Assembly: GCF_001428825.1 (NCBI RefSeq)
Contig: NZ_LMIT01000002.1
Span: 131,124 to 164,221, forward strand
Direction of reading: 5' to 3'
Length of the DNA: 33,098 nt
DNA from: Nocardioides sp. Root240
GTDB lineage: Bacteria > Actinomycetota > Actinomycetes > Propionibacteriales > Nocardioidaceae
The first letter of the stretch is position 1, and every line of letters starts with the position of its first letter. Under the pieces are notes generated by a model that did no database searches, had not been told where the DNA came from, and saw only the letters and a list, made by a program, of their open reading frames with translations. The position numbers and the translations under genes were made by a program. This document shows, piece by piece, positions 1 through 33,098 of this stretch.

Positions 1-762
1 GGTCCTGGTGCCCGTGTCGGGCAGGCCCGTGATGCGGGCGAGGAGGTGGTCGGCGGCGATCTGTCCGCGGCTGCGCTCGTCGCCTGCTGCCTTGGCGGCA
101 TCGGCTTCGCGGGTCAGGGTGGCGTAGGCGGCGACGCCCTGGGCCATCGGGACCAGGGCGGTGAGGTAGGCCATCGTGTCCGGCGCCGGCCGCAGCGAGA
201 CCCGTCGTTCGGACTCGGCCCGTCGGTTCCGCTTCGCCACGGCAGCGGGGTCGAGGGCCGCGACCCGACGACGCACCAGGACCGCGAGCTCCCGGGTGCC
301 GACGCCGTGCAGCGCCGACGGGTCGGCGCAGAGCTCTTCGTCGACGGCGACACGGAGATCCTTGTCGAGGCAGCCGGTCTCCCGGGCCAGGAGGACCGCG
401 CGGAACTCGTTGAGCGTGCCGTCGCGCAGCCGGTCCAGGGTGTGCGGCATCTCCGCCGTCAGGACCTTCGCCAACCCGAGGAGCGACTGTCCTCGATGGG
501 CCGACTCCTTGCGCGCGAGCGCGACTTCACCGGCGACCCCGCGCCCCTGCAACCGCGCCGGCACGCCGCGTGCGGCTTCGTCGGCACGGCGGGCGGCGTC
601 GTAGTGCACCGCAGCCTCGGCCTGCACCGCGCGGGCGGTCGAGGTCAGCTCCTCGAGGGCCGCGATCAGGTCGATCAGCTGGGCCGCGTCGCCCTCGCAA
701 CCGCGGGCGAGCTGGTCGCGCCAGGTGGCGACCAGCTCGGCGGTGGCGAGGGGGTGTTTCAT
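1..762 (-). CDS. 13E12-repeat family protein (DUF222), HNH-endonuclease type, C-terminus cut by window edge
   Basis: The reverse frame is open from ATG at 762 to base 1 (254 codons) and has no stop, so the gene continues beyond the window. The visible part is a helical, Arg/Ala/Glu-rich DUF222 domain: it begins MKHPLATAELVATWRDQLA and includes SRGQIAADHLLARITGLP, wording typical of the actinobacterial 13E12 repeat family. Members normally end in an HNH nuclease domain, which is not visible here. I chose the ATG at 762 because a -10 hexamer (TACCAT) ends six bases before it, giving a leaderless start; an in-frame ATG at 777 lies upstream of that -10 and touches the LexA box. A LexA box in the promoter implies DNA-damage induction, as known for several mycobacterial 13E12 genes. 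These genes are usually multicopy and their cellular job is not established. Confidence 0.88.
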   Translation of the reverse strand, partial: MKHPLATAELVATWRDQLARGCEGDAAQLIDLIAALEELTSTARAVQAEAAVHYDAARRADEAARGVPARLQGRGVAGEVALARKESAHRGQSLLGLAKVLTAEMPHTLDRLRDGTLNEFRAVLLARETGCLDKDLRVAVDEELCADPSALHGVGTRELAVLVRRRVAALDPAAVAKRNRRAESERRVSLRPAPDTMAYLTALVPMAQGVAAYATLTREADAAKAAGDERSRGQIAADHLLARITGLPDTGTRT

Positions 763-768
763 GGACCC

Positions 769-797
769 ATGGTACATCGAACACCTGTTCGAATCAA
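769..797 (-). promoter_or_regulatory. SOS-regulated promoter of the DUF222/HNH gene
   Basis: Read on the reverse strand, TTGATT (797-792) is followed after exactly 17 bases by TACCAT (774-769), then six bases, then ATG at 762. This is a sigma70-like -35/-10 pair feeding a leaderless transcript. The spacer is filled by the LexA box, so bound repressor would occlude RNA polymerase directly. Confidence 0.7.
777..792. promoter_or_regulatory. LexA (SOS) box, perfect palindrome
   Basis: TCGAACACCTGTTCGA matches the actinobacterial SOS consensus TCGAAC-N4-GTTCGA in all twelve specified positions. It lies between the -35 and -10 of the DUF222/HNH gene. Confidence 0.88.
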
Positions 798-828
798 GCG
801 TGGATTGCCGAGTTTCCCCTTATTTCTA

Positions 829-849
829 GAGGGTTTCAGCGAACCCCTC
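829..849. repeat. Hairpin, possible terminator
   Basis: GAGGGTTTC (829-837), a three-base loop, then GAACCCCTC (841-849): nine-base arms with one mismatch. It lies between the 5' region of the DUF222/HNH gene and the 3' end of the exonuclease gene. On the reverse strand the bases after it are A/T-rich but there is no clear U tract, so terminator function for the exonuclease transcript is only a guess. Confidence 0.4.
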
Positions 850-903
850 CGAACCGCAACCCGACGCGCGAACCCAGCCGTCCGCCCAGCCTTCTCGTCG
901 CTG

Positions 904-917
904 CCGCTTGAAAGCGG
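904..917. repeat. Perfect 14-base inverted repeat
   Basis: CCGCTT-GA-AAGCGG. The arms are exact and the two-base centre is too small for an RNA hairpin, so it may be a protein-binding palindrome rather than a terminator. No partner gene is evident. Confidence 0.35.
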
Positions 918-968
918 AACCGACGACCGAGGCGAGCCGAAGGGGAGGATCCCAGCACCATGGCCAGA

Positions 969-1008
969 GGTTTCGAGGCTCGGCGCCAGGGCGCCTCGCA
1001 CCTCAACC
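969..1008. repeat. Quasi-palindromic GGTT..AACC element, probably a dispersed actinobacterial repeat
   Basis: The 40 bases start GGTTTCGAGG and end CCTCAACC, with an inner GGCGCC / GGCGCC pair, giving a long imperfect hairpin. Elements bounded by GGTTGAGG and CGAAACC (reverse-strand reading) are, as I recall, scattered in many copies through genomes of Nocardioides and related genera, often beside 13E12/HNH genes. Only one copy is in this window, so dispersal cannot be shown here. Confidence 0.5.
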
Positions 1009-1073
1009 ACCGGAGCCGCCGGTCGCAGCGTGACGTCCTCGACCGACGGAACCCGACGGAGGGGCCCAACGCC

Positions 1074-2078
1074 TCAGTCGCGCCCGTACGACGCCGGCTC
1101 GCCGGTGAGTACCCGCAGCGCGAGGGCGGTCGTGGACGCCATGTCGAGGTGCCCCACCACCCGCTCGACGCGCTCGATGTCGAGCGGCAGCAGGCCCGGT
1201 GTGCCGGGGATGTCGGGGGTCAGCCCGAGGTCGAGGTCGGTGCGCCCGGCCATCAGCTGCAGGTTGAACTCGTAGCGGCGGCGGGCGTCGGGTGCCTGCA
1301 GGCGGCTGAGGGTCGAGGCGCTGATCCGGCGGGCGCCGGTCTCCTCGCTCCAGGAGTCGAGCGCGGCGACCAGCGCCGCACCCTCGTTGTGCTCGATGTC
1401 GGCCCAGACCGCCTGCATGGAGCCCATGTGGCTGAGCAGGATGGCCGCGGTCTTCTCGCCGATGCCCTGCACGCCGGGCAGGTTGTCGCTGGAGTCGCCG
1501 CGCACGGCCGCGAACTCGAGGTAGCGCTCCGCCGGCACGCCGTACATGGTCTCGAGGGCCTTGGACGTCAGCAGCGGCGAGCCGTTGATGCCGCCGTCGA
1601 TCAGCCGCAGCACCCTGGTGTGCTCGCTGATGTGGGCGAAGGAGTCGCGGTCGGAGGTGATCACGACGCAGTCCCAGCCGTTCTCGCCGGCCCAGGTCGC
1701 GGCCGAGGCGTTCACGTCGTCGGCCTCGAGACCCGGCGGCGTGAGCGTCGCGAGCCCGAGCGCGTCGAGCAGCGCCCCGGCCCGGTCGAGCTGGTCGACG
1801 AGGTCCGGGTCCTTCTCGGCCCGCCCGGCCTTGTAGTCGGGGTACAGGTCCCGCCGGTACGACGCCACGCGGTCGTCGAGCCCGAAGATCACCGCGTCGG
1901 GGGCGAACTGGTCGATCGACTCGATGATCTGGCGCAGCATGCCGTGCAGCGCCCACGCCGGCCGTCCGCCGCGGTCGCGGTGCCGGGTGTGCGCCCGCGC
2001 GTGGTGGTGGCGGTGCAGCAGCGACGGCGCGTCGACGGCGAGCAGCAGCTTGCGGGGGCGGCCGGGACGGGCGTGCAT
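1074..2078 (-). CDS. Stand-alone 5'-3' exonuclease (PolA N-terminal / FEN family)
   Basis: 334 residues. This is the metal-dependent 5' nuclease fold of DNA polymerase I without the polymerase, a form common in Actinobacteria; it would remove 5' flaps or RNA primers. The N-terminal LLLAVDAP supplies the first metal Asp (about D16). DDRVASYRRDLYPDYKAGR (68-86) is the helical-arch signature, GLEADDVNA (117-125) gives the acidic ADD cluster, TSDRDSF (141-147) the next acidic motif, and GDSSDNLPGVQGIGEKTA (194-211) the H3TH DNA-binding turn. I chose ATG 2078 because family similarity starts there; the frame is open further upstream without homology. The start overlaps by one base (TGATG) the stop of a possible 24-codon ORF that carries the promoter. 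The gene is divergent from the GH114-like gene. Confidence 0.9.
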   Translation of the reverse strand: MHARPGRPRKLLLAVDAPSLLHRHHHARAHTRHRDRGGRPAWALHGMLRQIIESIDQFAPDAVIFGLDDRVASYRRDLYPDYKAGRAEKDPDLVDQLDRAGALLDALGLATLTPPGLEADDVNASAATWAGENGWDCVVITSDRDSFAHISEHTRVLRLIDGGINGSPLLTSKALETMYGVPAERYLEFAAVRGDSSDNLPGVQGIGEKTAAILLSHMGSMQAVWADIEHNEGAALVAALDSWSEETGARRISASTLSRLQAPDARRRYEFNLQLMAGRTDLDLGLTPDIPGTPGLLPLDIERVERVVGHLDMASTTALALRVLTGEPASYGRD

Positions 2079-2152
2079 CAGCTCTCGGGTGCGTTGAGGG
2101 GCGAGTCCTTGCGGGGCAACCGGTCGGAGCGCGGCTCGGCCAGGCTGTCCAC
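2078..2152 (-). CDS. Possible leaderless 24-residue leader ORF coupled to the exonuclease
   Basis: On the reverse strand TACGCT (2164-2159) is followed by six bases and a GTG (2152), the same -10/start geometry as other leaderless genes here. The GTG opens a 24-codon frame, hydrophilic and rich in Arg, Pro and Ser, starting MDSLAEPRSD and ending SPLNAPES. Its TGA overlaps the exonuclease ATG as TGATG, so translation of the main gene may be coupled by re-initiation. The frame differs from that of the exonuclease, so it is not an N-terminal extension. It could also be a chance open frame in the leader. Confidence 0.45.
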   Translation of the reverse strand: MDSLAEPRSDRLPRKDSPLNAPES

Positions 2153-2164
2153 GGCACGAGCGTA
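2153..2164 (-). promoter_or_regulatory. -10 element of the exonuclease transcription unit
   Basis: TACGCT (2164-2159) fits TANNNT and stands six bases before GTG 2152. No good -35 hexamer was found 16-18 bases upstream. Confidence 0.45.
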
Positions 2165-2187
2165 GGACCCCGGGGCACACTGGGCGG

Positions 2188-2928
2188 GTGATCTCGGCCC
2201 TCGTCCTGTCCGTCGTCCTCGCGCTGGCGCCCACCGTCACCCCGCCACCGGGCGGCGGCGACGTGGACTACCAGCTCGGGGGAGCGGTGCGGCCCGACCC
2301 CCGGGTCGAGATCGTGGTCCGCGACCGCAACGCCGCACCGGCCCGCGGGCGTTACAACGTCTGCTACGTCAACGGCTTCCAGACCCAGCCGGACGAGGCG
2401 CGCTTCTGGCGCCAGCGCTGGAGCCTGGTCCTCAAGCGGGGCGGCCGCCCGGTGCTCGACGAGGCGTGGGGCGAGTGGCTCCTCGACATCCGTACGCCGA
2501 CGAAGCGGGCTGCGCTCGCCCGGATCGTCGGGCGCTGGATCGACGGCTGCGCCCGCAACGGCTACGACGCCGTCGAGCTCGACAACCTCGACTCGTGGTC
2601 GCGCAGCCACGGTCTCGTCACCCGCGCGCAGGCGAAGGCCTTCGCGCGGCTCCTCGTCCGGCGGGCGCACGCCGACGGCCTGGCCGTCGGCCAGAAGAAC
2701 TGGCCCGAGCTCGACGGGACCACGTTGGGCTTCGACTTCGCGGTGGCCGAGGAGTGTGGGCGGTACGCCGAGTGCGGGCGCTACCGGGCGTCGTACGGCA
2801 ACCGGGTGCTGGTGATCGAGTATCGGCGCACCGACTTCCAGCGGGCGTGCGCGCGGTGGGGCGCCCAACTGGGGATCGTGCTGCGCGACCGCGCGTTGTC
2901 GCCGCGCGGCGTGCGCTCGTGGTGCTGA
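2188..2928 (+). CDS. Secreted endo-alpha-1,4-polygalactosaminidase-like protein (GH114 family)
   Basis: 246 residues from GTG 2188. The N-terminus (MISALVLSVVLALAPTVTPP) is a short export signal with little positive charge. The mature part follows the GH114 TIM-barrel pattern: DYQLGG near residue 28, YNVCYVNGFQTQPDEARFW, DIRTPTKRAALARIVGRWID, then NGYDAVELDNLDSW with the conserved acidic residues, VGQKNWPEL, AEECGRYAECGRY and VLVIEY. Family members cleave or bind galactosamine-containing polysaccharides, but many bacterial homologues are untested. The length is typical of the stand-alone domain. A weak -10-like CACACT (2176-2181) lies six bases before the GTG. It is followed after 26 bases by the zinc-finger gene, which has its own -10, so it is probably monocistronic. 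The exact substrate is unknown. Confidence 0.78.
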   Translation: MISALVLSVVLALAPTVTPPPGGGDVDYQLGGAVRPDPRVEIVVRDRNAAPARGRYNVCYVNGFQTQPDEARFWRQRWSLVLKRGGRPVLDEAWGEWLLDIRTPTKRAALARIVGRWIDGCARNGYDAVELDNLDSWSRSHGLVTRAQAKAFARLLVRRAHADGLAVGQKNWPELDGTTLGFDFAVAEECGRYAECGRYRASYGNRVLVIEYRRTDFQRACARWGAQLGIVLRDRALSPRGVRSWC

Positions 2929-2942
2929 GCCGTTCCGCGCAC

Positions 2943-2954
2943 TAGCGTCGGGTC
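2943..2954 (+). promoter_or_regulatory. -10 element of a leaderless transcript
   Basis: TAGCGT (2943-2948), then six bases, then ATG at 2955. No ribosome-binding sequence is present, consistent with initiation at the start codon. Confidence 0.55.
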
Positions 2955-3311
2955 ATGAGCGACGACCAGATCGACGTCCAGATCGACGTGGAGGCCACGC
3001 CGAGCGGCACCGGGTGCGCGGAGTGCACCGCGGCCGGCGGCTGGTGGGTCCACCTGCGGCGCTGTGCGGCGTGCGGGCACGTCGGCTGCTGCGACAGCTC
3101 GCCCGAGCAGCACGCGACCGCGCACTTCCGCGAGACCGGGCACCGGCTGATCCGGTCGTTCGAGCCGGGGGAGGACTGGTTCTGGGACTTCGAGGCGCAG
3201 GACTACTACGCCGGGCCCGAGCTCGCGCCGCCCCTCGCGCACCCGGAGGACCAGCCGACGCCCGGCCCGCGCGGCGCCGTACCGCTGAACTGGCGGGAGC
3301 TGATCCACTGA
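2955..3311 (+). CDS. UBP-type zinc finger protein
   Basis: 118 residues, nearly all one ZnF-UBP domain. Candidate zinc ligands are C21 and C24 (CAEC), C37 and C40 (CAAC), C45, H53, H57 and H63, in the order of the ubiquitin-carboxyl-terminal-hydrolase zinc finger. The following FEPGEDWFWDF segment, with aromatic and acidic residues, is also typical. In eukaryotes the domain binds free ubiquitin C-termini; actinobacterial stand-alone copies are common but their ligand is not established. The TGA overlaps the next ATG (TGATG), so the protein is translationally coupled to the PlsC-like acyltransferase. Expression probably starts from the -10 at 2943 without a leader. Confidence 0.85.
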   Translation: MSDDQIDVQIDVEATPSGTGCAECTAAGGWWVHLRRCAACGHVGCCDSSPEQHATAHFRETGHRLIRSFEPGEDWFWDFEAQDYYAGPELAPPLAHPEDQPTPGPRGAVPLNWRELIH

Positions 3312-4033
3312 TGGCCACGACCAACGAGGAGGCCCACCGGATCGCCCGCGAGGAGGGCGTCAGCGGGCCGCTCTACCTGGTCGTGAAGTACCTCGCCGCC
3401 ATCGTCTTCCGCATCCTCTGCGGCTTCACCGCGACCGGCAAGGAGAACGTCCCGAAGAAGGGGCCGGTCGTCATCGTGCCCAACCACAAGAGCTTCTGGG
3501 ACCCGTTCTTCGTGGCGATCGTGCTGCGCCGGCCGGTCCACTTCATGGGCAAGGCCGAGCACTTCGAGGGCCCGATGGCGCGGATCTTCCTGCGCCTGGG
3601 TGCCTTCCCGGTACGACGCGGCGCGTCCGACGAGGAGGCGCTCGAGACCTCGCGGGCGATCCTGCGCCGCGGCGACGCCCTCGCACTCTTCCCCGAGGGC
3701 ACGCGGGTCCGCGAGGAGGGCCTCGGTGCGCCCAAGCGCGGCGCCGCCCGGCTCGCCATCGAGGCCGGCGCCCCGATCGTCCCCGCGACGATCACCGGTA
3801 CCGAGAAGCGCCGCTGGCCGCTGCCGCGCCGGGTGCGGATCGTGTTCGGCACGCCTGTCTCGGTCGAGGGTCTGGAGGCCACGCCCGAGGACGCCGCCTC
3901 GGCGATCGGTGCCGCCTGGCCGCAGGTCACCGAGGAGTACACGCGCTGGCAGAACCGTCCCGGCGTGATCGCCGCCGGGGCAGCCGCACTGGGTCTCGGG
4001 GCGTGGCTCGGCTGGCGGCGTCGGGGCCGCTAG
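3311..4033 (+). CDS. 1-acyl-sn-glycerol-3-phosphate acyltransferase (PlsC family)
   Basis: 240 residues. It should transfer an acyl group to lysophosphatidic acid or a related lysolipid at the inner face of the membrane. NHKSFWD (58-64) is the catalytic H-x4-D motif (H59, D64) and LFPEGTR (126-132) the glycerophosphate-binding motif. Between them lie MGKAEHF and FPVRRG, both standard for the family. A hydrophobic segment at about 20-38 and a C-terminal one (AAGAAALGLGAWLGW) before a basic tail suggest membrane association. The ATG overlaps the stop of the zinc-finger gene. Its TAG stop overlaps the TAG stop of the opposing FN3 gene as the palindrome CTAG (4030-4033), leaving no room for a terminator. 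Confidence 0.92.
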   Translation: MATTNEEAHRIAREEGVSGPLYLVVKYLAAIVFRILCGFTATGKENVPKKGPVVIVPNHKSFWDPFFVAIVLRRPVHFMGKAEHFEGPMARIFLRLGAFPVRRGASDEEALETSRAILRRGDALALFPEGTRVREEGLGAPKRGAARLAIEAGAPIVPATITGTEKRRWPLPRRVRIVFGTPVSVEGLEATPEDAASAIGAAWPQVTEEYTRWQNRPGVIAAGAAALGLGAWLGWRRRGR

Positions 4034-6150
4034 GGCGCGTTCGTCACGGAGATGTTGACGACCCGGTCGGCGAGCCCGGCCGAGGACAGGGTGACGCTCG
4101 TGCCGCCCTTGGCCGTTCCGGTGATGCTGAGGGCCTGGGGCACGTTCCAGTCATCGGGGCCGAACACCAGGGGCTCGGCCGGCACCGAGGCCCGGGCGGG
4201 CGAGGGGTCCGCGGTCGCCAGGACCGTCACCGTCCCGGCCGGCTTCCGGTCGAGGCTGACCAGGACGGAGGTGTCCGTCGTGCCGAGGGGGATGGCGACG
4301 TCCGAGCTGCTGACGACGATGGCGGGGACGTCGTTGTCGGTGACGTCCACGGCGGTCGTCGTCTGCAGGCCGCCCAGCGCGGTCGCGGTCAGCACGACGT
4401 GCTCGCCGACGGCGTTGGCGTCCTGGACGGCGCTGATCTCGGCGTCGACCGACAGGGATCCGGCGGGGATCGTGACCGGGGACTCGACCGCCACGGCCGG
4501 GCTGTCCGACGCAAGTGTCACGACGACGTCCGTCGTCGACACGACGCCGATGGACACCGCGACGGTCGCCGAGGCCCCGCCCTCGGTGAGGGCGGTGGGT
4601 CCGGTCGGCAGGGTGAGGGACTGGTCGGCACCGGTCGTGATCGACGTCGTGCGCGGCGCCCCCGTGCCCCCGCCGTGCGGCACCACCTTGTAGGTGTAGT
4701 CCGTCGCCGCCACGGTGCTGGCGTCGGCGTACTGCGTGTCGGTCACTCCGGTGGCCAGGGACGCGTAGTCCCCGTCGGCGGCCTTGCGCAGCACGTCGTA
4801 GGAGGTGGCGAGTCCGTTGTCCGGCTGGTCCCAGTCCACGACGACCGTGCGCGTCGCACCGGCGGTCGACTGCGTCGCGACCAGTCCGGTCACCGGGCCG
4901 GTGATCGGTCCGACGGGATCGGTCCAGGGGCTGCAGTCCGCGTCCGTGGGGCCGTTGCAGGCGCGCAGCCTGATCTGGTGGTCGAGCGCGAAGGCGCCGA
5001 CGATCGCACTGGTCTGGCTGGGGTCGGAGTAGGTGAAGGTCGGGTACGGGGGCGGCGTGGCCTGGTTCCAGTACTCGGCCACGTAGCGGGTCAGCGGCTT
5101 GCCGCCGTCGCTGACCGGCGGCTGCCAGGACAGGCGGTGGTCGCCCGCGACCTCGTCCCAGTTGAGCGCGAGGCTCCGCGGCGAGGGCGGCGGACCGACC
5201 GGCGCCCCGGGCGCGATCTCGGTGGCGAGTCCGGGGCCGAGCTTGGTGAAGCCGGTCAGTGCGCTGACCCGGAAGGTGTAGTCGATGCCGTTCGTCAGGT
5301 CGTCCACGACCCAGGGCGACTGTGCCGTGCTGCTGTCGGTCGCCCAGGTGTCCCCGCCGTCGTCACTGACCTCGACGAGGTAGGCCGTCGCGGCCGGGAC
5401 GCCCAGCGCGACGTTCGAGGCCGGCGCCGTCCACGTCAGCTGCACCTGGCCGCTGCTGACGGTCGCGGCGAGGCCGGTCACGGCGCCTGGTGTCGTGTAG
5501 ACGCGGTACGGCCCGGCGCCGGTGGTGGCGCCGTACCCGGCCGCGTTGTGGGCACGCACCTGGAGCCAGTACCGGGTGCCGAGGTTCAGGGGGACCAGGA
5601 AGGGCGATGCCTGGCTGGGCAGCGCCGACGTGGTGGCTCCGGTCCAGGTCGATCCGTCGGTCGACCACTCGACGCGGTAGCCGTCGACCGAGGCTCCGCC
5701 GTTGCTCGACGGCGCCGACCAGTACACGCCGAGAGCACCGGGGTGCACGTCGGCCTCGAGGAGGCGCGGCGAGGACGGCACCGTGCGCGGCACCGCGCTC
5801 ACCTGGGGGCTCGTCGGGCCCCAGCCGACCCCGTTGCGCGCCATCACGCGGTAGTAGAAGCGCGCTCCGTTGACCAGCCCGGTCTCGGTCCAGGCCCGGG
5901 CGGCGGCGCCGGTGTACTTCACCGTCACCCACGGGGCCGTCGTCGTGTTGCGCCGCTGCACGGCGTAGGCGTTGATCCGGGAGCCGCCGGTGGAGGCCGG
6001 CGCGGCCCAGGTCACCTTGACCGCCTTGTTCAGCGGGGTCGCCTTCACGGCGCGGGGAGCGGAGGGCTTGGTGGCCGCAGCGACCGGGCCGGCGTGGAAC
6101 AGCACCGTCGCCATCAGGACAGCGGCCAGCACACGAGCGAGCAACCTCAT
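4030..6150 (-). CDS. Secreted fibronectin type III / Calx-beta-like multidomain protein
   Basis: 706 residues. A signal peptide (basic MRLLAR, hydrophobic VLAAVLMATVLFHA, AxA-like cleavage near 24-26) is followed by five FN3 repeats at about 30-121, 125-219, 220-315, 320-415 and 418-508, each with the VTW/LTW and YxVxxxN/Y strand pattern. Two Calx-beta-like modules follow (about 510-607 and 608-706). No catalytic domain, LPxTG sorting signal or C-terminal membrane helix is visible, so it is probably released or loosely wall-bound and may bind carbohydrate or protein outside the cell. I chose ATG 6150 because GGAG lies at a normal distance (TTGGAGTCCGCG-ATG) and the signal peptide begins there; an in-frame GTG at 6177 lacks this. 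A TAGGTT hexamer (6201-6196) may be its -10. Confidence 0.87.
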   Translation of the reverse strand: MRLLARVLAAVLMATVLFHAGPVAAATKPSAPRAVKATPLNKAVKVTWAAPASTGGSRINAYAVQRRNTTTAPWVTVKYTGAAARAWTETGLVNGARFYYRVMARNGVGWGPTSPQVSAVPRTVPSSPRLLEADVHPGALGVYWSAPSSNGGASVDGYRVEWSTDGSTWTGATTSALPSQASPFLVPLNLGTRYWLQVRAHNAAGYGATTGAGPYRVYTTPGAVTGLAATVSSGQVQLTWTAPASNVALGVPAATAYLVEVSDDGGDTWATDSSTAQSPWVVDDLTNGIDYTFRVSALTGFTKLGPGLATEIAPGAPVGPPPSPRSLALNWDEVAGDHRLSWQPPVSDGGKPLTRYVAEYWNQATPPPYPTFTYSDPSQTSAIVGAFALDHQIRLRACNGPTDADCSPWTDPVGPITGPVTGLVATQSTAGATRTVVVDWDQPDNGLATSYDVLRKAADGDYASLATGVTDTQYADASTVAATDYTYKVVPHGGGTGAPRTTSITTGADQSLTLPTGPTALTEGGASATVAVSIGVVSTTDVVVTLASDSPAVAVESPVTIPAGSLSVDAEISAVQDANAVGEHVVLTATALGGLQTTTAVDVTDNDVPAIVVSSSDVAIPLGTTDTSVLVSLDRKPAGTVTVLATADPSPARASVPAEPLVFGPDDWNVPQALSITGTAKGGTSVTLSSAGLADRVVNISVTNAP

Positions 6151-6179
6151 CGCGGACTCCAACTCCTTCGGTGACACCC

Positions 6180-6200
6180 CGGAACCTCTTCTCGGAACCT
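6180..6200. repeat. Tandem CGGAACCT direct repeat upstream of the FN3 gene
   Basis: CGGAACCT occurs at 6180-6187 and again at 6193-6200, 13 bases apart, overlapping the possible -10 (TAGGTT on the reverse strand) of the FN3 gene. It may be a regulator site; the regulator is unknown. Confidence 0.35.
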
Positions 6201-6256
6201 AGTCCAGTCGGCGCCACGCCGCGGGGGATCGCTGCAACCCGGCAGCGCGGATGCCC

Positions 6257-6269
6257 TACCCTTTCGAAC
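6257..6269 (+). promoter_or_regulatory. -10 element of a leaderless, LexA-controlled transcript
   Basis: TACCCT (6257-6262) lies seven bases before ATG 6270. There is no Shine-Dalgarno sequence, and the LexA box covers the expected transcription start. Confidence 0.55.
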
Positions 6270-6279
6270 ATGCGTTCGG
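6264..6279. promoter_or_regulatory. LexA (SOS) box overlapping a start codon
   Basis: TCGAACATGCGTTCGG matches TCGAAC-N4-GTTCGA in eleven of twelve specified positions; the last base differs. The ATG of the small downstream gene lies inside the N4 spacer. Confidence 0.75.
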
Positions 6280-6701
6280 AGCGAGCTGGCGACGGGCAGG
6301 CCTGCCTGCCGCTCGACCTCCCGGCGCCCGCCCCGGCCCCCGCCCCGGTACGCCGCCCGCGGGCCGCCCGCGCCGAGGACCGCCTGCGCCACCGCCTGTC
6401 TGTCGACACCCTCGCCTCCCGCGGCCTGCCGGCCGGCACCGAGGTCGCCGTCCGCGCCGGCGGCCGTCGCCCGCTGCGCGGTGACCTGGTGCTGGCGAGG
6501 TCGGGGGAGCAGGCCGTCGTCGGGGTCTACGACGTCCGTTTCGGCCGTCCCGTGCTGCGCTGGGACCGCGGCGGGTTGTGGTTGGGGCCGACCTGGGACG
6601 TGGTCGGCGTCGTCACCGCCGCCGCGCCGCCCCTGGTGGCCGCGCCGGCGTTCACGGACCGGACATCTGCCGATCAGCCGGGCGTCGTACCGGACCCCTA
6701 G
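6270..6701 (+). CDS. Small unknown protein under a LexA box, with a possible sliding-clamp peptide
   Basis: 143 residues; I do not recognise a named family. Residues 10-17 read QACLPLDL, which resembles the sliding-clamp-binding peptide of Hda-type proteins (QLSLPL). A Pro/Ala linker (18-29) and a basic stretch (28-44) follow. The globular part (about 45-120) has the strand pattern GDLVLARSGEQAVVG...VLRWDRGGLWLGPTWDVVGVV, which recalls the beta fold of LexA/S24 peptidases, but no catalytic Ser/Lys pair is apparent. ATG 6270 is chosen because a -10 sits seven bases before it and the LexA box covers it; the frame upstream of it has no promoter or similarity. The SOS link is direct sequence evidence; clamp binding and the fold are inference. 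Confidence 0.68.
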   Translation: MRSERAGDGQACLPLDLPAPAPAPAPVRRPRAARAEDRLRHRLSVDTLASRGLPAGTEVAVRAGGRRPLRGDLVLARSGEQAVVGVYDVRFGRPVLRWDRGGLWLGPTWDVVGVVTAAAPPLVAAPAFTDRTSADQPGVVPDP

Positions 6702-6711
6702 CGTCCGGCCC
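6699..6711 (+). promoter_or_regulatory. -10 element of a leaderless transcript
   Basis: TAGCGT (6699-6704) begins with the stop codon of the preceding gene and stands seven bases before ATG 6712. No ribosome site is visible. Confidence 0.5.
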
Positions 6712-7908
6712 ATGCGCCTCCTGCCTGCCGTCGCCCTGATGGGCGTCACCGGTCTCCTCGCCGGTCCCGCCCTCGCCGCCACCGCGGCGCCCTCTGCTCC
6801 CACCGTCGACAAGCGGGTGACTCTGGACGCGGTGCCGCTCGGCGACTTCCAGTCGACGGTCGTCGACGACCACGGCGTCGAGCTCGGCGGCCTCGGCAGC
6901 GGGCTGTTCGCGCTGGGGAGGAACGAGTACTGGACCGTCACCGACCGGGGACCCAACGGCGAGGTCGGCGATGCCCGGACCTTCATCGTCCCGGAGTTCA
7001 CGCCCTCCTTGGTCAAGGTCCGCGCCCGCGGCAACGACCTGCAGGTCCTCGACTCCCTCCTGCTGACCACCCCGGCGGGCGAGCCGGTCACCGGCCTCCC
7101 GAACTTCGCCGTCGCGGGCGACCCGCCCCCGGTCCTCGCCGACGGCGTCACCCCGGTCGCCTACAACGCCAACGGCCTCGACACCGAGGGCGTCGTGCGC
7201 ACGCCCGACGGCCACTTCTGGCTCGTCGACGAGTACGGCCCCTCGATCGTCGAGGTCGACGCCTCCGGCCACGTCGTCGCCCGTCACGTCCCGGCCGGCC
7301 TCGAGGACGACTACGTCGCCGCCGGCGCCGACTACCCGATCAGCGGCTCGCTGCCCGCCGGCCTGTCCGCCCGCCGGGGCAACCGCGGGTTCGAGGACAT
7401 CGCCCTGCTGCCCGACGGCCGCACGGTCGTCGTCGCGCTGCAGAGCTCGGTCGTCGTACCGGGGGACCGGGACCGGATCATCACCGAGCTGGTGTCCTTC
7501 GACACCCGCACCGGGACGACGCTCCACGAGTACGGCTACCGCTTCGACGCCCCCTCGACCTTCGCCGCCGGCACCCGCGGTCGCGACCTGAAGATCTCCG
7601 CGCTGGTCCCCGTCGACCAGACCCACGTGGTCGTCGAGGAGCGCACCGACACCGAGGCCCGCTTCCACACGGTCGAGCTCGACCCGGCCGACCCGCTGAT
7701 CACCGAGGAGGACAAGACCCTGCTGGTCAACCTCGCCGGCGTCGCGGGCGTCCCCGGGAAGATCGAGGGTGCCGCCCTGAAGAACCGGTCGACGCTGGCG
7801 ATCATCAGCGACAACGACTTCGGCTTCGTGCCGCGGGCCTACGGGCTCGACGAGGACGTCGAGCAGTCGGGGGTGCGGACGACGTACGTCGAGGTGAAGC
7901 TGGACTGA
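6712..7908 (+). CDS. Secreted esterase-like activity of phytase family protein
   Basis: 398 residues. The signal peptide MRLLPAVALMGVTGLLAGPALA is followed by a beta-propeller-like sequence of the family named for esterase-like activity of phytases. Recognisable stretches are GVELGGLGSGLF, YWTVTDRGPNG, NGLDTEGVVRTPDGHFWLVDEYGPSIVEVD, NRGFEDIALLPDGRTVVVALQSS and KIEGAALKNRSTLAIISDNDFGF. The repeated acidic turns (DEYGP, SDNDFG) are those expected of propeller metal or phosphate sites. Homologues are exported and possibly act on organic phosphate esters, but the substrate is not known. ATG 6712 is fixed by the signal peptide and the -10 seven bases before it. A hairpin overlaps the stop. Confidence 0.84.
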   Translation: MRLLPAVALMGVTGLLAGPALAATAAPSAPTVDKRVTLDAVPLGDFQSTVVDDHGVELGGLGSGLFALGRNEYWTVTDRGPNGEVGDARTFIVPEFTPSLVKVRARGNDLQVLDSLLLTTPAGEPVTGLPNFAVAGDPPPVLADGVTPVAYNANGLDTEGVVRTPDGHFWLVDEYGPSIVEVDASGHVVARHVPAGLEDDYVAAGADYPISGSLPAGLSARRGNRGFEDIALLPDGRTVVVALQSSVVVPGDRDRIITELVSFDTRTGTTLHEYGYRFDAPSTFAAGTRGRDLKISALVPVDQTHVVVEERTDTEARFHTVELDPADPLITEEDKTLLVNLAGVAGVPGKIEGAALKNRSTLAIISDNDFGFVPRAYGLDEDVEQSGVRTTYVEVKLD

Positions 7909-7923
7909 CCCGGGTCGGGTCAG
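7905..7923. terminator. Hairpin over the stop codon, between convergent genes
   Basis: CTGACCC (7905-7911), loop GGGTC, GGGTCAG (7917-7923): a perfect seven-pair stem that includes the TGA stop of the phytase-like gene. No U tract follows. It lies in the 49-base gap before the opposing NrtR-like gene and could act as a terminator for either strand. Confidence 0.5.
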
Positions 7924-7957
7924 GAGGTGACGGCGAGGCGGGACCCGATCGGGGAGC

Positions 7958-8659
7958 TCATCGCGCGGCCTTCCGGTAGAGCGCGGCCGGGCGTCCGCGC
8001 AGCTGCGTCGCCAGGACCGGCTCGCCGCCGCGCAGCACGGGCTCGAGCATCGGCTTCATGCGGCGGTTGAAGTTGTCCTTGTGGAGCTCGTCGCCGACGA
8101 CGGCCTCGTGCACCCTCCGCAGCTGGTGGAGGGTGAACGGCTCGGGGAGGAATCCGTCGGGATCGGGGTGGATGTCGACGTACCGGTAGCGGATCTCGTA
8201 GCGGTCCCGGAGCTCGTGGACGGCGGTCGCAACGATCTCGTCGTGGTCGAAGAGCAGCGGGTCCTCGCCGATCAGGTTCCCAGTGGTCGAGACGGGGACG
8301 AGGTCACCGGTGGCGGCGGCGAGGTCGGACTCGTGGAGAGAGACCGAGTGGCCGGCCGAGATCGCCCAGGTGCGGTCGTCGCGCTCGGGGTCGTCGAAGA
8401 GTCGGAGCAGGCGGGGGTGGATGTCGTCGCGCGGCTCGATGCCGACCTTGCGGCGGAGCACGTCCTCGACCGTCTGCGCGACGGTCCAGCGCTCGCGGAT
8501 GAAGCCGCCCGGTAACGCGCGCCCTTCTGGATCGGCCCGGTCCTGCACGAGCAGCTTCAGCTCGGGGTTTGTGTCGGAGGCCCCCTCTACCGTCAGCAGT
8601 GCGAGGTCGACGGTGACGCCCGGGCGGGGGTAGGACTCCAGTCCGCGAGGTCGAGCCAT
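7958..8659 (-). CDS. NrtR-type regulator: degenerate Nudix domain plus winged helix
   Basis: 233 residues. The N-terminal Nudix domain (about 10-140) leads into a C-terminal winged helix (about 150-233) with the NrtR wording FTLHQLRRVHEAVVGDELHKDNFNRR and the closing RGRPAALYR. NrtR proteins bind ADP-ribose or related nucleotides through the Nudix fold and release operator DNA. The Nudix box (51-74) keeps its glycines, but the catalytic positions read W58, D66, V67, R70 and K71 in place of E, R, E, E and E, so hydrolysis is very unlikely and this should be a pure sensor. ATG 8659 is preceded by TAATCT with six bases between, a leaderless start. It is divergent from the ADP-ribosylglycohydrolase operon and probably represses both through the shared palindrome. 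Confidence 0.85.
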   Translation of the reverse strand: MARPRGLESYPRPGVTVDLALLTVEGASDTNPELKLLVQDRADPEGRALPGGFIRERWTVAQTVEDVLRRKVGIEPRDDIHPRLLRLFDDPERDDRTWAISAGHSVSLHESDLAAATGDLVPVSTTGNLIGEDPLLFDHDEIVATAVHELRDRYEIRYRYVDIHPDPDGFLPEPFTLHQLRRVHEAVVGDELHKDNFNRRMKPMLEPVLRGGEPVLATQLRGRPAALYRKAAR

Positions 8660-8713
8660 TCCCGCAGATTAGCGCGACTGGCGTGCTAATGTATAGCGAC
8701 GATGACATGCTAA
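8660..8713. promoter_or_regulatory. Divergent promoter and candidate NrtR operator
   Basis: On the reverse strand TATACA (8695-8690), an 18-base gap and TAATCT (8671-8666) form the promoter of the NrtR-like gene. An imperfect palindrome at 8668-8690 has arms ATTAGC and GCTAAT around 11 bases, with an inner CG/CG pair, and fills that gap. Further half sites follow: TAGC (8694-8697), pairing with GCTA at 8685, and GCTAA (8709-8713). TAATGT (8687-8692) or TATAGC (8692-8697) could be the -10 of the rightward operon, so one bound dimer could block both directions. Confidence 0.6.
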
Positions 8714-8719
8714 AGGAGG
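8712..8719 (+). promoter_or_regulatory. Strong ribosome-binding site fixing the ATG at 8725
   Basis: AAAGGAGG, followed by five bases and ATG 8725, is the best Shine-Dalgarno sequence in the window. It rules out the in-frame GTG and ATG codons upstream and the GTG at 8722, which is too close. Confidence 0.8.
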
Positions 8720-8724
8720 CTGTG

Positions 8725-9678
8725 ATGACGAACCCCAGCCACGGCGGAACGCCCGCCGATGAGACCTGCTCCGAGGCCTGGTCCGCGTTCGAGGTCTTGC
8801 TCGGCGACCACCTCGCGACGATGCTCGACGTCGAGGACCACCTGATCGTCGAGATCCCCGACGGGGGTGCGTCCGGCACCGCGCCGTACGCACAGTTCGC
8901 GGGGTGTGGCGACGGCTCCACGGTCCATGGCGAGGTCACCAGCAACGCCTACCTCGGCGCGGCGTTCCTGCTCGACGAGGACGAGGAGCTCCTGCTCGAC
9001 GACGCGGGCTTCGTGCTGGCCGACGACGACGGTACTCCGGCCAACTGGTCCTCCGAGGAGGACGTCACCGTGGTCCGGGCGCTCGCCAGCCGGGTGGTCT
9101 TCGCGCTGCGCCAGGTCTTCGGGATTGCCCATCCGCACCTGATGACCTACCAGGCCTGGGGTCCGGCCGCCAGCGGCGCGCGGCGGCTCGGGCTGTGCCC
9201 GACGGCCGACGTACCGGTGGAGGGCGAGGGTGCCGACCAGGCTCCGCGCACCGGACTCCGCAAGACGGCCTACAAGCCGAAGACGCGCGCCAGGCTGCTC
9301 CGCCTCGTCGGGCGGGCCCTCGAGGAGCGGTACGGCGTCGCGTCGCCGCTGGACGACGACGAGGACTACCTGCTGCGCCACCTCGACCAGCCGGTCTGGG
9401 TGCGCGTGCGCCAGGACCAGCCCGCCGTCGAGATCCTCGCGCGGGTGACCCACGACGTCCGGTCCCTCCGTGGCACCGCGGTCGAGATCGGGATCCTCAA
9501 CCGCGACCACCTGTGGGTGAAGTGGGAGCTGCGCGACCGGGCCGTCTTCCAGACGCTCGTGGTTCCCGGCTTCCCGTTCGCCCCGCTCCACCTGGCCGCG
9601 ATGCTCGACGTGTTCGAGGCGGCGATGACCGCAACCCGAGACGACCTGGCCCTCCGGGTCGGTGGGAGGACTGCCTGA
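8725..9678 (+). CDS. Unknown two-domain protein, YbjN/CesT (TY-Chap)-like
   Basis: 317 residues, acidic, no signal peptide or membrane segment. Two alpha/beta units are separated by a linker at about 165-195. The first ends in VVRALASRVVFALRQVFGIAHPHLMTY. The second runs from RARLLRLVGRALEERYG through a strand-rich stretch (PVWVRVRQDQPAVEILARV, TAVEIGILNRDHLWVKW) to a final helix. This strand-helix layout resembles the YbjN / type III secretion chaperone (TY-Chap) superfamily seen in actinobacterial operons with ADP-ribose enzymes; I recognise the style rather than a diagnostic motif. The stop overlaps the next ATG (TGATG), so it is made together with the glycohydrolase-phosphatase and may chaperone or present a substrate to it. 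Function unproven. Confidence 0.62.
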   Translation: MTNPSHGGTPADETCSEAWSAFEVLLGDHLATMLDVEDHLIVEIPDGGASGTAPYAQFAGCGDGSTVHGEVTSNAYLGAAFLLDEDEELLLDDAGFVLADDDGTPANWSSEEDVTVVRALASRVVFALRQVFGIAHPHLMTYQAWGPAASGARRLGLCPTADVPVEGEGADQAPRTGLRKTAYKPKTRARLLRLVGRALEERYGVASPLDDDEDYLLRHLDQPVWVRVRQDQPAVEILARVTHDVRSLRGTAVEIGILNRDHLWVKWELRDRAVFQTLVVPGFPFAPLHLAAMLDVFEAAMTATRDDLALRVGGRTA

Positions 9679-11123
9679 TGAAGCTCACCCCTGCACAGCT
9701 CGACCGCGCCTGCGGTGCCCTGCTCGGCTCTGCCGCCGGCGACGCCCTCGGCGCCGGCTACGAGTTCGGGAGCGCCCGGCTCGGCCCCGACGGCCCGTCC
9801 ATGATCGGCGGTGGCCTCGGCGGATTCGCGCCGGGGGAGTGGACCGACGACACCACGATGGCGTGGTGCATCGCCGACGTCGCAGCGTCCGGCGTCGACC
9901 TCCGCTCCGAGGAGGGCCTGACCGCGATCGCGCGCCGGTTCCGCGACTGGTTCGAGACCGGTCCGGCCGACATCGGCATCCAGACCAGCAAGGTGCTGCG
10001 CTCCGCCGGCCAGGCGCCGACCGGGAGTGCGCTGCTCGCGACGTCCTACGACCTCCACGCGCGCACCGGCCACACCGCCGGCAACGGCTCCCTGATGCGC
10101 ACCGCGGCCGTCGCCCTGCCCCACCTCGACGACGCCGCCGCGGTCGCCGAGGCGGCCGCCGCCGTCAGCCGACTGACCCACTACGACCCGCGCGCCGGCG
10201 AGGCCTGCGTGCTGTGGTCGCTCGCGATCCGCCACGCGATCCTCCACGCCGAGCTCGACGTGCGCGTCGGCCTCGACCTGCTCGACGACGAGGCCGCGTC
10301 GTACTGGTCCGCACGGATAGACGAGGCCGAGACCCGCCGTCCCGGGCACTTCAACCCCAACGGATGGGTGGTCGCCGCCTTCCAGGCGGCGTGGTCCGCG
10401 ATCGCCCACACCCCCGTCATGCCCGGCGCCGACGCCTGCCGTCAGCTCACCGACGGCCTGGCGACCGCCATCGCGATCGGTGACGACACCGACACGGTCG
10501 CCGCCATCGCGGGCGCCCTGCTCGGCGCCCGCTGGGGCGCGTCCGCCGTCCCGGCCGCCTGGCGCCGGATCCTCCACGGCTACCCGGGCCTGCGCGGCGA
10601 GGACCTGGTCCGGCTCGCCCACCTCGCCGCCCACCGCGGGCCCGGCGTCCACGGCTGGCCCACCGCCACCCACATCGACTACTCCGGCTACGGCATCGCC
10701 GGCACCCTCGTCCCGCACCCCTACGACGACGGCGTGCTCCTCGGCGACGCGGGCGCCCTCGACGACCTCCCCGCCGACATCACCGCCGTCGTCAGTCTCT
10801 GCCTCGTCGGCACCGGCCAGGTCCGCGCGGGCGTCGAGCACGTCTTCTACCGCCTGATCGACGTCCCCGACCCCGAGGTCAACCCGAACCTCGACTTCCT
10901 CCTCGCCGACGCCGCCGCCACCGTCGCCGCGCTGCGCGACGAGGGGCACCGCGTCCTGGTGCACTGTGTCGCCGCGCAGAGTCGTACGCCGACCGTCGGC
11001 ATCGCCTACGCGCTGCACCGCGGGGTGCCGCTCGACGAGGCGTTCGGTGCGGTGTGTGGGGTGCTGCCGTCGGCGTACCCGAACCGGGGGTTCCGGGCGG
11101 CACTGGAGCGGCTGTCGAGCTGA
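9678..11123 (+). CDS. ADP-ribosylglycohydrolase fused to a dual-specificity phosphatase domain
   Basis: 481 residues. Part one (1 to about 315) is a DraG-type ADP-ribosylglycohydrolase: GDALGAGYEF (21-30), WTDDTT (55-60), the NGSLMRTA segment and GDDTDT (268-273) supply the acidic residues that hold the two metal ions. Part two (about 330-481) is a cysteine phosphatase whose P-loop is HCVAAQSR (C430-x5-R436), followed by TPT as in dual-specificity phosphatases. The first domain would remove ADP-ribose from protein, nucleic acid or a small molecule; the second might dephosphorylate the same target or a phosphorylated ADP-ribose. ATG 9678 has GGGAGGA upstream and overlaps the previous stop. Both active sites look intact. 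Regulation by the neighbouring NrtR-like protein, which should sense ADP-ribose, would close a feedback loop. Confidence 0.88.
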   Translation: MKLTPAQLDRACGALLGSAAGDALGAGYEFGSARLGPDGPSMIGGGLGGFAPGEWTDDTTMAWCIADVAASGVDLRSEEGLTAIARRFRDWFETGPADIGIQTSKVLRSAGQAPTGSALLATSYDLHARTGHTAGNGSLMRTAAVALPHLDDAAAVAEAAAAVSRLTHYDPRAGEACVLWSLAIRHAILHAELDVRVGLDLLDDEAASYWSARIDEAETRRPGHFNPNGWVVAAFQAAWSAIAHTPVMPGADACRQLTDGLATAIAIGDDTDTVAAIAGALLGARWGASAVPAAWRRILHGYPGLRGEDLVRLAHLAAHRGPGVHGWPTATHIDYSGYGIAGTLVPHPYDDGVLLGDAGALDDLPADITAVVSLCLVGTGQVRAGVEHVFYRLIDVPDPEVNPNLDFLLADAAATVAALRDEGHRVLVHCVAAQSRTPTVGIAYALHRGVPLDEAFGAVCGVLPSAYPNRGFRAALERLSS

Positions 11124-11151
11124 AAGCGCCTCATGAGTCGGACGGGTCCTC

Positions 11152-11157
11152 TACGGT
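11152..11157 (+). promoter_or_regulatory. Weak candidate -10 for the DUF262 pair
   Basis: TACGGT fits TANNNT in the 90-base gap before the first DUF262 gene, but no convincing -35 is found. The gene has its own Shine-Dalgarno sequence AAGGAG (11202-11207), six bases before the ATG at 11214. Confidence 0.3.
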
Positions 11158-11213
11158 CGCCCAGAGGCCGCACGGAGTCGCTCGTCGGGCCTGCCGGGTT
11201 GAAGGAGACACAG

Positions 11214-13013
11214 ATGACGGACGACGCAGGGGCCTTCGAGGGACGGGAGGTCGGCAAGATCTCGGGGAGCTTCTTCGTGCCTCGTTATCAGCGCGGCTAC
11301 CGGTGGACCGGGCTCGAGGTGGCGCGTCTCCTCCAGGACATCAACGACAGCGGCACGGTCACCTATTACCTGCAGCCCATCGTCGTGAAGGCGATGGTTG
11401 ACGGTCGTTGGGAGCTGATCGACGGACAGCAACGGTTGACGACCCTCGCCCTGATCGTTCGGTATTTCAAGAAGTACGTCCCGATGGCCGACGTGAAGTA
11501 CACGATCGAGTACGAGACCAGGCCGCAGAGTGAGAAGTTTCTGCTGGAACCGGACGAAGCGACTGCAAACGAGAACATCGACTTCTTTCACATGTACGAG
11601 GCGTGGAAGGCCATCGGGGAATGGCTCGACGGTCAGGAAGACCCGTCGACCTCGGCATTCGAGATCTATTCGGCTCTGTCGCGGAGAGTCAAAGTGATCT
11701 GGTACGAGGCGCCGGCGGAGACCGAGGCTGTCAAGCTGTTCACCGACCTCAACACCGGCCGCATCCCGTTGACGGACGCGGAGTTGGTGAAGGCCCTCCT
11801 GCTGTCACGGAGCAGAGAGATGGATGGGACCGACCGCGCGCTGAGCGTTGCGGCAGAGTGGGACGCGATCGAGAGGGACCTGCGTGATCCTGAGCTGTGG
11901 GCATTCCTCACGGCGAGGTCGGATGAGGAGGCGACCCACATCAGCCTCCTCCTCGACACGATCGCCGACCAGATCTCCGACCGGATCCGGGCGAGCGACG
12001 GCCTGAAGCCACTTCGCGGCCGAGACCGCCCGAGTTTCCACACGTTCGAGACCCTCCGACGTGCCGTCGTCGAGGCGGGTGAGTTGAAGGGCGTGCTGTG
12101 CGATCACGAGGTGAAGGACGGCGAGGGCGCTGCGCACCTGTGGGACCACGTCGTCGATCTCCATTCGTTGGTCGCCGGGTGGTTCGAGGAGCGGGAGACC
12201 TTCCACAAGATCGGGTATCTGACTGCCTGCCGTCTTCCCTTCGAGATCGTGCTCGGTCTCGCCGAATCGGCGACCCGGAGTCAGTTCATCGACCGGCTCG
12301 ACACGATGATCGCTGCTGGCAGTGGCGTGGGCTTGCGCATGACCGCCCAAGACCTGCGCAGCCTTGCCTACGGTGAGGATGACGCACGGATCAAACGAGC
12401 TCTCTTGTTGATGAACGTGGAAGCCGTGCGAAAGATCACGGGGTCGACCGAGCGGTTCTCGTTCCACACCTACGCCGCGCGGACCTGGTCGCTGGAGCAC
12501 ATCCACGCACAGAACTCGGACGGTCTCAACACCGCGGAGCAGTGGACGACGTGGCTCCGACAGCATCGGGACGCGCTGTCGGGGATGCCCGACCTGACCC
12601 CTGGCGAGGTGGACGACCTCACGAACCGGATCGACGAGGCGTTGCAGGGGATCACGCTCGAGAAGTTCCAGGTGCTCGAGACCGAACTCCGCGCGATTTA
12701 CGCGCCGCCAGAGACAGCCGGAGTTCCCGAAGAGCACGCACTGAGCAACCTCGCTCTGCTGGAGCGCAACGACAACAGCGTGCTCAACAACGCGGTGTTC
12801 GAGGTGAAACGGCAACGCGTCCTCGAGCTCGATCGTGCCGGTTCCTACATCCCGGTCTGCACCCGCAACGTCTTCCTCAAGTACTACACGGATCGCCACG
12901 TGCAACAGCTTCACTTCTGGAGCCTCCAGGATCGGCTGGCCTACGTGGAGGCCGTCGAGCGAGAGCTCGCCCCCTATCTTCTGCCCTCGACCCAGACGGA
13001 GCTCGCGTCGTGA
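11214..13013 (+). CDS. DUF262 + DUF1524 protein, GmrSD-like restriction enzyme
   Basis: 599 residues. The N-terminal DUF262 (ParB/sulfiredoxin-like NTPase) shows VPRYQRGYRW (22-31), DGQQRLTTLAL (70-80) and later FTDLNTGRIPLTDAELVKA. The C-terminal part is DUF1524, an HNH-type nuclease: LEHIHAQN (427-434) and LALLERNDNSVLNNAVFEVKR from about 513. GmrSD, SspE and other DUF262 proteins use nucleotide hydrolysis to sense modified DNA and an HNH domain to cut it, so a type IV restriction role is likely. ATG 11214 is chosen for the AAGGAG six bases upstream. The stop overlaps the GTG of the second DUF262 gene. G+C is visibly lower than in neighbours (31 of 60 bases in 11461-11520 against 46 of 60 in 20461-20520, both counted), suggesting transfer. 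Confidence 0.87.
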   Translation: MTDDAGAFEGREVGKISGSFFVPRYQRGYRWTGLEVARLLQDINDSGTVTYYLQPIVVKAMVDGRWELIDGQQRLTTLALIVRYFKKYVPMADVKYTIEYETRPQSEKFLLEPDEATANENIDFFHMYEAWKAIGEWLDGQEDPSTSAFEIYSALSRRVKVIWYEAPAETEAVKLFTDLNTGRIPLTDAELVKALLLSRSREMDGTDRALSVAAEWDAIERDLRDPELWAFLTARSDEEATHISLLLDTIADQISDRIRASDGLKPLRGRDRPSFHTFETLRRAVVEAGELKGVLCDHEVKDGEGAAHLWDHVVDLHSLVAGWFEERETFHKIGYLTACRLPFEIVLGLAESATRSQFIDRLDTMIAAGSGVGLRMTAQDLRSLAYGEDDARIKRALLLMNVEAVRKITGSTERFSFHTYAARTWSLEHIHAQNSDGLNTAEQWTTWLRQHRDALSGMPDLTPGEVDDLTNRIDEALQGITLEKFQVLETELRAIYAPPETAGVPEEHALSNLALLERNDNSVLNNAVFEVKRQRVLELDRAGSYIPVCTRNVFLKYYTDRHVQQLHFWSLQDRLAYVEAVERELAPYLLPSTQTELAS

Positions 13014-15346
13014 GCCGTATCGAGTCCTTCACCCGGATGTTCGAGCCGGACACGGCGCACGGTGCGGTGATCACGCGCGTCGAGATTCCGCTGATCCAGC
13101 GCGACTACGCCCAGGGACGGCGGGGGGAGAAGATCGACGACATCCGCGCCCGTTTCCTCGAGTACTTGCGTGAGGCGCTCGCTGGAAGCGCGCCGAAGCC
13201 CGCAAGTCTTGACTTCGTCTACGGGGAGCTCAAGGCGGACGGCACGCTCCAACCGCTCGACGGACAGCAACGACTCACCACGCTCTTCCTCCTGCACTGG
13301 TACCTCGCGGCGCGCACCGGCCAACTCGGTGACGACCTCGGATGGACACGGTTCACCTACGAGACCCGTCCGAGCGCACGCCGTTTCTGCCAGCGGCTGG
13401 TCGCGTCCACGCCACCCCTTGGTGCAAGTCGGTTGTCCGAGTGGGTCCAGGACCAGCCGTGGTACCTGTTCGTGTGGCGCTACGACCCGACCATCAACTC
13501 GATGCTGGTCATGCTCGACGCGATCGACGAGACATTTGCGGACGTTGATGCAGGTCTCGCCTGGCAGCGCCTCACGGACCCGGACGAGCCCGCGATCTCC
13601 TTCCACCTCCTCCCGCTGCCCGACATGGGCTCGGCTGAGGACCTCTACGTGAAGATGAACTCGCGCGGGAAGCCGCTGACAGATTTCGAGAACTTCAAGG
13701 CCCGGTTCGAGAAGGTCATCGAGTGGTCGGACAAGAGTGCCGAGTTCGCGCTGCGGGCGGACACAGTGTGGTCCGACGTCCTGTGGGCGTACCGCGGGGA
13801 CGACGACCTCGTCGACGACGAGTTCCTGCGCTACTTCGACTTCGTGACCGAGGTGTGCGAATGGCGAGGCGACCTGACTCCCGGTGGTGCAGGCGAGATG
13901 ACCCGGCTCCAGCGGGCGACGAACGTCTATGGTGCCAACAACCCGTCGGCTGCTGACAACCTGAGCTTCCTGTTCGCCGCCTTCGACGTCTGGCAGGGCC
14001 GGGACGTCGACGAGACGTTCGCAAAGCTCTTCGCAGAACCTGCTGCGGCAGCCGGTGCCGGCGGGCTTCCCCTGTTCTTCAGGGATCCCGAGATCAACTT
14101 GTTCCATGCGGCGTGCCGTAGGTACGGCGATACCGCAGGTGGCGGCAATCGCCTGTTCACCTTCGGCCAGACCCTGCTCCTCTACGCCGTCGTACTGAGC
14201 CTTGCCGACGCGCCGGACGACCACGAGCACGAGTTTCCGGGGCGCCTTCGCACACTGCGCAACTTGGTCGAGGGCTCGCAGTACGAGATGCGCGCCGAGC
14301 GGATGCCGAGGCTGCTCGCGGATTCTCGTGCTCTGGTCCTGCACGGAGAACTCCCCGAGGCTGGCAACACCTTCGCCGTCGCTCAGATCGAGGATGAGCA
14401 GGACAAACGGGCCTTCCTTGAGACGCATCCCGCACTTGCCACGGAGATCCATCGTCTGGAGGACCATGCTCTCCTCAAGGGTTCCACGACGGCGTTCGAG
14501 CTGGATGCTGAGGCACTTCCTGCTCGCGTGGCCGTCTTCGAGCAGCTGATGGGTGACCCGAGTCTCTGGTGGGACCTGACGGGCGCGCTCCTCACCTTCG
14601 GCGACTACCAATGGCCGCGTCAGCGCAACGGAACGCTCGACGACTCGGAGTCGTTCCAGTTCGGCACCTGGGACGCGAAGTACAGCGATACGTGGCGGGA
14701 GGTGCTCGTTGGCCGCTCGCGGCCGCAGGCGAGCGGCACGTGCGCCGTGCTCGCCGACCTGCTCGACGCTGTCGCCTCATCGGACACTCCGCTCCCGGTC
14801 ACGCTCGAGCAGTTGCAGGCCACGTGGCTCCAAGCCCGCGAGGAGTCCAGCAGCTTCGACTGGCGGTACTACGTCGTCAAGTACCGGCACATGCGCGAGG
14901 GAGCATCAGGCTTGTACTACGCCCACGGACGCACCATGGGCTTCAGCCTGACAAACCTCCCGGGAGGCAAGAAGTATCGCAATGCCTACTTCCACGACCC
15001 CTACCTGTTGACGATCTACCACGAACTTGGTGCTCCCGACACCGTCGTCCGACCGTCGTTCAGCGGCTACGAATGGGATCCTCGGTGGATGCTCCTCTCT
15101 GCGAGCAGGACCGGTGTTCGCTGCGTCCCCGCGGGGTTCGAGTTGCTCGCGCCGCCGGCCGGCGGCCAGAACCATGTGTTCGCACCCGCGGCGTTCGACC
15201 TGGGCGCGGTGGCGATCGGCGAGGATGAATCGCGTGTCCTGGTCACGGTGCCGAAGGCGTCGAGTGAGGTGACCGGGCCGGATGCAGAAGATCGGATCCA
15301 GCATGGCTCCGACATCATTCGCGCGCTCATCGACGCTGGGCTGTGA
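13010..15346 (+). CDS. Large DUF262 protein, partner of the preceding gene
   Basis: 778 residues from GTG 13010, with GGAG upstream and a four-base overlap (GTGA) with the first DUF262 gene. The N-terminal domain has IPLIQRDYAQGRRG, LDGQQRLTTLFLLHWYLA (around D84) and VKMNSRGKPLTDFENFKARFE, all standard DUF262 motifs. The long remainder is helical and contains FDWRYYVVKYRHM and YYAHGRTMGFSL near the C-terminus, a segment I associate with the large DUF262 subfamily. No HNH motif comparable to that of the first gene is visible, so this may be the sensor or regulatory subunit while the first protein cuts. It is clearly co-translated with its partner. Which modification or invader it recognises is unknown. 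Confidence 0.83.
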   Translation: MSRIESFTRMFEPDTAHGAVITRVEIPLIQRDYAQGRRGEKIDDIRARFLEYLREALAGSAPKPASLDFVYGELKADGTLQPLDGQQRLTTLFLLHWYLAARTGQLGDDLGWTRFTYETRPSARRFCQRLVASTPPLGASRLSEWVQDQPWYLFVWRYDPTINSMLVMLDAIDETFADVDAGLAWQRLTDPDEPAISFHLLPLPDMGSAEDLYVKMNSRGKPLTDFENFKARFEKVIEWSDKSAEFALRADTVWSDVLWAYRGDDDLVDDEFLRYFDFVTEVCEWRGDLTPGGAGEMTRLQRATNVYGANNPSAADNLSFLFAAFDVWQGRDVDETFAKLFAEPAAAAGAGGLPLFFRDPEINLFHAACRRYGDTAGGGNRLFTFGQTLLLYAVVLSLADAPDDHEHEFPGRLRTLRNLVEGSQYEMRAERMPRLLADSRALVLHGELPEAGNTFAVAQIEDEQDKRAFLETHPALATEIHRLEDHALLKGSTTAFELDAEALPARVAVFEQLMGDPSLWWDLTGALLTFGDYQWPRQRNGTLDDSESFQFGTWDAKYSDTWREVLVGRSRPQASGTCAVLADLLDAVASSDTPLPVTLEQLQATWLQAREESSSFDWRYYVVKYRHMREGASGLYYAHGRTMGFSLTNLPGGKKYRNAYFHDPYLLTIYHELGAPDTVVRPSFSGYEWDPRWMLLSASRTGVRCVPAGFELLAPPAGGQNHVFAPAAFDLGAVAIGEDESRVLVTVPKASSEVTGPDAEDRIQHGSDIIRALIDAGL

Positions 15347-15376
15347 GGCCCGGCTGAACGCCTGACCTGCCAACGG

Positions 15377-15404
15377 GGGGTGCGCGCGGGTTCCGTCCCA
15401 CCCC
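15377..15404. repeat. Hairpin between the DUF262 pair and the Wadjet operon
   Basis: GGGGTG (15377-15382) and CACCCC (15399-15404) can pair around a 16-base loop. The 123-base gap (15347-15469) holds no gene, no clear promoter and no U-tract. The hairpin may weaken read-through; it is a modest candidate. Confidence 0.3.
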
Positions 15405-15469
15405 TCTGGAATGCTGGCCCTTCCCCTTGCACACCAGACGACCGCCGACCCGAAGGGTGGGGAGCAGCA

Positions 15470-16975
15470 GTGAGCGACATCGCCGGCGAGCTGGCGCGCG
15501 TCAAGGGCGCCTTCGCGCAGCCGACCCTCACCCTGCTTCACCAGCGCCAGGCGCCCGTCGTCATCACGATCTTCCGGGCCGCCTTCGGGCGCAACAACAA
15601 GCCGATCCCGACGGCGCGGTTGCACACCCAGGTCGAGGAGCACCTCGCCGAGATCCGGCTCGTGGGGGAGGGGGAGGTGCCGAACGGCACCGGCAAGGAG
15701 ATCTGCCAGCGCTGGATGCGGGGGCAGTGGCTGGTCCGCTCGCTCGACGAGCAGGGCAACGAGGTCTACTCGCTGACCTCGCACGCGCAGCAGGCGCTGG
15801 AGCTGGTCAAGAACCTCGCGCGTGACCGGGCGACGCTCAGCGAGCACCGGATCGCCACCATCCTCGGCACCGTACGACGCTTCAACTCCGAGGCGAACCC
15901 CGACCGTGGGGCACGGGTGACCCTGCTCAACGAGGAGATCGCGCGGCTGAAGGAGGAGCGCGACCGGCTCGTCGACGGCGCCGAGATGGTGAGCGCCACC
16001 GAGGACTACATGGTCGAGGGGTTCACCGAGCTGCTGTCGCTGATCAGCGCGCTGCCGAGCGACTTCGCGCGGGTGGAGGAGCGGTTCGCGACCATCCGGG
16101 CCGAGATCCTGGGGGCCTTCCGCGCTGAGGACCGGCCGGCGGGCGAGGTGATCGACGAGTACCTCGCGCGGGCTGACGCGCTGATGACCGCGACCCACGA
16201 GGGCCGGGCGTTCGAGGGGGCGTTCACGCTGTTGCGCGACGACGCGCTCGTGACCCAGCTGCGCGAGGACCTGACCGCGCTGCTCGAGCACCCCCTGTCC
16301 GACGGCATCCTCGGTGACGCCGACCGGGCCGAGCTGCGGGGGACCGTGCGCCTGGTCCGCGACGGCCTCGACCGGGTGCTGGCGCAGCGCAGCCGGGTGA
16401 CGGCGACGCTCAAGGAGTACATCGTCTCCCACGACGCGGCGCGCGACCGTGAGCTGGAGCAGACCCTGCGCCAGGTCGAGTCCGAGCTGATGACCTGGAT
16501 GGCCGAGACCGGACCGCGCGCCACCCATGACGTCAGCCTGCTGCCGAGCCGGGTCGGCATCGACCACCTGCGCGAGCGCTTCTACGACCCGGCCGACGAC
16601 GTGCTGCCCGACCGGATCAGCGCGGCCGATCCCGCCGACGCGCCGGGCCTCTCGCTGGCGGAGCTGATGGCGCAGGGCGGGCCCCAGCTGGGCTCGCTGC
16701 GCGAGCGGCTCGACGACGCCCTGCGCGACCTGCTGCCGGCGGGCTCGCTGGGCGAGCTGTTCGAGTCGCTCGAGCCGGCGTTGCGCCGCCCGGTGGAGAT
16801 CTTCGGCCTGCTGCACCTCGCCGCCAACCGCGACCTGCGCACCGAGGCCGACGCGCTGGAGGCCTTCGCCGCCGTACGTCCGGACGGGTCGCAGCGGACC
16901 TTCGCGGTGCCGCGCACCCCGCTGCCGGACCCCGACCTTGACCGTGTCCCTGCTCCGGAGGAGTCCAACGCATGA
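15470..16975 (+). CDS. jetA: Wadjet protein JetA (DUF3375, kleisin-like subunit)
   Basis: 501 residues from GTG 15470, with GGGGAG five bases upstream. The sequence has the DUF3375 outline: an N-terminal winged-helix region (LARVKGAFAQPTLTLLHQRQAPVVITIFRAAF), EEHLAEIRL, the RWMRGQWLVRS segment, then helical coiled-coil sequence (LNEEIARLKEERDRLVDGAEM, about 145-165) and the HDVSLLPSRVGIDHLRERFYDP stretch. In type I Wadjet, JetA bridges the JetC ATPase heads like the kleisin of MukBEF, and the complex extrudes and cleaves small circular plasmids. It starts a four-gene operon in which every junction overlaps by four bases (here ATGA with jetB). Length is as usual for the family. Confidence 0.93.
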   Translation: MSDIAGELARVKGAFAQPTLTLLHQRQAPVVITIFRAAFGRNNKPIPTARLHTQVEEHLAEIRLVGEGEVPNGTGKEICQRWMRGQWLVRSLDEQGNEVYSLTSHAQQALELVKNLARDRATLSEHRIATILGTVRRFNSEANPDRGARVTLLNEEIARLKEERDRLVDGAEMVSATEDYMVEGFTELLSLISALPSDFARVEERFATIRAEILGAFRAEDRPAGEVIDEYLARADALMTATHEGRAFEGAFTLLRDDALVTQLREDLTALLEHPLSDGILGDADRAELRGTVRLVRDGLDRVLAQRSRVTATLKEYIVSHDAARDRELEQTLRQVESELMTWMAETGPRATHDVSLLPSRVGIDHLRERFYDPADDVLPDRISAADPADAPGLSLAELMAQGGPQLGSLRERLDDALRDLLPAGSLGELFESLEPALRRPVEIFGLLHLAANRDLRTEADALEAFAAVRPDGSQRTFAVPRTPLPDPDLDRVPAPEESNA

Positions 16976-17673
16976 GTGTCGACACCGACGAGGTGGAGTA
17001 CGACGAGGTCATCGACGAGACGTCGGTGTCCCTGTTCGAGGGCGACGAGGGCGGCCTCGACTACGTCCAGCGCCAGGCGCTCGTCGCGCTGCTCAAGCAG
17101 CGGTTCATCAGCGCCCGCACGCACCCCCGCGACTACGACACGCTCCGGGAGCACGAGCAGCTGCTCCGATCGCGCCTCAACGACCTCTTCCTCGACCTGC
17201 AGATCGACCGTGACCGCGAGGTCGCGTGGAAGCGCCAGGCCTCGCCCGAGGGCGGCGGCCGCTTCCCGACCCTGCTCCACGACACGTCGTGGACGCGCGA
17301 GGAGACCCTCGTGCTGGTCCACCTGCGCGACCGGTTGCGCGCCGGCCAGGCCGGCGGCGACCTGCGGGTCTACGTCGACCGCGACGACATCATCGACTAC
17401 GTCGCCAGCTACCGCCCCACCCACGCGACCGACGAGTCCGGCGACGAGAAGCGTGCCCGCAACGCCGTCCTCAGCGTGGCCAAGGCCGGCCTGCTGATCG
17501 GCACCGCCTCCGAGGACCGCTTCGAGATCAGCGAGGCCGTCGAGCCACTGCTGCCGCTCGAGCTGCTGCAGGAGCTGCTCGAGGCGCTGCAGAAGGCCAA
17601 CGGCACCGAGTCGGCAGAGGCGGCCCCCGAGGACGCCGACGCCGACCTGTTCGACGAGGAGAACGACGAGTGA
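16972..17673 (+). CDS. jetB: Wadjet protein JetB (DUF4194, KITE-like subunit)
   Basis: 233 residues. Acidic termini (EVEYDEVIDE; DADADLFDEENDE) flank the DUF4194 core, with LLKQRFISARTHPRDYDTLREHEQLLRSRLNDLFLDLQIDRDREVAWKRQ as its most typical segment, followed by a winged-helix region (DDIIDYVASYRPTHATDESGDEKRARNAVLSVAKAGLL). JetB corresponds to MukE/KITE subunits and docks on the JetA kleisin. ATG overlaps the jetA stop (ATGA) and its stop overlaps the jetC GTG, so subunits are made in a coupled fashion. Family and position agree; there is no sign of damage. Confidence 0.93.
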   Translation: MSVDTDEVEYDEVIDETSVSLFEGDEGGLDYVQRQALVALLKQRFISARTHPRDYDTLREHEQLLRSRLNDLFLDLQIDRDREVAWKRQASPEGGGRFPTLLHDTSWTREETLVLVHLRDRLRAGQAGGDLRVYVDRDDIIDYVASYRPTHATDESGDEKRARNAVLSVAKAGLLIGTASEDRFEISEAVEPLLPLELLQELLEALQKANGTESAEAAPEDADADLFDEENDE

Positions 17674-20600
17674 GTGTCGACGAGGCCGTGTCCGGCCTGT
17701 TCGCCGAGGAGGTCGTCGCCGTCCCTGCCGACGACACCGTCCAGTGGCGTGCCTCCCTGCTGCAGCTGGTCAACTGGGGCGGCTTCGGCGGCCTCACGAC
17801 CGTGCCGCTGGCGGGTGAGGCGACGATGATCTCCGGCGCCTCCGGCGTCGGCAAGAGCACCATCCTCGACGCCTACACCGCGCTGATGATGCCCTCGGAC
17901 ACCAAGTTCAACGGTGCGTCCAACGACGCCGTCGCCGGCCGGGCGCGCAGCGTCGGGCAGCGCAATCTGCTGTCGTACCTGCGGGGCGCCGTCGACGTGA
18001 TCGACGACCCGAAGACGGGCCGTCCGGTCGAGAAGCTGCTGCGCGGCAAGGGCGCCGACACGTGGGGCGCGGTTGCGATGACCTTCGTCAGCGACCAGGG
18101 CGGCCGGTTCACGGCGCTGCGCACCTACTACGTCCCGCGCCGCGCCGCGCGCTCCAGCGACGTCCACATGCAGATGTGGACCCACGAGGGCACCCTCCCG
18201 CTCGACAAGCTCGAGGCCGCCGTCCCCGAGAAGTTCCACGCCAACACGCTCAAGAAGCTCTTTCCCGGCATCCGCGTCCACCGCACGTACGCCGAGTTCT
18301 CCGCCGTCCTGCACGCCCGGCTCGGCATCGGCGCCAACGGTGACGGCGGCAAGGCGCTGCGCCTGCTGGCGCGGATCCAGGCCGGCAACCAGGTGCGCAG
18401 CGTCGACGAGCTCTACAAGGACATGGTGCTCGAGCGGCCGGCGACCTATGCCGCCGCCGACCGTGCGATCGAGCACTTCGACGACCTCGACGCAGCCCAC
18501 GCGGCGATGCGCACCGAGCAGCAGAAGCTCGAGCTGCTCGAGCCGATCACCGACATGTACGAGCGTCGTACGGCGGCCGCGAGGCGTCTCGACGAGCTGG
18601 ACTCCTACGGCATCACGCAGGCCGGCGACCAGACGCCGCTGAGGTACTGGCTCCTGCGCACGCACCTGCGCCTGATCGAGTCCGCGGTGGCCGCGAACCG
18701 TGACGCGCGTGCAGCCACCGTGCAGGCACTCGCGTCCGCGCAGGCGGCCGAGTTGCAGCTGGCGGGCGACCTCGACGCCGCCAAGGAGGCGCACCGTGAC
18801 GCGGGCGGCGGCGACCTGCAGCGGTTGGCCGCGCTCGCCGACGCGGAGCGCAACCTGCGGGTCGAGCGCGGCAACCGGCTCGCCGAGCTCGAGGACCGGG
18901 TCTACCCGCTGATCGGCCTGCCCGACATCGACCCGCCCGACCTCGAGGCCGCCGTGGAGGACGCCGGCGCCTTCACGGTGCTCCAGGAGCAGGCCCGCGA
19001 GCGAGTCGTCGCGGGCGAGAAGGAGCAGAAGCGTCTCCAGGCCGAGCGGGAGACCGTGCTGCGCGAGCAGCAGTTCCCGCTCACGCAGGAGCAGTCGGTG
19101 CTCAAGCAGGAGCGGGCCTCGCTGGAGAGCCGCGCGGGCCGCGTGCCGTCGTACCTCCACGACCTGCGCACCGCCGTCGCCCGCGCGAGCGGGCTGTCGG
19201 TCGACGAGCTGCCGTTCGTCGCCGAGCTGATCGACGTCGCGCCCGAGGAGGCGCGCTGGCGCACCGCGGTCGAGACGGTGCTGGGCGGCAGCGCCCGGAT
19301 GATGCTGGTGCCGCTCGACCGGCTGCAGGACTTCTCGTCCGCGATCGACGAGCTGCGCCTGCCGGCCCGGCTGACCTTCCAGGGCGTCGAGCTCGACCTG
19401 CCCGAGACCGGGCCGTCCGACCCCGAGCGGATCGCCGGCAAGCTGCTGTTCAAGGACTCGCCGTTCGCGGGCTGGGTGCAGCAGCACGTCGAGGACCCCT
19501 CCCGCAACGCGCTCTGCGTCGCCAACGCCGCCGACCTCGACGGTCCCGGCTTCCGCGTCACCCTCGCGGGCCAGACGCGCAACGGGCGCCGCGGCGCGCA
19601 CGGTCGCAACGACGTCCGCAACATCATCGGCTTCTCCAGCGAGGACGCGATCGCCGAGATCGACGCGCAGCTTGTCGAGGTCGAGAGCCGACTGGCCGAG
19701 ATCGACGGCCGCCTGGCCGAGCTGGGCCGCCGTTCCAGCCTGATCGACCTCCAGCGCAAGGCCTACGACGCCATCGTGATGGTGCGCTTCGACGACGTCG
19801 ACGTCGCGGGCAGCGACCGGCGGATCGCCGACCTGGAGGAGCGGCGGGCGGCGATCCTGGCCTCCGACGACCGGCTCCAGGTGCTGCAGGCGCAGATCGA
19901 CCAGCTCGAGGCGGACCTGGGCCAGGCGCGCAAGGAGCGCTTCTCGCTCGACCAGCGCAAGGACCAGCTCCAGGACGACCAGCGCGAGCTCTACGACGCC
20001 GAGGACACCATCAAGGACCGGGTGTTCGCGATCGAGGACGCCGGCGTGGTCGTCCTCGACGAGGTGCAGGAGGCGGCCCTGGCGGCCGACTTCGCTGCGG
20101 CGGCCGCACCGGACGACCCCGAGGACCTCGACCGCTTCAACAACAACTCCCAGCGGCTCGGCGAGCGGCTGCGCACGGCGCTCGCGGACGCCGAGGCGGA
20201 GATCAAGCGGTGCGACGAGGACCTCGCGCACATCTTCCGCAGCTACAAGTTCACGTGGGAGTCGCCGAACCTCGGCGCGACCGTGGAGTCGTACGCCGAC
20301 TACGCCCGCATCCTCGACGACATCCGCGGCAAGGGCCTCGCCGACCGCCACGCCGAGTGGCGCCGCCGGCTCACCGAGTGGAGCGGCCAGGACCTGGTGC
20401 CCCTCCTCGGCGCGATGTCCTCCAGCGTCGAGGAGATCGAGGACCGGCTCGAGCCGATCAACGCGATCCTGCGGCGCCTGGAGTTCGGCGCCTCGGGCGA
20501 CCGCCTGCGCATCCGCCTGCGCCGCCTGGCGCCGGCCCACGTGCAGGCGTTCATGAAGGACCTGCGCGAGCTGTCGACCGGTACGACGAGCGAGCTGAAG

Positions 20601-21119
20601 GAGGAGGACCTCGAGCGGAGGTTCGCCGAGCTCAGCCGCTTCATGCGCCAGCTGCGCCGCTCGGAGCACAGCACCGACGGCCCGACCGAGCGCGACAAGC
20701 TCCTCGACGTCCGGCGTCACGTGGAGATCAGCGCCGAGCGCTACGACTTCCTCAGCGGCGAGGTCCGGGCGACGTACCGGACGCTGGGGGAGAAGTCCGG
20801 CGGCGAGAGCCAGGAGCTGGTGGCGTTCATTGTCGGCTCCGCGCTGCGCTTCCGGCTCGGCGACGAGATGCGCTCGCGGCCGCGGTTCGCCCCCGTCTTC
20901 CTCGACGAGGGCTTCGTGAAGGCGGACTCCGAGTTCGCCGGCCGCGCCGTGCAGGCGTGGCGGGGGCTCGGGTTCCAGCTGATCATCGGCGTCCCGCTCG
21001 ACAAGGTGACCGGTCTCGAGCCGCACATGGACGAGCTGCTGGCGATCACGAAGAACGCGCAGACGCACCAGGCGTGGATCACGCCGATCTCGGACGTCGT
21101 GGAGGCCGACCCGGAGTGA
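17670..21119 (+). CDS. jetC: Wadjet protein JetC (SMC/MukB-like ATPase)
   Basis: 1149 residues from GTG 17670. The Walker A is GASGVGKST (56-64), preceded by LLQLVNWGGFGG, the usual SMC-like start. Long coiled-coil arms follow (about 260-480 and 640-800, rich in Glu, Arg, Gln and Leu), interrupted by a hinge-like segment near 480-650 (LSVDELPFVAELIDVAPEEARWRTAVETVLGGSARMM). The ABC signature KSGGESQ (about 1042-1048) and Walker B FAPVFLDEGFVKAD (about 1074-1087) close the head. JetC dimers extrude DNA loops on plasmids, stalling on small circles so that JetD cuts. All ATPase motifs are intact. The GTG overlaps the jetB stop and the TGA overlaps the jetD GTG. Confidence 0.95.
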   Translation: MSVDEAVSGLFAEEVVAVPADDTVQWRASLLQLVNWGGFGGLTTVPLAGEATMISGASGVGKSTILDAYTALMMPSDTKFNGASNDAVAGRARSVGQRNLLSYLRGAVDVIDDPKTGRPVEKLLRGKGADTWGAVAMTFVSDQGGRFTALRTYYVPRRAARSSDVHMQMWTHEGTLPLDKLEAAVPEKFHANTLKKLFPGIRVHRTYAEFSAVLHARLGIGANGDGGKALRLLARIQAGNQVRSVDELYKDMVLERPATYAAADRAIEHFDDLDAAHAAMRTEQQKLELLEPITDMYERRTAAARRLDELDSYGITQAGDQTPLRYWLLRTHLRLIESAVAANRDARAATVQALASAQAAELQLAGDLDAAKEAHRDAGGGDLQRLAALADAERNLRVERGNRLAELEDRVYPLIGLPDIDPPDLEAAVEDAGAFTVLQEQARERVVAGEKEQKRLQAERETVLREQQFPLTQEQSVLKQERASLESRAGRVPSYLHDLRTAVARASGLSVDELPFVAELIDVAPEEARWRTAVETVLGGSARMMLVPLDRLQDFSSAIDELRLPARLTFQGVELDLPETGPSDPERIAGKLLFKDSPFAGWVQQHVEDPSRNALCVANAADLDGPGFRVTLAGQTRNGRRGAHGRNDVRNIIGFSSEDAIAEIDAQLVEVESRLAEIDGRLAELGRRSSLIDLQRKAYDAIVMVRFDDVDVAGSDRRIADLEERRAAILASDDRLQVLQAQIDQLEADLGQARKERFSLDQRKDQLQDDQRELYDAEDTIKDRVFAIEDAGVVVLDEVQEAALAADFAAAAAPDDPEDLDRFNNNSQRLGERLRTALADAEAEIKRCDEDLAHIFRSYKFTWESPNLGATVESYADYARILDDIRGKGLADRHAEWRRRLTEWSGQDLVPLLGAMSSSVEEIEDRLEPINAILRRLEFGASGDRLRIRLRRLAPAHVQAFMKDLRELSTGTTSELKEEDLERRFAELSRFMRQLRRSEHSTDGPTERDKLLDVRRHVEISAERYDFLSGEVRATYRTLGEKSGGESQELVAFIVGSALRFRLGDEMRSRPRFAPVFLDEGFVKADSEFAGRAVQAWRGLGFQLIIGVPLDKVTGLEPHMDELLAITKNAQTHQAWITPISDVVEADPE

Positions 21120-22267
21120 AGTCGCCGGCCGACGCACTGGCCGACCTGGGGAGACGTCTGGAGAAGACGTGGAGCCAGGTTGTGACAGGCGCGGTCTGGG
21201 CACCGGAGATCGCTCTCGGCTCCTCCGGCCTGACCGGTCGGCGCCTCGCGGACGCGTGGGAGGACATTCACCCGCTCCGGTCGGAGTGGATGGGCTGGGC
21301 GGCGACCGCAGGCGAGGGCGTGGAGGTCGTCTGGCGCGATGCCACGTTGTACGGCAGCGGTCAACCGCTGCCGGCGACGCTCAGGGTCGCCGACGTCGAC
21401 ACGGCGGCCCGACTCCTGCAGGACGGGTGGCCGGACCGGCTCGACGAGGCCCGCACCCGTGCCGCGCGTCTGGCCGCGGACTTCCCCGGCCACGCCGATC
21501 CCGCGGGCATGCTGCGCGCCACCCGCGAGCTCCCGGCCGTCGACTTCGACCTGGTGGTCCGCGCCGCCCGCTGGTTCGCCGACCCGCATCCCGCCGGCCT
21601 GACCGCCCGGCAGGTGCCGGTCGAGGGCATGGGCACCAAGTGGCTCGACCGACGCGCCAGCGTCGTCCGTCGGCTCGCCGGCCTGGAGTCCCTGGACCTC
21701 GAGCCGGGCCGCCCCTCGCGCGTGCACCTCACCTACCTCGACCCGGACCATCTCGACTCCGGCGGCCGGCGCCACGACGTCGCCACCGTCGGTGACGTGC
21801 ACACGGTGGCCTACCGGCCGTCGGTGGTCCTGATCTCGGAGAATCGTGACACGGCGCAGCAGTTCCCGCGCGTCGCGGGCGGCATCGCGATCGAGGGAGA
21901 CGGCAACGGACCCGGCGCCGTGCCGCAGCTGCCGTGGGTGCGCGCCTGCCCGGACGTCGTCTACTGGGGCGACATGGACGTCAAGGGCCTGGAGATCCTC
22001 GCGGCCTTCCGTGGCACCGGCCTGCGGGCACGCTCGATGTTCATGGACCTGACGTCCTATCGGAGGTGGGAGCGCTTCGGCGTCGACCATGACCACGACG
22101 GCGCGCGGTTGGGGCCCCGGCCAGTGCGGGAGGTCGACCTCGAGCCGGGCGAGCGGGAGCTCTACGAGGCGCTCTGCTCTCCCGACTGGACCGGGCACCG
22201 CCGCATCGAGCAGGAGCGGATCCCACTTGCGGACGCTGCCGCCGTCCTACGGCTCGGCCGTGCGTAG
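21116..22267 (+). CDS. jetD: Wadjet protein JetD (DUF3322/DUF2220, Toprim nuclease)
   Basis: 383 residues from GTG 21116 (GTGA overlap with jetC). The N-terminal DUF3322 arm (ALADLGRRLEKTWSQVV..., KTWxxV) is followed by the DUF2220 Toprim domain. E242 in LISENRDTAQQFP and GDMD (285-288) in VVYWGDMDVKGLEILAAFRG are the expected metal-binding residues. JetD is related to topoisomerase VI A subunits and makes the plasmid double-strand break. Both acidic motifs are intact, so the system should be active. The stop codon lies within the palindrome that probably controls the following toxin-antitoxin pair. Confidence 0.94.
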   Translation: MKSPADALADLGRRLEKTWSQVVTGAVWAPEIALGSSGLTGRRLADAWEDIHPLRSEWMGWAATAGEGVEVVWRDATLYGSGQPLPATLRVADVDTAARLLQDGWPDRLDEARTRAARLAADFPGHADPAGMLRATRELPAVDFDLVVRAARWFADPHPAGLTARQVPVEGMGTKWLDRRASVVRRLAGLESLDLEPGRPSRVHLTYLDPDHLDSGGRRHDVATVGDVHTVAYRPSVVLISENRDTAQQFPRVAGGIAIEGDGNGPGAVPQLPWVRACPDVVYWGDMDVKGLEILAAFRGTGLRARSMFMDLTSYRRWERFGVDHDHDGARLGPRPVREVDLEPGERELYEALCSPDWTGHRRIEQERIPLADAAAVLRLGRA

Positions 22268-22281
22268 CAGATTGCTACACT
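22264..22281 (+). promoter_or_regulatory. Promoter/operator of the toxin-antitoxin pair
   Basis: GTAGCA (22264-22269), a three-base centre and TGCTAC (22273-22278) form a perfect six-base-arm palindrome. It contains the jetD stop codon and overlaps TACACT (22276-22281), a good -10. Antitoxins usually repress their own operon at such a site. GGAGGT (22288-22293) gives the ribosome site for ATG 22301. Confidence 0.65.
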
Positions 22282-22300
22282 GGTCGTGGAGGTGGTGACC

Positions 22301-22651
22301 ATGGCGACGATGCCGACAAGGATCGATGACCAGCTGTTCGAGGCAGCCAGGGTCGCGGGCGTCGCCATGAGCCGGAGCGCCGCCCAGCAGTTGAGCCATT
22401 GGGCTCGGCTCGGTCGCGAGCTCGAGTCCGCCCGCGGCGTGAGCCAGGACGAGATCGCGCGCGTACTCGGTGGTCAGCGGGCCTACGACGCCCTGGCTGA
22501 CCCGGAGCAGGCGGTCGTGCGCGCAGCGTGGGACGAGCGCGTCGAGTCGGCTCTCGCCGAGCTCGACCTGGCCGCAGAGTTCCGCGCGGCCGGGGACACC
22601 TGGTCGGAGATCGACGCTGACGGCAACGTGGTCGCCCTGCCGGTCGAGTGA
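22301..22651 (+). CDS. ParD-like antitoxin
   Basis: 116 residues. The N-terminus MATMPTRIDDQLFEAARVAGVAMSRSAAQQLSHWARLGRELE is the ParD-like antitoxin pattern: a short basic strand and two helices of a ribbon-helix-helix DNA-binding fold, with SAAQQLSHWARLGRELE as its signature. The C-terminal half is helical and acidic, suited to wrap the toxin. ATG 22301 is chosen over the in-frame GTG at 22286 because GGAGGT (22288-22293) lies seven bases upstream of it. The stop overlaps the toxin GTG (GTGA), the usual antitoxin-first order. Likely autoregulated through the palindrome at 22264-22278. Confidence 0.82.
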   Translation: MATMPTRIDDQLFEAARVAGVAMSRSAAQQLSHWARLGRELESARGVSQDEIARVLGGQRAYDALADPEQAVVRAAWDERVESALAELDLAAEFRAAGDTWSEIDADGNVVALPVE

Positions 22652-23229
22652 GCACGCCGGTCCTCCACCTGCTCGCCGGTCCCAACGGTGCGGGGAAGTC
22701 GACGCTGGCGGAGAGGGTGCTGATCCCTGTCCTCGGCCTCGAGTTCGTGAATGCCGATGTCCTGGCTGCCGCCCGGTGGCCGGGTGACGAGGCGGCGCAC
22801 GCCTACGACGCCTCCCGCTTGGCGGCGCTCCGGCGCGAGCAGCTCCTCGCTGCCAGGCGGTCCTTCGTCACGGAGACGGTCTTCAGCCACGCGAGCAAGG
22901 TCGAGCTCGTCCGCGCGGCGGTGGCGCGGGGTTACCTCGTTCACCTGCACGTGGTCCTGGTGCCGGTCGAGCTCAGCGTTGCCCGTGTCGCCGACCGTGT
23001 GCGCCGCGGCGGCCACGCGGTCCCTGAGGACAAGATCCGCCAGCGCCATGACCGGCTGTGGGAGCTCGTGGGAGAGGCGGCCAAGGAGGCGGACCGCGTG
23101 ACGTTCTACGACAACTCCTCGGCGTCTCGCCCCTTCCGCGAGGTGGCCAGGCTCGACCGGGGACGGTTGGTCGGGACCGCGGCCTGGCCGACCTGGACCG
23201 CTCCGGCTCTCGTCGCCCTCGCGGACTGA
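22648..23229 (+). CDS. Zeta-family toxin kinase
   Basis: 193 residues from GTG 22648. The Walker A GPNGAGKST (11-19) begins the protein, as in zeta/PezT kinases, followed by LEFVNADVLAAARWPGD (the zeta FVNxD/ADxIA region), FVTETVFSH (the conserved ETV/S-type substrate motif) and RVADRVRRGGHAVPEDKIRQRHDRLW, the R-x-GGHxVP motif shared with this kinase group. Zeta toxins phosphorylate UDP-N-acetylglucosamine and so block wall synthesis; short actinobacterial members may use other substrates. The gene is translationally coupled to the ParD-like antitoxin. Its TGA abuts the TGA of the opposing MocR gene (palindrome TGATCA, 23227-23232), so there is no intergenic space. Confidence 0.85.
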   Translation: MSTPVLHLLAGPNGAGKSTLAERVLIPVLGLEFVNADVLAAARWPGDEAAHAYDASRLAALRREQLLAARRSFVTETVFSHASKVELVRAAVARGYLVHLHVVLVPVELSVARVADRVRRGGHAVPEDKIRQRHDRLWELVGEAAKEADRVTFYDNSSASRPFREVARLDRGRLVGTAAWPTWTAPALVALAD

Positions 23230-24576
23230 TCAGCGCGCCCGGTTGCCCCACCCGCCGGTGCGGGCAGCCGCCGCCACCGCTGCCGCCACCTCGGCGAGGT
23301 CCTCGCGGACCAGGCCGCAGGTGACCCGGACGTGGGGGCTGTCGGGCAGCACCTGGAAGGGCGAGCCGGCGGCGACGCCGATGCCTTGGCTGGCGAGCCG
23401 GACGAGTGCCGCGGCCTGGTCGTGGACGGGGACCCAGGCGTTGAGGCCCTCGACGCCGCCGACCTCGACGCCCTCGGCGGCCAGCGCCTCCACGAACGCG
23501 GTACGACGAGCCGCGTAGGTCGCACGCGCGCGGTCCACCTCCGCGCGCGACTCCGGATCGGTCAGCAGGTGCAGCAGGATCCGCTGCAGCAGCCGGCTGC
23601 TCCAGCCCTGCCCGAGCTGGCGCAGGTGCCGCACCGCGTCGATGACCGGCGCCGGCCCGCTCACGGCGGCGAGCCGGAGGTCGGGGCCGTGGGACTTGGA
23701 GTAGCTGCGGACGTGCACCGTGCGGTCCGGCAGGAAGCCGGCGAGGGTGACGGGCGGCGGGCCGCCGAGTGCGCTGGCGGAGTCGTCCTCGACGACCAGC
23801 ACGTCGCCGTCGGCGAGCAGCTCCGCGAGGGCAGCGGCACGTGCGGCGCTCATCGAGATGCCGGTCGGGTTCTGCGCGCGGGGCTGCAGCACGACCGCGG
23901 CGACGGGCTCCGCGAGCGCCGCTGACAGATCCGACGGGAGGATGCCCTCGTCGTCGAGCGAGACCCCGACGACCACCGCACCCAACGCCTCGAGCAGGTC
24001 GATCAGCGGCGGGAAGCCGGGGTGCTCGACGACCACGCGGTCGCCGTACTGGATGCGGGGGCGCAGGACGAGCTCGAGGGCGTCCATCGCGCCGTCGACG
24101 ACGATCAGCGCCTCCGGCTCGTAGGGCCACGAGGCCAGGAGGGCGGTGCGCAGCTCCGGCAGGACGGGGTCGTCGAGGTAGGAGTGCGGGGTGCCGGCGG
24201 TCGTCAGCGCCCGGAGCGCATCGCCGAGGGCGGGCAGCAGCTCCTCGTCCGGTACGCCGGTCGACAGGTCGAGCGGGAAGGCGGCGGGGTGCTCGAGGGC
24301 CTGCTGGTAGCGCCCGGCGCGCGGCGCGGAGGTGTCGGCGACGACCGTGCCGCGGCGTCCGGCGGTGCGCAGGGTGCCGGCGCGGGTGAGCAGCGCCCAG
24401 GCGGCGCTGACGGTCGTCGGGGACAGCGCCAGCTCGTGGGCGAGGTCGCGGATGGGCGGGAGCCGGTCACCGGGGGAGAGCACGCCGTCGCGGACGGCCC
24501 GGCCGATCGCGGCGGCGAGGCCCTTCGCGGTCGGCTCGTCCATCCGGGTCTCGAGGGCGGAGATCAGGGCGCGCAC
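23230..24576 (-). CDS. MocR-type regulator (GntR winged helix + aminotransferase-like domain)
   Basis: 448 residues from GTG 24576. Residues 1-75 form the GntR winged helix (AKGLAAAIGRAVRDGVLSPGDRLPPIRDLAHELALSPTTVSAAWALL). The rest is a fold-type I aminotransferase-like domain with SYSKSHGPDLRLA, where K294 should hold pyridoxal phosphate, plus NPTG and VEDDSASA. MocR regulators sense PLP or amino compounds as internal or external aldimines and usually control the divergent neighbour, here the semialdehyde dehydrogenase/aminotransferase operon. I chose GTG 24576 since TATGTT (24588-24583) stands six bases upstream; an ATG at 24624 would overlap the divergent promoter. It could be a PdxR-like regulator of PLP synthesis, but no pdx gene is near. 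Confidence 0.87.
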   Translation of the reverse strand: MRALISALETRMDEPTAKGLAAAIGRAVRDGVLSPGDRLPPIRDLAHELALSPTTVSAAWALLTRAGTLRTAGRRGTVVADTSAPRAGRYQQALEHPAAFPLDLSTGVPDEELLPALGDALRALTTAGTPHSYLDDPVLPELRTALLASWPYEPEALIVVDGAMDALELVLRPRIQYGDRVVVEHPGFPPLIDLLEALGAVVVGVSLDDEGILPSDLSAALAEPVAAVVLQPRAQNPTGISMSAARAAALAELLADGDVLVVEDDSASALGGPPPVTLAGFLPDRTVHVRSYSKSHGPDLRLAAVSGPAPVIDAVRHLRQLGQGWSSRLLQRILLHLLTDPESRAEVDRARATYAARRTAFVEALAAEGVEVGGVEGLNAWVPVHDQAAALVRLASQGIGVAAGSPFQVLPDSPHVRVTCGLVREDLAEVAAAVAAAARTGGWGNRAR

Positions 24577-24635
24577 GATTGCAACATAGCAAAACCCTCT
24601 TTGTCGGGCGGCATGGCAGAACATAACCTCGGACC
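24577..24635. promoter_or_regulatory. Divergent MocR / dehydrogenase promoter region with direct repeats
   Basis: Rightward: TTGTCG (24601-24606), 17 bases, TAACCT (24624-24629), six bases, ATG 24636, a leaderless promoter. Leftward: TATGTT (24588-24583) six bases before GTG 24576. AACATAGC (24583-24590) and AACATAAC (24620-24627) are direct repeats 37 bases apart, each overlapping one -10, as expected for MocR, which binds direct repeats. Confidence 0.6.
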
Positions 24636-26126
24636 ATGAGCACCCGCATCTCGCACTGGATCGAGGGCCGCACCGTCGCCGGCACCTCGGGTCGTACCGC
24701 TGCCGTCCACAACCCGGCCACCGGCGCCGTCACCGGCGAGGTCGACCTCGCCTCGACCGCGGAGGTCTCGGCCGCCGTCGCGACCGCGGTGAGCGCTGCC
24801 CAGCAGTGGCGCAGCTCCTCGCTGTCGCAGCGTGCCGCGGTGCTCTTCGCCTTCCGCCAGCTCCTGCACGAGCGCTCCGACGACCTCGCCCGGATCATCA
24901 CCGCCGAGCACGGCAAGGTCCACTCCGACGCCCTGGGCGAGATCGCCCGCGGCCTGGAGAACGTCGAGTTCGCCACCGGCGTCCCGCAGCTGCTCAAGGG
25001 TGGCTTCTCGGAGCAGGCGGCGACCGGCGTCGACGTCTACAACATCCGCCAGCCGCTCGGCGTCGTCGCCGGCATCACGCCCTTCAACTTCCCGGCCATG
25101 GTGCCGCTGTGGATGTGCGCCAACGCCATCGCGTGCGGCAACGCCTTCGTCCTCAAGCCCAGCGAGAAGGACCCGTCGTCGGCGCTCTTCCTCGCCCAGC
25201 TCTGGAAGGAGGCCGGCCTGCCCGACGGCGTCTTCACCGTCCTGCACGGCGACAAGGAGGCCGTCGACGCGCTGCTCACGCACCCCGACGTCGCCGCGGT
25301 GAGCTTCGTCGGCTCCACCCCGATCGCGCAGTACATCTACGAGACCGGCACCGCGCACGGCAAGCGCGTCCAGGCCCTCGGCGGTGCGAAGAACCACGCC
25401 CTGGTCCTGCCCGACGCCGACCTCGACGTCGCCGCCGACGCGATCGTGTCCGCCGCCTACGGCGCGGCCGGCGAGCGCTGCATGGCCCTCTCGGTGGCCG
25501 TCGCCGTCGGCGAGATCGCCGACCCGCTGGTCGAGGCCATCGCCCTGCGCCTGCCCAAGCTCGTCGTGGGCAACGGGGCGGACGCCGGCACCGACATGGG
25601 CCCGCTCATCACCCGCGAGCACCGCGACAAGGTCGCGTCGTACGTCGACTCCGGCGAGGAGCAGGGCGCGACCGTCGTCGTCGACGGCCGCACCGCCGAC
25701 GTACCGGCCGACGGCTTCTTCCTCGGTACGACGCTGCTCGACAACGTCACGCCCGACATGACCTGCTACCGCGACGAGATCTTCGGCCCGGTCCTCGGCG
25801 TGGTCCGGGTCGAGACCTACGAGCAGGGCCTCGAGCTGATCAACGGCAACCGGTACGCCAACGGCACCGCGATCTTCACCCGCGACGGCGGCGCAGCCCG
25901 GCAGTTCCAGTTCGACGTCGAGGTCGGCATGGTCGGCATCAACGTGCCGATCCCGGTGCCGGTCGCGTACTACTCCTTCGGCGGCTGGAAGGACTCGCTG
26001 TTCGGCGACACCCACATGTACGGCCCCGAGGGCATCAACTTCTACACCCGCGGCAAGGTCGTCACCTCGCGCTGGCCGGACCCGGCCACGTCGAGCGTCG
26101 ACCTCGGCTTCCCGCGGACCCGTTGA
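24636..26126 (+). CDS. mmsA: CoA-acylating (methyl)malonate-semialdehyde dehydrogenase
   Basis: 496 residues. It oxidises methylmalonate or malonate semialdehyde with NAD and CoA, releasing CO2, to propionyl- or acetyl-CoA. ITPFNFPAMVPLWM, KPSEKDPSSALFLAQLWKEAGLPDG, FVGSTPIAQYIY, ALGGAKNHALVLPDADLD and GERCMALS (catalytic C282) are diagnostic of the CoA-dependent branch of the aldehyde dehydrogenases. Length is normal. It is read from its own leaderless promoter, divergent from the MocR gene, and is followed after 11 bases by a class III aminotransferase. That pairing suggests removal of an amino group from an omega-amino acid such as beta-alanine followed by oxidation of the resulting semialdehyde; valine breakdown is the alternative, but no other valine gene is here. 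Confidence 0.92.
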   Translation: MSTRISHWIEGRTVAGTSGRTAAVHNPATGAVTGEVDLASTAEVSAAVATAVSAAQQWRSSSLSQRAAVLFAFRQLLHERSDDLARIITAEHGKVHSDALGEIARGLENVEFATGVPQLLKGGFSEQAATGVDVYNIRQPLGVVAGITPFNFPAMVPLWMCANAIACGNAFVLKPSEKDPSSALFLAQLWKEAGLPDGVFTVLHGDKEAVDALLTHPDVAAVSFVGSTPIAQYIYETGTAHGKRVQALGGAKNHALVLPDADLDVAADAIVSAAYGAAGERCMALSVAVAVGEIADPLVEAIALRLPKLVVGNGADAGTDMGPLITREHRDKVASYVDSGEEQGATVVVDGRTADVPADGFFLGTTLLDNVTPDMTCYRDEIFGPVLGVVRVETYEQGLELINGNRYANGTAIFTRDGGAARQFQFDVEVGMVGINVPIPVPVAYYSFGGWKDSLFGDTHMYGPEGINFYTRGKVVTSRWPDPATSSVDLGFPRTR

Positions 26127-26137
26127 GGAGCCCGACG

Positions 26138-27502
26138 ATGAGCGAGAGCCTCCTCCCGTCGTACGACGCCGAGACCATCCGCCGCCTCGACAAGGCCCAC
26201 GTCTTCCACTCCTGGTCGGCCCAGGCGCAGATCGCGCCGCTGCCGGTCACCCGCGCGGAGGGCAGCTTCTTCTGGGACGCCGACGGCACGCGGTACCTCG
26301 ACTTCTCCTCGCAGCTGGTCAACGTCAACATCGGCCACCAGCACCCGGCGATCATCGCCGCCATCCAGGAGCAGGCGGGCCGGCTGGCCACCCTCGCGCC
26401 CGGCTTCGGCAACGACGTCCGGGCCGAGGCCGCACGCCTGATCGCCGAGGTCGCACCCGGTGACCTCGACAAGGTCTTCTTCACCAACGGTGGGGCCGAG
26501 GCCAACGAGAACGCGATCCGGATGGCCCGCGTCCACACCGGCCGCCACAAGGTGCTGGCCGCCTACCGCAGCTACCACGGCGCCACCGCCGGCGCGATCG
26601 CGCTGACGGGCGACCCGCGTCGCTGGGCCTCCGAGCCCGGCATCTCCGGCGTGGTCCGCTACTGGGGTCCGTACCTCTACCGCTCGGCCTTCCACGCGAG
26701 CACCGAGGCCGAGGAGTGCGAGCGCGCGCTGTCGCACCTGCGCGACCTGGTCGCCGTCGAGGGTCCGCAGACCATCGCCGCGATCGTGCTCGAGACCGTG
26801 GTCGGCACCAACGGCATCCTCGTCCCGCCCGACGGCTACCTCGCCGGCGTCCGCGCGCTCTGCGACGAGTTCGGCATCGTGATGATCGCCGACGAGGTGA
26901 TGGCGGGCTTCGCCCGGTGCGGCGAGTGGTTCGCGGTCGACCGGTGGGGCGTCGTACCGGACCTCATCACGTTCGCGAAGGGCGTGAACTCCGGCTACGT
27001 CCCCCTCGGCGGCGTCGTGATCTCCGAGCGGATCGCGGCCACCTTCGCCGACCGCGCGTTCCCCGGCGGCCTGACCTACTCCGGCCACCCGCTGGCCTGC
27101 GCGTCCGCGGTCGCCAGCATCCAGGTGATGCGCGAGGAGAAGGTCGTCGAGAATGCCCGCCGCCTCGGCGACGAGGTCTTCGGGCCTGCCCTGCGTGCCC
27201 TCGCCGAGAAGCACCCGAGCGTCGGCGAGGTCCGCGGCCTGGGGGCCTTCTGGGCCCTCGAGCTGGTCCGCGACCGTACGACGCGCGAGCCCCTCGTCCC
27301 GTTCAACGCCTCCGGCGCCGATGCCGCCCCGATGGCCGCCTTCGCCGCGGCCTGCAAGGCTGAAGGGCTGTGGCCGTTCGTGCACTTCAACCGGACGCAC
27401 GTCGTCCCGCCGTGCACGATCTCCGACGAGGACGCCCTCGCCGGGATCGCGGTGCTGGACAGGGCGCTCGACCTCGCGGACGAGCACTACACCGGCGCCT
27501 GA
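26138..27502 (+). CDS. Class III (omega) aminotransferase, PLP-dependent
   Basis: 454 residues from ATG 26138, with GAGGAG seven bases upstream. The N-terminal HVFHSWSAQAQI...YLDFSSQLVNVNIGHQHP, FFTNGGAEANENAIRMAR, YRSYHGATAGAIALTGDPRRW, IADEVMAGFARCGEWFA and FAKGVNSGYVPLGG (PLP lysine K281) are class III features. The GDPRRW wording belongs to a subgroup linked to semialdehyde dehydrogenases. It would transfer an omega-amino group to pyruvate or 2-oxoglutarate, giving the semialdehyde used by the preceding enzyme. Substrate is probably beta-alanine or a similar omega-amino acid; taurine or GABA cannot be excluded. It ends 14 bases before the stop of the convergent FAD oxidoreductase gene. 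Confidence 0.88.
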   Translation: MSESLLPSYDAETIRRLDKAHVFHSWSAQAQIAPLPVTRAEGSFFWDADGTRYLDFSSQLVNVNIGHQHPAIIAAIQEQAGRLATLAPGFGNDVRAEAARLIAEVAPGDLDKVFFTNGGAEANENAIRMARVHTGRHKVLAAYRSYHGATAGAIALTGDPRRWASEPGISGVVRYWGPYLYRSAFHASTEAEECERALSHLRDLVAVEGPQTIAAIVLETVVGTNGILVPPDGYLAGVRALCDEFGIVMIADEVMAGFARCGEWFAVDRWGVVPDLITFAKGVNSGYVPLGGVVISERIAATFADRAFPGGLTYSGHPLACASAVASIQVMREEKVVENARRLGDEVFGPALRALAEKHPSVGEVRGLGAFWALELVRDRTTREPLVPFNASGADAAPMAAFAAACKAEGLWPFVHFNRTHVVPPCTISDEDALAGIAVLDRALDLADEHYTGA

Positions 27503-27516
27503 ACCGCCGGAGAAGG

Positions 27517-28893
27517 TCAGGAGTCGAAGCCCAGCCCCAGCCGGTCCAGCGTCCGCAACCACAGGTTCCGGCGCCCGGTGGCGTCCGCTCGGGCGGACGC
27601 CCACCGGGTGAGCTGGATGCCGGTCCAGGCCAGCGGCTCCGGGGGGAACGGCAACGGCTTGTCGCGGACCATGGCGAGCCGGGTGCGCTCGGTGTCCGCG
27701 CCGGCGAGCAGGTCGAGCATCACCTCGGCCGCGAAGCGGGAGGCGCCGACGCCGAGCCCGGTGAAGCCGGCGGCGTAGGCGACCCGGCCGCGCCGGGCCG
27801 TGCCGAAGAAGGCGCAGAAGCGGGTGCAGGTGTCGATCACGCCGCCCCAGCGGTGCGAGAAGCCGACGTCGGCGAGCTGCGGGAAGGTCTCGTAGAAGTG
27901 CTCCGCGAGGACCCGGTGGGTGGCGGGCCGCTGCTCGTGCTCGGGGGAGATGCCGCGGCCGAAGTGGTAGACGGCGTCGTACCCGCCCCAGAGGATGCGG
28001 TCGTCCGCGGTCAGCCGGTAGTAGTGGAAGAGGTTGCCGGAGTCGGCGACCCCGCAGCGCGCCTCCCACCCCACCGACGCGAGCTGCTCGGCCGTGAGCG
28101 GCTCGGTCGCGAGCACGTGGTCGTAGACCGGTACGACGCGCGCCGACACCCGGCGCAGCAGCCCCGGGAAGGCGTTGGTCGCCATCGCGACGCGGCGGGC
28201 GCGGATCGTCGTACCGTCGGCGGTGGTGGCCTCGACGGCACCCGACCGCCGGCGCAGCCGGGTGATCGAGGTGCCCTCCGCGACCCGCCCGCCGAGCGAC
28301 TCGACCGCGTCGGCGAGGCCCCAGGCGAGGCGGGCCGGGTCGACCATCGCGCACCCCTCGGCGTCGAGGCGGCCGGCGAGGTAGGTGGGGGAGTCGACGA
28401 GTGCGCGCACGGCGGGGGCGTCGAGGAAGCCGTCGGTCGACGGCTCCAGCCCCGGCACCTCGTGCGCACGCGTCGCGACGGAGAGCTGCCCGCTGCGCCG
28501 GAAGTCGCAGTCGATGCCGTGGCGCGCCACCGCGGCCTCGATCGCCGCGAGGTTCTCGAGCCCGAGCCGCTCCAGCTCGTCGTACTCGTCGGGCCAGCGG
28601 TCGCGGCCGTTGTCCTCGCCGTGGGTCAGGCTGGCCTCGCAGAAGCCGCCGTTGCGGCCGGTGGCCTGCTCGGCGATCCGGTCGCGCTCGACGACGAGGA
28701 CCGAGCGGCCGGGCTCGCGCTCGAGCGCTCCCAACGCCGTCCACAGGCCGGTGAAGCCACCGCCGACGACGAGCAGGTCGACGTCCAGCGGCGCGGTGAC
28801 GGCCGGGCGCGGGGCAGGGCGGCCGGGCGTGTCGAGCCACAGCACCCGGGGTGCAGCGGCGTCGGCGCGGGCGTGGGCTTCGGAGGGACTCAC
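27517..28893 (-). CDS. FAD-dependent amine/amino acid oxidoreductase (PuuB/DadA-like)
   Basis: 458 residues from GTG 28893, which overlaps the preceding stop (GTGA). DLLVVGGGFTGLWTAL (39-54) is the N-terminal dinucleotide-binding motif, followed by VLVVERDRIAEQATGRNGGFCEASL, the usual covalent- or tight-FAD segment of the D-amino-acid-oxidase family, and near the end GRVAYAAGFTGLGVGASRFAAEVM, the C-terminal FAD contact. This layout matches gamma-glutamylputrescine oxidase-like and glycine/D-amino acid oxidase proteins common in actinobacterial polyamine clusters. It is the third gene of a leftward operon with an aminobutyraldehyde-type dehydrogenase and a saccharopine-dehydrogenase-like protein, so an amine or opine-like intermediate is a likely substrate. 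No gamma-glutamylputrescine synthetase gene is in the window. Confidence 0.85.
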   Translation of the reverse strand: MSPSEAHARADAAAPRVLWLDTPGRPAPRPAVTAPLDVDLLVVGGGFTGLWTALGALEREPGRSVLVVERDRIAEQATGRNGGFCEASLTHGEDNGRDRWPDEYDELERLGLENLAAIEAAVARHGIDCDFRRSGQLSVATRAHEVPGLEPSTDGFLDAPAVRALVDSPTYLAGRLDAEGCAMVDPARLAWGLADAVESLGGRVAEGTSITRLRRRSGAVEATTADGTTIRARRVAMATNAFPGLLRRVSARVVPVYDHVLATEPLTAEQLASVGWEARCGVADSGNLFHYYRLTADDRILWGGYDAVYHFGRGISPEHEQRPATHRVLAEHFYETFPQLADVGFSHRWGGVIDTCTRFCAFFGTARRGRVAYAAGFTGLGVGASRFAAEVMLDLLAGADTERTRLAMVRDKPLPFPPEPLAWTGIQLTRWASARADATGRRNLWLRTLDRLGLGFDS

Positions 28894-30116
28894 TGCTCGC
28901 GCTGTCCCCACGGTGCGCCGTACTCCGTCAGCAGGTCGAGGAAGGGCACCGCGTCGAAGGCCTCGGGGCCCAGCACCCCGGCGCCCTGCCACACGTCGGT
29001 GGCGAGCAGCTCCAGGGCGACGACCGGGTTGACCGCGGTCTGCCAGACCACGCACTGGTGGCCGTACTCGCGCATCGACCACTCGTTGTCGACCACGTGG
29101 TAGAGGTACGTCGAGCGCGGCGCCCCATCCTTGCCGGTGCCGGTCACCCAGAGGCCGGCGCAGGTCTTGCCCGTCATCCGGGGGCCGATCGTCGCGGGAT
29201 CGGGCAGCACCGCGGCGACCACGTCGCGCGGCGACACCTCGACCCCCTTCACCGTCACCTTCTCGGTCCGGTCGAGCCCGAGCGTGTGCAGCACCTTCAG
29301 GATGGTGATGAACTCCGCGCCCAGGCCGTACTTGAAGGTCGCCCGCCTGCAGTCGATCCAGCGGGGCATGAGGAGCACCTCCTCGTGCTCCACGTTGACG
29401 CACTCCACGGGCCCGATGCCCTCGGGGAAGTCGAACACCTCCGGCTCGCTGAACGGGGGAGTCGTGAACCAGCCGCCCCCGGGATTCGACACCGTCTTCT
29501 CCCAGACGACCGGCGGGTTGAGGCACTCCTCGATCGTGGTCCACATCGAGAACGACGGGGCGAAGACCTCGTTGCCGTCGTCGTCGGTGACGACCAGGTT
29601 CGCGCCGTCGCGGGTCCCGAGCTCGTCGATCTCCGAGAACAGGTGGTCGGCGGCGTACCGCGCGAAGACGTCGGACAGGCCCGGCTCCACGCCGATGCCG
29701 ACCAGCGCCAGCCGGCCCGCCTGCTCCCAGGCCCCGGCGACCTCGAACTGCTCGTCGCCCAGCTTGACCCCCGTCCTCTCGTACGGCGCCTCGGGGTGCG
29801 GCCTCGACAGCGACATCGCCATGTCGAGGTAGTCCGCGCCGGCAGCGAAGGCCCCGTTGAAGACCGGCATGTCGAAGACCGGGTCGACCGCGTTCATCAC
29901 GTGGCTGATCCGGTGCGTGCGGCACAACGCCGTCACCGACTCCGCGGAGGAGGCGTCGACCCGGGCCGCGGTGAACCGGGGATCGGTCGCGGCGGCCCGC
30001 TCGGCGCGCGCCAGGTCGAAGTCCGCGACGACGATCGCCTCGAAGAAGTCGCGGCGGGCAGCGATCGCGGCGAAGGCACCGCCGACGCCGCCGGCGCCGA
30101 CCAGCAGGATCCTCAT
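28890..30116 (-). CDS. Saccharopine dehydrogenase-like oxidoreductase
   Basis: 408 residues from ATG 30116, five bases after the stop of the aldehyde dehydrogenase. MRILLVGAGGVGGAFA (1-16) is the NAD(P) Rossmann motif, and ARVDASSAESVTALCRTHRISHVMNAVDPVFDMPVFNGAFAAGADYLDMA is typical of the saccharopine/carboxynorspermidine dehydrogenase superfamily. Later GVEPGLSDVFARYA and MTGKTCAGLWVTGTGKDG also fit. Family members join or split an amine and an oxo compound by reductive amination, in lysine breakdown or in carboxynorspermidine formation. In this operon it may cleave or form an opine-like adduct of a diamine. No lysine-pathway gene is near, so the name describes the fold, not the reaction. 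Confidence 0.82.
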   Translation of the reverse strand: MRILLVGAGGVGGAFAAIAARRDFFEAIVVADFDLARAERAAATDPRFTAARVDASSAESVTALCRTHRISHVMNAVDPVFDMPVFNGAFAAGADYLDMAMSLSRPHPEAPYERTGVKLGDEQFEVAGAWEQAGRLALVGIGVEPGLSDVFARYAADHLFSEIDELGTRDGANLVVTDDDGNEVFAPSFSMWTTIEECLNPPVVWEKTVSNPGGGWFTTPPFSEPEVFDFPEGIGPVECVNVEHEEVLLMPRWIDCRRATFKYGLGAEFITILKVLHTLGLDRTEKVTVKGVEVSPRDVVAAVLPDPATIGPRMTGKTCAGLWVTGTGKDGAPRSTYLYHVVDNEWSMREYGHQCVVWQTAVNPVVALELLATDVWQGAGVLGPEAFDAVPFLDLLTEYGAPWGQREQ

Positions 30117-30121
30117 GGCCG

Positions 30122-31561
30122 TCACTCGCCCGTGTACGACATGACGTGCTTGATGCGCGTGTAGTCCTCGAGCCCGTACATCGACAGGTCCTTGCCGTAG
30201 CCGGAGTGCTTGAAGCCGCCGTGCGGCATCTCGGAGACGAACGGGATGTGGGTGTTGATCCACACCACGCCGAAGTCGAGACGCTTGGACATCCGCATCG
30301 CACGGGCGTGGTCCCTGGTCCACACGCTGGAGGACAGGCCGTACTGCACGCCGTTGGCGAAGCGCAGCGCCTCGGCCTCGTCGCCGAACTGCTGCACGGT
30401 GATGACCGGGCCGAAGATCTCCTGCTGCACCGCCTCGTCGTCCTGCCTCAGCCCGGACACGACCGTCGGCTCGAAGAAGTAGCCGCCCTCGCCGCCGGCC
30501 ACCACCGGGCGGCCGCCGCCGGCCTGGATCGTCGCGTGGTCCGGGAGCCGGTCGACCATGCCGCTGACACGAGCCAGCTGGTCGGGGTTGTTGAGGGCGC
30601 CGTACAGGACGTCGGGGTCGTCGGGCATGCCGGTGCGGGTGCTGCGCGCCTGCTCGGCGAGCGCGGCGACGAGCTCGTCGTGGATGCCCGCGGACGCGAG
30701 CACGCGGGTCGCGGCGGTGCAGTCCTGGCCGGCGTTGAAGTAGCCGGCGCCGGCGATCGCCTCGGCCGCGGCGGCCACGTCGGCGTCGTCGAACACGACG
30801 ACCGGCGCCTTGCCGCCCAGCTCCAGGTGGACCCGCTTGAGGTCGGTCGCGGCGGAGGCCGCGACCTCCATCCCGGCGCGGACCGAGCCGGTGATCGCGA
30901 CCAGCTGCGGGGTCGGGTGCTCGACGAGCGCGCGCCCGGTGGTGCGGTCACCGCAGACGACGTTGAGGACGCCCGGCGGGAGGAACTCGCCTGCGACCTC
31001 GGCCAGCAGAACGGTGCTCGCGGGCGTCGTGTCGCTCGGCTTGAGGACGATCGTGTTGCCCGCCGCCAGGGCCGGCGCGATCTTCCAGATCGCCATCATC
31101 AGCGGATAGTTCCACGGCGTCACCTGGGCGACCACGCCGATCGGCTCGCGCCGGATCCACGAGGTGTGGTCGGCGAGGTACTCGCCCGCGCTGCGCCCCT
31201 CCAGCACCCGCGCGGCGCCGGCGAAGAAGCGCAGCTCGTCGACGCTCGGCGGCATCTCCTCGTCGCGGGTGATGCCGATCGGCTTGCCGGTGTTCTCGGA
31301 CTCGACCTGCACGAACTCCTCGGCCCGGTCCTCGATGGCCTGCGCGATCCGCAGCAGCGCCTCCTGCCGCTCCTTGGGCGTGGTGTCGCCCCACCCGTCG
31401 AAGGCCCTGTCGGCGGCGCGCATCGCGCGGTCGACGTCCTCCGCGCCACTGGAAGGGGCGGTCGTGTAGGCCTGGCCGGTCGCGGGGTTCACGACGTCGT
31501 ACGTCGCTCCGGAGGCCGCGTCGACGAGCGCGCCGTCGATCAGGTTGCGCAGGGGGGTCAT
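30122..31561 (-). CDS. Gamma-aminobutyraldehyde-type NAD aldehyde dehydrogenase
   Basis: 479 residues from ATG 31561. TPWNYPLMMAIWKIAPALAAGNTIVLKPSDTTP (148-180), LELGGKAPVVVFDDAD (246-261, E247) and AGQDCTAATRV (C281) are the aldehyde dehydrogenase signatures; the AGQDCTAATR variant and the C-terminal HGGFKHSGYGKDLSMYGLEDYTRIKHVM are typical of aminobutyraldehyde dehydrogenases (PatD type). It should oxidise 4-aminobutanal, from putrescine, to GABA. It is the first gene of a leftward operon and divergent from a class III aminotransferase of the putrescine-using type. The start is set by TAGGCT (31574-31569), seven bases upstream, a leaderless promoter. Betaine-aldehyde-like activity is the alternative. 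Confidence 0.87.
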   Translation of the reverse strand: MTPLRNLIDGALVDAASGATYDVVNPATGQAYTTAPSSGAEDVDRAMRAADRAFDGWGDTTPKERQEALLRIAQAIEDRAEEFVQVESENTGKPIGITRDEEMPPSVDELRFFAGAARVLEGRSAGEYLADHTSWIRREPIGVVAQVTPWNYPLMMAIWKIAPALAAGNTIVLKPSDTTPASTVLLAEVAGEFLPPGVLNVVCGDRTTGRALVEHPTPQLVAITGSVRAGMEVAASAATDLKRVHLELGGKAPVVVFDDADVAAAAEAIAGAGYFNAGQDCTAATRVLASAGIHDELVAALAEQARSTRTGMPDDPDVLYGALNNPDQLARVSGMVDRLPDHATIQAGGGRPVVAGGEGGYFFEPTVVSGLRQDDEAVQQEIFGPVITVQQFGDEAEALRFANGVQYGLSSSVWTRDHARAMRMSKRLDFGVVWINTHIPFVSEMPHGGFKHSGYGKDLSMYGLEDYTRIKHVMSYTGE

Positions 31562-31676
31562 GCGGCGGAGCCTAGCCAGCATCTCGACAGCAGGAAAGGA
31601 CTCTGGCGACGAAATCCGTAGCAATCTCTCGTTACAGCCACGAAATCCCTTGCTCATCGTGCCGATGCGGGGGAAG
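31562..31676. promoter_or_regulatory. Divergent promoter region with phased direct repeats
   Basis: TAGGCT (31574-31569, reverse strand) is the -10 of the aldehyde dehydrogenase operon. ACGAAATCC occurs at 31609-31617 and 31640-31648, 31 bases (about three helical turns) apart, between the divergent genes, with an imperfect GTAGC / GTTAC inverted pair at 31618-31635. A shared regulator site is likely; its protein is not in the window. Confidence 0.5.
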
Positions 31677-33080
31677 ATGTCGACCGTGTACGACGAATCC
31701 GCGCACAGCGCCCTCCAGCAGTCCGCACGGGACCACCTGTGGATGCACTTCACCCGCATGTCGTCCTACGACACCGCCGACGTCCCCGTCATCGTGCGGG
31801 GTGAGGGCGCCTACGTCTGGGACGCGCAGGGTCGCAAGTACCTCGACGCGCTGGGCGGGCTCTTCGTCAGCCAGCTCGGCCACGGTCGTACCGACCTCGC
31901 CGAGGCGGCGGCCAAGCAGGCCTCCGAGCTGGCCTTCTTCCCGCTGTGGTCCTACGCCCACCCGACCGCGATCGAGCTCGCGGCCAAGATCGCGGGCTAC
32001 GCGCCCGGCGACCTGAACCGGGTCTTCTTCACCTCCGGCGGCGGCGAGGCCGTCGAGTCCGCGTGGAAGCTCGCCAAAAACTTCTTCAAGCTCACCGGCA
32101 AGCCGCTCAAGCACAAGGTGATCAGCCGCTCGATCGCGTACCACGGCACCACCCACGGCGCCCTGTCGATCACCGGCCTGCCCGGCCTCAAGGCGCCCTT
32201 CGAGCCGCTCGTGCCCTCGACCTTCCGGGTGCCGAACACCAACGCCTACCGCGCCTCCGAGATGACCGGTGGCTTCCTCGACGGCTCCGACCCGAAGGCC
32301 TTCGGCCGCTGGGCCGCCGACCAGATCGCGGTCGCCATCGAGAACGAGGGTCCCGACACCGTCGCCGCCGTCTTCCTCGAGCCGGTGCAGAACGCCGGTG
32401 GCTGCTTCCCGCCGCCGCCGGGCTACTTCGACCGGGTGCGCGAGATCTGCGACGAGTACGACGTGCTCCTGGTCTCGGACGAGGTGATCTGCGCCTACGG
32501 CCGCCTCGGCCACATGTTCGGTGCCGAGCGCTACGGCTACCAGCCCGACATCATCACCTCCGCCAAGGGCATCACGTCCGGCTACGCCCCGCTGGGCGCC
32601 ATGATCGCCAGCGACCGGATCTACGAGCCCTTCGCCCACGGCACCGAGACCTTCCTGCACGGCTACACCTTCGGCGGCCACCCGGTCTCGACCGCGGTCG
32701 CGCTGAAGAACTTCGAGATCTTCGAGAACGAGAAGATCAACGAGGGCGTGCGCGAGCGCGAGGGCGCCTTCCGCGGCACCCTGGAGAAGCTGCTCGACCT
32801 GCCGATCGTCGGCGACGTCCGCGGCGACGGTTTCTTCTACGGCATCGAGCTGGTCAAGGACAAGGCGACCAAGGAGACCTTCGACGAGGCCGAGTCCGAG
32901 CGCTTGCTGCGCGGCTTCCTCTCCAAGGCGCTCTACGACGCCGGGCTCTACTGCCGCGCCGACGACCGCGGCGACCCGGTCATCCAGCTCTCCCCGCCGC
33001 TGATCTGCGACCAGTCGCACTTCGACGAGATCGAGCAGAAGCTCCGCGCCGTGCTCACCGAGGCGGCCACCCTGCTCTAG
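31677..33080 (+). CDS. Class III aminotransferase, putrescine--pyruvate type
   Basis: 467 residues. DHLWMHFTRMSSY near the N-terminus, FPLWSYAHPTAIELAAKIA, FFTSGGGEAVESAWKLAK, YHGTTHGALSITGLPGLKAPFEP, VSDEVICAYGRLGHMFGAE and SAKGITSGYAPLGAM (PLP lysine K297) place it with the omega-transaminases that use diamines or omega-amino acids (SpuC-like). With the divergent aminobutyraldehyde dehydrogenase it gives putrescine -> 4-aminobutanal -> GABA. The start is less certain: ATG 31677 is preceded by GGGGGAAG, and an in-frame ATG at 31665 is possible; homologous sequence begins just after either. Only 18 bases follow the stop in the window; polyamine transport genes may lie beyond. Confidence 0.86.
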   Translation: MSTVYDESAHSALQQSARDHLWMHFTRMSSYDTADVPVIVRGEGAYVWDAQGRKYLDALGGLFVSQLGHGRTDLAEAAAKQASELAFFPLWSYAHPTAIELAAKIAGYAPGDLNRVFFTSGGGEAVESAWKLAKNFFKLTGKPLKHKVISRSIAYHGTTHGALSITGLPGLKAPFEPLVPSTFRVPNTNAYRASEMTGGFLDGSDPKAFGRWAADQIAVAIENEGPDTVAAVFLEPVQNAGGCFPPPPGYFDRVREICDEYDVLLVSDEVICAYGRLGHMFGAERYGYQPDIITSAKGITSGYAPLGAMIASDRIYEPFAHGTETFLHGYTFGGHPVSTAVALKNFEIFENEKINEGVREREGAFRGTLEKLLDLPIVGDVRGDGFFYGIELVKDKATKETFDEAESERLLRGFLSKALYDAGLYCRADDRGDPVIQLSPPLICDQSHFDEIEQKLRAVLTEAATLL

Positions 33081-33098
33081 GAGCACCACGAACCGGGG

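What the first reader, a model, noticed from the sequence alone, without database searches (positions are those of the whole stretch)
7958..11123. Candidate ADP-ribose-responsive module: NrtR sensor, chaperone-like protein, glycohydrolase-phosphatase
A sensor-only NrtR is divergent from a two-gene coupled operon whose enzyme should release ADP-ribose, the known type of NrtR ligand. The shared palindrome sits on both promoters. The set suggests a circuit that detects ADP-ribosylation (stress, toxin or phage origin) and reverses it, with the YbjN/CesT-like protein as substrate adaptor. NrtR and glycohydrolase associations are known in NAD metabolism; this three-part form with a phosphatase fusion I cannot name.
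Basis: partly seen in the sequence, partly recalled or inferred. Interest (0 to 1): 0.75.

Follow-up and report, generated by a model that had tools for sequence, protein, structure and literature searches.

The report
NrtR-switched ADP-ribose removal module
A bacterial chromosome carries a regulator gene facing a two-gene operon whose enzyme is predicted to strip ADP-ribose tags from molecules, with two operator-like DNA repeats between them that recur in 14 of 14 close relatives; the set matches a defence system predicted in 2022, for which my searches found no test, and about a third of related loci carry a likely NAD-cleaving partner that the prediction did not expect.

Summary
7958-11123 holds an NrtR-like regulator gene divergent from a two-gene operon: a TY-Chap3/TY-Chap1 protein, then an ADP-ribosylglycohydrolase (ARG) fused to a dual-specificity phosphatase. 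It is not nameless: it matches the "ARG-centric" systems predicted by Iyer et al. 2022 (PMC9503650, section 3.8) to counter viral ADP-ribosylation; the listings I saw showed no experimental test.

New here: (1) two tandem 23-bp sites (8668-8690, 8692-8714), not one palindrome, in 14 of 14 close relatives, with the 8-N7-8 layout of the M. smegmatis NrtR site. (2) The Nudix catalytic box is lost in 28 of 28 nearer relatives and intact in 8 of 8 remoter ones. (3) 33 of 119 ARG rows in 245 genomes lie within 6 kb of an NrtR-type gene; about 0.33 expected. (4) 10 of 31 ARG-linked NrtR genes, against 0 of 131 others, have a SIR2 gene within 8 kb; the one modelled is a macrodomain-SIR2 fusion. For those loci this contradicts the "no coupled sirtuin" premise behind the viral-target argument. 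The window's genome lacks that fusion.

DNA binding, ligand, substrate and purpose remain inferred.

The parts
7958..8659 (-). NrtR-like regulator, 233 aa: degenerate Nudix domain plus NrtR winged helix
   Evidence: PF21906 49.1 bits; sequence similarity to 2fml, 3gz5; REUxEE box absent
8668..8690 (.). operator-like site 1, ATTAGCGC-N7-GTGCTAAT
   Evidence: present in 14 of 14 close relatives; 8-N7-8 layout as M. smegmatis NrtR site
8692..8714 (.). operator-like site 2, TATAGCGA-N7-ATGCTAAA, starts 24 bp after site 1
   Evidence: present in 14 of 14 close relatives
8712..8719 (+). likely ribosome-binding sequence AAAGGAGG for the operon, overlapping site 2
   Evidence: sequence
8725..9678 (+). 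TY-Chap3 + TY-Chap1 protein, 317 aa, predicted peptide-binding chaperone
9678..11123 (+). ADP-ribosylglycohydrolase fused to dual-specificity phosphatase, 481 aa
   Evidence: PF03747 171.4 bits, residues 13-293; DSPc residues 408-476; ARG motifs and HCVAAQSR (CX5R) present
11214..13013 (+). neighbour, not core: GmrSD_N-type protein (likely start ATG 11214)
   Evidence: PF03235 103.6 bits; lower GC
13010..15346 (+). neighbour, not core: second GmrSD_N-type protein
   Evidence: PF03235 62.7 bits
15380..22267 (+). neighbour, not core: Wadjet JetA, JetB, JetC, JetD
   Evidence: PF11855, PF13835, SbcC/AAA, JetD_C and PADLOC JetA-D models

Best explanation
This is a three-gene module of the predicted ARG-centric kind, in which an NrtR-like protein with a degenerate Nudix box likely sits as repressor on two tandem sites between the divergent genes and would let go when ADP-ribose or a close derivative rises. 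Inferred steps: release would turn on both the repressor gene and the operon; the ARG domain would cut ADP-ribose from modified macromolecules; the fused phosphatase would remove a phosphate left on product or target; the TY-Chap protein would bring modified or unfolded proteins to the enzyme. Because the sensor lacks the residues to hydrolyse its ligand, ADP-ribose released by the enzyme would reinforce induction until other enzymes clear it. Shown: gene identities, degenerate Nudix box, intact ARG and phosphatase motifs, two conserved sites, gene linkage, Wadjet next door. The likely use is protection from ADP-ribosylation or NAD breakdown during conflict with a phage, a toxin or the cell's own effector.
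For: Two tandem sites in 14 of 14 close relatives with the 8-N7-8 layout of the M. smegmatis NrtR palindrome, whose catalytically dead NrtR is an auto-repressor released from DNA by ADP-ribose (PMC6800001 passages). Strict site pattern: zero-mismatch hits in the genome only at these two places. Nudix box lost in 28 of 28 clade A and B relatives, while the P-x-R-D and DH motifs stay, as they do in Nudix-intact NrtR-type proteins. ARG and NrtR-type genes linked 33 times against about 0.33 expected. A separate NrtR-type gene in the same genome sits by a NAPRTase-isochorismatase gene, so NAD control has its own candidate regulator. Same component set and same mechanism proposed by Iyer et al. 2022.
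Against: No binding, ligand or activity data. ADP-ribose released the M. smegmatis protein at 50 mM, a very high level. No sigma-70-like promoter was found by the scan around the sites. The phosphatase is unexplained, since ADP-ribose has no phosphomonoester. In 10 of 31 linked loci a SIR2 gene is near, which offers an internal source of ADP-ribose and weakens the foreign-target reading. 16 of 35 loci show no TY-Chap match and 6 of 35 no phosphatase match within 8 kb (some stretches are short). 86 of 119 ARG rows have no listed NrtR-type gene near.
Confidence: 0.55

Rival explanations
1. The module is the control-and-reset half of an intrinsic NAD-cleaving defence. Its natural partner would be the macrodomain-SIR2 protein found beside related modules: that protein would make ADP-ribose or ADP-ribosylate targets, the NrtR-like protein would sense the product, and ARG-phosphatase would undo the damage. 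The window's copy would have lost, or never had, the partner.
For: SIR2_2 gene within 8 kb in 10 of 31 ARG-linked NrtR genes, 0 of 131 other NrtR-type genes, 0 of 86 ARG rows without NrtR. In L079 the SIR2 gene overlaps the NrtR gene by 4 bases on the same strand; in L080 and L081 it lies downstream of ARG-phosphatase on the same strand. Model: macrodomain then ThsA/DSR2-like SIR2. All 10 aligned SIR2 proteins keep TTN[YF]D and LK[LM]HGD.
Against: 21 of 31 linked loci have no SIR2_2 hit within 8 kb. 10 of 20 macro-SIR2 genes in the family are not by a module, and the window's genome has none. No site of the operator pattern lies by the SIR2 start in L065, L067, L068 or L069, and in six loci SIR2 is convergent with NrtR.
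Confidence: 0.2
2. A metabolic clean-up module: the regulator senses NAD breakdown products, and the operon recycles ADP-ribose adducts formed in ordinary metabolism, with no role in conflict.
For: NrtR-type regulators are known from NAD metabolism (PMC6800001). Close ARG relatives also occur alone, without NrtR, TY-Chap or phosphatase (10 of 11 for NrtR, 11 of 11 for the other two).
Against: Patchy: 23 of 245 genomes have a relative of this regulator. 69-72% ARG identity to Gordonia loci suggests transfer. Wadjet genes are by 4 of 35 modules and nucleases or SIR2 by others. The genome's other NrtR-type gene sits by the NAD salvage gene.
Confidence: 0.15
3. The ARG-phosphatase handles ADP-ribose-1''-phosphate made by NAD phosphorylase (RES) toxins or RNA repair; the phosphatase makes ADP-ribose, which induces the operon.
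For: It would explain why a phosphatase is fused to an ARG. NatT, a RES toxin, makes ADP-ribose-1''-phosphate, and whether NrtR tells it from ADP-ribose is posed as a question in PMC11535050 (passages).
Against: 45 RES rows in 38 of 245 genomes; by comparison of places none is near an ARG-NrtR locus, and the window's genome has none. No KptA in the genome.
Confidence: 0.07

Closest known systems
ARG-centric systems (Iyer, Burroughs, Anantharaman, Aravind 2022, PMC9503650 section 3.8)
   Same: ARG domain, Nudix-HTH regulator, phosphatase of the rhodanese-phosphatase superfamily fused to ARG, TY-Chap protein; proposed ADP-ribose induction
   Different: Operator not described in the text read; that text argues from absence of coupled transferases or sirtuins, whereas 10 of 31 related loci here have a SIR2 gene near; GmrSD is not named there
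NrtR of Mycobacterium smegmatis (PMC6800001)
   Same: Divergent auto-regulated layout, 23-bp 8-N7-8 site, degenerate Nudix box
   Different: Controls nadABC there; here ARG operon, two tandem sites and different arm sequence
DraG and Tri1 ADP-ribosyl hydrolases
   Same: Same Pfam superfamily; best solved-structure matches include ADP-ribosylglycohydrolases 2cwc, 6dre and DraG 2woc
   Different: Far below both NCBIfam equivalog cut-offs; extra phosphatase domain
Thoeris (ThsA SIR2-SLOG; ThsA TM-macro, PMC11204291)
   Same: Only for the neighbour in related loci: ThsA-like SIR2, and a macrodomain as in TM-macro ThsA, which binds ADP-ribose
   Different: Macrodomain and SIR2 in one polypeptide beside an NrtR-ARG module; no such gene in the window's genome

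Membership tests
ARG-centric system (Iyer et al. 2022) | ARG domain | tested here: met
   PF03747 171.4 bits, motifs intact
ARG-centric system (Iyer et al. 2022) | One-component Nudix (or WYL) HTH regulator | tested here: met
   NrtR winged helix; Nudix part by similarity to 3gz5 and 2fml, degenerate
ARG-centric system (Iyer et al. 2022) | Coupled phosphatase, usually rhodanese-phosphatase superfamily | tested here: met
   DSPc 32.4 bits, 1.1 under cut-off, CX5R present; L003 relative over cut-off
ARG-centric system (Iyer et al. 2022) | Predicted peptide-binding chaperone such as TY-Chap | tested here: met
   PF22552 and PF22551; fold match
ARG-centric system (Iyer et al. 2022) | No coupled ADP-ribosyltransferase or sirtuin | tested here: inconclusive
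   Genome: both SIR2_2 hits on other contigs, no DarT; other transferase families not searched, not all window ORFs scanned
ARG-centric system (Iyer et al. 2022) | Counters viral ADP-ribosylation | not testable with these tools
   Needs phage and enzyme assays
NrtR proper (NAD regulator) | Score over the NCBIfam NtrR equivalog cut-off | tested here: not met
   47.5 of 400 bits, NF050029; filed as NrtR-like only
NrtR proper (NAD regulator) | NAD metabolism genes next to it | tested here: not met
   Neighbours are TY-Chap, ARG and a Phytase-like gene; the genome's other NrtR-type gene is by NAPRTase
NrtR-type DNA site | 23-bp palindrome with 8-bp arms and 7-bp spacer upstream of the regulator | tested here: met
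   Two such sites by sequence; M. smegmatis layout; binding not tested
DraG or Tri1 equivalogs | Score over the equivalog cut-off | tested here: not met
   84.8 of 337.05 and 93.9 of 490 bits

The most novel reading that the evidence does not exclude
ARG-NrtR modules and macrodomain-SIR2 enzymes form one ADP-ribose-gated immune circuit: ADP-ribose both lifts the NrtR-like repressor off its two tandem sites and is read by the macrodomain that gates the SIR2 NAD-cleaving enzyme, while ARG-phosphatase is the reset. Modules without SIR2, like the window's, run the same switch with other or no effectors. The target would be the host's own effector as much as the phage's.
Probability: 0.18. Interest if true: 0.8.

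Novelty: new member of a known kind. Interest (0 to 1): 0.5.

Why it matters
A predicted defence system becomes directly testable: the two-site element is an exact target for gel-shift and a ready reporter for the unknown ligand, and with only two zero-mismatch sites in the genome there is one promoter region to watch. The SIR2 linkage challenges, for a third of related loci, the argument that these systems must act on foreign ADP-ribosylation, and gives a concrete gene pair to test for toxicity and rescue.

Tried and rejected
Single-palindrome reading: rejected, there are two sites. Genome-wide regulon: at up to 1 mismatch the pattern gives six further places, but its reversed control gives 20 hits, so they are not above noise. 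RES partner: no linkage. KptA and DarT in the genome: none. Operator pattern near SIR2 starts in L065, L067, L068, L069: none. Operator pattern in standalone ARG loci: none in the 8 of 11 examined. Sigma-70-like promoters: none found in 8500-8900 or 11000-11400. TY-Chap model: mean pLDDT 69.4 from five sequences; rows of the fold comparison cover only about residues 184-315. GmrSD pair as core: rejected; in 2 of 35 loci, upstream of NrtR in L002, lower GC (L002 gene). PADLOC: no model hits the three core genes at E <= 0.1.

Counting notes. The NrtR_WHD list is cut by the tool at 150 rows; 12 places were added by hand. ARG rows include split and tandem hits (119 rows, 94 genomes). G212 (L094, same locus as L018) counts among the 31 linked NrtR although two other genes lie between; it was left out of the 35 loci but is one of the 8 Nudix-intact rows. 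L089, a partial regulator match without ARG, is the 1 miss of 24 and not among the 35. L005 and L019 (ARG-phosphatase, no NrtR detected) were left out of the 35. L062 and L064 duplicate L001 and L002 and were counted once. In L093 the regulator falls below the stricter E-value, hence NrtR 34 of 35. SIR2 11 of 35 includes L003, whose hit 6 kb away was not read further. Several stretches (L006, L087, L093, L095) are short, so neighbour counts are lower bounds.
Full report
What is there. The window lies in an unnamed 5.13-Mb genome. Its closest whole-genome relative at this locus, G204, is called 'same genus' and its contig has the length of the Nocardioides sp. J54 contig of L001, so this is very likely a Nocardioides. 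At 7958-8659(-) is a 233-aa protein with an NrtR winged helix; at 8725-9678(+) a TY-Chap3/TY-Chap1 protein; at 9678-11123(+) an ADP-ribosylglycohydrolase (ARG) with a C-terminal dual-specificity phosphatase. The operon genes overlap by one base. The ARG motifs and the phosphatase CX5R motif are present. The phosphatase scores just under Pfam's cut-off (32.4 of 33.5); its L003 relative is above it (36.6).

Operator. Between the start codons lie two 23-bp sites of the same 8-N7-8 layout, 8668-8690 and 8692-8714. In 14 of 14 close relatives (Nocardioides, Gordonia, Dietzia and unnamed same-genus genomes) both are present, starting 24 bp apart in 11, 28 in two and 29 in one. Arms average 1.83 and 1.70 bits per base, spacers 0.73 and 0.60; no tandem pair arose in 4,200 shuffles, a single site in 52. 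The degenerate pattern has zero-mismatch hits only at these two places in the genome; six further places at one mismatch are no more than its reversed control gives, 20. M. smegmatis NrtR binds a 23-bp GTTTTCGA-N7-TCGAAAAC palindrome, showed no hydrolase activity, and was released from DNA by ADP-ribose, at 50 mM (PMC6800001, passages). So the layout is that of an NrtR site with other arm sequences. That the window's protein binds here is inferred.

Regulator. The Nudix box REUxEE is absent in 28 of 28 proteins of clades A and B (down to about 40% identity), intact in 8 of 8 remoter regulators near ARG genes (L092-L099) and in 5 of 6 other NrtR-type genes fetched. One of these is in the window's own genome, next to a gene with NAPRTase and isochorismatase domains. 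The P-x-R-D stretch after the box and a DH motif are shared by the groups; L091 lacks the first. The simplest reading is a ligand pocket kept after catalysis was lost.

Linkage. In 245 same-family genomes, 33 of 119 ARG rows lie within 6 kb of one of 162 listed NrtR-type hits (31 of the 162), where about 0.33 is expected for 4-Mb genomes. Of 24 relatives of this regulator at E <= 1e-20, 23 have an ARG in the stretch read. In 35 non-redundant NrtR-ARG loci, within 8 kb: phosphatase 29, TY-Chap 19, SIR2 11, ARPP 6, HD 5, JetA 4, REase-ARP 3, GmrSD 2. Eleven close ARG relatives (L008-L014, L016-L018, L020) show no TY-Chap and no phosphatase by tblastn, and ten of them no NrtR. Most ARG rows, 86 of 119, have no listed NrtR-type gene near.

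Known kind. Iyer et al. 2022 (PMC9503650; section 3.8 read in full) describe this set: ARG, Nudix or WYL regulator, rhodanese-phosphatase-superfamily phosphatase, TY-Chap1-3, ARPP, nucleases. They propose that ADP-ribose released from phage-modified molecules induces the operon. My ten library searches, seen as listings, showed no experimental test; that library lacks most subscription papers.

Setting. Downstream lie two GmrSD_N genes of lower GC (0.643) and Wadjet JetABCD. JetA matches also sit within 8 kb of the ARG in L001, L063 and L066. The GmrSD pair looks like a separate acquisition (inferred from GC and rarity).

Mechanism and limits. Most likely: repressed by default, induced by an ADP-ribose-type ligand, removing ADP-ribose from macromolecules with a chaperone's help. 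A non-hydrolysing sensor would make induction self-reinforcing (inferred). The phosphatase is the least explained part: ADP-ribose carries no phosphomonoester (general knowledge), so it points to a phosphorylated product or target. A RES-toxin link was tested and not found. DNA binding, ligand, substrate and purpose are untested.

Noticed in passing
window 15380-22267: JetA, JetB, JetC and JetD genes of a Wadjet system in a row; JetA matches also lie near the module in L001, L063 and L066.
   Followed up: partly
window 11214-15346: Two consecutive GmrSD_N-type genes at 64% GC in a 70-75% GC neighbourhood, between the module and Wadjet; only 2 of 35 related loci show GmrSD matches.
   Followed up: partly
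L065, L067, L068, L069, L070, L073, L075, L079, L080, L081: SIR2 genes beside the NrtR-ARG module; the modelled one is a macrodomain-SIR2 fusion. In L079 it overlaps the NrtR gene; in L080 and L081 it follows ARG-phosphatase.
   Followed up: partly
Streptomyces phage records such as MH825706.1 and ON456338.1: 11 Streptomyces phage records carry an ARG relative at 41-48% identity without the phosphatase part (24 phage records match in all).
   Followed up: no
L008 6001-6951: Nocardioides sp. Root682 has a standalone ARG 79% identical to the window's, closer than the ARG of its own full module in L002 (72%).
   Followed up: partly
L067 7761-8546: A 261-aa protein between TY-Chap and ARG without a Pfam match at E <= 0.01.
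   Followed up: no
L071, L074, L075, L076, L079 regulator upstream regions: The regulators of about 45% identity have another upstream motif (TTAG[CA]GCAGATCTGCGC-like in several), as if operator and regulator changed together.
   Followed up: no
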